This document shows, piece by piece, positions 1-64,000 of a stretch of 64,000 bases of DNA. The notes beneath the pieces are model-generated. The model made no database searches and had not been told where the DNA came from. It worked only from the letters and a program-made list of their open reading frames with translations. This DNA comes from Mucidula mucida. Its lineage: Eukaryota; Basidiomycota; Agaricomycetes; Agaricales; Physalacriaceae. Positions within the stretch are counted from its first letter, which is position 1. Each line of letters starts with the position of its first letter. Location of the stretch: NCBI GenBank assembly GCA_015501055.1, contig JADNYV010000009.1, positions 533,725 to 597,724 on the forward strand, given 5' to 3'. A program made the position numbers and the translations under genes.

Positions 1-496
1 AGTAGTAGAGTCATCCAGCAGCCCTTTCAACATGTAAATAAGAAATCTGCAACGATAACTTTTATTCAAGGAATATTCTAAGAATTTTCGAATTTTCCCC
101 AAGACCTGAGATGTGACGATACGAGCCCCAAACTTTGCAGAGGAATCAGCTCTTTGGATCCCGTTTGGCAGGGGTTTCCTTTTTGGGCAATACCACTTTC
201 TCGATCACCAATTTCTGGCCCGGTTGCCGACCACCACTAACATTGAAAGGCGTGTTAGCCATGGTGGACGTTTAGCAAACGGCATTTGCAATGTCACTCT
301 CATCACGAGATCGCGTCCTCACGAATAATGTAAATAGCTCAGGCTTGTCTTCGAAAATATGCAGCGCAAAGTCGCGGGACCCAGACGTGGATGGACTTGG
401 TGATACAGACAGCTTGGGGACAGTACGTAGAGCGGTATTCGTGAGGACAAAACATGGTGACGGGAAGTTCAGGTCGTGAGATGATTGGAGCTCTCC
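1..496. other. 3' flank of family-X copy A, no gene seen
   Basis: No convincing coding region is visible. From about 340 to 496 the sequence resembles, in inverted orientation, the stretch just downstream of family-X copy D (about 31300-31460), so the duplicated block extends past the stop codon. The short open frames here are not supported by splice signals or known motifs. Confidence 0.5.
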
Positions 497-1189
497 TCAG
501 AGAGTGTATACAGTTCGTTCTCTGGGATCCACCGGGTCGTAAACAGTGTATGCTGGGAAACAGTGAATCAAAACGACAAGACACAAGGCAGAGGCAACAT
601 ACTACAACGCGTCCACTGCCAATCACGCCCGTCGAGAAGCCACTCGGGAGACCGCTGTAGACCAAACTTGTTTTGAATGTCCTCGATCGCTTGAAGGCTA
701 ATCACGCCGACACTCGAGCAACCCACGGACAGCGCCGTCGTCCTTTTCGCGTCCGGTCGCGCTACTATTGCGATGTCAACGCATTCATGAAGCTCGGCCT
801 CTACGTGATACTCTTCACGGAGAGTCCGCGGCAAGGTATGAATGCTACTAGGGCTGGGCCGACCTGCACTACGCACGAGGCTCCCGGGGTAATGAGCTTC
901 AACAATCTTGAGCAGGTCTTCCGAGGTAATGACCCATCCCAGCCAAAGGGTTGGAGCGTCCCATTTCGGAAATACGGACGAGTCGGAGAGGTATCGCGGG
1001 AGCTCGTGCATGGGAAGCGGCTGCTGCTTGCAGACGTGTGTATAGTCCTAAACACGACACTTAGCATTTCGTATCAGAAAATGGGCAAACAACACTTACA
1101 CCGTTACGATATTTGCGGCCTTTCCGAGGGATGAAGAGTAGAGGCTCGGCGTCCTCGCCGACGGTGGCATTGAAGGGGGTGATGGTCAT
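497..1189 (-). CDS. Family-X hypothetical protein, copy A (intact, 3 exons)
   Basis: I do not recognise this protein and know no domain for it. Exons by eye are 1189-1100, 1047-603 and 552-497, giving about 196 aa. The first exon encodes MTITPFNATVGEDAEPLLF, the long middle exon holds the conserved core with LWLGWVITSEDLLKIVEAHY, TTALSVGCSSVGV, a FGLQRSPEWLLDGRDW block and a basic WTR end, and the short last exon gives a tail with TVYDPVDPRERTVYTL. No signal peptide or membrane segment is seen. Reading frame, intron positions and splice sites all agree with copy D at 30609-31297, with which it shares most residues and part of the 3' flank. Six further copies between 25 and 34.3 kb are broken. 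A CACGTG box lies about 60 bp upstream of the start. The gene follows ALDH-1 on the same strand. The function is unknown; a cytosolic role is only a guess from composition. Confidence 0.8.
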
Positions 1190-1249
1190 GGTGGAAGGGG
1201 GCACCTATGAAGTGCAAGCACTGGATTCGGATTAACATAACAATACCAT

Positions 1250-1255
1250 CACGTG
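1250..1255 (-). promoter_or_regulatory. CACGTG E-box upstream of family-X copy A
   Basis: A palindromic CACGTG lies 60 bp before the start codon of copy A. The same hexamer lies 59 bp before copy D and 57 bp before copy F, and copies at 26.2, 27.4 and 31.6 kb have related CCCGTGA or CTCGTGA versions near the same place. CACGTG is the classical bHLH binding site; which factor binds here is not known. Confidence 0.5.
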
Positions 1256-1385
1256 GCTCTTCATTGTCCTTATTGTGGCGCCGACCCTACACATGAAGTC
1301 GGGTCTCGTCTCTCCAAACACACGACCACAGTCATGCCAGTATGGAGAGACTTGGATAGATTTCTCGCGTTGGAGGTAGGAGAGA

Positions 1386-2057
1386 GTGTTGATCCATGTT
1401 GAACCAACCCGGCCCGAAATCCGACATGAGCCAGTCTTAGACATGTGTAGTCAACTCACCTTCATCTTCTACAACCATGCTATCGTGCCATACAGTAACT
1501 GTACTGCTACTTTCATTCACAATCTGCAAAAGATCCACGCAACACCTGCATGGCCCAAAGACGTGCAATACAACCAGCTCGTCGACATGGGAGTCCCTAT
1601 GCTCGAGGCTGATATCTCAGCCGGCACCGACTACCGAGAACGGTCGCTTTTTCGACATGTCCTGTCGGAGAATCCAGTTGCACAAGACATCTAAGATCTC
1701 TAGACAGCGCTATCGCATCGGCAGGCTGCCCTAAAAAGAGTCCTTGCGTTCATCGAGCATGGGCCTTGGGTCGTGAGCAATTCGGTGAAAGAGATCACAT
1801 TCGACGATGTACCATCCTTCTATAAGGAGAATAAGCTTTCGATGCCCGAAGTATTAGCTGCCCTGGGTTGGCAGTGGGGTATGGTGTGGGGTGCTCCGAA
1901 GCATACACTCATCCTCCATTGGGTGAGGGCTGGGCGACCACCGTTCTCGTGTGCTCTCTTCCTGGATACACTTTCCGCAATTGATAGTGACGCGAAAAGT
2001 GTTATTCTACTAGAACATCCTAGACCAATGCCAGCGGAGCAAGTTCTAGATCAATAG
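1386..2057 (+). other. Unidentified coding-like remnant
   Basis: Two open stretches on the plus strand (1386-1694 and 1773-2057) look protein-like. Reading back from 1773 in frame extends the second to about 1695, before an in-frame stop, and the text includes VLAFIEHGPWVV, SFYKENKLSMPEVLAALGW and QWGMVWGA. I cannot join them into one clean gene with good splice sites, and I do not recognise the family. It could be a decayed gene, an exon set of an unknown gene, or chance. No motif, signal peptide or membrane segment is visible. Confidence 0.25.
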
Positions 2058-2493
2058 GCGACAAGTCTGACCTTGACTGTAAATGAGAATGGGTCTTTTA
2101 CGGAAGAGTTCAGGTGTCAGTTATAGATAATGCAGAGTAGGAGGTTATTAGAGTGGAAAGGCGGCTCGTAAATGAAAGTCAAATGTATTCACAGACTTAC
2201 GATATGACATGGCTTAGGCTCAGACATAACTTTGGGGGCAAGTTCGTTGCGACAAACTGAGCCAAGTGAGCTCTTCATGTAAACCACCGAGTGACACGTG
2301 ATAGCCTCGGAATTAAGCGCTCGTTCCTTGTATAGACCATGGAGAATACAGCATCTACTAGAGCCGCCCTCGCCAGGCTACTGGTTCCTCGTGCAGACTG
2401 TCAAGCAACGGCCACAGATTGGCTATGTCCTGTACAGCCTTTCTATTGTGCGCCCCATACCTTATCGTCGTCGGTCCGCGTCCACAACAACCT
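2058..2493. other. Intergenic, 3' of ALDH-1
   Basis: About 430 bp between the unidentified plus-strand remnant and the stop codon of ALDH-1. It has one CACGTG (near 2294-2299) but no gene model that I can support. Confidence 0.4.
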
Positions 2494-4704
2494 TCATGCC
2501 GAACGGCGCTTAGCCAAACCACCTGCAAAAATTAGAGCCAGCACAAAAAGGATCCACTTCGAAAACGACCTCTTCGACGTGGCTGAGGGCGGGCCACTTG
2601 GCCGTTTAGGCAGACCCGGGAACAGAATGGATGTCTTTTGCTCCTTCTTCGCCTGATAAACGATATTGAAGTTGAAAGCCAAGTATATGTAAGGAGAGGT
2701 GTACGCACAGTGTAAGGCGGATATCGTATCTTCATAACCAGATCGACCCTAAGAAGGATGAGGGACCAATTTCAGAGAGTGACGAACTTTGTGCATACCA
2801 CGAAGGAGAGTCGATCGATGCCCGGAAGTGGGTAAATGTGTCGAAGCCGTACTGCAAGGAGAAGTATCAATGACTTAACATCAGTCCCCAGGTCTATTGA
2901 CTTGCCTTCCCGTTGTGAAATCCACCTATACGACATCAGTAATAAATTCGACATCTTCCAAAGATCACTTACTTCCACTCGGACCGATTCCACCAAAGGG
3001 CAGTCCATCGATCCCTGTTTGGAGCATAGTCTCGTTCATCACCACTGAGCCGCTCTTTGTGGCCTTAACGACTACAATGAAGGTTAACAGTATCCTCCGC
3101 AACATGCTGGAATGGACATACTTTTCTCCTTGAACTTGCTGTCGGTGGTGAACGCGTACAACGCTAGGGGATGATCATGCTTGTTGACAAAGGCGATACC
3201 CTCTTCAAGACTCTCCACAGGAATGACGGGAAGGACCGGTCCGAAAAGCTCCCTAGGCAGCACCATCAGGAAACGAAACGATGGCGAAAGGATGATTCCC
3301 CTACTCGGACATTAAGGCATCTTCAAAGGAGACGTCCTTCACGACGGTAGGCGCAATAGACTTGGTACTTTCATCCGTTTGACCACCAAACGCGATCGTC
3401 CCTTTCGTCGACTGCAAAAGACCATACACACGCTTGAACGCCGCGACATTAACCATCTTACCCATGGCCTTGGGCGCGAACGGTCCATCGGGAAAGAAAG
3501 AGTCGTGCCTATTAAAGTACTGTCAAATTTACCTCACACGAGGAAGTATTCTTGAACGCACGCTGCCTTGAGGGCTTGCACGAACTGATCCTGGAACGTT
3601 TTCGGGACGACGACATAGTCGGGTGCAACACAACTCTGGCCACAGTTGACAATTTTGCCCCACATGATTCGGCGAGCTGTGGTCTCCAAGTCACAGGATG
3701 GGTCGACGAATACGGGGCTCTTCCCTATGTAAAAGAGAATGAGAATGTTCAGGATATCCACATTGAGGATGATCACACCCACCTCCAAGTTCGAGCGTTA
3801 CAGGTGTCAACGTCTTGCCTGCTGCCGCGGCTACAATTCTTCCGACCCGACCACTTCCAGTGAAAAGAACTGATCAGAAACATTGAACTGAAGTGCATAA
3901 TGGAGATTAGAGAGTTCGCGTACTGTGTCCCCATGTCAATTCCAAGAGCTAAGACGCGTTCAAGGAAGAATTGTCAAACGAACTAAACAGACGAACCTTT
4001 GACGTCTCGGCGACACCTCCATTGACAACGCGAATGATAGAAGGATCAACATATTTCGGAAAGAGTTCTGCGAAGAGCGAAGACGTCGCTGGTGTTGATT
4101 CGGACGGTTTCAATACGACAGTGTTCCCAGCCGCAATTGCAGAGATCTGTTCTATGTAAACGCAAGATTCTATACAACTTCAATGAACTCACCAATGGGT
4201 TAAAACACATCGAAAGTGGATAATTAAAAGGCCCGATAATCAAGCAAACACCCTTGCCCTCCTTATACACAACGCGGCGCATCGGTTGAGTGAGAAGCGA
4301 GAACGGCGGCTTGGTCGGTTTAGCCCATTTATCGATATGCGCATACGTATCGGCCACCTCCCCCAACACCGGCCCAATCTCCGTCCTAACAATTCCTTCC
4401 ATTGAGCAGAGTCGACCAAAAAGCTCTGGAGCACGTACATGGCTGTCTCGAACGGGGGCTTGCCCAAGTCCTTGTAGAGCGCCTCAGAGATCCGCTGCGT
4501 GTTATCCTTGAGCATGTACCCAATCTGCAGCAGCACATATTTCCTGAACGGCACCGACTGCAGCTGCCCGGACTTGAACGTAGCGTCGAGCTCTGCGTGG
4601 ATCTAAAATGTTTGGCATGTCGATCAGTACTAGTGTAACTTTAGATTGCCTGGGCCGCATACCTGTTCGATGTCTCCCAGGGGCGTGAACGCGAGTTCGC
4701 TCAT
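2494..4704 (-). CDS. Fatty aldehyde dehydrogenase, ALDH3/Hfd1 type, membrane-anchored (ALDH-1)
   Basis: It oxidises long-chain or other fatty aldehydes to acids with NAD(P)+, by family knowledge at the ER, mitochondrial or lipid-droplet membrane. The start [14 protein letters not shown] forms a 42-nt first exon (4704-4663) followed by about ten short introns; the splice choices keep one frame throughout. The visible ALDH signatures are [10 protein letters not shown] and NTVVLKPSE in the cofactor domain, LFTGSGRVG, the catalytic glutamate in LELGG, the catalytic cysteine in [11 protein letters not shown], then FGPVLPVIP and PFGGIGPSG. The end is typical of the ALDH3 group: RYPPYT, a short basic linker and the hydrophobic [14 protein letters not shown] anchor with a KRRSA tail. 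Length is about 540 aa, normal for the group. A paralog lies at 34473-36669, and a copy of the last two exons sits at 28443-28690. Frame and catalytic residues look intact. Confidence 0.88.
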
Positions 4705-5069
4705 TATTGTGATTGATTGAAATTGAAAGCGCTAGCCAGCAGCGACGATGATGGGGTGAGTGGAAAGTCTTATTCAGTTTCCGAGTCGGTTCGGGTTGTC
4801 CGTTAACCGTGAATGATGTTGAACGTTCCGCGGGCGCTGCAGCTGACGCGTCTAATGTGTCAAAATCCACCACGTAGAAGGCGAGCCGTGGATCACTCTC
4901 AATTGCGTGTCCGGAAACGTTCACAGCGGACTGATGAAGATGCAGTAATATGTTATGATTGCGTTGGTTCAATATGCTAATGAGTTCTCGAGATCTATCC
5001 AAAATGTATCGTACACGTATAGTTGTTGTTTATGAGTTGTGTGGTCGTAAGTGAATTCGTAACAGCGCG
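4705..5069. other. ALDH-1 promoter / 3' end of next gene
   Basis: About 365 bp upstream of ALDH-1 and downstream of the 4E-T-like gene. No clear TATA box or gene was found. Confidence 0.4.
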
Positions 5070-5677
5070 TCATGCGACAGCCTGAGCATGGCGCCATGAC
5101 GGCTCGTCCATAAACTTCATCGCCGGAGGTTGCGTCCCGCGAACACCTGGACGACCAGGCCTGACGCGGCCAGGACGCTGCCTGGTGAACGCGAGGGGAA
5201 ACGCATGCGCGTGCGTTTCGGGTGGAGATGGGGCCTTTGCGGGCTGCTTCTTGGGAATGTGGCGGCGGCGTGGAGATCGTCCCCGTGACTCCTCAGCCTC
5301 CTTGTACAGGACAGGCAGCCGCTTGAATAACGCGTGCAGCGCGTCCTCCTCCAACGCGTCATGCACAAGTGTAGAGTGCTCGCGAATGCTCAGCAGTTCT
5401 TCCGGCGTGTAGAATGGGTAACGCGCTTCATATTGTGTTTGAGCACATGATAAGATGATCGACCGAGAACAAACTTACGATGTACACTTTCAAAATCCTT
5501 GAGCGACGACTCTGTAAACGAGCCCGACATGGGTGTCGTGACGGTAGATGAGCCTCTGCTAGAGGAGCGCTTGTGGATGGGGATGTACAAGCTGGACGAC
5601 ATTTCCGAGGTGGTCGAGTACGATGAGTCGGAGGACGGGGAGGAGGCTCGAGACGAAGACGACATTTGGAAAGGCAT
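5070..5677 (-). CDS. Small basic/serine-rich protein with 4E-T-like eIF4E-binding motif
   Basis: Two exons (5677-5479 and 5425-5070) with one intron give about 184 aa. The N-terminus is serine-rich and low-complexity. The splice joins into RYPFYTPEELLSIRE, which fits the eIF4E-binding consensus Y-x4-L-hydrophobic (Y-TPEE-LL) and resembles the YTKEELLDIK site known from animal 4E-T. The C-terminal half is rich in R, P, A and H, with no catalytic domain. By analogy it may bind the cap-binding factor eIF4E and repress translation or aid mRNA decay; this is inference from one short motif. It lies between ALDH-1 and MAM33 on the same strand. Related fungal proteins that also carry such motifs (Eap1, Caf20) are alternatives. 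No start other than MPFQMSSSS is preferred; an internal Met follows at codon 5. Confidence 0.6.
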
Positions 5678-6204
5678 CGTGATTTAAAGGCCACTCAGAG
5701 AACAAAGCGCAGGAGGGTGGGTCAATGGGCTGCTGGGGGAATACAAAAGACATGTCAGAACAATAGCCAATTTATAATAGAACTGCGTCAGGCCATCTGC
5801 CGCAGGACAGGACAGCTTAGTTTCCCGATATGATGCGTTTCGCGGCAGAGAACGAAAGGCGATGATACACCCCGAAATCGCATGCTTAGTCGAGAACATT
5901 CGAGTGACTGCGAAAGCAGCCAAAAAAGGAAATTTCGGCTGATTTGTGGACCTTGCCACGACACCAGAACCGACACGGGCGTGTACTTTCCGACTCGGTC
6001 TGGATTCGTTTTTAGCCTCGATCAGCGGTAGAGTCGTCTCGGACGTCCCATGGGCATGGCATGGCAAGGAAGTGAAGAGTTGTGTGTCATTAAATTAGCA
6101 GCTTTACATTATTGGTCTCGCTCATCTGCGCCTCCGAACGTCCTCGCACTAAGTAGTATGCGCCATGACGTCTTTTGGTAAACCTCCAAAAAGTCTCGTA
6201 ACGC
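5678..6204. other. Intergenic
   Basis: About 530 bp between the 4E-T-like gene start and the MAM33 stop. Open frames here lack splice support and resemble no family. It probably holds the promoter of the 4E-T-like gene and the 3' UTR of MAM33. Confidence 0.4.
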
Positions 6205-7323
6205 TTACGCATCAACGAAATCTTTGAGGCCCTTCAACCACCGTGTGTACTCCTGCAAGTGGATGTTAGATGTAAGCAAGAAAGTGACAATTCGTTGACA
6301 AACCTCTTGTTCCTTGTATTCCGCGTAATCAGGAATAAAGTTGGCAAGGGACTCGTTGAATCCACGCTCCTCGAGATAGCGTTCAATCTCTTCTTGGAGA
6401 CCAACGTCGAGGACGTCAAACTACAAGGGTGGGTCAGAGTTGGGATCCACTAATGTGAGGAACAACACACTTGAGGACCACTGAAGCTTGTAGTCCGTGC
6501 AAGACCAGATTCCAGGGTTTTCTCGGTGGCAAGTTTGGCGTCCGGGAAGTAGGCAAGGTTCTCGACGATGAATGTGCCATCTTGACACTGCAAGAGAAGG
6601 ACTATCGCACTGTTGTGGCCAGCCTTGAAAACAAATGAGTATGAAGCATGATCATAAACAAACGACCCACCTTGGAGATGGTCAATTCAACGCTGATAGG
6701 GTAAGCAATTATAGTGTCATCCTGTTCGGGTGTCTGTTCGTTCTCTTCTTGCTGTCCTTCCTCATCTTCGTAGTCTTGTTCAGGTTCATTGCGGAGGTCC
6801 GCCACGGAGAACGTGGCACGCAGACTAATGGCACGTAAGGAAACAGTTCGGCGCACGGAAAAACACGGTCACGTACGTTTCGTTTCCAAAAGTGCGGGTC
6901 AGGACAATCTCTTCAGAGTATTTGTGGTCCTCAATCTACACCTCAGGTTATATCATTGTGACCTATAATGAGGACGACAAGAAACATACCTTCCATATGC
7001 CCTTGGACTTGAATTCCGCAATAAAGTCCGGAACGTCTTTGGGCGAAACACCCTCGATTTCATAGGTAATCTCCTCCTTGAGCTTGGCCGACAGAGCAGA
7101 GTCAGCTACATTCCAACAGTGTGAGCACGTCGCGGCGTAGTAGTTCAGTAATACACGTACAAGTACCCTGGCCAAAAGCGCGAGGCGAGACAGAAAAGGC
7201 GCGAGAAACCTGCACCGCCGGGGTGACTAGGCGGGTCCGGGCAACGCTGCGCAAGGCAGAGCGCGTCGACAGTGCCCGCGACGACGAAAGAGTGAGCTGG
7301 CGGAGGGTACGGAGGGCAGACAT
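6205..7323 (-). CDS. MAM33: Mitochondrial matrix acidic protein, MAM33/p32 family
   Basis: MAM33/p32 (C1QBP in animals) forms a doughnut-shaped trimer in the mitochondrial matrix and helps mitochondrial ribosome biogenesis and respiratory complex expression. The start codon opens an Arg/Ser/Ala-rich presequence (MSALRTLRQLTLSSSRALST) that fits mitochondrial import. After the first intron come LSAKLKEEITYE, DFIAEFKSKGIW, then EEIVLTRTFGNE and LRATFSVADL, all in family order. A highly acidic insert of about 25 residues lies in the middle, as is usual. The end has FDVLDVGLQEEIERYLEERG, FNESLANFIPDYAEYKEQ and the closing EYTRWLKGLKDFV. About seven exons join without a frame break, giving roughly 280 aa, the usual size. 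The neighbours are unrelated in function. Confidence 0.9.
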
Positions 7324-7559
7324 TTTTGGGTTGAGTGAAGCCTGGAGAAAGGAAAAAACGATTTGCGAAACTTAAGCAGTTGGACGCCCTAGCCAAACAA
7401 GGTGCCAAACACCTTACTCGTGTACGTACAAGTCAAGTACAACTCAGTGTACTGCTTATCGACATCTCCTTCGTCATTAGATCTAATTCTCGATTCATCT
7501 GGTGCTACCATGATATCTGCTTCAACATTCTTGGGCAAATCGAAACTAACCTCTCAACA

Positions 7560-7619
7560 TAATCTACGCCCTTTATTAAGTTGAGGCGCGCGCCTCAACT
7601 TAATAAAGGGCGTAGATTA
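7560..7619. repeat. Perfect 60-bp palindrome (30-bp arms, no spacer)
   Basis: The left arm reads from 7560 through AATCTACGCCCTTTATTAAG and the right arm is its exact reverse complement, with the centre GGCGCGCGCC at 7585-7594 and the axis between 7589 and 7590. Base pairing continues imperfectly a few bases outside. It lies between the 5' end of MAM33 and the 3' end of the OYE gene. It could form a long hairpin or cruciform; it could also be a transposon remnant or an assembly artefact. Confidence 0.9.
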
Positions 7620-7722
7620 AGTTAGCTAATAGACTCCAAGACCTCAGCGAACTTCTCCCCAAGTCAAGTCGTCGCACATATCAGATATCTATACAAATAC
7701 AACGTCTACTTCTACCTCTTCT

Positions 7723-9472
<1,750 letters not shown>

Positions 9473-11118
9473 TTACACGACCTCTTCGTTCATATTCCCT
9501 TGCAACGACGACATCCAAATTCGCGTTTTATACAATCTATCGTGCTGTTAGTATTTACTCGACTGTTTCAAGAGGAACATACCGGAATAACTCTCTCACA
9601 AGCTCGCGGAAATCAATCCTTTTCTCGGTGATATAATAGAAGGTCAACTTGTGGCGATCCCTGGAGAAATTTGGATGCCAGTCATCAAGATAACTCATCC
9701 ACATACCACTGGTATTCCGCATCCACCACCTCCATCGGCAACTTTCGCCCGCGCACCTTCATCCGACACACATCCAACGCCCTCGCCTCATCCGCGGCCT
9801 TGGCAGCAAGCCCCTCAATGTCCACCCGCGTAGCTTTGCTGTAAATGACCTTTGGATTGATTTCCTTCTTCTCCCCAATGCTGGCACGATGCGCCTCAAC
9901 GTCTTGCGCGGTGATGGTATCGTTGATAACGCGTCCCAAGTCCTTCCCTCGATCAGCCTCGACAATCACAAGATCACCAACGCGTATATCCTGAGACGTG
10001 TCGGTGAGGTAGAACAGATCCGTACGGCCAGCCTTGAACTCTACAATGAAGAGGGGCAATGCATGGGAGTAAGATTGGGCGCGGATATGCGAAGGGGAGG
10101 TCGTGGCGTTGACAAACGACGCGCCATTTGGCGTTGAGGGGGAACGTGGGAACTGCGCCTGCTTCGGAGGAGGGGCGTGGAACCTGTCTTCTTCAGGAGT
10201 CCTGTTCTGGAAGTTCATAGGGTGGAACGAGGCACTGGGCGGACTCCTGGCGTAAGTGGGCATCGAGGAAGGCTGAGATGGGCCCTTCATGATAATGCTA
10301 TTGAGACTGAGCGAGTCGAAATCACCGGCGAGGTCCTCGTCCGACAGCATAAGACCACCGCCGCGCGACTGCTGAGCCTGGTGGGATTCCGTACCGGGTG
10401 CATTGAATCCAACTATTGCAGTGCGCGGCTTCACGACGCTGACGCTGTGCCTACGACTGGTAGTCCCACTGTCGCCCCCGTTATCGCCGTCGCGTGGTTG
10501 ACTCGAGGCCAGGAGAACATCACGCATGAAGGGGCTCATGTTGGACCCGTCATTGAAGCCGGTATAGACGCCCGAGGGCGAATGACCCGTGCCATATCCA
10601 GGGCGTCTGACATCGCCATAGCGCGACATGGTCAGTCCAGGCTCGTTCCAGCTCGCCATTCTCGAAGTGGTGGTCAGAAATGGACTGCCTATGGGGGTGG
10701 GCCGTTCGACGGCGAGACTGTGCGATCTACTTCGCGAGATGTCCTGAGCATACGAGCGTCCGCGTGAGAGAGAAGATGGAATGAATTGCTCGGAATGATG
10801 GTCGTCTGTCTCTGCAAAAAAGTCCTCCGATTCGTCATCTTCAAACGTCGATGCAAAGGGCGAGAACTGGGCTGTGATGCCGACCTCGGAGGGGCTGCGC
10901 GCAGAAAAGGACAGGCTCCTGGATGTGCTGGTGTTGAGCAGGCCGTGCGTGGCCCATGGTCCCTGACGCAGACTCGGTGCTGGCAGGATAGACTGGGCCG
11001 AGCTGTGCGGTGGTTGGGACGCCGCCCGCTCGCGAGGAAAGCCGGCACCGTCAGTGGTGGGGTCCAGAAAACGGTTTGTCCTGTCATCGTCGTCTGACTG
11101 TTTGTGATGGTGGTACAT
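9473..11118 (-). CDS. PSP1 C-terminal domain protein
   Basis: A long first exon (11118 down to about 9690) encodes a low-complexity Ser/Pro/Arg-rich N-terminus of about 350 residues, probably disordered, followed by the PSP1 C-terminal domain. Marks of the domain are LPLFIVEFKAGRTDLFYLTD, GDLVIVEADRGKDLG, then RALDVCRMKVRGRKLPMEVV and DAEYQW. After an intron come HKLTFYYITEKRIDF and RELVRELFR, and after another LYKTRIWMSSL with a short end NMNEEVV. In bacteria this domain is found in RicT/YaaT-type proteins; in yeast PSP1 suppresses DNA polymerase alpha mutants and is linked to mRNA regulation. The exact role here is unknown. The total is about 515 aa with no frame break. Confidence 0.85.
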
Positions 11119-14100
11119 GGCGCCCTCCGTCTATACGAATCTATGGTCTAGGGTCGTAATCTAGTCTGGCCGACGTCTATGAGGTGGTGGTACAGGCTTT
11201 AGCGGCGTTCAGAAGTTCATAAATGTCTAGAAGATGGCGGTGAGAGAAAAAGTCGCAGCTGACCCGTCACATGCCCCATACCCCGCATTCATGACGCTCC
11301 TTCCGACTTTGCCCAGTTTAACTCAGGTTTTATTGTTCAAGTTCTTCTAGTCCAAGGGCGTGCAATGTCGCTTCTTCCATCTATTCTCGTCTTTCAGAAA
11401 AGTAATGTTGTCCTACCTCCGTCACTCTCGGAACTTGCGCGGCACCAAAATTTCTACTGTTCTTGTCTTGTGGTCTAATATTCAATTGAGTCGGAATCTC
11501 TTACGTGTCTTCTCTATGTGGTGGACTACTGCAATGAATGGACGGTCAATGCCGAACCTATCTTGGAACAACCGCTGCTGCTCCAGACTCCAGTGCGCCC
11601 CCCGGTTTGTATGTCAGAAAGGAGGCTAACCGACGAGAATGACACGAGCAATAGCAACGGCGGAACACACTGCCTCGAACTCCATAAGTATTATTCTTGG
11701 CAGACTTCCACTTCCGTTGATGCAGGAACGTTGACAGCCAATATGCTGGAATCAAGGGAGTTACTTTGACTTGGCTTATTCGTGGGTTAATCGCGCATGT
11801 CCGCCAATAGATATTAACAAGTTCGTAGGAATCTACCGAAGTTGATCTAGCGGACGGTTAGCGGAGGAACTGCATCCAATTTCTCCCATGTATAGCCCGC
11901 CAAATACTCAATCAAAGAACGAAGACTGCGGCACACGATTCTAGTTCTCGCATTCATCTCGTTCTTGCATAAACGCCTGGGAATATTACGACTGTGGCGC
12001 TGTTCTCCATTCTTTTCTCTTCGGGTTGTATGTCTTCCATCATTTATAGCCCGTTCTGTCCACATACCTCGTATTGCCGCACTGAGAAGTACGGTGTTCT
12101 CCGAGTTCTCTTTGGCATTCGGGGAGGAGGTGAATGTCTTCCACAAAGTGAAGCGTCAGGCTCGACGCGCGAAAGCCTCATGGCTCCATTGATGCTACTG
12201 CTTTCATCCTCTCAATAAGAACGAGCCGAAAATGAGTCACGTCGCGTTGACTGTTGAATTGTGTAACGAGATACTAGCATTCATCACGTGGTCATGGAAC
12301 GTTCGTCGTGTTCTGAATCTTTACTTGTTCGAAATCAGCGTTGGTAGAGATAGCGGCGCAGTGGAGAACTTCTCATATCTAAGTATGTTCTCGTAAAGAA
12401 TGGCAATTGACGTCCGAAATGGGGCGTCTTTTGAGGCCCAACTCCGCACATCAGCGTGTTTTGTTGGAGTCTCTGAAGTCCGCCTCAAAGTACATGATTA
12501 CGTGCAATTTAGGGAACTAGATCTTAGTAACTACTTCAATACAGTACTTGAGCAGCCGCTGAGTCGTGAGAGTAATAAGAAGTGAGTAGGAAGTGGGGCA
12601 TGGAAAGCAGTGGCAAATGTCTCCTCTGCCAACAGGTCGACAACATTCTCGACGTCATCGAACAGGGCCTAAACACGTACTGTGTAAATGACCGTTGATA
12701 TGGGGGAGCACAGTATCTTATAATCAAGTTTCTTGTGTGGCGCATTATGGCATCAAAGACCTTCAGGAATTGTTCGAACAGAATCAATTCAACGCGAATT
12801 TCCCTTGTGTGGTCGCCATTTTCAGACCCGCTGCGGAGCACATTCACGGGGATCTTGCATTATCGTCGATGATGTCACATCAAGGTCTTGTTTTGACCTC
12901 ACCGTCACGTTCTCGAAGACAGTTCAGAAATCTCGTTGTACCCATTCTTGGCCGATACTATTCGGTTGCGTGGAAGTCCGAAGGCCCCATATGCACCAGC
13001 CATCGTTTTCGGGTCTCTCTGGTCGCAATTCCCCACTGCTTTTTGCCGACTATGTCCTCGAATCACAGCCGGGATTACTGAGAAAACATGGAAGGAGATG
13101 CGTCGGGCGTGGAGAGGACAATAGAAAGGTGGCGCACAGTCGTCTTTCCCAAGTGCGTCGCGCTCAGCTTTCCCAGTTTTTTCTGTCCAACAGGCATACA
13201 GGCACTACAAGGCAGATAGTGTATCATTAAGCACAGCAGCCAGGCAATACTCAATTCGACGATCGCCTCATAGAGGTTCCGGATAGACATCAGCGACCCA
13301 GACACGCTCCCGCTCATTGATAACCGCAATGTATTTCACCAGCGGCGGAGATTATGGACAGCTTGACCAGCAGTTGTCGCAGTGGTGATCATGGAGTCAG
13401 ACCAGTTGTGAGGCAAACTCAAAGTCTCGTCGTCCCAGGTGAGAGCCAGCACTTTTGTTGCGAGCTCATCATTTCGCCGAAGCGACAGATCCTCAATTTA
13501 AAAACCAATGACTTCGGCGCTGTTAAAGCTGTAGCATCACGATAATTGACTTGAAATGACCTACAACGCTCTTGATTCACCACGAAACCGGACAATTCGA
13601 TCCGCAACAAGTGTGGCGTACATCATGCACATCACCAACTCACCAAACACACTGTTTGCAGGTAACACCGACAGGGTGCGTTTGCACTGCCGTGATAGAA
13701 TCAAGCTGTTCTGAATGCACTATAAGTGCATAGACGCCACGGCCGCTCCACGGTCTCAGGTGGAGTCAAAAGATCCGAAGGCATGCCAGCCTAATGTGAT
13801 ACTCCGCACTTAGTGCTGACTGAGGTAGGTCCATGCTATAGTTCTGGCAGTCGCTACTAGTACCGGCGCTCAAAGGGAGTCAAAGCTCGCGATCCCTTGC
13901 GTTAATCGTAAAGTTCTTGCCACAACTATATTTGAGACTGACGTACGTGGTGCCCATCTAGTTTGGTTCGTCGAAATGGTACGAAAGTTCGGGAAGATTC
14001 CATTGATTCGGTCAGTTGCTTATAGTTCGACCCGTCGTGAGAGACATCGCCATATTCACTTCATCCATGGAAGATATGCGTTCACTGGATCCCCTAGAAG

Positions 14101-14299
14101 ATTGGCTTGAGACACATGTACTTGGTCAGTCAATTTGAGGCGCTTAATAAGAAGAGAACTGACAGATCATTCTTCCATTTCCATACTGACAGGCATACTA
14201 TCGCCGCCGCTCTCGGGACAATCGACTGTAAGTGGGTATTGGTTTCGTTTCCAGAGTCATTTGTGCTGAACGCAGTATATAGGGTTGCTCTGCAAAGAC
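11119..14299. other. Gene-poor 3.2-kb stretch
   Basis: No gene model is supported on either strand. The longest open frames (12695-13081 and 12733-13230 plus, 12536-12847 minus) overlap one another and contain no motif I recognise. A short plus-strand frame (11518-11769) is protein-like but unassigned. A CACGTG lies near 12285. This stretch may hold a decayed gene or mobile-element relic. Confidence 0.35.
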
Positions 14300-15300
14300 T
14301 GGGGACTTAGTCGGTCCGAGGTCTAACGTCACCTCTGATATCATTCTCGACCCCATACCACCAAACAAGTCTCCAGGCTCATCACTCTTCATGGTGAGTG
14401 GCCAGTCAGTTGGCATTTGCTATCATGCGCGTTAATATCTTTCGAGGGCCCAGACAGCATCCAGGGCAACGTTGAGCTCCAAGTCTCGAGGATTTTTCAT
14501 GCAGGCACGCGTATTAATGGTCGACCGCCAGATTGTGCCCTCCTTTCGTCTGATGACATAAAATTCTTCTTTCATGCCTCCGTGGCATCGGCAACTTCGC
14601 TGGGAAAGCACAACCGCTGTAGAGTCCAAGACGATGCAGCAGTGCTGAATGTAATTCTACATACATTATACAATCTCTCGTGTGCGCAATTCCAGCCGTC
14701 GTTCGAGTCGCTCGTCCAAGCGGTGGAGCGTATGCGGGTTTATGGGATGGATCCGCGGCTGTACATTACGCCAACGAACGCGACGTTTGACGTCCTCTTG
14801 AGCCACGCGTCTTTCCGGCCACTGGAGCTTTTCGCTTTGGCAGCGCATCTGGACATTTACGCCCTCGCGGCTCCGACCTCTTCTCATCTCCTCTCGCTCA
14901 AGCTTTTTTCGCTCTCGGACGATATCTGTGAACGAATTGGCCCCAAGTATCTCGCTCGACTTTACAATCTTCATACGCAGCGGGTGGCGACGCTGAAGGA
15001 GCTCGTATATACGCTTCCTGCAAGGCACACCGACACGCCGCGATGCGGAAAGCAGGATTGGCAGGAAACGCTTGTTCGTGAATGGTCAGTGACGGTGGCG
15101 TACCTGTGCCACGATGCGACTCCTGGTGAGAACCATTTTCCTCTTTTGATTCGTACGATGCTGATGTTGCGTTAGATATCCGCGAACTTTTTGGTCTCTA
15201 AATTTAGACCTATCAAGAAGTCGCTGTCTTGCAAGTTGTGTGTGCAGGCGCTGGAAGAGGATTGGACCAGCTCTCGCGACAGTGGGCTGCTGTCAGGTGC
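14300..15300 (+). pseudogene. BTB/POZ-like protein of mushroom type, with 3' frameshift
   Basis: The core frame 14417-15175 matches the expanded Agaricomycete BTB-like family: PDCALLSSDDIKFFFHAS as the BTB opening, then AAVLNVILHTLYNLSC, QPSFESLVQAVERMRVYGMD, then FRPLELFALAAHLDIYALA, PTSSHLLSLKLFSLSDDICE and RIGPKYLARLYNLH. An upstream exon near 14310-14394 (SNVTSDIILDPIPPN) probably precedes it. Near the end the family normally reads on from LSCKLC into a valine/tryptophan-rich helix; here LSCKLCVQAL lies in one frame and LSRQWAAV in another, so one base appears lost or gained near 15250. Such proteins are usually adaptors or unknown. It may be a functional gene with an assembly error or a recent pseudogene. 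The start codon is unclear. Confidence 0.6.
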
Positions 15301-16800
15301 GTGCGTCCTTTATCCAGAAACAATGTCTCATCAGTTTACAGTGTACCATTTGAGAGTGTCATTGTTCTTGGGTTTCGATGGATATTTGATGTTCATGCGA
15401 TGTATAAATGAAGCTTGGGTTTCTCTCCTACTGTCTAGCTGGTTGATGTGTCTGCCTCTTAGGACGAGGCGTTGTGGATCTTACTGTGATAAGCGAGAGT
15501 GGAGTCCAGATGTCTGGGTGAACACCCGACATCAATGGTAGCCCAGATTACCAACAGTCAAGCGCTGAGGAAGCCCATTTTGAATAGTATGCAGTGTACT
15601 TCCTGTCGACGGACACCTCTTATCACGTACATGCACGACTCCTTCGTCAAACTTTTCCATGCCAAGACCTCATTCATCTTGATACCTTCGATGTACGTGT
15701 ACCGTCTTCTCAAATCATTCGGGGCGTCCACGCACTTACGATAAATCAATCAACGAATATCCGAACGACATGTACTGTGTTGAAGGAAGCTCTTTTACAC
15801 TGCTCATTCTTGTCTCGATACCGGGATCGACTGCCCGTCTGCAACATTTGGTGGCGGTACCGAAAAGGTCGAGTTCGTCCTTGACGTATTGCGAGGATGA
15901 TCCAAGATTCCCTCGCATTTAAATGGATGTGTCGAACCGTAGGGCTTGTCTGGATGATTCTTTGATTGCGGAAGTTGGCGCTACTACAGATTTTCGGATT
16001 GCTGGCAAGTTCAAAGAGCTCTTGCTTGGTTTGGCTGAAGCTAGTGATGAGGATCCAATAACGTGAGGGCATCCACGGATCGAAGTGCTGGCGGGCAGAG
16101 AACGGCTGTCATTGACCCCTCAAGGGGATCCACACGAGTCTGGGGACTGTCGTGCAGGTTAGTTATGTATGATATACTAGTCTGAATCGAGCTTGTGTTG
16201 GAGGGGTGCGGTGATCCTGATGAGATTGCCCAAGTGAGACAGGAACATTCGGACGAGGAACGTTGCGTGGATCAAACGACGCGCGGAACCTAGGGCGCTT
16301 TTAAAACCGCGGTAAGTAACAGTTGCTTCTGGGATACAATGCACTTCTTGCTTTAACAGCATGGCGTTCACGCTTCCGTCATTTACAGTCCAGTCGTTCG
16401 CGTGCTCCACCGACGCTGAGTTATCGCAGTGCCCTACCTTTCGAACATGTCACGCCATCCCGGGCACAAGGACGTATCTTATCATAGGCTGATGGAGAGG
16501 CCAAGGCAAGTCAACGATTTTGGGGATGCAGGCACCATTTGGGCGTCGTTGCTTCACGGGCGCAGGAAGGGACAATGGGAGGTCGAGATTCTATGGGCGG
16601 CGAGGGCACGGAAACGTATCTCGAGCCGTGGCAGTGGAGAATAGCAGGGTGGGTGAATGTACGATACTCGTCCTACCGCTATAAACCGTTGTGCGAATGC
16701 CATTGTAATGCTGCGAGACACAGAATAATGGCATTTTTGTCTTCCACATGAGAGGGTCTGCGAATACTATATGTATTCAACATGTCCGAGACGCAGAATA
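15301..16800. other. No supported gene
   Basis: Several short frames exist. One plus-strand stretch ending at about 16063 (with TTDFRIAGKFKELLLGLAEA) looks protein-like and may be the tail of a lost gene, but I cannot place it in a family. Two similar 25-bp pieces around 16713 and 16787 (GAGACRCAGAATAATG core) form an imperfect direct repeat. Confidence 0.3.
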
Positions 16801-17064
16801 ATGATGGCATTTGCCGCAATTTCTTTTTTTCTGTTCGTTTTTTTTCTTCAACGCGGGAACGGATTTCCATCTACGGCTGAGAATGATTATGGGGCATCAT
16901 GTAGTTACTCTGACGATCAAACAGAATACGGAATTAATTATGACAGTGGCGCTTGCGCTGAACGGAAATCGCAAGGTACCGAGCTGACCCAAGAGCTCCC
17001 GGGGAAGACGGAAAAAGAAGGCGTGATTAGGAGCTCGATTTACTGTAACCGTGAAGGCCGGTAG
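16801..17064 (+). CDS. Possible small secreted protein
   Basis: An 87-aa frame starting MMAFAAISFFLFVFFLQ has a strongly hydrophobic N-terminus like a signal peptide, with a likely cleavage after RGNG or nearby. The mature part is hydrophilic, rich in E, S, D and G, with three cysteines (in GASCSYSD, SGACAER and IYCNRE). An upstream in-frame start exists at 16771. It matches the general pattern of small secreted fungal proteins, but no homolog is recognised and no intron supports it. The hydrophobic part could equally be a T-rich tract by chance. Confidence 0.3.
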   Translation: MMAFAAISFFLFVFFLQRGNGFPSTAENDYGASCSYSDDQTEYGINYDSGACAERKSQGTELTQELPGKTEKEGVIRSSIYCNREGR

Positions 17065-17638
17065 ATGGTGAAATTCGATTGCTAAAATGAGCGCCACATA
17101 AAGGGAATGACATTTCCCGTTTACGTCCCGCTATAGCGGGATAACTACAATAGTGTCATGCCGCTGGCCGGGATGCTGCCATGATTATCCTGCCACCAAG
17201 AGCACGACAACATGGACATAAACACGCTGATGTGCTTCATCCCGCGAACATGTGTCTTTTCTTCCATAATTCCCACTCAGCAATGAAATACTAGAGTCAA
17301 GATGATGTGTACAATTTTTCTATACGACAGATAACTAACAGAACCCTATACAACAGCTTGTTTATTTGAGCTTTGAGAACAATAAATATGTATCGTACAT
17401 GCCACTATCCACAGTATCCGGAATACATAAATAAACTCAGGAAGGCAAGGAAAACGGGAGTCGTCAATCTTACAGGACGTTTGACCAACAACAGGGTCGG
17501 GGGCCTTGTCTAAGGTCAAAGGACCGGCAGAAAGCTGATGTTGCTCGACGAGAGAAAAAGGTAATAGGACGCGTAATGTTCATGTCAAAGAAAGTTCCGG
17601 GGGTTGGTGAATGGCTGATATAGATCAAGTTGACGAAA
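17065..17638. other. Intergenic with 16-bp palindrome
   Basis: About 570 bp without a gene. A perfect palindrome TCCCGCTATAGCGGGA lies at 17126-17141. The rest is AT-richer and probably serves as 3' flank of the Zn2Cys6 gene. Confidence 0.4.
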
Positions 17639-18536
17639 TCAAGTAGACTCATGGTCGCTGAGATCACCCTCTGCATCCGTCTCGCCTTCCGAAGTCTTGG
17701 CACGCTTGGGTGCAGACTCGTCCGAGCTGGAGGAGCGTCGTTTGCGAGAGGAGAGCATATCTGCACCGCCTGTTGCCGCGATGACGACGCCGGGATTGAC
17801 GCCCTCATCGGAAGCAGGCGGTTTATCTTGATTCGGGGCTTGGGGTGGTGCTGAGCCACCGACAAAAGGAGGGGGGTAGCCGTAAGGCGGCACAAAGTAC
17901 GGGATGACGGGTGGGCCGCCTTCTTGACCCTCGCCCCCAACAGCGACAAAGTGGCCCGGAGGGTAATAGATTGGGTAAAATCCAGGTCCGCCAGCTTCAG
18001 GAGGTGGGAGGGGCTGGCCATTGGCATCTGTAGGTGGCGGACCATTGGGGTCTACCGGAGGCGGGGGTGGCGGGGGAGGTTGATATTCTGAACAGTAGTT
18101 AGTATTACATTCCGGTACTAGGGAGGATACTTGCCAGCGTTCTCGGGAAAATCGACGGTCTTGCTTTTGCGTTTATATGGACCGCGTTTTATTCCCTTTT
18201 TGCGCTCCTTGCGCTGGCCATCGACACAGGCCTCTGCAATGCCGTACTTTGTGCAGCGCTCGCACGGGCGCGACTCGTCGCATCGCTTACACGCCAAGGC
18301 GCAATTTGTGCACTAAGATGAATGAGCACCAATGTTGTTTATCGAACACGTTCTGCGTACCGCCATTTTCACTTGCTTGCGTTTGGGTCGCCCGGCTGAC
18401 TGGGGCGGCGAGGCTGGCTGCACTGGGAATGCTGATGAACGAGTCAATACATTTGTACGCGTTTGAAGAGAATGCACGTACGCTGCCCAGGCGGTGTATA
18501 TGCGTATACGACGCCCGGTGGCGCGTGGAACATCAT
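17639..18536 (-). CDS. Zn2Cys6 fungal transcription factor, short form
   Basis: Exons by eye are 18536-18482, 18431-18361, 18314 to about 18137, and about 18087-17639. The third exon opens with CTNCALACKRCDESRPCERC and continues TKYGIAEAC, which fits Cys spacing C-x2-C-x6-C-x5-C-x2-C-x8-C of binuclear zinc clusters, with one extra cysteine between the second and third ligands. A basic run with KKGIKRGPYKRK follows, as in basidiomycete members of this type. The C-terminal half is proline/glycine-rich, ending in a Ser/Asp/Glu-rich tail with a KRRSSSSDES-like nuclear signal. The intron after exon 3 begins GCAAGT, a GC-AG intron. Upstream of the chosen start, proline-rich text continues in the two other frames (GGTFPPPPPPGVYPP, then MFAYPPPEGENGVP), so two base losses may hide a longer N-terminus. 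Target genes are unknown. Confidence 0.75.
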
Positions 18537-20176
18537 GAAGGCGCCAGGAGGGGCACGCCGTTTTCACCCTCGGGCGGCGGGTACGCGAACATGGCGGATA
18601 GACGCCTGGCGGAGGTGGTGGGGGAAAAGTGCCACCATTATAATGTGAAAATGGGGAGGCAAAGGGTAAGCGACAGGCTCAGCCTGCTTGGGCTGCTCTG
18701 TCGCCATGGTATAAGAATTTTATTCTGATTTTATGCTGCATTTTGGAGAGATAAGACGAGGCAGAGCAAAGCGAAGCAGATCACTCACTTTCAAACTGCG
18801 ACAGAAAATCCAGCGCCGCTCAGACTTGGAGGTCCGAATTCAAGCTGAGTTTGGCGGAGATGAATCAACATAAACAAAGGCAAAGCCTTATAAGGCTACT
18901 GCCCACTTGGACTCGGACTGGCCCAACTATGTCGTCCTTCTCGTCGTCGTGTACCGCAGGGAGACCAGCTAACTCAAGGGAACAATGATAACAAACAGAT
19001 TCCGTTGTTAAAGGTATTTTGTCTGTACGTGTAGGGGCGCTTTGAAGCTTAACCAAATCTCTCGCCGTAATCCCATCCTGACACTCATTCTCTTGCTGTC
19101 TCCATCCCTGCACCAGAGCACCCCGGCATACCTGAGGTCGTAATGGTCTATTGGTCTGCCGACTGCTAGGGCACTTTCTGAGGGTGCCATGGCCCATTTT
19201 CGCCACTGATGGCTCCGCTCGAACTACTTTACTCCGCTCAAATGCCCTATCTGTCTACCTTTTCACCTCTAATCTGTTGATGCCTCGTCCCTGTCCCTGA
19301 CGCAGTTGATAGTCCATCAGTGCAATAATGACACCACCATCATAGGTCATCGCCTAGTTATCCATTTCTTCTGCGCGCTCTCTACCTCGTCTCGGCTTGT
19401 TGTCACTCCAATTATCTCAAGCACAGCCCGAGCACCAAATGGGACGTACCATCAAGTAGTGACCGTCTCGATGGTCCAATTCATCTCGGCCTCGCTCCTT
19501 ACTTCACTCCTCCCCCTCCAATACGTTTCAGGGTCCAGATTATGCTATCTCCGTCTTTTCTAACGAGTTGCTCTTGTCAGTGATCTCCAGAGACGTGCAC
19601 CAGATGTGCGCAGTCATTTGACCTCTCATCAAGCACCCAAATCTTTTCTGACATCCGAAACATCCATCTCTGCGCTCGGGTTCTCTATACAGCTTTGGGT
19701 GTATCAACGTACATCAGGACTCCAGGTTGTCCCTTACGCGATTTGTGTAGGACCATGTGTTCTTTACTTATCTTCTCTATAGCTCTCATCTTGACTGGAC
19801 CCTCTGTTCCACATCCTGGACTTCCATTCAAGACGTACCCGGGCCGGGCGGTTCAACAGTTTTCATGAAGAGGGAACTGTTTGTGATTCTGTAGCCTATT
19901 GCTACTTCCTAATCGATGACGGGATGCGATGAGAACGAACGGTGACAACTCACCAACAGATGATCTTACCCCGTCGAATTCAATAATTTGGTCTTGTGTT
20001 ATTTTCTCTCAGAACTTGCCGGCGTTAGATGCAAGTCCTGAGGATGTCTTCTTCGCTGCCATATTTCTTGCCCGTCTGGCGCTCCATCAGCCAATTACAC
20101 ATCTTTTTTCTTACCAATCTCTTACTCATTCATCAAATTTTCGAACGCGCTCCAGTATAAAACAACTCTCCCGACG
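18537..20176. other. No supported gene
   Basis: About 1.6 kb with only short unsupported frames on both strands. It lies upstream of the OYE pseudogene and upstream of the Zn2Cys6 gene and likely holds that gene's promoter. Confidence 0.35.
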
Positions 20177-21190
20177 GTGTTCCAGCCTCTCACTATTCGG
20201 GGAGTAAACTTCCAAAACAGGATCTTCGTGATTAGTTTGCGATGGCTCTCAGTGAACGTTCGTCTAGGTCGCGCCCATTGCCAGGCCAATGATGGATTCC
20301 TCGCTCCCTGGCATGTGTCTCATCGTAAGTCTCAATCCCTTCAACGTGCATCACTATAATCCAACTGGCAAAGTACCAAAAGTTGGAGGTATCTGTATTT
20401 TAGGCGCGCGCCTGGACTCGCTATCTCCTGAGGGGCGTATTACCCCAGAGTGGCTGGGTATCTGGTCGGATGCGCACGCTGAGGCGATGCGCCCGGTCGT
20501 GGAGTTTGCGCACTCGCTCAATCAGAAGATGGCTTTCAGCTGGTGCATGCTGGGAGAAAGGCCTCGACGGTCGCGCCGTGGCTTCCCGGTCGAATGTTGC
20601 AGATGAGGATAACATTGTGGGACCGGATGCTGTCCTGTTCGCAGAAGATTTTCCGATTCCCAAACCGCTGACTGTTGAGGAGATCAAAGGGTTGTTCAAG
20701 CGTTCAAGGATGCGGCTATTCGTTCCGTCAACGTTGGCTTTGAGTAAGATTCTCTTCTATTTAGACAAATATTTTCATTTCTTCCAGCGTCGTAGAAATC
20801 CACTCTGCCCACGGTTATTAACTCCTTCCTATCTCCGACGAGCAACAGTCGCACCCCACGAACCTCATTCGCCTCCCGCTCGAGGTGGTGGACGCGGTGC
20901 GTAGTGTCATCCCCGAAACCATGCCTCTTTTTTAGGTAAGAATACTCACGTTCACCTTTCGTCCAACAAATCCCAAGAATTTCTGCTACGGAAGGACTCG
21001 AGGAATCTCTTCCGGATACGCCATGCTGGCGCATCGAAGATGTCGTGCGTCTTGCGCCACTTCTCGCCAAACCTGGTGCCGACTTCCTGAACGTCTCTGC
21101 TGGGGGGAATCACATCAAGCACACGTTCCGCGCTGGACCCGCTTACCAGACGCCGATGGTCACTGGGGCCTACAACTTCAAGTAAGTAGA
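20177..21190 (+). pseudogene. Decayed Old Yellow Enzyme copy
   Basis: Clear pieces of an OYE in the correct order but in changing frames: [66 protein letters not shown], then HAGRKASTV-like text only after a frame change, [35 protein letters not shown] with MPLF followed by a stop, and ISATEGLEESLPDTPCWR to DFLNVSAGGNHIK and GPAYQTPMVTGAYNF. The C-terminal barrel segment (phosphate-binding part) is missing, and the [11 protein letters not shown] active-site block is gone. Intron positions match those of the intact gene at 7723-9155, so it arose by DNA duplication, not by retrocopying. Confidence 0.85.
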
Positions 21191-23003
21191 CGTCATTACC
21201 TTATTTCTGATTTTAGATGCAATTTAAAAGATATTTCTAATGCAGTAAAGCGAGGGCGAATCATCGGGTTATGAGCACTGCTAGATAGGAAGAAACCTTA
21301 TTGACGATGGAAGTACCGACGGAGGTCCCGAGGAACAGACCCCTGCCCCACTTTGCTGCAGTACCACCTGTGATTATCAGTCAATCCGACCATTTGAAAC
21401 AGCTATCGCTTGCGAGGGAAAGGTCCCTGCTAGTATATGACCTTCCAGTCATTGCAACAGACCAACGGACTTGGGCAAGAGAAATGAGTTGCTTCTACTT
21501 CCGCGCGGCGGGTTAGAAGCGGGTATCGAAGACCCATGATCATGTCAAGGGTTAGCAACATTCACAGAGGGGAAGAGCCCTATGGGAACGGTTCTACGAT
21601 GCACTAGCATGGAGAACTGAGCAATCGCCGGACATTGCGTGCGAACAGTGCGTCAAAGCGGCGGCCGAACTGGATAGGCCTGTCTATGAACGAGGTGATG
21701 CGTTGAAAAGTGGCAGTATCTTCTGCTTTCTGAGGAAGCTGTAATCCAACATCAGTTCAAGTCGAATATAACTGAAAGGTACTGAGCTGAGCAGGACTCA
21801 GATCATAGATAGTCCGAAAGGAAGCGGCCTTACTCTCGATCTTTCGGAACAACCTGGCTCATCGGTGGCTCAAGGTGGTTTGTTGATGAATGTACTTAAT
21901 CGCTTGAGACGCTTGATCTGGATGAAAACGACTCAGCCGACAAACATAAATGATAAAGTCGGTGTGCATACGCCGTCATGCGTACCTTTGAGATCCTTTA
22001 TTAAGAAACTGACTTCACACAGGACGGCGAGGCGACATGCCTAGTCGCCGGTTTCGTCAATGAGAACAGGCCCAGAAGTCTTATGAGTGCAAACCTGGAA
22101 TAGAGGTGGTGCCACGCGCAGACCATCTACTTATTGTCCCCGCTAAGAAGGCGTTGGGGTGAGCCACCCGGGCCCAACGCTGTAGCCAATGCGTGCGTGG
22201 ACTGTAGATATGACAGATTTTGTGAGCAGGTTACGCAGTGCGCAGTACAGGACACCAGCTCCGGAGCAAAAAAAGCATAAATCCGCGCTGCCGAGGAGAT
22301 TAATAGCACTGTATTCTCCTTGATTTTAACGCGGCCCTTTGCAAGGTGAATGACCGATGGATCAAGATCCTTCGGACGGTATCGCAGTAAGTGCATTTCT
22401 TGGTGAAGGCATTGTATCAAACCTGTGGTCGACAACGAAAGTAAGTACTATGGGACGATACATCTTGAACCTCTGTAGGCGAATTTATGACTTACTGGGA
22501 GCGTATTTGTAGGTTACGCCACACATGGCCCGAAAAGATCGCAGATAAAGAAAACCTTGTTGGATTGGACACAAGACTTAATCATGCGCAAGGACGTTAA
22601 AGATTTCAGTCGGAAAAGTCTCCATGCGACCCTTAGAGGCGGAGAAGATCGCTCCAGATGTTCCTCTTAAAGTTATCTGTGAAATAATGCGCCGGCGTCG
22701 ACGGTCTAGTATGATCTGAGTCTGTCGTCGAGTATGGGCGTGAATTTATGGTAAGGAAATGAGACGGAGCACCTAGTCATATTGTGTGTAGCTTGGACCT
22801 TTCGAGACGTTGAGGCCTGGCAGTACTTGGCTCTGACTTGGCTCTGGAAATGTAAGAACGTGCGAGAGCCGACCAAGATTGAGGAAGATCCGGCCCGAGA
22901 TCCGAAGCCCGTGAATTTTCTTAATCCTTTACCATCATCTTCAGTTGGCTTCTATCATCGTTCTCTACGTCTTGAGGAACACTTCTTGTTTAAATCGCAC
23001 AGA
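21191..23003. other. No supported gene
   Basis: About 1.8 kb between the OYE pseudogene and DPH2. Only short, motif-free frames occur. The last part is the DPH2 5' region; an open frame from 22782 runs into the DPH2 start but lacks family similarity before the Met at 23004. Confidence 0.35.
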
Positions 23004-24785
23004 ATGAGCGAGAATACTGCATTCTCTAGCGCAGCGGAAGATACAATAACCCGCTCTGTCGATGTGATACCAGACCAATCTGCTTCTCAGTTCACCGAAG
23101 ATGAATTCAGAGATTACTACGACATAAATGACACTGCTCGCTGGATTAAAGATGGTGACTATCAAAAGGTTGTTTCCAGTTTTCGTATACCCACAAGGTG
23201 CTGAACAAACACCAGATCGCACTCCAATTTCCGGACGAACTGCTGCATGACTCCGTGCCCATTTACCGACATCTAAAGGCGATGGTTGGCCACCGAGAAC
23301 TCTATGTACTAGCGGATACATCTTACGGAAGGTATAGCTATGTTCTTCATCGTTGGATCAATACTTACAAATGCTGCCTAGTAAAGCTGCTGCGTCGACG
23401 AGGTCGCCGCAGAGCACATAAAAGCGACGGCTATGGTTCATTATGGACATGCGTGTATGAGCCAGTATGTGCTGTGCCGTTGCGTTGAGCCTTTCTAACC
23501 AAGATACAGAACTTACCGGCTTCCTGTCATGTATGTCTTTGGAAAGAAGGACGTCGACATTTCACATTGCGTCGAGGAATCCCTGCAGAATCTCCCTGAG
23601 GCATTAGAGATGACTTTGAAACACGACGTGGCGTATTCACATGTTGCTGGTAAGCGTCTCTATTCTCAAAGACCAGCTCTTTGACGACTTCCTAGAGAGG
23701 ATCACTACTCGATTGAGGGAGAAATTGAACGTGTCATACATTCCTTTCAACCGATTTCTATGTTCCAAGACGTCGGCAAATACTCAGTGACAAAATCTGA
23801 CCTAGAAGGGACGATACTTTATATCGGAGGGGAAAGCCTTGGCTTGACGAACCTCCTCATAACACACTCTGCTTCTTCTGTTCGTATTTTGTTATGTGTG
23901 GGCTCTGGACGCGCTCAAGTGTCTATAGGTTTACTCCTACAACCCGAACACTAGGTCCTTCCGTCTCGAATCCGCGTCGACGAACAAATTGCTCATGCGA
24001 CGCTATGCAGTCGTCCAAAAAGCTCGGGATGCAGACGTCTTCGGTATTCTCGTTGGCACCCTCGGCGTCGCGTCGTACCTACCTCTATCAAACACCTCCG
24101 CTCGCTTCTCGCACAGAATCACAAAAAATCTTACACTATCAGCGTCGGCAAGCTCAATCCTGCGAAGCTGGCTAATTTCATGGAGGTAGAGTGTTGGGTA
24201 CTCGTTGCATGTCCGGAGAACAGCATGATAGACGCGAAGGAGTTTTACAGACCCATTGTGACACCGTTTGAGCTGGGGATAGCGCTTCGAAGGGAGCCTG
24301 ATTGGACAGGGAAATATGTGCTGGATTTTGAGCAACTGCTGGCAGAGTCTGAGAGTGCGAGTGAGGCAAAGGACCTGGATGCGGGTGCGGGCGAAGATCA
24401 AGATGGTGACAGACCGATATTCTCTTTGGTATCCGGCACTTTTCGACAAGCAAAACGATACGGCGCGCCAAGTGGGTCTGCTGTGCTTTCGACTTAAATG
24501 AAACTCACACTACTTTAGATGTCATCCAAGGCGATCCGGCGAGTCAGGCCCTCGTCGTACGTGATTCCGAAGGCACGGTGGTGAAACTGCCAGATAGTGC
24601 TGCTGGTAAGCAACATTGTTGGCTTCAGTATTCTTCTAGTTGACGTAGTCTTCTTTATAGGTGAATTTTACACCAATCGAGTGTATCGCGGTCTTGATCA
24701 GCGCATCGGAGAGGAAGCCCCGAGCGTGCTTGAGCAGGGAAGGACTGGGATTGCAAGCGGCTATGATGATGACCATCGCTCGTAG
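23004..24785 (+). CDS. DPH2: Diphthamide biosynthesis protein 2 (Dph2), one apparent frameshift
   Basis: Dph2 pairs with Dph1 to move the 3-amino-3-carboxypropyl group from S-adenosylmethionine to a histidine of elongation factor 2, the first step of diphthamide synthesis in the cytosol. Starting at [14 protein letters not shown], introns (first at 23169-23215) join GDYQK to [14 protein letters not shown]. Then come [20 protein letters not shown] with a cluster-binding-type cysteine, [57 protein letters not shown], and [17 protein letters not shown] followed by [11 protein letters not shown], then [13 protein letters not shown] with [12 protein letters not shown] near the end. Around 24085-24088 the frame switches by one base between [11 protein letters not shown] and KHLRSLLAQ, both conserved. 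An intron could skip this part but would remove conserved residues. This is either a sequence error or a disabled gene. Confidence 0.88.
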
Positions 24786-25053
24786 AGTTCAATTAACCTA
24801 TTTTGTCTGTAACATGCATTGATAACTTTTCAACGATTGTGGAACGTCTAGATGACAAGACGCGGCGTCACTTTACAGCGCGTCGAGGAGTTGCTACTGA
24901 GGAGAGCAACTTAGGACAGACCTTTGCCGGTAAGGTGATCTTTGGTTTGTCTTTGGTAATCGGGAAGGACGCGTTCGTTAAAAGCACCGTCACAGCCCTG
25001 CAACGCGTCTTGCTCTCCTCAACCACCACCACCACCACAGTGCTTCACCTCCA

Positions 25054-25690
25054 ATGGCTCCAAGGATCAGGACCATGGCTGAGCCTCTTCTTTTCCAACC
25101 TCGCAAAGGAAAATACTATAGGCCAGGTGTACGTTCAATTGTTCCAGACAACATCTCAGTACTCACGACATCGCAGGACTACAAATATGCTTGCAAACAA
25201 CAGCCACTTCCCATGGAGCAACTTCCAGAATACCTCCACACTTTCACCGATTGGACACCACCCAAGCTTTGACTGGCGTGGCCTAGCGATATGGCTAGCC
25301 TGCTGAAATGCATTGAGGAGTCTACCCGTCCTGGGTCATGCGTACCAACACCGGCGAAGTAGCACAGGCAACCGTTGGTGCTCTCCCCGATGCCATCTGC
25401 AGAGAATTTGTTCCGCAGACCGAGCTTCATGACTGTGTCCAGATGGTCTCCATTGTTCTCGAAAACGGGGAGCAGGCTGCAGCCCGCGCTGTGGGTTGTA
25501 CACACTTCGGCAGGTTGAGCGCGGCGTTGGTCGCGAAAATTCAGGCCAAGTTGGGTTATGAAGAACCTCCCAAGTGGTACCTTGATCCATACCTTTGGAA
25601 ATGGAGGAAACGCCGTGCGTTTCTCTTAATATCCTCTCTGATAGACACACTAACAACGACTTGCCAGTCCCTGATTGATTGATATCTCTC
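25054..25690 (+). pseudogene. Family-X copy B1, diverged and broken
   Basis: The most diverged copy of the family. Exon 1 has MAEPLLFQPRKGKYYR and a donor, then CKQQPLPMEQLPEYL starts exon 2. A TGA stands in place of the conserved Trp after PPKL, and a frame change follows before the second half, which is again clear: LHDCVQMVSIVLENGE, AARAVGCTHFG, IQAKLGYEEPPKWYLD and LWKWRKR. The usual third exon with TVYDPxxPRER is not recognisable. Intron positions are kept. Confidence 0.75.
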
Positions 25691-26041
25691 TGATGTACCT
25701 GTCGTCGCCTCTTTCAGTGTTTGACTTTGCATAGAACATAGGAGGAGCGTGCTCATCTTGGTATAGCTTTACCCATGCGGTGGGTTGGCCCCCATTAGCC
25801 GCTCTTCTCTCGTTTCCATTGCGAGGGCGTCATCTAAGAGTGTTTTCCGATTTTGTTGATGTCCCGCGCGTCTGAAAGCTGATTGTTACGAATGGACACG
25901 AGTCCCAGTCAGGCATAATTACTTTTGGAAACGCATCGTTTCATCTGCTCGCTACTATCGAGAGGCCATAGATATTATAGCACGCTTGAGAACCCTTCGC
26001 TTCATTACCACGAAGGCCAAGGCTACAAGCGCGGGGCGCCG

Positions 26042-26260
26042 TGCCGACTGAAGGAGACTCAGCGACTTGTCAGAGCTGCTTGGGGCTCGTTAATCTTGTT
26101 GTTAGCTTACCATTGTTTTTATCGATGACAGCGGCGGTTATTTTCTCTTTGAAATGTTGTGCCTTCGGTCATCGTAGGAGGCATGCGATCCCGTGATGAG
26201 AGTGACGGCGCAGAGTCAATTGCAAATTGAAACGTCACGGGCCTTCACTATACGCCCACC
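26042..26260 (+). repeat. Promoter repeat unit 1 (direct repeat with 27222-27419)
   Basis: About 220 bp upstream of copy B2 recur almost unchanged upstream of copy B3, including GGAGGCATGCGATCCCGTG and the TATACGCCCACCATGGCT start context. The spacing between repeats is about 1.17 kb, the length of one gene plus promoter, so the two copies form a recent tandem duplication. The E-box here is CCCGTG rather than CACGTG. Confidence 0.75.
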
Positions 26261-26948
26261 ATGGCTGACACGCCCTTCAACACCACCTTTGGTGATCAAG
26301 ACGAGCCTGTACTCTTTATTCCACAGAACGGTCCCAAATATCGCAAGGGGGTAAGTCTTGTCATTCACCTTTTTTATGAGACACTAAGTGATGTCTTTAG
26401 GACTACGAACATGTCTGCAAGCAACAACCGCTTCCCTTAAATGAACTTCCGCGATATCTCTTTGATCCAACTATTTTTCCGCAATGGGTTCCCCCAACAC
26501 TTTGGTTGGGATGGGTCATCACCGAGGAAGACCTTCTCAAAATAGTCGACGCGCACTACCCCGAGCGCTGCATTCGCACGAAGAATGGACCGAGTCGCAG
26601 GAGCATCTACACATTGCCGAGGGCCATATGCGAAGAGTTTAACGTGGATCCGAAGGTGTCCGATTGCGTCGATCTCGCTTTGTGGCTCTCAAGGATGGAG
26701 GGAGGCGACAGCGCTGTCAGTAGGCTGTACGGCCGTTGGCGTCCTGGATGAACAGACAAGAAATAGCATCCAGGCGAAACTTGGTCTACAGCGGCCTCCC
26801 GAGTGGTTTATTGATGATCGCAATTGGAAGTGGAGGCGTCGAAGTAAGTCTTCTTTTCATGGGCTTCTGTATGTTCGCTCACTGTTTTTCAGCATACACG
26901 GTTCGCGACTCCCGAGATCCCAGGGAGAGAAGTGTATATTACGCCTGA
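26261..26948 (+). pseudogene. Family-X copy B2, two single-base deletions
   Basis: Exon 1 (MADTPFNTTFGDQDEPVLF) with its GTAAGT donor is intact, and exon 2 starts well through PPTLWLGWVITEEDLLKIVD. Compared with the near-identical copy E, one T is missing in GATCTCGCTTTG and one G in GATGGAGGGAGG, so the frame is lost at about 26680-26705. The remaining text (QRPPEWFIDDRNWKWRR and the last exon ending RERSVYYA) is still recognisable in other frames. Both losses are in short homopolymers, so sequencing error is possible. Confidence 0.8.
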
Positions 26949-27221
26949 CAGGACCTCCATTGTCAGCCTTTCTCCCAGATCTTTCCCCCGAATGTTCTTG
27001 CTATGTCCTTGCTTTCCATACTGCATCTATCTTTAGAGTCTGTTACCCACTGGCTCAATGGCTAGCCACATTATGCCGTTCTCTAAATGCAACGTTGCTC
27101 GTGATTTATCATATTGTCTCTTGAAAGCAAAATATCGACAACTTATTACCATGTGTTTGAGAGGTATCGCGACCATTTTGTTTGTCATACGAAGCAGCCC
27201 ACAAATCTAGGGCCTTAGGAA

Positions 27222-27419
27222 GGAGACCCAGCGACTTGTCAGAGCTGCTCGGGGCTCGTTGATCTTGTTGTTAGCTTACAATTGTTTTTATCGATGACAG
27301 TGGCGGTCATTTCCTCTTTGAAATGTTGTACCGTAGGAGGCATGCGATCCCGTGATGAGAGTGACGGCGCAGAGTCAATTGCAAATTGAAATGTCACGGG
27401 CCTTCACTATACGCCCACC
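27222..27419 (+). repeat. Promoter repeat unit 2
   Basis: Second unit of the direct repeat described at 26042-26260, upstream of copy B3. It differs by scattered substitutions and a short deletion after TGAAATGTTGT. Confidence 0.75.
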
Positions 27420-28100
27420 ATGGCTAACACGCCCTTCAACACCACGTTGGCGATGAAGACAAACCTGTTCTATTCACTCCACGGAAAGGCTCTCGATATC
27501 GCAAAGGAGTAAGTGTTGTCGTCCTCCTTTCACAGATGTTAAGTAGCGTGCTCAGGACTAAACATGTGTGCAAGCAACAACCGATTCCCTTGGACGAGCT
27601 GTCGCAATACATTTCTGATCACACTGGCTTTCCGAAATAGGAGCCCCCTACAGTTTGGTTGGGATGGCTCATCTCCGAGGAAGACCTTCTCAAATCCTCG
27701 AGGCTCTTTACCCGAGCGAGTCATCCGCAGGAAGAATGGCGTTAGCCAATCTAGCATATATCTTTTGCAGGACGTGCTCTGCAGGAGTTTCACGTGGATC
27801 CGAGGCTGTTTGATGCTGTCGATGTCGCTTTTGTGGCTCAACAAGACGGAAAGCAGACGACAGCACTGACGGTAGGCTGTACTGGCATTGGCGTCGTTGA
27901 TAAAAGAAACGAGAGATAGCATCCAAGCGAAATTTGGTTACAGCGGCCTCCCGAGTGGCTTCTTGATAGTCGTGATTGGCAGTGGGTCCGCCGTAGTAGG
28001 GTTTCTTCCTGCATTTCCGTGTTCTTGCTGACTGTTCTCCAGCATACACTGTTCACAACCCAGAAGATCCTAGGGAGAGAACCGAATATTATGTGTAACG
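27420..28100 (+). pseudogene. Family-X copy B3, decayed
   Basis: The start region (ATGGCTAACACGCCC) and donor are visible, but exon 1 has a frame change just after TTCAACACCACG, exon 2 has a stop near the position of PPT-WLGW, and later frame changes occur. The positions of EEDLLK, GLQRPPEWLLDSRDWQW and the last exon (TVHNPEDPRER-like) can still be followed. The 3' end near 28097 reads ERTEYYV then a stop. Confidence 0.75.
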
Positions 28101-28442
28101 AGACCATTCCAATCCTCCTCCTGAATCTTCCAAAGTCCTATCGTTCTGTTGTCCTTGCTTTCCAATACTCGATTTATCTCTTCTCGAAGGTCAATGCTTA
28201 TCTTGATTCTTGTCTGTTGTCTGTTGAATCTCTCAAAAACATAATGTTCACCGCTACGTGTTCACAACCAGTGTTCATTCGGAGTCCCGCTGGTTTGTTC
28301 AACATCATGCCCAGTGAAGTATTATGACCGTTTTGTTAGTCTTGCCCTTGTCAACGTGAAGGACACGAATCGATACGTAGGAGTTTTATAAACCCATCAT
28401 TGATCGGCGCTACCTAAGACTCTTTGTTGATCCCTCTGAAGG

Positions 28443-28690
28443 TTGACCTAGCTATGAAGATACGGTATCCGCCCTACACTGTGCGTATACCGCTCCTCGT
28501 AGCGGCTTTCTACCTCAGCACACATTTTTAGGTGAAGAAGGAGCAAAAGACATCCATTCTGTTCCCGGGTCTGAGAAAACGGCTGAGTGGCCCGCCCTCG
28601 GCCACGTTGAAGGAGTCGTTCTTGAACTGGATCCTTTTTGTGCTTGCTATGATCCTTGCAGGTGGTTTGACTAAACGCCCTTCGGCGTGA
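28443..28690 (+). pseudogene. Stray 3' end of an ALDH gene (last two exons)
   Basis: Reads [13 protein letters not shown], an intron of about 50 nt with intact borders, then [30 protein letters not shown] and the hydrophobic NWILFVLAMILAGGL tail with TKRPSA and a stop. It is closest to the end of ALDH-1 (2494-2735) and lies on the other strand. No upstream ALDH exons are present, so it cannot make an enzyme. Confidence 0.85.
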
Positions 28691-28839
28691 AGGTCATTTG
28701 CATGGAGGATGTCCTGTGTACGATTATCCTGTTGTTCAGCGTGGTGATTGATGATCTCACTTCAATTCTGACGCCTTACTTTGAAGCATGCAATGGACAA
28801 CGAACAATGCCATACAATGAGTCTACGAATACATTTGAT

Positions 28840-30129
28840 CTATTTACGATCTAGCCCTTCCATTCGAATAAACTCCTTCTCTACATCATTTATAACACGG
28901 CGCCAGTACATCTTAAACTCTTCCGTGTAGGACCCGTCGTCATTGACAGCCAAGAAGATCGGACTCGTCGCCTCTTTATCTGGAATCCGCTGGGGGAATG
29001 GTCCAGGATAATATTTTTCCCCTTGGCAGCGTCAGTCTCATTAGAGATCGTCGAATAGTCGACAGCGGGAGTCGTAGTGCGGTTGAACCGAAAGAATTGG
29101 GCCCAGCGACCGGATGCGCCAATAGCCCAGACCACATCCAAGGCCCAGTTGTGAAAAATGAATTGGACTTGTTGAACGATTTGGGCCATTCCTGCAAAAA
29201 TGGCCTTTCTAGCCTCGTCCTCTTCGATAACCCATATGCCCTCTTCATTTTCAAGCTTCTGCCCTTGCTGTACTTCGTCGTCACTGGAGGTAGATTCGGC
29301 TCCATCGCTGCTAGTGTCGTCTTCGTCTTCGTCCTCGTCGTCTTCGTTTTCTTTGTTGTTGTTCGTCGATTTCGATTTCTTAGTCTTTTTCCACTTGGGT
29401 ACTTTGACCTCGATGGAAGCGACTGGAACAGCGGTTGCACGGGTAGCTTTTGAATTTCTCTTCCTGAGAGAGTCCAACTTCTCTCTTCGAAGGACGAGAC
29501 CGTCTGCTACACGGTAGATGGTAGGCGGAGGTCGCGAGGCTGTGGAGCTTGCTGTCGAAACTGGAGGAGGAGGTTGAACGGGACCTATCGACGGTGGGGG
29601 CGGTTGAGAAGGGGCTGTACCAACTCTCGGAGGATTCGCGACTGCCAGGGCGCCACGACGGCGCGCGTTCTTTGGGGGACCCCACTGTGAACCGGTAATT
29701 CCTTAGTGTAAATCTCAGTTAATCGTTGCAGAGGAAGACACTTGGAATGGAACATACCGCTTTTCAAGTTTGACATCTCCTTCTTTGAGAGTACTGGCAG
29801 CTGAACAGGATCGGGACTTCTCTCTTTGTCGTCCTGGAAGTTTGGATCTCTAACGTGATCTCTTTCGTCTTGGGTGATTTTGACCTTGTACGGAAGTTCG
29901 GCCTGTGCGGTGGCTTCTAGGCGCAGAGGGCTTGTTGCCGAGTATAACGTCGTTAGGTAGGTGAAGCCCGTCGCGGTCCAAACGTTATAGTAGGGTGCTT
30001 CCCGCTTCTGGTTGTCGCAGTCGAGAAGCTGCTGCTGGATGGCTTCATCGACGTCGACTTTGAATAGCGTGTTGTCATCGGGCCAAGTCTGTTCAAGGTT
30101 GGCGTCAAACGAGGGGGAGGGATAGACAT
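28840..30129 (-). CDS. Unknown acidic/proline-rich protein, frameshifted as read
   Basis: I do not recognise a named domain. The N-terminal part reads SFDANLEQTWPDDNTLFKVD, then VDEAIQQQLLDCDNQKREAP and YYNVW. After an intron near 29693-29757 comes a proline-rich stretch with PPPPVSTASS, then REKLDSLRKRNSK, a Lys-rich patch, a long Asp/Glu run and a globular part with WVIEEDEARKAIFAGMAQIV and FIFHNWALDVVWAIG. The end is YYPGPFPQRIPDKE, SPIFLAVNDDGSYTEEFKMY and WRRVINDVEKEF. The end lies one base off the preceding frame at about 29017 (an A-run), and the start ATG at 30129 is one base off from SFDANLEQ (a C-run). Both can be cured by one base in a homopolymer. A TATA box lies upstream. Confidence 0.55.
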
Positions 30130-30163
30130 GACTGAATGGTTGGGGCGTGAAAGTAATTGGGCC

Positions 30164-30171
30164 CTTTTATA
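30164..30171 (-). promoter_or_regulatory. TATA box of the unknown acidic-protein gene
   Basis: TATAAAAG on the minus strand, about 35 bp upstream of the presumed ATG at 30129. It matches the consensus; the short distance to the start codon implies a very short 5' UTR or a different start. Confidence 0.4.
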
Positions 30172-30543
30172 ATATTTGCGACGGGTCAGATGCGTGATAG
30201 TACAAAGGACTCAAACTTTGCCTGGAACAATGCAAGTTTTAGTGAGATGTGACTACACAAATGGGCGACAAAGGCGCCATACACAAAGTGGTGACTCTCA
30301 AACCCAGAATTACTGTGTTTAGACGACAATGATTCGGCCAAAGGTACAGTGCGCATTGGACTGGCAAAACAAGACAACGGACAGACCGACTGAAGAGACT
30401 ACACAATGGCTTTCGTAGCGCCGAAGTCACCTTATCTGGATAATGTGCTATCAAAGTGTCCAGCTGTGTGGACTCATTGTTGCCTCCCATTGCCTCCCCA
30501 TTGTTCGTGATTTGACCTCGTTTCGGGACCTTCCGAATCGGGC

Positions 30544-30549
30544 CACGTG
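30544..30549 (+). promoter_or_regulatory. CACGTG E-box upstream of family-X copy D
   Basis: CACGTG lies 59 bp before the ATG of copy D, almost the same spacing as for copies A and F. Confidence 0.5.
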
Positions 30550-30608
30550 ACAGTGATCGAATTGGTATATAGTGAATTTCATGCATGCCATGGTCAAATC
30601 ATCCCATC

Positions 30609-31297
30609 ATGACCATCACCCCCTTCAACGCCACCGTCGGCGAGGACGCTGAGCCTCTACTCTTCATCCCTCGGAAAGGCCGCAAATACCGTAACGGTGT
30701 AAGTGTCGTTCGCCTATCTTCTGATATGAAACGCTAAGTGTCGTGTTCAGGACTTCAAACACGTCTGCAAGCAGCAGCCGCTTCCCATGCACGAGCTCCC
30801 GCGATACCTTACCGACACGACTGTATTTCCGAGCTGGGACGCTCCAACACTTTGGCTAGGATGGATCATCAGCTCAGAAGACCTGCTCAAGATTGTTGAA
30901 GCTCATTACCCCGATAGCCTTATGTATAGTGCAGGTCGACCCTGCCTCAGCAGCATTCATGCTTTACCGCAGAGTCTACGTGACGAGTACCATATAGAGC
31001 CGGAGCTCCATGAATGTGTCGACATCGCAATAGTAGCGCGACCGGACGCGAAAAGGACGACAGCGCTGTCCGTGGGTTGCTCGAATGTCGGCGTAATTAG
31101 CCTTCAAACGATCGAGGACATCCAAAACAAGTTTGGTTTACAGCGGTCGCCCGAGTGGCTTCTGGACGGGCGTGATTGGCAGTGGACGCGTCGTAGTATG
31201 TTGCCTCTGCTGTCTTGTCATTTTGATTCACTGTTTCCCAGCATACACTGTTTACGACCCAGTGGATCCCAGAGAACGAACTGTATACACTCTCTGA
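30609..31297 (+). CDS. Family-X hypothetical protein, copy D (intact, 3 exons)
   Basis: The only intact copy in the 25-34 kb array. Exons are 30609-30698, 30751-31195 and 31242-31297, 591 nt in all, giving 196 aa. The text runs MTITPFNATVGEDAEPLLF, CKQQPLPMHELPRYLTD, APTLWLGWIISSEDLLKIVE, LHECVDIAIVARPDAKRTTA, LSVGCSNVGVISLQ, FGLQRSPEWLLDGRDWQW and TVYDPVDPRERTVYTL. It is nearly the same protein as copy A at 497-1189, and the E-box spacing and 3' flank are shared, so the pair is a recent inverted duplicate. No signal peptide, membrane segment or catalytic motif is visible. It is soluble in appearance; the function is unknown. Confidence 0.8.
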
Positions 31298-31592
31298 GCA
31301 GAGCTCCATTCATCCCACGAAGTGAACTTTCCGTCACCTTGTTTTGTCCTGCTGTCGAATACCGTTCTATATACTGTCTCAAAGCTGTCTGTATCACCAT
31401 TGAACACTGGACCAATGTCTGAAGTCCAACCACGACTGGGTCCGGCAACTAACACTGCACATTTTTAAGACGATCTGTGTTATTTACGTTGTACTTGATT
31501 TACATTATTCGCGAGGATGCGATCTCGTGATCAGAATGTCGGCGCAGAGTCAATTGCAAATGTCGGCCTTTGCTATCCGCTGAGCGCTCACC

Positions 31593-32278
31593 ATGGCTAA
31601 CACGCCCTTCAATTACCATTGGTGATCAAGACGAGCCTGTCCTATTCACTCCAAATAGGCTACAAATATCGCAAGGGGGCAAGCGTTGTCGTTCACGTTT
31701 TGTTACGAGATACTAAGCGGGTGTTTAGGACTACAAACATGTCTGCAAGCAACAACCGCTTCCCTTGAATGAACTTCCGCGATATCTCTTTGATCCGACT
31801 ATTTTTCCGCAATGGGTTCCCCCAACACTTTGGTTGGGATGGGTCATCACCGAGGAAGACCTTCTCAAAATAGTCGACGCGCACTACCCCGAGCGCTGCA
31901 TTCGCACGAAGAATGGACCGAGTCGCAGTAGCATCTACCAGTTGCCGAGGGCCATATGCGACGAGTTCAACGTGGATCCGAAGGTGTCCGATTGCGTCGA
32001 TCTCGCTTTTGTGGCTCTCAAGGATGGAGGGGAGGCGACAGCGCTGTCAGTAGGCTGTACGGCCGTTGGCGTCCTGGATGAACAGACAAGAAATAGCATC
32101 CAGGCGAAATTTGGTCTACAGCGGCCTCCCGAGTGGTTCATTGATGATCGCAATTGGAAGTGGAGGCGTCGAAGTAAGTCTTCTTTTCATGGGCTTCTGT
32201 ATGTTCGCTCACTGTTTTTCAGCATACACGGTTCGCGACTCCCGAGATCCCAGGGAGAGAAGTGTATATTACGCCTGA
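31593..32278 (+). pseudogene. Family-X copy E, broken first exon
   Basis: Exons 2 and 3 are open and almost identical to copy B2, but exon 1 has lost two bases after ACGCCCTTCAA so that the frame ends at a TGA, and the donor GTAAGT has become GCAAGC. The long open frame 31765-32517 runs through the second intron only because that intron happens to lack stops. Downstream similarity to copy B2 continues to about 32450. Confidence 0.75.
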
Positions 32279-32641
32279 CAGGACCTCCATTGTCAGCCTT
32301 TCTCCCAGATCTTTCCCCCGAATGTTCTTGCTATGTCCTTGCTTTCCATACTGCATCTATCTTCAGAGTCTGTTACCCACTGGCTCAATGGCTAGCCACA
32401 TTACGCCGTTCTCAAAATTCAATGTTACTCGTGATTCATCATAATGTTTCTTCAACGCAAGATATTACCAACTTTTTTACATGCATCTACGACCGTGTCC
32501 GTTCAAAGTCCGGTTAGTTTGTTTAGCATCGTACCTAGTGAGGTATCGCTACCATGTTGTCTGTCATATGAAGAGTTCTATAACTATAGGGCCTAAATAC
32601 TCAAGTACTGACTCCTCGCCCGCCGGCGATTGAAATGCGAT

Positions 32642-32647
32642 CACGTG
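32642..32647 (+). promoter_or_regulatory. CACGTG E-box upstream of family-X copy F
   Basis: CACGTG in TCACGTGACAG lies 57 bp before the ATG of copy F. Confidence 0.45.
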
Positions 32648-32704
32648 ACAGTTCTAATTGCCGTAAACGGCGTCTAACGACGTCGTCGGTCCACTACAAC
32701 CATC

Positions 32705-33377
32705 ATGGCCACCACCAACACGATCCCCGCTGTCGAAAAGTCCGAGCGCTTGCTGTTCCTTCCTCGAGAGGGTAATTTATATCGCAAAGCCTCCTTCTGG
32801 TATGAGAAACTACTAAGCGCATTCAGGACTATCTACATGCCTGCAAGCAACAGCCAATACCCATGCACGAGCTTCCGCGATATCTCACTGACCCGACAGT
32901 GGTTCCCAAATGGGAAGCCCCTACCCTTTGATTGGGATGGCTCATCACCGAGGAAGACCTTATCAAACTAATGGAGGCTCACTAGCCTGATGAAGTCGAT
33001 ATCTGCCAAGGCGAGCCCGACCTAAGTAGCGTTTTAATCTGCCCCGTCTTCTCCTAAGAGTACCACGTGAGTCCGGAGCTGCATGAGTGCGTTGACATCG
33101 CCATTGTGGCTCGGCAGGACGGATCCGCGGACGACAGCACTGTCCGTGGGCTGCTCAAGCCTCGGTGTCATCAAGCTCCGAGTCGTGATGAGATTCAAAC
33201 GAGGTTTGGTCTTCAGAGGCCTCCCGAGTGGCTTCTTGATGGTCGAGAATGGCAATGGGGGCGTCGCAGTACGTTTGGTTCTTCTCTTTGTTCGGTTTGT
33301 TTTGGATTGACTGTTTCCCAGCATACACTGTTCGTAACCCCGAAACCCCCAAAGAGCGAACTGTATATGATGTTTGA
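32705..33377 (+). pseudogene. Family-X copy F, several stops
   Basis: Starts MATTNTIPAVEKSERLLFL. Exon 2 keeps one frame for a while (CKQQPIPMHELPRYLTD) but has stops in place of Trp (LGW block), Tyr (AHY block) and before EYHVSPELHECVDIAIVA, then shifts frame; FGLQRPPEWLLDGREWQWGR and the final TVRNPETPKERTVYDV are still clear. The first intron has lost its GT donor. Stops by substitution here argue for real decay rather than sequencing error. Confidence 0.8.
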
Positions 33378-33754
33378 TGAGACCAATTCTCCTGTTAACG
33401 ATTTCCTGCAATTATCTCTAAGGTCTTTCGCTTTTGTTGTCTTTCCTTTCCAACACTTGTTTTAGTTGATATACTACTTCTAAGGCTAGCTGTATTGTTC
33501 CGTGCTTGATGCATCCTGAGCTGAAGGCTCCTGTAAGCCATTCCCGAACACCAGCTACATATGTTGAAAGACATTCATTTGGTTGTTTGCCTTCCTCTCG
33601 TTCTCTGCCACAAACGAAATGTTATCTGCTTCTAGTGTCTCTAGCGCCCGACGCAAGTCCGACAAGATGGCTGATGTTCGTCACATGTGTATGAATCTGC
33701 CGATGCGACAATGCTACCCAAAAGTTTGAAACTCCTTAGTATGATATCCCAAGG

Positions 33755-34245
33755 AGGTAAGTGTTATCGTCCACGTTTTTGTTACGCGGTACTAAGTGCC
33801 TCGTTCAGGACCATGCACATGCCTACCGGATACCTTAAACGAGCCGCCGCTATACCTTCATTGTACATTTCACTCTAGATGTCGGCGCATGCGGCCCATC
33901 TGTCTCAGAAAACAGTATCGTTCTAACAGATTCACTAAACGTTGCGCGTCGAAAACTCATGTGGAGATTTGTGGGAGTGGAGTAGGAAGCATATTCTCTA
34001 GCTTACATTAAACTCAAAGTCCCAAACAATGAAGCTGCTGCAATCAAGATCTCCTCAAATCATGGAAGTCACTACCCTAAAGCCTTCCGGATGAGAATTC
34101 CAGACAACCCTGGTCCTCGGTTGCTCGAGGATCGGGCAGCTCAACGACCGAGACATCATAGCACAAATCCAAGCCAAGTTCGGTCTGGAGCCTCCCCAAT
34201 GGCTCATAGATGCTCGTGAATGGGAATGGACGCGTCGGAGTCTCC
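33755..34245 (+). pseudogene. Family-X copy G, fragment
   Basis: Only pieces remain: a donor and acceptor around 33757-33809, a short DHAHA stretch at the exon-2 start, and the clear later core TTLVLGCSRIGQLNDRD, IIAQIQAKFGLEPPQWLID and REWEWTRR ending at a splice-like GT. The middle is lost or unrecognisable. It faces the end of ALDH-2. Confidence 0.65.
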
Positions 34246-34472
34246 TCTGACCTCTCTTTGTATATCTTTGAATAGGTGATTGTTTCAGCGATTACTATTC
34301 CCCTTCGAGGCGGTAAACCTGGAGAATACACCGTCATCACTTTGTAGATCATCGTCAGTACCGATTTCCGTCGTTTCCATGTAGCTTGAGATCCATTGTA
34401 CCCAGTATACACATTCCGATCCTGTCACGAACTTCCGATTATGCGCTTAACTACCACTCGAAGCAGCATCCT

Positions 34473-36669
34473 CTACTTGAGCAGTAAGCTGCGCTTTCTC
34501 GCAGCTCCCGCAAGAACAAGCGCAACCAAAATCATAATCCACTTCTTGTATGACCAACCGCCGTCAGTAGCTGATGGCGGTCCAGTCGGCCGTTTTCCAG
34601 GCAACCCCCAGAATACTAAGCCAGACTGCTTGATCTTCGTGGCCTATGAAACAATGAGTACGCGTCGCAAGTTATACCTTTCCCTGCTTACAGTATACGG
34701 CGGGTATCGTAGTTTCAACAAAAGATCCACCCTACGTAGAACGCTTGTAAGTTTCGCACGAGCAATGACCTGGCATGCTTACCAGGATGGTGAATCTAAC
34801 GACGCTCGGAAATGTGTAAAAGTATCAAAGCCATACTAAAAACTTTTTCAATCGGAGTGCACGAGATCTTTGAAGATACGTACCTTTCCGTTATGAAATC
34901 CAGCTGTTATGCGCCAGTCAAAACGCATATATCACAATGAGAAAAGGAAGACTGACTTCCGCTGGGACCGATCCCACCAAACGGTATACCATCACATCCG
35001 GCTTGCCACAGAGTATCGTTCATCACGATAGACCCACTAACTGTGCTCTTGAGAACTGAACCATACGTCAGTCTGGGAGAATTATACGCAAGAAGTAACA
35101 GACTTTTTGACTTGAACGCACTATCGGTCGAGAACACGTAGAGAGTCAAAGGATACTGGCCCTTGTTCACGAACGCGATGCCTTCCTCCAAGCTGTCGAT
35201 GGGAATGACGGGTAAGAGGGGACCGAAAATCTCTCTACAAAGGGTGTTTAGCGTTAGGCTCGATCGAAAAGCCTTAGCGCGTACTCGGACATAAGAGGAT
35301 CATCAAAAGAGACATCTTTCACGATCGTAGGCGCGATTGCCTTCGTAGCTTCGTCCATCTGCCCCCCGAAAACGACGGTTCCTCGTGTCTTCTCTAATAA
35401 TCCGGAGACCCGCTTGAAGGCTTGTTCGTTGATCATTTTCCCCATCGCGTTTGGTGCGAATGGTCCCTGGGGATAGAAAGAGTCGTGTCTGAGGTCAAAG
35501 GTTCAGCATCAACCTGAGAGGGAGTAGTAATGAGTTCACGTCTTTTTGAGTGCTTGAAGAAATGTCTCCTGGAAATGTCGCGGAACGAGAACGTAGTCAG
35601 GCGCAATGCACGTCTGGCCCGAGTTGGTGACCTTGCCCCATAATAGGCGGCGGGCCGTAGTCTCCAAATCGCATGAAGGATCAATAAAGACAGGACTCTT
35701 GCCTAAGTGCAGATGTCAGCAACTGAGACGGTCCTCATAACGCGACAAGACGCTTACCTCCCAGCTCAAGCGTAACAGGCGATAGTGTCTTACCCGCTGC
35801 TGTCGCTACGACGCGACCGACGCGTCCACTCCCGGTGAATAGAACTACTATGGTGTCAGTCCATGGAACTAAAGTGAACCGCATTACCTACTATGTCCCC
35901 AAGTAAATTCAAGCAGCTGTGAAAGTCTATCAGCATATCAAACTATATAGACTAAAGAATTGATCTACCTTCGAGGTCTCCGCGATGCCTCCATTGACGA
36001 CGCGAACGACCGACGGGTCAATATACTTGGGAAACATCTCCGCGAAAAGAGCAGACATTGCCGGCGTCGCTTCAGACGGCTTGAAAACGACAGTATTCCC
36101 AGCGGCGACAGCGGAAATCTGGTCAACATGAGCACAAGACCAAGTTCTCTCAAGACGAAACGCTAACGATTGGACCAATACACATGCTGATTGGATAATT
36201 GAAGGGGCCTATAACCAAGCACACGCCTTTGCCCTGCTTGTAGACAACGCGGCGCAACGGCTGGAAAAGCAAGGAAAAGGGCGGCTTGGTAGGCTTCGAC
36301 CATTCCTCGAGATGGGAGTACGTGTCCGAGATTTCGTTGTATACCGGGCCAATTTCCAGCCTAAGTTAGTTCCATGAGACAATGTTCAGTTCGATGTACT
36401 CGGGAGGACTCACGCGTGAGTTTCAAGATCTGGTTTGCCCAAATCCTGGTGCAGAGCATCGACAATCTTCTGCGTATTATCCTTGAGCATATACCCAATC
36501 TGCAGCAGCAGATATTTGCGAAAGGGAATGCTTTGCAGTTTGCCAGACCGAAACGTCGCGTCGAGCTGCGCGTGAATCTGGATGCGAAGATGTTAGAAGA
36601 TTTGGTGCTAATCGACGTGGAACGGACCGCGTCTATCTCAGAAATGGGTGTGTAGGCCAAAGTTGTCAT
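34473..36669 (-). CDS. Fatty aldehyde dehydrogenase, ALDH3/Hfd1 type, membrane-anchored (ALDH-2)
   Basis: A paralog of ALDH-1 with the same exon plan and activity class. The start [14 protein letters not shown] forms the first exon; then [86 protein letters not shown], the glutamate in LELGG, the cysteine in [20 protein letters not shown] and [10 protein letters not shown]. The last exons read RYPPYT, then [19 protein letters not shown] and the hydrophobic anchor [14 protein letters not shown] followed by a KRSLLLK end. No frame break is seen. The tail sequence differs much from ALDH-1, while the catalytic parts are close. It lies at the right border of the family-X array. Expression differences are not visible from sequence. 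Confidence 0.88.
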
Positions 36670-36880
36670 GGTGGTAAGATGGTAACGAGCAAACAGTCGA
36701 GAGACCAAAATGCAACAGAACAAACGGATACAAACGGCAAAGCCGGCTTCTCGTCCATGTGATAAAAAGCGCAGACAAGAAAAAAGCTTCTATCACACAA
36801 GTTACTACTAGTACATCTAGCTATTCTACACTTTAGAAATACAGCGCATAATAAATACTCAATATATACAGAAACGGTTA

Positions 36881-39330
36881 TCACGCAACGTCAGGTTTCG
36901 TTAGAACCAAAACCTTCCGCACCTCCTCCGCAATTGCTTGTGGTGGATCGCGTTTGCCAATTGGGCGTACTGCTGCTCAAGTGAGCCCGCAAATGTCCAA
37001 TGATCCTAAACACGGTTAACTTGTCGTCCTGTATGCGCTTGACCATCAGACTTACTGGGAAAGACAGGATTCGGGCAAGTTCCCGAACGGAGAGGAAGCG
37101 CTCCGGTTGCTCTATTAAATATTCAGAATTTCAAACAGAGAAAGTAGGAGGCTAGATACCTGGATGGCGACATCTGACACTTTTTGACGGGAGAACAAAG
37201 GTTTCTGTTGAGCACTATGAGCAAAGTTGACACCGACTGAGTAAGATCCCTACCAGGAAGAGGCGTATCCCATTCAGCTATAGTTGTGTTCGAGCCCACG
37301 CCGCAACATCAGGAACATAGCAATCGGTACAATGCGACGAAAATGGTTGGCGAGAATCAACAACATGGGGTGCCCAAGGCCTTGACTTGACCGGCGACAC
37401 GTAGGGTTAACCCACGTTAAATCAGAGATAACGTCTTTTAGCGCGAGAGGCGTGTCCTGTTTAGGCAACGGAAAGTCGGGAATGTTACGACCAGGCGCGC
37501 TTGCCATGATCACCAGATACTCCCTATATGCGGCGATTCCAAAGTCCGCTGCATCGAGTATCCGCGACCTGAGGCTATAACCCAATTTCATGGCATCGTA
37601 TTCCATGTTACTCAGTTCTAGGCGCGTTATTTTCTGCTAGAAGGACCGTCAGATTATCGAATCAAGGAGAAGTAAGATGCTCACCGGTGACAGGGTACAT
37701 ATCTGCCACGATGAGTGTTAGTGGATGATTGGTTTGCTGTTCGAAGAACCGGCTTACCGATATGCAGGTGTAAACTCTTGTATGGAACGTACGAAGTGTG
37801 CCTTGACCTTCGACAGTGCGCTTTCCGCTTCGCCGTTGACAAACAACGCCCCGAGCGGATAATCCAACATCGGTGTCTCGGACCAGGATCGTCCAAAAAA
37901 CTTATCTACGGATTCATGGTATACCGCGTTGCACAGTTTATCTATCAAAGATTAATTCCATCGCGTGGGTGATCAAGTGGAAAAGGCTCACCTGGAACAG
38001 GTGTGACATTCTCTCTTCACGTTCAACGCCAAACCGGAGATTGAAACCAGCTTCGCGGAAGCCATGCGAGGCGCCGCCGATGCCGCAGGACAAATCGCCA
38101 AATTCCAGCGATGTCATTGGCACGGTCGGGACAGCAGCGCCAACAACAGGTACAAACTCCAATTCAGCACCAGCGAAGACGACTTGCACTTGCAGAATCG
38201 CGCTCCTTCAACGTCCGACAGGAAGTCGGCAAGCACGTCAACGTTGGACACGGGTATTGGATCAGAATGGACATCCAATATATCCGAAATACGAAACCTC
38301 GCCCTGTCCCACCGGGGTGGCAGACTTGGAGCAGACCATTGGAGGGCGCATTCCTATGGATAAGATCCCAGGGAATATATTGAGAGATGGTGACAACCTC
38401 TGTAACATCCTCATCTTCAGGATCATCCGGGATGCCTATTGTGTGAACGTATACGACGGATGTTATTTCGCGATCATCACTCCCCCGCAGAGTAACCGTA
38501 TAGTAGTGATCCGCCGCAAGTCTCTTCTTGTTGACAAATCGCGCTTTGAGAGGCACGTACGTTTTGTCATCGGTTAACTATGAATGGAGTGAGTATTGGC
38601 CGCCTTTCAGAGGCAGTCGAACGTACCGGAAGTGTTGACTTGGCTACAAGATCATCGTACGTTGGTAGAGCCACTTCCGGGACGTCTTCGACCTTGCACT
38701 TAGGCTCTTCGATGTCAACCGAAATATTGTTGTCAATTTGATTACCGGCCTCATCGTCGTCATCGTCCTGGTCAAAGTTTGCGGCCATCATCGCCAGAGA
38801 GTGCTCATTGTCGACATACTCCAGCTCGTCGTCGTCGTTCCGGAGCACCGGAGGATCCGGTGTCAAACTCACTCTATCCGCGGGCCATGACGCATGATTC
38901 GGACTGACTAGGCCGTCGCACTGACTCGACTTGGCGTAAACATCCACGACGACACCGGTAAGGTCAGTCTCTGAGACATCGGTGCTGAGGCCTTCAATCT
39001 TTTCGTCAAACTTTGGGGTCGACACTTCCTTCCGGACTAGCTCCTCGTCCTTGACACGTACGACAACAATCCACGAGTCGGATGACCTCCCACGAGATGA
39101 GAACTTGATCTGGTTGATGGCGCACAACAGAAACGGAATCCAAACGCGGAGGTGATGGCGGGACAGAAAAGTGATGAGGGACGCTGTAAAGAGATCCCTG
39201 TTTCGCCGAACATATCTGCGCCACATATTTTCGTCCCAAAGGGACAGCATTCTCGTCTTTAAGTTTGAAAGTGGTGTCCCACCAATTTCGAACGAGCGTA
39301 AATGGCTTTTCTAGACAGATGTTGAGCGCG
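36881..39330 (-). pseudogene. Cytosine-5 DNA methyltransferase-like unit, catalytic motif IV not found
   Basis: Motif I is clear: LEFGDLSCGIGGASHGFREA followed by GFNLRFGVERE (SAM binding). Later come a motif VIII-like MEYDAMKLGYSLRSRILDAA and DFGIAAYREYLVIMASAPG, then ERFLSVRELARILSFP (motif IX/X area) and LEQQYAQLANAI before AIAEEVRKVLVLTKPDVA. The upstream part has LKARFVNKKRLAADHYYTV, VVYVHTIG and ISQYIPWDLIHR, which may be a BAH-like region, and an acidic stretch. I cannot find the PCQ catalytic motif between motif I and motif VIII, and the ENV motif reads ENNAP. At least two frame changes (near 36957 and around 38200-38290) are needed. It is probably inactive or poorly sequenced. It lies directly after the GHKL ATPase unit on the same strand, possibly as its C-terminal half. 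Confidence 0.65.
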
Positions 39331-39340
39331 AGTAACAACT

Positions 39341-41678
39341 TCAAAATTCTTGTGACAAACCTAAATTCGAAGCTGGCGGATTGACATCTGTTGAGGCCTC
39401 CATTGCAGTGCTAGTCCCAGTATCCGATGAATTGGCAAGAAGAGACGTCCTTGATTCGACATCGGCGGTTATCGTGACTATGAATTCCAGCACAATGGCC
39501 GCTGTACGCCACGAGAGCTGCATTCCTCCCGGACCCAAACCTCTCGTCGGCTTGAGCGGTTGAAATCGTACGTCCCGGGGTAAGGTCTGAAGGATGTTTT
39601 GACGGGTATACGGAATGCCTATCTTCCACTGCTGAGATGCATTGGTGTTCTCCTGCCCAAGAAGGGAGAGGATATGGAGGGCGGAGCATGGGCATATAAA
39701 GTCGGGTCCGACGTCAGGAAATTTGTGCTCCTCCGAAAGCGCAGAATAGTCTGCATGAGGCATAATTAGTTCCGCGTCGTCCAGAGTTGCGCGATACCGC
39801 AGATAGGATGGACACTCGGGTTGCTTCATGTGGACATACACGTAGGAGAGCCTGCAATCATTGATGAAGATGTTTTGACCGGCAGTATCCACTTCGATTC
39901 CCATGTTCGGCGGCGCAGCTTTGAAGCTGTAGGCGTCTCGGTAACATTCCATACCCTTTTCCCTTCGCAAAAAGGCATCAATGAGATGCAAGGTGAACTG
40001 CACCTGGGGGACCAAGGAGGCATCAAGATTTCGAAATTGTTCCGTTCGAGCCTGTTCCGGAGTCTGAATGATTTCGTGCTTTAAGAGAAGCGCGTAAAAT
40101 TTCTGTGACAGTCCGTAAGGCTTTTCCCGAAGGATCGTTTCTGTGATTCGGAGGTCCTCCTGAGAATCGATGCAATAGAAGAATACATCAGGGCCTTGTT
40201 GCTCCCGTAGGCGCTTCCAGAGCACTTTCAGGTCTCGACACTTCATCAACTTGTCGGAATATTCGACCTCAACGGATGACCAAGGGCCAAGGAGGAGTTT
40301 TAGATATAAATCCTTTGCTTTGACATCTGTAACAAAGAGTCGAGCCCAGATTGGATACACGGACTTAGCAATGTCGAAGTCCGTATGGAAACCATCTCGA
40401 TCACGGGAAAGGGAGACTTTCTTTATCATTATGTTAGCACCATACATTAGGTGGTCGTACTTGAGAACATGTATCCGTTTCACCTGTCACATCCATGTTA
40501 ATCAAAGTTCACGATTGAAAGCAACATACTGACGTAGACCTCGTGCGCCAGGCGCGCGTCTAAAAGGATGGAGCCAAGTTTGGTCGTCATGCATGTAGCA
40601 GGTGGACGTAGAAAAAGAAACCTATCGATATGAACGTCGCTCCGAGGGAAGCCGACAATTCGAATCAGTATACCGAGAACGAAGGGAATGTCGGACTTGG
40701 TCTCTCGGACCTCAAGTGACGCTTCATCGTTGTAGGCAAAATCCCATTGGACAGTTCCTGTTATGTAGTGCACATCTGGGGACTGGGCCTGACCCCCCCA
40801 GCCATCGTTTTCTGGTCTCATAATTGCATTAACGCCCTACCAAAGCTTGCACTGAGAACGCCATGCAAGAACATCATCAAGGGTACTCACCATCTTCATA
40901 CCATCTCCATGTTCACCAGCCAACTCGTCAGTCGTGGCTTTCGTGGTCGCACCAAACGTCATCATAGCCGATGTCAAAGGCTGGTGAACGTTGAACAGTT
41001 CGATAGCAAATTTCCTGTCGGAGGTAGCTTTAAGGCCAATCCAACCAAGTAGACGAGGATTATTCCATATATAACCGTCACCTTGCCGCTCAGACTGACG
41101 TCGATTAGCGGTGCGCTTCCCATGTCTATTTAGAGTACCATTCGCCTTGGAGACAGTAGGCGGCAGGGGAAGAGGAGGCGGCTCAGGAAGAGTATCTTTG
41201 ACGGTGAAGACAAATACAATCGCGCTCCCATTGCTGATTTGGTTGAGGTCGTAGTCTCAATGGGGCCCGTCAGCCTCAGTGTCGGTCCCTAACTTTTCGC
41301 CATCGCGTAGAACAGTGACCTGGATGTCATCTGCGGTAGCGGCCGGTCTGTTGGACTGCATAAACGCGATAAATCCATCCCAGATATTCTGGAAAAGCTC
41401 TCGTAGCCCAGCATCTCTTCCCCATTGCCCGTTGTCACCATAATCGGCTTGAATGTTCAAATCCTTTCTCTTTTTCAAGGCCGGCAGGCCATGCACGTGG
41501 ATAGAGTAGTCCGCCCAGCTCCGGGAAGCTTGGGCTTCCGTTTGCGCTTTTTGACCGCGTCGCCCGTGTCGTTCCTCAGTCGCTTGTGAGCGGGCCCGTC
41601 GTCGTCGTCGTCATCGCCCTCTTCGTCTTCGTAGTCGCGGTCCGCAGACGCTGACCAGCGCAAGAACTGGACAATCAT
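39341..41678 (-). pseudogene. GHKL/HSP90-like ATPase protein, damaged
   Basis: The N-terminal part has an acidic, Lys-rich leader, then QWGRDAGLRELFQNIWDGFI, in which ELFQNIWD fits the Bergerat-fold N-box (E-x3-N-x2-D). Later FGATTKATTDELAGEHGDGMK fits the G-box around GEHGDGMK. The long frame 39341-40483 continues the family pattern (KRIHVLKYDHLMYGANIMIK, ARLFVTDVKAKDLY, LLKHEIIQTPEQ). Damage: a one-base frame change near 41518 and an in-frame TGA after EADGPH at about 41257. Similar proteins with WGxDAxxRELxQN motifs are frequent in mushrooms; their function is unknown. Same-strand text just after it (DENMWRRYVRRNRDLF) leads into the methyltransferase unit with no promoter-sized gap. Confidence 0.6.
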
Positions 41679-42330
41679 AACGGACTAAAAACAGTTCTTA
41701 TAACGAATGAGCCTCACATTTTCATCGTGACGCGTCAGTCTGCCTGGGAGAACATTCGTGAACATATTAATTCAAACGAGCGAGCAATGATTAATGTGTG
41801 TGCGGCCCAGGTCAAAAGCGGGGATAAGCACGTAGTGCCGTCCAGTGGCCGTCGTCTTTAGTTTCATACAAGTACATACAGAGCAAGAGCTTGATCGATG
41901 CGCAGTGCGCACATTCAATTGGACCTGCATTCACTAAGCATACTTGTACCTACATCAGTTGAAGCTTTACAGTGATGCACCTTGGCTCTTAAAAGAAGAG
42001 CTTATAGACTGATCGCTAGGCCGACAATCCCGAGGTGCTAACAATAAATACACGCGCGCCGACACTGCGTCACTGGCAAAGCCAGGTGTCCCGGCATCAC
42101 TACAAGCAGCGTAGCTTTCAACACGGAAAATACGTTATATATAGGAGGGTCTGTCGTACAACATGACTCTCAATATGTATACTGGAAATCATACCAAAAG
42201 AAATCCATTCCAATTCAAGTACTCATCTACGAGAAAATCTGCTTCATTATCCCAGAAACTTTCGGATCCACTTTTGACAAAATCCTAATCAGCTCGCTCT
42301 GCACAACACAGGTCAAGACATCAGAAGACC
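41679..42330. other. Intergenic
   Basis: About 650 bp between the ATPase unit start and the SDR stop, AT-rich in part, with no gene visible. Confidence 0.45.
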
Positions 42331-43532
42331 TCAAACGCAAACTAAACGTACCCAATACCCATCCTGCAGCACCTTTCCCTCCTCACTAAGCACAAAATCG
42401 CTAGGCTCCGCAATGTCCGACAACGAGATAAACGCCCCCCGCATCTTCTCTTCGCGCTCTCGTCCACCCAGAGCGGCGTAGGCCAGGTGCCGGCTGCCCT
42501 CTTCAGGCGTGATCGCAAGTAGCTTGTACAACATGTACATCAAGAAGGCAGAGACTCGGCTTCCCGATGTGAGGTTCCGACTGAGCTCAGAGGTGCAGAA
42601 CGATGGGTTTACGGATACGGCGATCACGGGGCAGGATGCTTGTGAGAGGCGGTCTTGGAGGGCGCGGGTGAAGAGGACATTGAGTACTATAGAACAGGCA
42701 AAATTTAGTTGGTGGAATGGCGATAGTAGCGGTTGAACCTACATTTACAGATGTTATAGCGCGTTCCACCTAAACGACTAGTGTGGCGTGTTAGCCATTT
42801 ATATCAAACAAAGGATTGAGTACATACCTTGGTGTACAATAGGTCTTATCCGACAGCTTCTCCAGCAGGGCCGGGGCTTCAATGAGCTCCTTCCCGATCT
42901 CTGCCCAGTAATGGACCTCGCTAGCTACTGTGACCAAGCGTGGCGTAGTAGAGAACTCCGCCGCGGTCCTTACCATGTGGGGCAGGAGACGCAGGGAAAG
43001 CAATGGTGAGGCTATATTATTGACCTGCAAACTATGGGTCTGTCAATGACTGCAACCATGTAGCGAAGATAGATGATACATACCAAGTTTCCCAACCATC
43101 GACAGTGGCCGAGTACGTAGGGTGAATAACAGCAGCGTTCATAACCAGTATATCGAGCCTTCCCCCATCCTTATCGAATTTGTCTGCAAAGGACGACACG
43201 GACGCAAAATCGGCAAGTTCCACGAGCCATAATTCAGCTTTGAAGCCACTCTCTGATGAGAGTCCTGTAGAAAGCGGAATTTTCAGAAAGCTGAAAGCAG
43301 GCGGTCATAGAAAAGAATTACTGTCAACAGCCGCCTGCCCTCGCTCCTTGCTCCGACAAGCCATGATCAACCTGCCGGGATTCATCAACGCGAAGTGCTT
43401 CGCCGCCTCGTACCCGATACCAGTATTCGCGCCGACGACGATGACGGTCTTCCCAGACAGATCAACCTTGACCACCGGAGGTACTTTCGTATACTGGTCC
43501 TTGGCCCACCCGAGCATAGATTTCTTGGCCAT
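42331..43532 (-). CDS. Short-chain dehydrogenase/reductase (retinol dehydrogenase-like)
   Basis: A classical SDR with NAD(P)+ binding. The start MAKKSMLGWAKDQYTK is preferred because an earlier Met (43721) adds unlike text. VIVVGANTGIGYEAAKHF holds the TGxxxGxG-type glycine motif, then LIMACRSKERGQAAV, VELADFASV, LDILVMNAAVIHP (NAA-type motif), LQVNNIASPLLSL and RLVTVASEVHY with the serine region. A short-intron join gives RYNICKLLNVLFTRALQ, whose Y-x3-K is the catalytic pair, then SVNPSFCTSELSRNL and a C-terminal tail ending WVRLVCV. Exon joins keep one frame; length is about 320 aa, as expected. The substrate is unknown: lipophilic alcohols or steroids are typical for this group. Confidence 0.82.
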
Positions 43533-43650
43533 CGTTGGATCGTGTAGCTTCAGTAGAGCGTGGGTGAAAGTGATGCATAACCAGACCACCCGCTGGGCCT
43601 TTATACCGAGAAAGAGCCATAGAATTCTCTCAGGAAGAGCAGTAACGCGT

Positions 43651-43995
43651 TTAGACGGCGCTGACTTCTTTGTGTAAGTAAGCCACGCGCGATGGTAGAA
43701 CGGTTGTGTACACGTACACATTCTGGTGCCGAAAAAAGTAATCCGATGGTTCCTTGAGCTCGAGCTCGTTGGATTTTGGTCGATATACTACCCTCCTCAC
43801 CTTTGCATCTGTGAGCCGGTCCTCTGTATCTTCAGAACGCAAACTCTGCAGACCAAGAAGAATTATCTCCGTGTCAGCTCGTTCAAGTAACGCTCCTCTG
43901 AAGAACGCGTGTGTCACTCGGCCGTTGATAGAACTTACACTCTTCAGCTTAGCAATATCTCCGTAAGCTGTCGGTGCTCTACCGAGGTATGACAT
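43651..43995 (-). CDS. Small hypothetical protein, possible two-exon gene
   Basis: The frame starts MSYLGRAPTAYGDIAKL, followed by a good intron (GTAAGT to CTGCAG) and a second exon with LRSEDTEDRLTDAK and VVYRPKSNELELKEPSDYFF. I do not recognise it. The size and tone resemble small mitochondrial or structural proteins, but this is a guess. It lies about 120 bp upstream of the SDR start, so it could also be part of an SDR leader; the frames differ. Confidence 0.35.
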   Translation of the reverse strand: MSYLGRAPTAYGDIAKLKSVSSINGRVTHAFFRGALLERADTEIILLGLQSLRSEDTEDRLTDAKVRRVVYRPKSNELELKEPSDYFFRHQNVYVYTTVLPSRVAYLHKEVSAV

Positions 43996-45419
43996 GCCTT
44001 CGTTAGTCCTGTGGCGCCTTCAAAAAGCGTCCAACGGCGATCATTGCTTTCCCCGTCTGACTCTCTGCTTAACTGTGCCTGCCTGCCTGACTCTTGAACT
44101 TGAGGCTCTGGAATCTGCAGTGGATTATGAAATTCTTCCGAAAATGGACTAGTGTGTACCCCGCGTGCGCCTCCGCACACCCACAACCTCATCCGATGGT
44201 CATTTCTGGATCATTTGCTGCTTGGGAACACTTTGTAGGTCAGCTACGCCTCCTAACATTTCGTTCGGACCAAGCAGGGACTACTCGCTTCGGGATTTGT
44301 AAGGATGCTTCGAAGGGAGTCGATCTTTTCCTTTATGATGTACAGCTTCAAACGTAGCCGGTGTGGGGGCGGGGTCCACCGTCCGGGGCGCGCTTCGCTC
44401 GCGTCCGCAAATGAAGACTGTGTACGTTGTCAGAAATGGGGACGCGTCGAGTTCGCTTTCGCAGTGATTTAGATACTGGATTGCTGATCGCTTGGATCTC
44501 CTTTCAAGTCGAAAGCCGGTTAGTGCCTTCTTGTGTCGCTGAGCTTGTAGTAAGTAGCCCAGTTGCCTTGGAAGGACGTTTATTCATTGATCGTCTATCT
44601 AGCGCCATTGGATACGACACGTACATCGAAGTGCGCACTGACAGCGCGCTTTGTCACAATCTTGATGATCTTCTGAATGGGAATCCCGGAGACAGGGATT
44701 GTAGGTGGGGCTCAACACAACACCGAGCTTGGGAGGAATGTCGCTGCGAATAGGATGGGCTATGAATGAAACTTGGGTCGGTGAACCAAGAATACCGACC
44801 GCCCGACTCGACTAGAGAATTTGGGGATCAACAGCTCTAGATGCGCTTGAGTCCTAGCCAATCATAGCAATGTGAAATGGCCCCTCGAACGATTTGCGAG
44901 CGATATAAAATTTCCCCAGAACACGGGACCTTGGGGTAACTCTATTCTGGTTCGAGTATGGACTCGCATACTCAAGCTACCCGACTTTATGGTTGATTTA
45001 GTGTTCGTGTGAGCTATCATGTGTGGCGTTCGACTCGGCTCGAAAGGTGACATGAATCCGGTGACACCCGGTTTCACCCGATGGGCGCCACATAGCCAAT
45101 AGGCCATCACTAGGCCACGGGGTGTTTTGTATAGCGACCAACCAGAGCGTCCTGGAACGTTCCGACAATTATAGTGTATACTGCGGGCGCCCGATCCGCC
45201 TCAAGCGTGCTCATGTGCCGCCCGCGGTTGTATCAGTAGAAGGTCACTTGGCTGGTGGTTGTCTAGCGCATACAAGTACGGTGTGAGCGAGAGCGTTTTG
45301 GATGAACCAGGCCCAGGTGAACTGAGGACTACACGTAACAAGGGGCGCGAACCGTTTTCCCCAAAAGTGAGCTAGGCCCGCTCGAGTGATCGAGTCATTG
45401 AATCCGGAACACTCCTCGG
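43996..45419. other. Intergenic 1.4 kb, malic enzyme upstream region
   Basis: Several short frames lack support. GAGTATG and CATACTC around 44954-44973 form a small hairpin. The long distance suggests a regulated promoter for malic enzyme. Confidence 0.4.
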
Positions 45420-45427
45420 TATATAAG
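45420..45427 (+). promoter_or_regulatory. TATA box of malic enzyme gene
   Basis: TATATAAG lies 62 bp before the ATG at 45490, followed by a C/T-rich stretch and CTACC just before the start, a strong fungal promoter layout. Confidence 0.55.
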
Positions 45428-45489
45428 GTCCCCCAACGACTGCTTGCAACGCGCCTTTGATCCTCCTTTCTTTACTACCACCATCTACC

Positions 45490-47648
45490 ATGACTGTCGT
45501 ACTCACCCCATACTTCTCGGAGGGCGTGCAAAAGCTGAAAATGGCCGCTCAGCGTATGCGGACTGTCTTCCCCACTGCGACAAAGCCTTTACTGATGATG
45601 CCTCCCCGGTCTGTCTTATTAGCCCCACCAAAGCCTAAGCGTGGGTTGACGCCACCAGTCTTCGAGGAGACCGTTCACGCCGTACGCTGTCTCGCACAGC
45701 TCAGGTCAAAGGACAAGGGCATCGAGAAATACATCTATCTCTCCATGCTCAAGGAGCAGGACCCTGCCATGTTCTACAGACTCTGCCTGTCCAACATGTC
45801 GGAATTCACGCCAATCATCTACACGCCAACCGTCGGGGATGCCTGTCTGCAGTACTCGCACATCTACCGTCGGCCGGAGGGTCTGGTACGCGTTTTACCA
45901 CTTTGATGTCGCGTCATTCTCACCATTGGCGCGCTAGTTTGTGTCCATCAAGGACAAGGGCAACATCAAGTCCATCATCAGCAACTGGACGCAGCTCAAC
46001 GACGCACGTATCAGTGTGGTGACAGACGGTACGCATTTATTTTTGTACCCGCGCGTTGCGGTCTCGCTGATTCTCCCCAAGGTTCCCGCATCCTCGGTTT
46101 GGGCGATCTCGGAATCAATGGCATGCCTATCTCCGTTGGTAAACTTTCGCTTTACATCGCAGGCGCCGGGTCAGAGATATTCCCACTGTTTTCCTCTCCG
46201 ACTGACGCGCGAATAGTATACGACCATCATCGACCATCCCCATCTGCCTCGACCTTGGAACTAACAACCAAAAGTACCTCGATGACCCGCTCTATCTTGG
46301 ACTCCGCCAAAAGCGCGTCTCGGACGAAGAGATGTGCGCGTTCATGGACGAATTCATGCACGAGATGTCCGCCACCTTCCCCAAGCTCATAATCCAGTTC
46401 GAGGTACGATCTGTTCATTTTAAAACGTCGCGCTCCCGAAACTAATCAACTAATAGGATTTCTCCACCGACAACGCCTTTAAGTACCTGGAGCGTTACCG
46501 CAACAAATACGCAGTCTTCAATGATGATATTCAGGGTACTGGCGCGGTCGTGCTCAGCGGTTTCCTGAATGCGGCTAAAATCAGCTCGGCCGTCTCTGGA
46601 CGCCCTTTGAGCAGCCATCGCATTCTTTTCTTTGGAGCGGGCTCTGCCGGTGTTGGCGTAGCCATGCAGCTCATGAGCTTCTTCACCTTGCAGGGCTTGT
46701 CGGTGGAGGAAGCTCGCGAACACATTTGGCTCGTCGACTCTCAAGGTCTCGTCTTCGATGCGCGAGGCAAATTGGCGGAACACAAAAAGTGTAAGTGGCC
46801 TATATGCGTTTATCCGACTGTTTTGAGACGCATATATTCAGATTTCTCTCGACGCGACTACGAAGGACCGCCGATGACCGACCTTCTCGAGATCATTGAC
46901 TATGTTAAGCCCACGGCATTGTTGGGTCTGTCGACCATCTGTGTAACCATCTTCATCATTGATCCATCAGTATTGTGATTCTGACATTTTCCGGTAGGAC
47001 GCCTTCAACGCAAGCGTGATACAGGCCATGGCTGCCCTCAACCCGCGCCCCATCATCTTCCCTCTGTCGAACCCTGTCCGCCTATCGGAGTGCACGTTCC
47101 CGGTTGCTGTCGAGAACACCGACGGCAATGTGCTCTTTGCCTCTGGTTCGCCATTTGACCCCGTGGAGTACAAAAATAAGATGCAGTACGCCGGACAAGG
47201 CAACAACATGTATATCTTCCCCGGTTAGTTGCACCACCTCGTAATGGATCCACTTCTGACGCCTTCGCAGGTCTCGGTCTTGGATGTATTCTTGCTCGTG
47301 TATCCAGTGTAACGGACTCTATGGTGGAAGCTTCGTCTCTTGGTCTAGCCGATTCCCTCACCTACGAGGAACGGGACATGGGCCTCATATACCCCCGCAT
47401 TGAACGAAGTATGTCCTCATGGGCTCTGTATACGCGCCATTGACTGATTTCGCTTTAGTTCGTGAAATCAGTACTCATATCGCTAAGGATGTCATCCGCG
47501 CTGCCCAGAAGGCTGTAAGTCCAATCCCCTCCTCCATTGGTCTTCACCGCTCATGCACTCCCAGGGCGTTGATCGGTCGCCGGAGCTTCGCACGATGAAA
47601 GATGCTGAGCTCTCCAAGTTCATCCAGAGCAAGATGTGGAACCCTTAA
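45490..47648 (+). CDS. Malic enzyme (NAD(P)-dependent, decarboxylating)
   Basis: Converts malate to pyruvate and CO2 with reduction of NAD(P)+, feeding lipid synthesis with NADPH or pyruvate in mitochondria. Starting at [17 protein letters not shown], nine or so exons join in frame. Motifs: [106 protein letters not shown], the Rossmann [62 protein letters not shown] and [12 protein letters not shown]. Length near 550-580 aa is normal. No organelle signal is obvious, although the N-terminus is basic and could be a weak mitochondrial presequence. Cofactor preference cannot be decided by eye. Confidence 0.92.
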
Positions 47649-47850
47649 GCCGATACTTACCCTGTCCATCATTTGCTGTCGTCACTTCGAAGTGCTTTTA
47701 GAGTTATCGTATTTATTTCTTATAATCATTGGAAATACAATTGTAGATAGAGAAATTGTATGTGTACATGGCACTGAGTGCAAGGTCCAATTTTATTTGT
47801 ACAACTTGGAATGTCTTTTAGGATACACTATGTAAGGAACTGTCGGTACA

Positions 47851-48868
47851 CTAGAGAGAGCGTGCTTCCTTCTCGGGAAGAGGTGGTAGTGCAGGAGAAA
47901 GCGGAGCCGCTGAGCCAGCGGACGACCAGGCCATGCTGGACGTGAAGTTGCGCATGATGGATTCTGGTGAGGTGAGAACAGTGCCTGCTAAATATAAGCT
48001 TGCGATCCTCGAGGTCAAGAAGTAAGAAGATTTACCCTGGCGACTGATACGACTCCGGAACGAACGTGGTCGTGACCGTGCACGACGCACGCGCGACTTG
48101 CGAATGTACCAAACGATAAACACGATGAGGCTGATCACCAGAAACACCAGGACACCCATCAACACCGACAATATCTTGACAACGTTCTGGAGACTCTCCA
48201 TCCCCGCCGCCGCCGCCTGAGGTTTCGACGTCGACGTTCCAGTGTCTGTCACAGCGATAGCAGACGGCCACGGCGTCGTCGCTGACGGCGGCCCGGAGAA
48301 CGACACCGTCGCCTCCGTGCTGATCCCATTCGGATTCGGGAAGATCAAAAAGTAGTCGAGCGTAAACGGCGAGCGCGCGTCGACGCTGGTGATGTTGATG
48401 ACGATCTGGTGCTCCTCTTCAGAGAGCTTGGGCGACGCGAAGAGCGGCTGGTTCGCCACAGGCCGGTCCGCCGACGCCTGCGTGGTGACAAACGGCGGAT
48501 GCGCGTCGAGCGTGAAGGACGCGGTGGGCGGCTTGGAGGTGCTGTCGCTGAAGGGACGGTCCCGAATACGACGATGCCGCTCCCTAATATATGGCTGGTC
48601 AGTATGCTTGCGTATATATATAAAGGTAGGAACAGACATACCGTTGAAATTCAGAGACACATCGAGCCGGGACTCCCTGTACTGTGCGTCGTTTGAACGT
48701 CCCGGCGCCATTCAGCGACCAAAGCCCATCGTAGAGAATGCGAGCGTCGTTGTCCGGAACGCAAAACTTGCAAAAGAAATCACCGCTCGTGGACGGGTTG
48801 AAGTTGTTGTTATTCTTCGAGCCCTTGCCACTGCCCATCATCATCGTCCTCATCATTGTTCTGTCCAT
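47851..48868 (-). CDS. Single-pass membrane protein of mushroom type, frameshifted as read
   Basis: Unknown function. The N-terminal part (VPDNDARILYDGLWSLNGAG) looks like the DD-x-x-I-x-Y type ectodomain seen in many Agaricomycete proteins, followed by NDAQYRESRLDVSLNFNG and, after an intron, SGIVVFGTVP, then SDSTSKPPTASFTLDAHPPF, LDYFLIFPNPN, a Ser/Thr/Pro-rich stretch, a membrane helix ILSVLMGVLVFLVISLIVFI and a basic RKSRVRRARSRPR stop-transfer patch. The last exon ends PPLPEKEARSL. One base too many between GTF and NDAQ (about 48698) and one too few after GTVP (about 48562) must be corrected to join these parts. It lies downstream of malic enzyme in convergent orientation. No signal peptide is clear at the chosen start. 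Confidence 0.6.
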
Positions 48869-49761
48869 GATTAGCATTGCCGTGGTCACGTCTCGACACC
48901 CGATCTTCAGTCGTGCGCCCAACAGCCAGCCAATCTAAGATCCAAGAGCGCAGCGGCTGGGGAGTTGCTGCTTCGCCTGTGAACACACGTCCCAGTTAGA
49001 CATTACGAAGCAAGAAGTCCGTCAACCATTCACTCGCTTACCTTCCAAGGCCTGCCAGGGAGGCATCAAATTCGACTTGCAGGGAGAAATTCCCAACCTA
49101 ACGGCGCCCCCCAAAGGAAAGTCAACCAAGAAAAATCGCAGTAGGGCAGACTCACGACGAAAGCAACAAGCATTGGCGATATCTGTACCGAGGTGGCGGC
49201 CGCTTTATACCATGTCTCTGCATTCCCCTTTCCCTTGTATACTGACTCCGAAGATTTCAATGAAATCTTCAGGTGTGGCGAAATGGCCTACCAGGATATC
49301 GGCGCGAGAGAATTCTTTCGGTCACATCGGAAGATCAAATCGATCACCATGTGAGCCCACTGTGGGACTCTGAAGTACTTTTCTCACTGAGAAGGGAGAG
49401 GGAGCATTTGCGTATCGACCACGGCAAAAAGAGTAGTCATTCAAGGTGAAGAGTTACGTTGAACGTTCCCTCCAAAGGCCGTTCCAGAACGACGCGCTCG
49501 GGAAATTGTCGCAAGTAAACACACGTCGAACCGGTCGGTGGGAGTTGTAACTACGACCCGTAACCATGTCCAGATAGTGGTCTTTGGTGCACCTTGACGC
49601 ATTGGATAGGCACGTCGCACATGCCAAGGATCGGGCCAATAGTATGTTGAGCATCAACTTGATGAATCATCCTGGTACCACCGGGCTGTAACACCATACG
49701 TCTACAAACTGTCTATATGTTATACAAGAAAATTAAAGAAATGCAGCACCAAATATGTCGA
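48869..49761. other. Intergenic, no gene seen
   Basis: About 890 bp with overlapping short frames on both strands, none with a recognisable motif. Confidence 0.4.
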
Positions 49762-52700
49762 TCAAAGGCCTGCCATCTGTTTGAGAACGGCGAACTCGTC
49801 TTTGCCGGTCGCTTTACAGAGCGCAAAGAATCTTGAATTCGAATTCCCAAGCAACGCGAAGGGACTGTGAAGTTGGACATCAGATGGACGAATGTTGTCT
49901 GATAAATCCACACACCTGTCGAACTCGACGATACGACCTTGATCCAGGAGCATGACCTGTGATGCGCCTCAGTCTCACTACTTGGATCGTATGAAGCGCT
50001 ACTCACCCTGTCGTAGTCGATAACAGTCCTAAGACGATGTGCTATAGTGAGGATGGTACTTTCAGAGAATTCCCTACGCCGTGCGTGAGTATTTTGACTG
50101 GGATGACAAGGAAGTGACGCACTGCCGGATTGTCTTCCCAATCAATTCGTCCGTGGCGTAATCCACGCTGGCAGTGGCCTGACACGGTAACTATTGAGTA
50201 TTTGGGTCGCATGAACGGAATTGGGCTCTTACCTCGTCCATTACCAAGACTTTAGATCTTTTGAGGATTGCACGAGCCATGCATAACAACTGTTTCTCTC
50301 TACACCTCACGTGAGACTCGATTATGCATCGATTAGGAGATAACGCACCCTGTGGAAAAGTTGTCCCCACCCTCAGAAACAGGTGAATCGAGATTTCGGA
50401 ACATATTAGCATTGACAGCGTCCTCTTCGTGGTCTGGGTTCTCAACCTCTCCGACACGAATCAGATGCACTCGTCGAAGGGCTTCGAACTGGAGGAAATC
50501 ATATAGATGACTTTCAAATGGCATAAATGAGACTTACTATTTCGGCGTCCTGATATTCCTCGAACACATCGAGAGTGGACCTTAGGCTTCCGCTCAGAAT
50601 AGTAGGATCCTCTGAATACCGTATAAGTAATATCCGGGAGTACACAAAGAAACTCACGAGGAATGATAGTGATTTTGCTTCTTAAATCGGTAAGGCCAAT
50701 GGATGCAATGTCGAGTCCATCAACCAAGATACGCCCTTCGGTGGGTTCCACGAAGCGGAAAAACGAGAGCGCCAACGTGCTCTTCCCGGACCCTGTTCGT
50801 CCAAGTATGCCAATCTACCTAGCGCATTACTACACCACGAAGTTGAGCCATAGAAATGCATACCCTTTCTCCGGGATGGATCTCAAAGTTCAAGTGGTGC
50901 AACACATTGGGCAATTCCGGCTGTTTGGATCGTGAGTGGTGGAGCAAACAACTATATAGAGTCTCCTACTGCATATCGGATCACAAGGTCTTCACATTTG
51001 ATCGCACCCTTCGACGGCCAAGAGCTAGGCGGCCGAGGTTCAATGAACTCTGGCGGTTCACGAGCGAGTTCAGAGTACTCTTTCACTCTCTCCAGGGCTA
51101 CCATAGATTGCTCGAGACCGACGAAACGGCGAACCATGAATAGCAGATCGTTTGTGATGGAACTAGCAAATGTTAGAGCAAATCCCGCAAGTGCCGCATC
51201 GATGCGCGGATTGAGAACGGCAACGGCAGCGGTCACGCCAGTGATTGCGCAAGAAACCATGTTAAAACGGATAGAAAGCCACCGATTCACTGTAGAAGAA
51301 GAGTGTCAGATATTGTTGGTTGTGATCACCATGAACGGAATCAATATACCTCCCCACATCCAATAATATGGATTGGCGTTCTATACACCGTTAGTAAGGT
51401 ATACATACATCAAGGCATCAGACACAATACTCACGGTGTCAACGCAGCGTAACATGTCCCGAAGAAACTTGGAGGATGCTCCAAAAGATCGGATGATAGC
51501 TACACCAGCAATAGTTTCACCATATATTGAGTATAGAGGCGATCGGGTGACCGAGTCTGTAAACTGCGTAAGCTTGAGGAAGATAGATGACCAGTAAGAT
51601 GTATCTACCCAAACGCCTCATGTCTCGAGAGGTTTGGCCGTAAACCTTAGCAACTAGAGAAGTTATCAGAACAGGCGCCAAATCCTCTTGTTGGAAACAC
51701 TGACCGTTATAGTAGATACTCGAAAGCAAGAGAGCCACAATAATGAATGGTAATCCACCAACCACGCTGACCGTGATCAGTGTAGTGACTGAGGCGATGC
51801 CATACATGAAACTACGTCCAAAGTTGTCCGACAAGCTGCTGTCAATGCCTAGAAGAGAATTCAAGACAACAGATTACATCTAACAGTTCAATATACCTTC
51901 GAAGTCCTTCCCAAACCTGTTCAATAGGCGGCCTCTTGACACAGTGTCATGGAAGCGGATGTTCGTGAAGAGAACGGTTTCAAGCAGCCCTAATGTCAAT
52001 GAGCATCCGCAGGCTGGATAGGCCCGAAAAGTACATACGTTGGTACAGAACAACCGATGCGTGAATAGAGCCCTGGTCTGTTGAACAGATCAGAGACGGA
52101 TACACTAATTGAAGACGACCTTACATAAAACAAACCATCGTAGCGTCGTGACAATAAGACCTGACAAGAGATGAGAAACCCTGCGACGACATCAGAAGGA
52201 ACAAACCGGTAAAGTTGATCTAGAATTGGTTGAGCACCATGACACAGTCTGATCAAGGGAGACTTACAGCGGCGTAAACGCTGACATAGAAGACGGGACC
52301 TCTAGAACCGTCCGCTTCCAGGACCTTGTTCGACCAATACCTAGAAATGTACGATGAGACATAGTCCACGACGGCGGCGAAGAATAGGACAAACTTGAGC
52401 CAACTGTTTTCGGCGACTGGACTCAGAGCCCCAAGCACAAAGACCAGGATAAATATCGACCAGTAAATCGGCGAACCGCAAGCCCTAATGTACGTTAACC
52501 AAATATCTTTGCCGATGCGTCCAACAGCGCGTTTTTCCTCCTCCACGAGTTTCCGGGCCGGTTTCTTCTTCTCTGCCGCAGTCGTGGCTTCGGACGGAGT
52601 GACAGTAGGCGCAATAGTTGAGCTTGTCTCCGAGCCTTCTTCTGCTTCGAGCTGCGTCTCTACCAGTTCCTCTTCCTTCTCTGGAGCAGCGTCTTTCTCG

Positions 52701-55700
52701 TCGGTGAAACCCGACTGCACTAGCGTCCGGATGACACCCGAAGTTTGGAATGCTTCACGACTGCCTTCAAACTGAACGTGTCCGTTGTCCAATGCCACAA
52801 CGTAGCTCGCCCCTTCAGCGCAGAGCTGGACATGATGCGAGACGAGAATGACGGTCCGGCCTAACCCCATGTGAGCAGCGGAGGGTAAACTATAAAAACA
52901 GCGAACCTTGCATGAGATCTCCTTTCAAACATTCATTGTAGAGGTGATGAGCGGTATGTGCGTCAACTATGCGTTGTTAACTACGGGCACACCGGTGACA
53001 ATGAGAGTGAACGTACCCGCAGAGAGCACGTCATCTAAGAAGAGAATGGAAGCTCGAGAGTAAACGGCGCGGGCAAGTGACACTGTTGATACGATGAATA
53101 TAACGCAACTGGATGCGAAGAGGTAACACTCACCTCGGGCTTTCTGCCCTCCTGATAGATTAACCTAGTCACCGATGAGAAATGATATGCTAAGGATATT
53201 GTCATACATACCCCGCGTTCTCCTATCTCTGACTCGTCGCCGTCTTCCAATATCTCGAGATCTGTAACGAGAGCACAGACCTAGCACACATGAACCCGTT
53301 GAACAGGAATAACGCCGTACAGAATTCACCTCCAGTGTTCGTCGGTATCGCTGCGCATTGAAAGGGAGATTGAACAAAATATTATCTGATTGGATGAGTT
53401 AACATAGTAACACACGCGCCATGTAGAATATACCTTTGATGGAGGCGTTGCGAAGCCATGCAGCCTATTCTCACCAAGTGAGACGGGGATCTGAAAGAGC
53501 CTGAGAGGAACGTACCTGGGGTACGTATGCACAAATACCCTGTACAATCCAATCTTCTGTCCTGTAGACGTCCTGCAAGGACGCAATGGCATCCGGAGGA
53601 GAACGGGGACAGAGCATCTGTCCCGTCAAAATGTCGGCTTCTCCCAACAGAGCTGAAGAGTCGCGTCAGTCAACTCTTTAGGTATTTGGCACTTACGAAC
53701 CATGGAGCAGTAGAGTTTTCCCCGATCCCAATTTTCCACAAATCAAGGACAGTTCGCCCTTCGGGAACCTCAAAGATAGATCAATCAAAACAAACTTCTG
53801 TCGAGGTGTTGAGGCTGCTGAAGAGGCAGTTGAAGAACTGGCACTTGAGCCTGAACGATCTTGAGGCCAGGTCACCGTGCACGATTGGAAGGCTATGAGG
53901 TCTGATTGTTCTGAAAGCGGTGGCACCGGCACAATCTCATGAGAATTCAAATATTTTTCAATACGGCGCATGGAGACAAGACTCTATGGGCGATGGTCAA
54001 AGCTGTAGTAACGGTACTAAGATAAGCCCACCTGAAGCATGTTGATGAATGTCTCGGGGAGAGCATTCAGTGCAAATTTGAGCTCATTGAAGACTACTCG
54101 TGATCAACAGGTATACATTGAGCGCGGGTGACGGAAATGCTTACCAACGATAGAAGTGAACGCTATTGACGGGGTCAAGGCCTGGTTGCGGACGACAGTG
54201 TAATGCCAGAACGACACTAATGTTACAAGGATGGGTGTCCCGTTCCTATCACCACATCGTCTCGTAAGTTGTTATCGTCAATGAGGCAATCTTGACGAAC
54301 CAGATTGCGTTCCATAATGTCTGTTCGACACAAGGGATATCAGCAAAGCAGCAGAAACCAGAGCAAAAATGCCTTACCTCGATTGTGTAGTTGAGGCGTT
54401 GATACTTGAGCTCCTTGGCCCGGATCTTTAGAACTTTGGCTTCGAAGTTACGCTCCCAAGCCATGAACTGGGGTGACGATCAGATACAGGACGCAAATGC
54501 AGGCAGACGAGCCAAACCTTTAGCATACGGATCGCGCCGAGAATCTATGGAAGTCAGAGGGCTATCGCCACAGTGCTTGACACGTAACTTACTTCATTCA
54601 TCAGAGATATACGTTTGTCCCGGGCTTTCATTAGTTTGTCCTGAGCATTGACAACGACGGCACCGGCGAAATGGTTCATCGGAAGAAACAAGCACGTCAC
54701 GGCAAGTCCGAAGAAACACGATACGCCTAGGAGCAGGCGTGCATAAGGCATATCCCGGAAGAAACGCAACAAAACATACCAAGCAGCTTATAGACAAAAA
54801 ACGTGCCGATAATGATTTCAATGGGTGAATCTAGACACGCGTTGAGCATGATCACATAAGCAGATGAGGATGCCTACCGATCAGCGTGAAGAGATGCCAG
54901 GCAAACTCGCTCAGGCGGTCGACATCGGTCGTCATCAGTGTCATGATCTGGGCCTTGCTGGAGAATTCATCTTCATCATCCTTCTTGTCCTTCTTCTTCT
55001 TCGTCCCATCCGCGTTCTTGGATTTGGGTGGTGGTGCAGTAGATGCCACATCCTTCCTAACGAGCGTCTTCGCGAAAAGAATGGAGTTTAGCTGGATCTT
55101 GAATCGGACTTGGAGGGAAGTCGTCGACAGGGACCAGAGTTGACCGGTTACTATTGAAGTCTGTTAGACGCGTACGTGTCGGAACGGTGAAATGAAACCT
55201 ACGGAGATATGAGAGGGCGTTGGTTCCAAACATACCCACAACGTAAACCCATCCCCAACCAGGATTCTTTCGCTCTGGGTCAGCCTCAAAGTAAGATATG
55301 AGGTTCTTCAGGAAGAATGGAGGTGCGTAATAAACGCAGGCGCTCGTGGCCGCGAGAAGCACCTGAGCCGTGAGAGCAGTAGCATTCAAGCGGAGGAGCC
55401 TGTATCCAAGGTTCCATCCGGAGCCTGGTTTCGGTGACCAGGAACCTATTTTCAAAGTGACGTTCTTCACGGTTCTCTTCATCTTTGCGTAATTGACCGT
55501 GGCGCGCAAGCTGGAGGGAACGATGGGGAGATCACCTATTTCGAGACTTTCGGCAACATTTCCAAGCATGACCACCTTCGTCGTGTACGAAAAGAAGAGT
55601 GTAGCCCACGGTGAAGCACCTAGCGATGTTAATCGACATGTATACTCTCGAGTAAGGAAGAAAGTAGACCGTACCTGTTACGCCGGTAACATTCTCAAGT

Positions 55701-56409
55701 TCGTGGTTGGTGACGACGGATACCTCTTTCGGAAGATAAATGTCTGCAGGCTCGAAATGTAATGGTGGTCCCTGTGGAGTTCCAGCAGACAATACGCAGG
55801 TAACGACGTATGTAATGAATACTAGAAGTCGAAGCCACGCGAATCCGTCGGCAGACTCGGACGAAATTTGCGGAGGGGGCTTCGTAGGAAGGAGGGACGC
55901 AAGACCAAGGACTACCGCCGCGACAGATGTCAGGCCAGTGAGATGGATGATAGATTCCGCGTGATACGAGACGGTTTCCTGTTTGACTGAACGAGTAGCG
56001 ATGACTAGGCAGTAGAGTGCATAAGCAACCCGAACGGCGTGACTAACGATATCGAGAGTCGCCGGGTCTGCAAGGGACCATCCAAGATACACCGTCTCCA
56101 AAACAAGAATGACGGCGAAAAGTATGGTTGACACTAGTTTTCTCGTCCGCATCTATTCAAGTCTTGTTAACAGCAAAGAAAAAGCAAAAAAGAGCAACAT
56201 ACTCGCTCCCAAAACGCGTCTTCGTTGATTGGGGTACCGTCTACAAAATCAATGGGTTGAGTAACGTCAAATGGGTCGACACCTTCGCCATCTCCATGAA
56301 TTGGTAATTTCACTGCGCCTTCCTTGGGCCAGAGTGAAACGAAGCCTGCTATGCTGGCAGCAATGCATACCCCCAGGGCGACAGAGACCTCTGTCTGAAA
56401 GGGAGGCAT
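49762..56409 (-). CDS. ABC transporter, ABCC/MRP type (full, with TMD0)
   Basis: An ATP-driven exporter of conjugates, metals or drugs, typically at the vacuolar or plasma membrane. From [18 protein letters not shown] come a TMD0-like helical region, the first TMD with [20 protein letters not shown] and [20 protein letters not shown], then [20 protein letters not shown]1 with Walker [12 protein letters not shown], signature [19 protein letters not shown] and Walker [21 protein letters not shown], then [11 protein letters not shown] Glu/Thr/Lys-rich linker leads to the second TMD ([20 protein letters not shown]). NBD2 has Walker [40 protein letters not shown] with [13 protein letters not shown], and [20 protein letters not shown]. 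It ends KQMAGL. More than 20 short introns; no break is obvious, though not every join was tested. Hydrophobic helices and order fit YCF1/BPT1/YOR1-like proteins. Confidence 0.88.
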
Positions 56410-56520
56410 GGTCAAGTAGCAAAGAGGTGGGGGACTGGAATCAAGTCGCGGGACCGGCAACTTTTTCCTCAAATCTCGGGTTTATCGGTCCGAACGCGTC
56501 TCAACTGAGAACGATTGTTA

Positions 56521-56548
56521 TCTCTCGACGCGCTAGATAGTCGAGAGA
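56521..56548. repeat. Hairpin, 9-bp stem and 10-nt loop
   Basis: TCTCTCGAC and GTCGAGAGA flank a 10-nt loop, between the F-box-like gene 3' end and the ABC transporter start. It may be a 3'-end or regulatory structure, or chance. Confidence 0.4.
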
Positions 56549-56636
56549 GATTCATACTGACTCGGCTAGGAACGGAGATCATACTGCATTATTCTATGAG
56601 AGGACTTTATGGAATACATTCAACGCCGCTCTGCGT

Positions 56637-58091
56637 TCACAGCCTATAACTCAGGTCATCGGAATTCGTCAAGGTGATGTCTATATCCAGCCCACTGGCC
56701 CTCATTTCCGTGAGGTCTTCCAGACTTGACGAGTGCAATCGTCCTTTGATCCTTTCGACTGCTACGGCGATATCTGACGCAAGAAGGGTGATATGAATCG
56801 AGCCCAGTCCGTATTGATCGCTGCGACTTCGTTTCAGAAGCATGGCCATGAAATCGTCATTGAAAAACAACAATGCTCCTACCGTGGGAGTGCTGTCGCG
56901 ATAAACGAAACACTCTAACAGCGGTAGAAGATTGACCGTATGCATCTTTGCACTGATTGCGGCCATGCCCATTATGGTCATGTTGTCCACCGAGGTCGAA
57001 AAGTCAATTATCAGTTCCGAGAGGCCCGGAACTAGACTTAACACGCGCTTGATCATTTGAGGCATCAACTGACAGTCATGCAAGAGTAACCTCGAGAGGT
57101 GACAGTTAGACCGCTCTAGAAGATGCACGACTGCTGGAAGAGCGTTGAGTAGCCTGCTCGGAAATGGTGTGTGACGCGTCGACATTACTGCGAGGCTTTC
57201 GAGGTTTGGCAGTGTGAGGCACTGGAGTAACCCCATATCGCAAGTGATTAGATTGGATAGGTTTTCATGGATGAAGCTGGTGGGAATAGGTGACGATCCA
57301 ACGTAATAGGATTGATCCGGGTCTGTCTCAAAGACTACCAGATTTGGAGACACTCTCAGAATCTCGAGGGCGCGTATAGGGGAATCCACGGCGGCGTAGG
57401 TGTTATAAGAGGAGAAGGAGGTAAGCTGGGAGTACGGTAACGAGACATTTGACGGTTCAGGACACTCAAAAGCCACGTGTCTGAGTAAAGGACAATCTTC
57501 AAAGGAGAGATCCGATACAGAGCTAAGGCGAATGTCGAGTTGTCGTAGTCGAGGAAGTCGCCCAGAAGCCGGTAAAAGAACGCGAAGCACATCCGGGGAG
57601 ACTCGATTTAGCGTTAAAGTACTCCATTGCAGAGACCTCTTTGCCAAGAGTGTCATCAACCGCCCAAAAGGGCCTGAGTCGTCTCCAGGGATTGGGTCTC
57701 CAGGGATTGGATCCCGTAATATTATTCCAAAATCCAACGCTCCTGTACGACTGAGGACATCACGTAACATCTCGGTCGGATTGCGGCAGAGCCTAGCTTT
57801 GCCCAAGTTGACCAGCAATGTTCGCGCCCAAAACCCTGGCACACCGACTTGACGCAGTTCGCCAGCTCCTGCAAACGCGTCCAGCAACCCTTGACCATCC
57901 TCGATGTTGAATACATCTAAAACGTCATCTGACAGAAGACACAGAAAAATCTCTTGCAGCATCTCTGAGGGAAGATGACGCGCTAACGTCTGTGGCGTCG
58001 TGAAGCTTTCCCATTCGGCTACGTCCTCCTCTGTAGGTGACTCCTGCGCTGAAAGGGTGAAACTTTGGTCGTCAGCTAAACACTCAGACAT
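56637..58091 (-). CDS. F-box/LRR-like protein, single exon
   Basis: One 484-aa open frame with no introns. After an acidic N-terminus, LARHLPSEMLQEIFLCLLSD is an F-box-like opening (LP-x-E-x-L-x2-I), typical of substrate-receptor parts of SCF ubiquitin ligases in mushrooms. The rest has Leu-rich segments resembling degenerate repeats (LPRLRQLDIRLSSVSDLSF, LTLPNLESLAV, SLVPGLSELIIDF). A short duplication gives DPIPGDPIPGD. Such proteins form large, quickly changing families in Agaricomycetes. The partner Skp1 and targets are not deducible. Intron absence sets it apart from its neighbours. Confidence 0.7.
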   Translation of the reverse strand: MSECLADDQSFTLSAQESPTEEDVAEWESFTTPQTLARHLPSEMLQEIFLCLLSDDVLDVFNIEDGQGLLDAFAGAGELRQVGVPGFWARTLLVNLGKARLCRNPTEMLRDVLSRTGALDFGIILRDPIPGDPIPGDDSGPFGRLMTLLAKRSLQWSTLTLNRVSPDVLRVLLPASGRLPRLRQLDIRLSSVSDLSFEDCPLLRHVAFECPEPSNVSLPYSQLTSFSSYNTYAAVDSPIRALEILRVSPNLVVFETDPDQSYYVGSSPIPTSFIHENLSNLITCDMGLLQCLTLPNLESLAVMSTRHTPFPSRLLNALPAVVHLLERSNCHLSRLLLHDCQLMPQMIKRVLSLVPGLSELIIDFSTSVDNMTIMGMAAISAKMHTVNLLPLLECFVYRDSTPTVGALLFFNDDFMAMLLKRSRSDQYGLGSIHITLLASDIAVAVERIKGRLHSSSLEDLTEMRASGLDIDITLTNSDDLSYRL

Positions 58092-58982
58092 GGTATTGCT
58101 TCAATGCCAGTAAATGAAGTCTGTGATGTGTATGAAAACAGTCAGAAAGATTCTCAAATCAAGTTGTGACATGCTCACATAAACTAGCGAAAGTAGGCTT
58201 GGTGGTGGTGGAGAGCAACGAAACAAAGACCCCTCTGTCTTTTATGAGCCTGAGCGCGTCCCACGTGAGTCAAACAATGGCAGATCACGAAGCCACACAC
58301 GATGCATGATGGTCAAAGTGGAAGAGATCACCTCGGCAGGGCCCGGCACTTTGTGGCGGAGATCAATTGATTGCGGCAGTTCGCGGAGAACGGCATCCTA
58401 ATTCTGCAACAAACTGTCATCGTTAATTCACCCTTGTTCTCAGTGGCTGCCTATCTGAAGATCCCTAACTCCGGCTAGAAGTTCGAACATACACCGAAAG
58501 GACCAAGCTCTCTCACTCGTGATTGGACGACTTGGCGCCAAATCATTTTTCGCACGAAGCGTATACAAGGCAATGAGCAGTCGAATCTCACGTTATCTCA
58601 GCGCCACTTAAAGCCACGCAATTGAAATCTAATCATATCCTTTGCCAAGGTCAGTAGACACGGTTTGCACTCGTTGTTAATATGCTGCGACACTTCCTAT
58701 CAGTGCAAGGCCTCAAGTTTTCTCGCCGAATGGTCCCGATGCTCACACAAACACGAGCTTCTTCCCTCTTTAGTTTCTGCACTGCCTCCAGGACGCGTCT
58801 TGGCTCTGGATTACCATATGCTGATATCGAAATCCTCCGGAAATAGCAAGGTGGGGACCCGGCCGCTTTGGATGGAGACAAAAAGCTGATTCTTCTATGT
58901 ACAATCTACAGAATGCGCAAAAATCTCCTGACTGCTGTCTGACCCCGCGCACACTTTTCCAATCCACATGACATGACATGCA
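58092..58982. other. Intergenic 0.9 kb
   Basis: A promoter-type region between the F-box-like gene and the dehydrogenase stop. Contains CACGTG near 58262. No gene supported. Confidence 0.4.
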
Positions 58983-60201
58983 TTATTCTGTGCCAACAAT
59001 AACCTTAATGACGAGCTTTCCGTTCTCATCCTTGCCCTTCACCATGGATTCGAAAGCCCGCTTAACCGATTCAGTCGTCAGTAGCACACGATGCGTAATG
59101 ACTTCGGTTATTGACGGAAGTGTACCTTTTCGTGGTTATCAGCTTGGTGGTCACAAGTCACTGGATGAAGATACTCACTTCCGGCGAGTAGCTGCAATGC
59201 CTCCTTGTACGTGTCGGCATATCGAAAACTACCGAGGATGTCAACTTCACGCGTGGCAGCGTTGCTGATGGGGATGAGGACATTCTGAGACCCCATTCCT
59301 ATCAGCAAGACCTTTCCTCCAGTCTTCGCACTCTACGAAGAGAAAGAATGTCAATACGACATAAGCCGATGGAGGAGGAACGCACGTAGACGGCCATTTG
59401 GATACAGGCCTCAGCCCCAGTACACTCGAAGACAATGTCGTTCTCGTGACCAAACTCCTCAGCCTGCACGCGAGTCCGGTCCAGGGCTTCCACACCTTTC
59501 ACCGGAATAGGTGGCGGAAGACAGAATATTGATCCCACAAGGCCACGGTCCTTGGCGAAGGACAGTCGCTCCTGGTTGATGTCAACCATAGTTATGCTGG
59601 AGAGGGCAACACCTCGGGCAAGTGCTAACGACGCCGCGAGCATGCCAATCGCACCTGCTCCGAAAATCAGAATTCTCTGGTCGGGCCTCGTCCCAAGACC
59701 AGCTCGCCTCGAGGCATGAAGTAATACGGACAGCGGCTCCGCCAGAGCACCCTTCTCGCACGTTACGCCGTCCGGTAAGGCGTAGACATGTTTGGCGGGA
59801 TGATTGATCTTGCTCTGCATCGTGCCATCTAGATGGGGGAATGTTTTGGCGCTACTTCGGAATCGCATGCCTGAGCAGAGGTTATATCGATTGGACGTGC
59901 ACCATTCGCAGGTCTCGCAAGGTATTCCAGCTTCGATCGCGACATGCTGTCCTGGCTGGAGGTCAACAACGCCAGGTCCGACCGCAGTTATTATCCCTGC
60001 AGACTCGTGACCCAGGACCAAGGGTGCTTGGAGGGCGAATGCGCCGTTGCGGGCGTGGGCGTAGTAGTGAAGGTCGCTTCCGCACAAGCCGGTGGCGAGG
60101 ACGGATATTTGGACGTGGTGCGCGGGTGGGGGAGGGAGAGGACGATTTTCCAGGCGCAAATCGCGCGCGCCATGAAGAACTAGGGAGGTTGTGGTTTCCA
60201 T
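58983..60201 (-). CDS. Zinc-dependent alcohol/polyol dehydrogenase (sorbitol/xylitol type MDR)
   Basis: A medium-chain dehydrogenase that oxidises polyols such as sorbitol or xylitol with NAD+; cytosolic. Start METTTSLVLHGARDLRLEN. Catalytic zinc site residues in LATGLCGSDLHYYAHARNG and PLVLGHESAGII; structural-zinc cysteines in IPCETCEWCTSNRYNLC; then FPHLDGTMQSKINHPAKHVY, ALPDGVTCEKGALAEPLSVL, the Rossmann fingerprint ILIFGAGAIGMLAASLALA, MVDINQERLSFAKDRG and DIVFECTGAEACIQMAVY. Two introns join to VLLIGMGSQNVLIPISNAA, DILGSFRYADTYKEALQLLA and the closing TTESVKRAFESMVKGKD and KLVIKVIVGTE. Frame intact, about 370 aa, normal. Neighbours unrelated. Confidence 0.9.
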
Positions 60202-63123
60202 TGCGATGTGAGGTCAACAGACTAGGGTGCGTGAGTCTTAAATATCTTCCCCTTTCGGCATTCGGACCGGTGACCAGATTCCTCCTAACTCGAAGACCAA
60301 TTACCCCATCGATGTGCTCTTTCGAATGAAATCCCGCTCTTATCCCAGCCGTACCCCGCGGAATGAGGTTTCCGTTGTTCTCCTAGTGGGATAAGACCCG
60401 GCTGCCGCGTCTGCTTAGACCGTAGCCTCCTACGATTACTTTCTCATCTACTCTTGACATCCCTAACACGCGGTCACAGCTGCGACCTTCCGCCGTATTG
60501 TTCGCACTCGGCCCGTGAACATCGCGCACTGCGTAGTCTACGAAATCCGCATATTCGTTGACTGGGTTGGGATCCAACCACATGTTTCTATCCTCGAGGT
60601 GAATTCGACTCCATGGGAAAGTAGTACCCCCAGCTTCCTTCGATTGATTCTCAGGCCATTTTGAAGCTGTTGTATGGTACGATTCACGAGGAATGATATT
60701 CGTTGGCCTAAAGGCGGGCTTATAGTGCCTGCGTTTGCGGTGATGTCCTTAACAGACTGGTGTGACATCTGACCCAAGTTCTGAGTATGGAGCTTTGGAC
60801 GAATGGAGTTCTGACGGCGTGTGCCACATAGACAATGCAATCAAGTTAGGTCACATACTCAAAAGTCGACGTGTAGGTGTACATCTTCATCAAGAGAACG
60901 GCGTTCGGAACCAATTCAAACCAAGGATACAGCCCTTCTTGAATCTCCGACACGTTTCTGCATACACTCTTGGGGCACGATAAAGAAGGTTATGTGTTAT
61001 GTGTTTTTGGCACACCAAGCCGGTGATTATGTTTGTGCAGGGGAGGGCCTGTATGGAAGACTGCATCTAGAAAATGGGGTGTCTACACTACGTACGAGGG
61101 ATCTCAATACTCTATCCGGGGCCATGATTGTCCGTATAGCCTTTCGTCCTTCCTCGAAGTCTCTTACCTCTTTTTTGCCACTCGTCCACGTAGCTAGATG
61201 TGGTATTTCATTTCCACCGTCATTTTACTCTTAGTCTTCTCCAACGTCTTATCCGACATCATGTGGTGTGTATCATTCTTGAGATATATGATCTTCATTC
61301 CTTTCAAGATGAACGAATTTTGATTTGCATTTCATTCGGATACATCGGACCGGGATATGCAGAAGAATGAACTGCGACATGTTGTTTTACCGGAAACGAC
61401 ATCCGGAGACCCTGGGCCTCTGCCGTACTGATGAAGTATCGCACGGAAACACGCTTCAGTGCTGGCTCGCGGCACTTTCGGGTAATGTATACCGCGCCAC
61501 ACGTCCATCATTCCAACGTGCCTAGTCAAGTAAGGCCACACGGTCCGTGGCGGTGCGGTTCATCGGTCAATAATGAATCGGAGGCCCTATAACCAGATTA
61601 AGTGCTTTTGTGGAGCAGACGATAGCAGAAATATGCGGATATGGGGAGGTGAAGGGTAAGTGGATTCTGTACTCATCCGCCGCCACACTTTCATTGGAAT
61701 CCCGGACATCTGGAATGATCGCGGAGACAGCCATGAGTTGCTGATGGCTGGGATGAGCTGGGTGAAGTAAATTTCTAATCTTGTACGACGGCCTCTTGCC
61801 ACATGCGGAGCGTGAACCTCATCTGCATACATTCGCGGTCTTTGAATCTGCAATCAGAGCGATTCTAGAAGGGCAGCCGGCAAGTCCAGATGCGCGAGTA
61901 GAGGGCGAGGGACGTTCCAGGTGACAGCTACGTTCTGTACGGGTGTCCGTTTGCACGGATAGTCGTGGCTTGGTACTGAACGAAGTAAGCCAGTAATGAG
62001 GAAGTCCACGTGCACACAAGTTTGAACCGAAAAAGGAGGCTCAAACGGCAATCTGCAGACCCGGGAGTCCATTAACACCAAGGGGATCACTGGTGAGACG
62101 GTACCGTGAAGAAGCTTTGTTTTCGGAGAGAAGATTGCAGTCTTGGGGGAAGACTTGCTCTCACAGTGGTCACCAATAACCTGATGTGGTCGGTGACTGC
62201 GTCCACCCGTGTGCGGAATTCCGAGACTGAGTGCCGCTGGCAGGGAATGAAGAGGCAATCGAAGGATAATGCTCCCTTGCAGTCACTGCTTGAACTAGAT
62301 TTTAGGGCGTCCATGTCTTAAAGCAGATCACGCTGGCAGCGCATCAAAAGTCCGGTAATCTGTCGAAAAGGAGTAGTACCTCAAGTCCTTTGAGCCTTCA
62401 AGTTGAGCAGCGCTCGAGCGTTGGGATAGAGCTCTAGAAGGAACGTCATGCTTCCAGGTTTTGAGCTCTGAGCACTTTCGAGCTGACACCATGGGTATGG
62501 GAAGAATGCCTTTAGAAAGCAGTCGCGGAAACGCGGGCCATGTCATTTGCCAGAGGGCGACTCGAGCCACGAGTCAGCCCTGTGAATCCATGGTAAGTAT
62601 GTCACCGCGGTTACTTATTCAGTTCGACCAGAGTATGGAAAGTACGTGTAGCACTTTTGAGAGATTGTAGTGAGTTGAGACCCTTCCAGGCATAATCGAT
62701 GCAGAACGTCGAATCACAAATCGCGCGTCCATATTTGGGCATGTACCCGTGACGGCGCAAAATCTGTCACGTCGGCAACTCCCGGAGACGCGTTGACATC
62801 AACCATCATGACCTCTTTAACGCCTAGTAAGTTCCTTACTCCTGCCAGGCGAAAGCCTACTTACCGTCGTTATTGAATCTTGTTTCTGACAATTCCTCCG
62901 CACTTTCCGATGTATACCCATCAAGCGGGCCGTGGTACTTCGTCGGCGTACCACATGTCTTCATCGTGATTCGAACGCTCGTGTGATAAGCACCTTGTGA
63001 CTGCTATAAAGCTCTCGAATGTGAACCCACCTCGATGCGCAAGCTATGATCTATCGTGGACTGAAGGCGTCCATTCTGGTGTCCGGGTCATGTCTGGTAC
63101 GAGGAGTGGGTTCCTTGACTCAA
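60202..63123. other. Gene-poor 2.9-kb stretch
   Basis: No supported gene. A minus-strand frame at 60383-60583 (MWLDPNPVNEYADFVDYAV) looks protein-like but is short and unplaced. The other frames overlap one another without motifs. It may contain remains of a lost gene. Confidence 0.35.
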
Positions 63124-63170
63124 TGTACATTCTTTCTCTACTAATCAATAACACTTTGTCAAGTCAACCA

Positions 63171-64000
63171 CAATGTGGTTCAACACATCGAACGGTAAAA
63201 AACACTTTCTAGCTTGATATGACGCCCCTGAACTTTCTTCCCCTGCAGTCATTCCAGTCGGTAATGGGAGACTCGGCGCCATGATTCTAGGCGGAGTGCC
63301 TGAAGAGTCTATAATGCTTAATGAAGTATGTCACTGCTCACGTCCTCTTCTGTCTGCTCATATGACTAGCAGGATAGAATATGGTCGGGATCCCTCAACG
63401 ATCCTAACCCATTGAACTGTTCACAGAATCTTCCTATTGTTCAAGACTATATATGGTATCTTCAAGCTCCTTTCGTGCTCGTCTGAGCCTCACCGGGAAC
63501 GCAGGAAGGATGCTCTGTACGATGCACAGGCACTCGCCGACGAAGTATGTATGGCCACGACGCTCAAGCACAAGTGTATTAAAGTGAGTACATCTTTGGA
63601 GCGAACTCCATTGAGGAATTAACTGTGTACGCAGCTGCAGGAAACTTGACGTTGGCTATGCATCATGCCGACACTTTTGTGGCTTACAATCACACTCTCG
63701 ATCTTACGAGCGCCGTTGCGGTTACTACGTATGTGACTGACGGTACAGAGTATACGAGGACAATTTTCGCTTCGCATCCAGATAATATCATTGTCATACA
63801 CGTTACCGCTAACGTCTCGAGTGCTGTATCGTACACCGCAAGCTTTGCCACTCCAATGGACGACCCGGTAAGCGTATCGTCAATCAAGCGCTAAATGATA
63901 CTCACCAAGAGTTGATATTAGTCAATTACGACCAGTAAACATGCTGTCAGTAAGAGCTGGAGGAACGCCCAACTACGGTTTCCTGGCTCGATTGTTACAA
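63171..64000 (+). CDS. GH95 alpha-L-fucosidase-like protein, 5' part, runs off window
   Basis: The N-terminal domain of glycoside hydrolase family 95, enzymes removing alpha-1,2-fucose or galactose from glycans. IPVGNGRLGAMILGGVPEES with IMLNE, then after an intron DRIWSGSLNDPNPLNCSQN match the family opening. Later YAAAGNLTLAMHHADTFVAY, LDLTSAVAVTTYVTDGTEYT and RTIFASHPDNIIVIHVTANV follow the usual order, with a donor after the last segment near 63866. A hydrophobic stretch MYILSLLINNTLS at 63124 may be part of a signal peptide but lies in a different frame from MWFNTSN at 63171, so the true start is unclear. The joins around 63430-63640 are not resolved. The protein continues beyond 64000. 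Confidence 0.65.

What the first reader, a model, noticed from the sequence alone, without database searches (positions are those of the whole stretch)
36881..41678. GHKL ATPase joined to a cytosine DNA methyltransferase-like unit
On one strand, an ATPase with N-box ELFQNIWD and G-box GEHGDGMK is followed without a promoter-sized gap by a unit with SAM motif I (GDLSCGIGGASHGF) and other methyltransferase motifs. GHKL/MORC ATPases and DNA methylases are linked in bacterial restriction-type systems and in eukaryotic silencing, so a fungal pair or fusion would be notable. The present copy is damaged by frameshifts and one stop.
Basis: partly seen in the sequence, partly recalled or inferred. Interest (0 to 1): 0.75.

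Follow-up and report, generated by a model that had tools for sequence, protein, structure and literature searches.

The report
Fungal ATPase fused to dead methyltransferase
This stretch is a decayed copy of a mushroom gene family in which one protein joins an Hsp90-type ATPase domain to a DNA methyltransferase domain that has lost its catalytic cysteine; copies without such damage exist in the same genome and in other mushrooms.

Summary
Window 41678-36887 (minus strand) is one spliced gene. A single Hymenopellis radicata protein (P0001) maps collinearly over residues 35-1454. The window copy is decayed: seven frame changes inside exons and one TGA. The same genome (by inference Mucidula mucida) has a paralog, gene A, open over 11 exons and 1429 codons on two contigs, its start codon unresolved. 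Single proteins with the same order occur in Hymenopellis, Armillaria, Artomyces and Dentipellis, so in Agaricales and Russulales.

Order: basic N-terminus, GHKL ATPase domain, long middle region, FN3-like domain, beta-rich region, DNMT1-type C5-methyltransferase domain. The motif IV catalytic Cys is missing in 11 of 11 sequences; the ENV triplet is missing in 8 of 8 readable, though Artomyces keeps its Glu. The GHKL domain matches no Pfam model, but matches phage family phrog_6077 (function unknown) and models like Hsp90/TRAP1.

Best reading: a nucleotide-gated clamp or switch on DNA or chromatin whose methyltransferase part senses DNA or SAM without methylating. Architecture is shown; function is inferred. 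My paper searches found no description of this fusion.

The parts
36887..41678 (-). Whole decayed gene: GHKL domain, middle region, FN3-like, beta-rich region, dead C5-methyltransferase
   Evidence: Collinear match to P0001 residues 35-1454; exon-intron layout
40891..41511 (-). Rest of exon 1 after the first frame change: GHKL N-terminal half; contains one TGA near 41.26 kb
   Evidence: 68-79% identical to P0001 81-286
41377..41400 (-). GHKL N-box ELFQNIWD
   Evidence: Translation; E, N and D invariant in 7 of 7 homolog fragments
40894..40917 (-). GHKL glycine box GEHGDGMK
   Evidence: Translation; G..G.G.K invariant in 7 of 7 homolog fragments
40534..40836 (-). Exon 2: end of the GHKL domain
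   Evidence: 77% identical to P0001 287-389
39361..40483 (-). Exon 3: long middle region
   Evidence: 80% identical to P0001 389-762
38627..39310 (-). Exon 4: FN3-like domain and acidic linker; frame change near 39.08 kb
   Evidence: 79% and 85% identical to P0001 771-845 and 852-1007; FN3 by Pfam in the homolog P0010
37992..38577 (-). Exon 5: beta-rich region, then start of the methyltransferase; frame changes near 38.31 and 38.19 kb
   Evidence: 92%, 88% and 86% identical to P0001 pieces
38058..38099 (-). Methyltransferase motif I (SAM motif) GDLSCGIGGASHGF
   Evidence: PF00145 E 2.2e-4
37817..37849 (-). Place of methyltransferase motif IV: ALFVNGEAESA, no catalytic Cys
   Evidence: Alignment with the RID-like enzyme P0006
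37373..37636 (-). Methyltransferase motif VIII and target-recognition region
   Evidence: PF00145 E 3.1e-4; 88% identical to P0001 1274-1361
36890..37112 (-). Methyltransferase motifs IX and X and C-terminus; frame change near 36.95 kb
   Evidence: 73-95% identical to P0001 1394-1454 in three frames

Best explanation
Identity (shown): the window holds a decayed paralog of a single-chain agaricomycete protein made of a GHKL (Bergerat-fold) ATPase-like domain, a long middle region, an FN3-like domain, a beta-rich region and a DNMT1-type C5-methyltransferase domain that keeps its SAM motif I and its end motifs in most members but has lost the catalytic Cys. Mechanism (inferred): the GHKL part dimerises or changes shape on nucleotide binding and acts as a clamp or switch on DNA or chromatin. 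The dead methyltransferase part recognises DNA (perhaps its methylation state) or SAM and places the clamp. It would act in silencing or genome defence, like a MORC ATPase and a DNMT3L-type catalytically dead partner in one chain. The window copy itself most likely makes no working protein.
Against: No functional data. The usual motif II Asp is Asn in 7 of 7, which could mean weak or no ATP use. Foldseek gave no match at E<=0.001 (best 2.7e-3) and the model is only moderate (pLDDT 64). Artomyces keeps a Glu at motif VI. Gene A lacks an in-frame ATG before the N-box, and no protein identical to it came up, so its annotation is not confirmed. Gene copies decay and vary, which suits a conflict gene or a dispensable gene as well.
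Confidence: 0.55

Rival explanations
1. The fused protein belongs to a fast-evolving conflict system (against viruses, transposons or non-self nuclei). The phage-related GHKL domain is the effector or switch, and the dead methyltransferase senses foreign or unmethylated DNA.
For: The GHKL domain is nearest to a phage family. Copies in one genome are far apart in sequence (about 45% between the window copy and gene A or B; 54% between the two Dentipellis copies). One copy is decayed and one has lost its middle exon. Genes A and B flank an ORF with a P-loop-like SSGTGKSR motif.
Against: No known toxic or effector domain was found in Pfam or, beyond methylase matches, in the PADLOC rows shown. 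Paralog divergence and decay are also common in ordinary gene families.
Confidence: 0.22
2. The protein is a regulator of the active methyltransferases, like DNMT3L in animals: its dead methyltransferase domain pairs with DNMT1 or DNMT5, and the GHKL part gates the complex.
For: Its methyltransferase domain is closest to DNMT1 in the PDB profile search, and an enzyme with PPCQ, ENV and QDRRR exists in the same genome.
Against: No evidence of pairing; DNMT1 acts without such a partner in the cases I know (recalled).
Confidence: 0.13
3. The family is functionless or nearly so: relics of a fusion that arose once and is now decaying.
For: The window copy has seven frame changes and a stop; gene B lacks its middle exon; the catalytic Cys is lost in 11 of 11.
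Against: Long open proteins persist in four further genera of two orders, and gene A's copies show relatively more synonymous than nonsynonymous change, though that rests on 8 differences only.
Confidence: 0.06
4. The fusion is an artefact: two neighbouring genes joined by gene predictors, or frame changes made by the assembly.
For: The database fusions are gene models; the Armillaria models P0007 and P0008 lack the methyltransferase half. Assembly error as cause of the window's frame changes cannot be excluded without reads.
Against: Models in several genera, and my own exon join of gene A from raw DNA on two contigs, agree in order and leave no room for a promoter.
Confidence: 0.04

Closest known systems
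DNMT1-type C5-methyltransferases (PF00145)
   Same: C-terminal domain: SAM motif I, TRD region, motifs IX and X; DNMT1 is the best PDB profile match, E 1.9e-37
   Different: No catalytic Cys in 11 of 11, no ENV triplet in 8 of 8 readable; no RFTS or BAH model matched; a GHKL domain in front
MORC ATPases
   Same: A GHKL ATPase domain on a chromatin-type protein; MORC genes sit next to cytosine methylase genes in bacteria (PMC2292703 passages)
   Different: No zf-CW match; no MORC among listed structural rows; MORC reported absent from fungi (PMC2292703); here the methyltransferase is in the same chain
phrog_6077 phage proteins (e.g. P0015 of Pectobacterium phage DU_PP_I)
   Same: Same boxes RELxQNxxD, TK, a G-rich box and a later R-rich motif; motif II without Asp
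   Different: Stand-alone proteins of 402 and 365 aa, function unknown
Hsp90 / TRAP1
   Different: 9-16% identity in the listed rows; no sequence-level match; no chaperone C-terminal part seen
DNMT5 (SNF2 ATPase plus C5-methyltransferase in one chain)
   Same: An ATPase and a C5-methyltransferase in one fungal protein (PMC13297926 passages)
   Different: SNF2 rather than GHKL ATPase; DNMT5 is an active methyltransferase; entries that I take to be DNMT5 match only at E 1.1e-5 and 1.4e-4
DNMT3L / DRM3 (recalled)
   Same: Methyltransferase fold kept without catalysis
   Different: Related to DNMT3 and DRM, not DNMT1; no ATPase domain (recalled)

Membership tests
GHKL superfamily | Bergerat fold | tested here: met
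GHKL superfamily | N-box ExxxNxxD and glycine box GxxGxG | tested here: met
   Invariant in 7 of 7 homolog fragments; present in the window; gene B's glycine box is altered
GHKL superfamily | Motif II Asp that contacts adenine (recalled) | tested here: not met
   Asn in 7 of 7; also not Asp in the two phage relatives. So I call the domain GHKL-type and leave ATP use open
MORC | Closest similarity to MORC within GHKL | tested here: inconclusive
   No MORC among listed rows, which does not exclude it; no Pfam GHKL match
MORC | zf-CW domain (in many, not all, MORCs; recalled) | tested here: not met
   No match up to E 1 in 7 proteins
C5-methyltransferase fold family (PF00145) | Score over Pfam's cut-off with motif I and motifs VIII-X in order | tested here: met
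   Gene A 78.6 bits; P0001, P0003, P0009, P0010, P0012 over 22 bits; P0013 (partial) 18.3 bits, below it
Active C5-methyltransferase | Catalytic Cys of motif IV | tested here: not met
   Absent in 11 of 11
Active C5-methyltransferase | ENV of motif VI | tested here: not met
   Absent in 8 of 8 readable sequences; Glu alone kept in Artomyces; 3 of 11 not readable there
DNMT5 | SNF2 ATPase in the same chain | tested here: not met
   No SNF2 or helicase family in the Pfam scans
FN3 (PF00041) | Score over Pfam's cut-off | tested here: inconclusive
   Met in P0010 (27.6 against 25 bits), below it in P0012, not listed in the other five; weak neogenin match in gene A, E 0.046-0.097
BAH domain | Profile or fold match of the region before the methyltransferase | tested here: inconclusive
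   No Pfam match; model too poor to search (pLDDT 44)
ATP-driven chromatin clamp | ATP hydrolysis, DNA or SAM binding, nuclear localisation | not testable with these tools
   Needs bench work

The most novel reading that the evidence does not exclude
Agaricomycetes, in a kingdom reported to have lost MORC, built their own ATP-gated silencing clamp by fusing a phage-type GHKL domain to a DNMT1-like domain, which then gave up catalysis before Agaricales and Russulales split and became a built-in reader of DNA or of SAM.
Probability: 0.3. Interest if true: 0.85.

Novelty: new variant of a known kind. Interest (0 to 1): 0.6.

Why it matters
GHKL ATPases and cytosine methylases meet in bacterial restriction operons and in eukaryotic silencing, as far as I know as separate proteins. 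A conserved single-chain version in mushrooms, with the methylase's catalytic Cys missing in every copy examined, would let one ask directly what the GHKL part does when its methylation partner can only sense. It would also add a member to the fungal methylation toolkit that two reviews searched here do not mention (GHKL and MORC: zero occurrences in each main text). And it is a warning: UniRef labels two Armillaria members DNA (cytosine-5-)-methyltransferase, and they should not be counted as active enzymes.

Tried and rejected
C-terminal fold: AlphaFold gave pLDDT 44, so I ran no fold search with it; the BAH idea stays open.

GHKL by sequence: no Pfam match, no PDB sequence match, no NCBIfam match, and only methylase matches in the PADLOC rows shown, the best 25 of 38-48 for the five fusion proteins. 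PHROGs and the fold search found it.

Bacterial relatives of the GHKL part: two scans of genome contigs, with the fungal alignment (55 stretches) and with a phage protein (25 stretches), confirmed none. phrog_6077 gave no match in this genome at E<=0.01 and rang in 1 of 14 control genomes, Thermus composti, not followed up. tblastn against phages gave 37 weak records, best E among the 20 listed 1e-4.

Transposon boundaries: no long direct or inverted repeats in 34.0-44.5 kb, only short ones (16-25 nt).

A tree of the methyltransferase domain was not built. That DNMT1 is nearest rests on PDB profile scores, and I know of no RID/Masc1 entry there. In the alignment the rice protein P0011 is out of register at motifs IV and VI, so I used only P0006 as the reference there. 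Calling the C5-methyltransferases at C116/C818, C172 and C305 DNMT2, DNMT5 and DNMT1 would rest on recalled motif shapes; the report uses C305 only for its motifs.

My first reading of exon 4 of the window copy used a wrong frame for some 45-50 residues; one search corrected it. The counts do not rest on it.

A second was turned back because one part had start and end swapped.
Full report
WHAT WAS CHECKED. The finding claims a GHKL ATPase followed on the same strand, without a promoter-sized gap, by a cytosine methyltransferase-like unit at 36881-41678, damaged by frameshifts and one stop. Reading the minus strand in three frames shows the N-box ELFQNIWD, the glycine box GEHGDGMK, a 381-codon open stretch in the middle, motif I (GDLSCGIGGASHGF) and later methyltransferase motifs. 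Pfam sees PF00145 in two separate pieces in the right order, E 2.2e-4 and 3.1e-4, each just below its cut-off, and no ATPase family.

ONE GENE. Five introns of 49-54 bp with GT-AG ends were placed. The Hymenopellis radicata protein P0001 (1456 aa) maps in order onto 41636-36890 over its residues 35-1454, main pieces 68-100% identical, with small gaps. Within stretches that are single exons in gene A the frame changes seven times (near 41.51, 39.08, 38.31, 38.19, 37.35, 37.29 and 36.95 kb; the two near 37.3 kb rest on short matches), and there is one TGA near 41.26 kb. The window copy is thus a decayed copy of one gene. None of 100 shuffled P0001 queries gave a hit at E<=1e-4 against the three Mucidula loci.

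THE SAME GENOME. The assembly (59.9 Mb, 1047 contigs) is by inference Mucidula mucida (Agaricales, Physalacriaceae): the database protein P0004, labelled M. mucida and lying on a contig of 93,765 bases, reads the same over long stretches as gene B on contig C102, which is 93,765 bases long. Searching the genome with the N-half (13 matches) and the C-half (21 matches) of the window protein finds both halves at three loci: the window, gene A and gene B, the last two on C102 and again on C681. The C102 and C681 stretches are 98.7-100% identical, as expected of two haplotypes or a duplicated contig. No locus with the N-half alone came up; the tool scores only its best candidates. Gene A is open from before the N-box to its stop: 11 exons, 1429 codons, on both contigs, introns 48-61 bp; one exon (C102 44547-45137) carries both the beta-rich region and motif I. 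Its two copies differ at 5 synonymous and 3 nonsynonymous codons (pN/pS 0.18), which fits purifying selection but is a small count. Against gene A as a finished gene: its first in-frame Met lies inside the N-box, so the 5' end is unresolved, and no protein identical to it came up. Gene B lacks the middle exon, changes frame early on and has an altered glycine box. Genes A and B converge, with an MFS transporter (PF07690) and an ORF with an SSGTGKSR motif between them.

OTHER FUNGI. Three protein searches returned 14 proteins in all. P0006 and P0011 are methyltransferases without the N-half. Of the other 12, which share the N-half or middle region, 9 carry methyltransferase homology: P0001 and P0002 (H. 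radicata), P0003 (Armillaria solidipes), P0005 (A. novae-zelandiae, C-terminus incomplete), P0004 (M. mucida gene B), P0009 (Artomyces pyxidatus), P0010 and P0012 (Dentipellis; their contigs have the same length, 376,792, so probably one contig) and P0013 (Hericium, partial, PF00145 only 18.3 bits). Three do not: P0007 and P0008 (Armillaria models) and P0014 (Madurella fahalii, 849 aa, GHKL boxes only). Artomyces and Dentipellis are Russulales, Hymenopellis and Mucidula Agaricales. So the fused order spans two orders, and a relative of the N-half exists alone elsewhere in fungi. P0003 aligns along the window in the same order as P0001; P0010 does so over fewer pieces.

THE METHYLTRANSFERASE IS DEAD BY ITS RESIDUES. 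Gene A scores E 7.7e-22 against PF00145, and P0009 covers positions 2-322 of 324. By family profile the nearest PDB entries are DNMT1 (E 1.9e-37), then HaeIII (4.6e-21); two entries that I take to be DNMT5 score 1.1e-5 and 1.4e-4, DNMT2 0.0026. In an alignment with the RID-like enzyme P0006 (SPPCC), the column of the catalytic Cys holds S, S, D, R, R, L, S, Y, R, R and E in P0003, P0005, P0001, P0002, P0009, P0010, P0012, P0013, P0004, gene A and the window: Cys in 0 of 11. In 7 of the 11 a Cys sits three columns earlier; whether it matters is unknown. At motif VI, 8 of the 11 can be read and none has ENV, but Artomyces keeps a Glu (FEATP), as P0006 does (LEQTF). The other three have a gap there. 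As a control, the C5-methyltransferase at C305 of this genome shows PPCQ, ENV and QDRRR in order. Motif I and the end motifs are kept in most members.

OTHER DOMAINS. FN3 is supported in P0010 (E 3.3e-6, over the cut-off), weakly in P0012 (6.9e-4) and only hinted in gene A. The region before the methyltransferase looked BAH-like to me by eye but matched nothing, and its model is too poor to use. Basic clusters at the N-terminus suggest the nucleus.

MECHANISM. Shown: one chain; a methyltransferase fold family member without its catalytic Cys in every copy examined; a GHKL-type domain, well supported. Inferred: a nucleotide-dependent clamp or switch on DNA or chromatin, placed by the dead methyltransferase. 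Rivals: a conflict system with fast copy turnover, a DNMT3L-like regulator, a functionless relic.

LITERATURE. Searches for GHKL, MORC or dead methyltransferases with fungi or fungal methylation gave, in their listings, no paper whose title or abstract describes this fusion. I read passages only, of PMC7862722 and PMC13297926 (zero occurrences of GHKL or MORC), PMC2292703 (MORC near cytosine methylases in bacteria, MORC reported absent from fungi), PMC6474313 and PMC7824862. The library misses most subscription papers, so absence from print is not proven.

VERDICT. It is a new variant (GHKL plus dead C5-methyltransferase in one chain) of a known association. Interest 0.6: a surprising and conserved architecture, without functional data, and seen in this window only as a decayed copy.

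Noticed in passing
L038/L039 (C102 46.4-52.4 kb): Between the convergent genes A and B lie an MFS transporter (PF07690, E 1.1e-18) and an ORF with an SSGTGKSR P-loop-like motif; the part of that region that I scanned (C102 50265-51203) matched no Pfam family.
   Followed up: partly
L042:2845-4053 and L043:2348-3445: Stand-alone GHKL-type proteins of unknown function in large phages (phrog_6077 type), with the same lack of a motif II Asp as the fungal domain; a gene annotated DNA methylase starts about 1.9 kb downstream in the Vibrio phage.
   Followed up: partly
window 37849-37817 and homologs: In 7 of 11 family members a Cys sits three columns before the lost catalytic Cys; chance, structure or a moved nucleophile is open.
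   Followed up: no
window 34907-36600 (-) and 42331-43787 (-): The gene lies between an aldehyde dehydrogenase (PF00171, E 7.9e-10) and a probable short-chain dehydrogenase (PF00106, E 0.0011, below the cut-off).
   Followed up: no
window 9685-11130 (-): A 481-codon open frame with a PSP1 C-terminal region (PF04468, E 7.2e-9).
   Followed up: no
P0014 (Madurella fahalii): An 849-aa fungal protein with the same GHKL boxes and no methyltransferase: a stand-alone relative of the N-half.
   Followed up: partly
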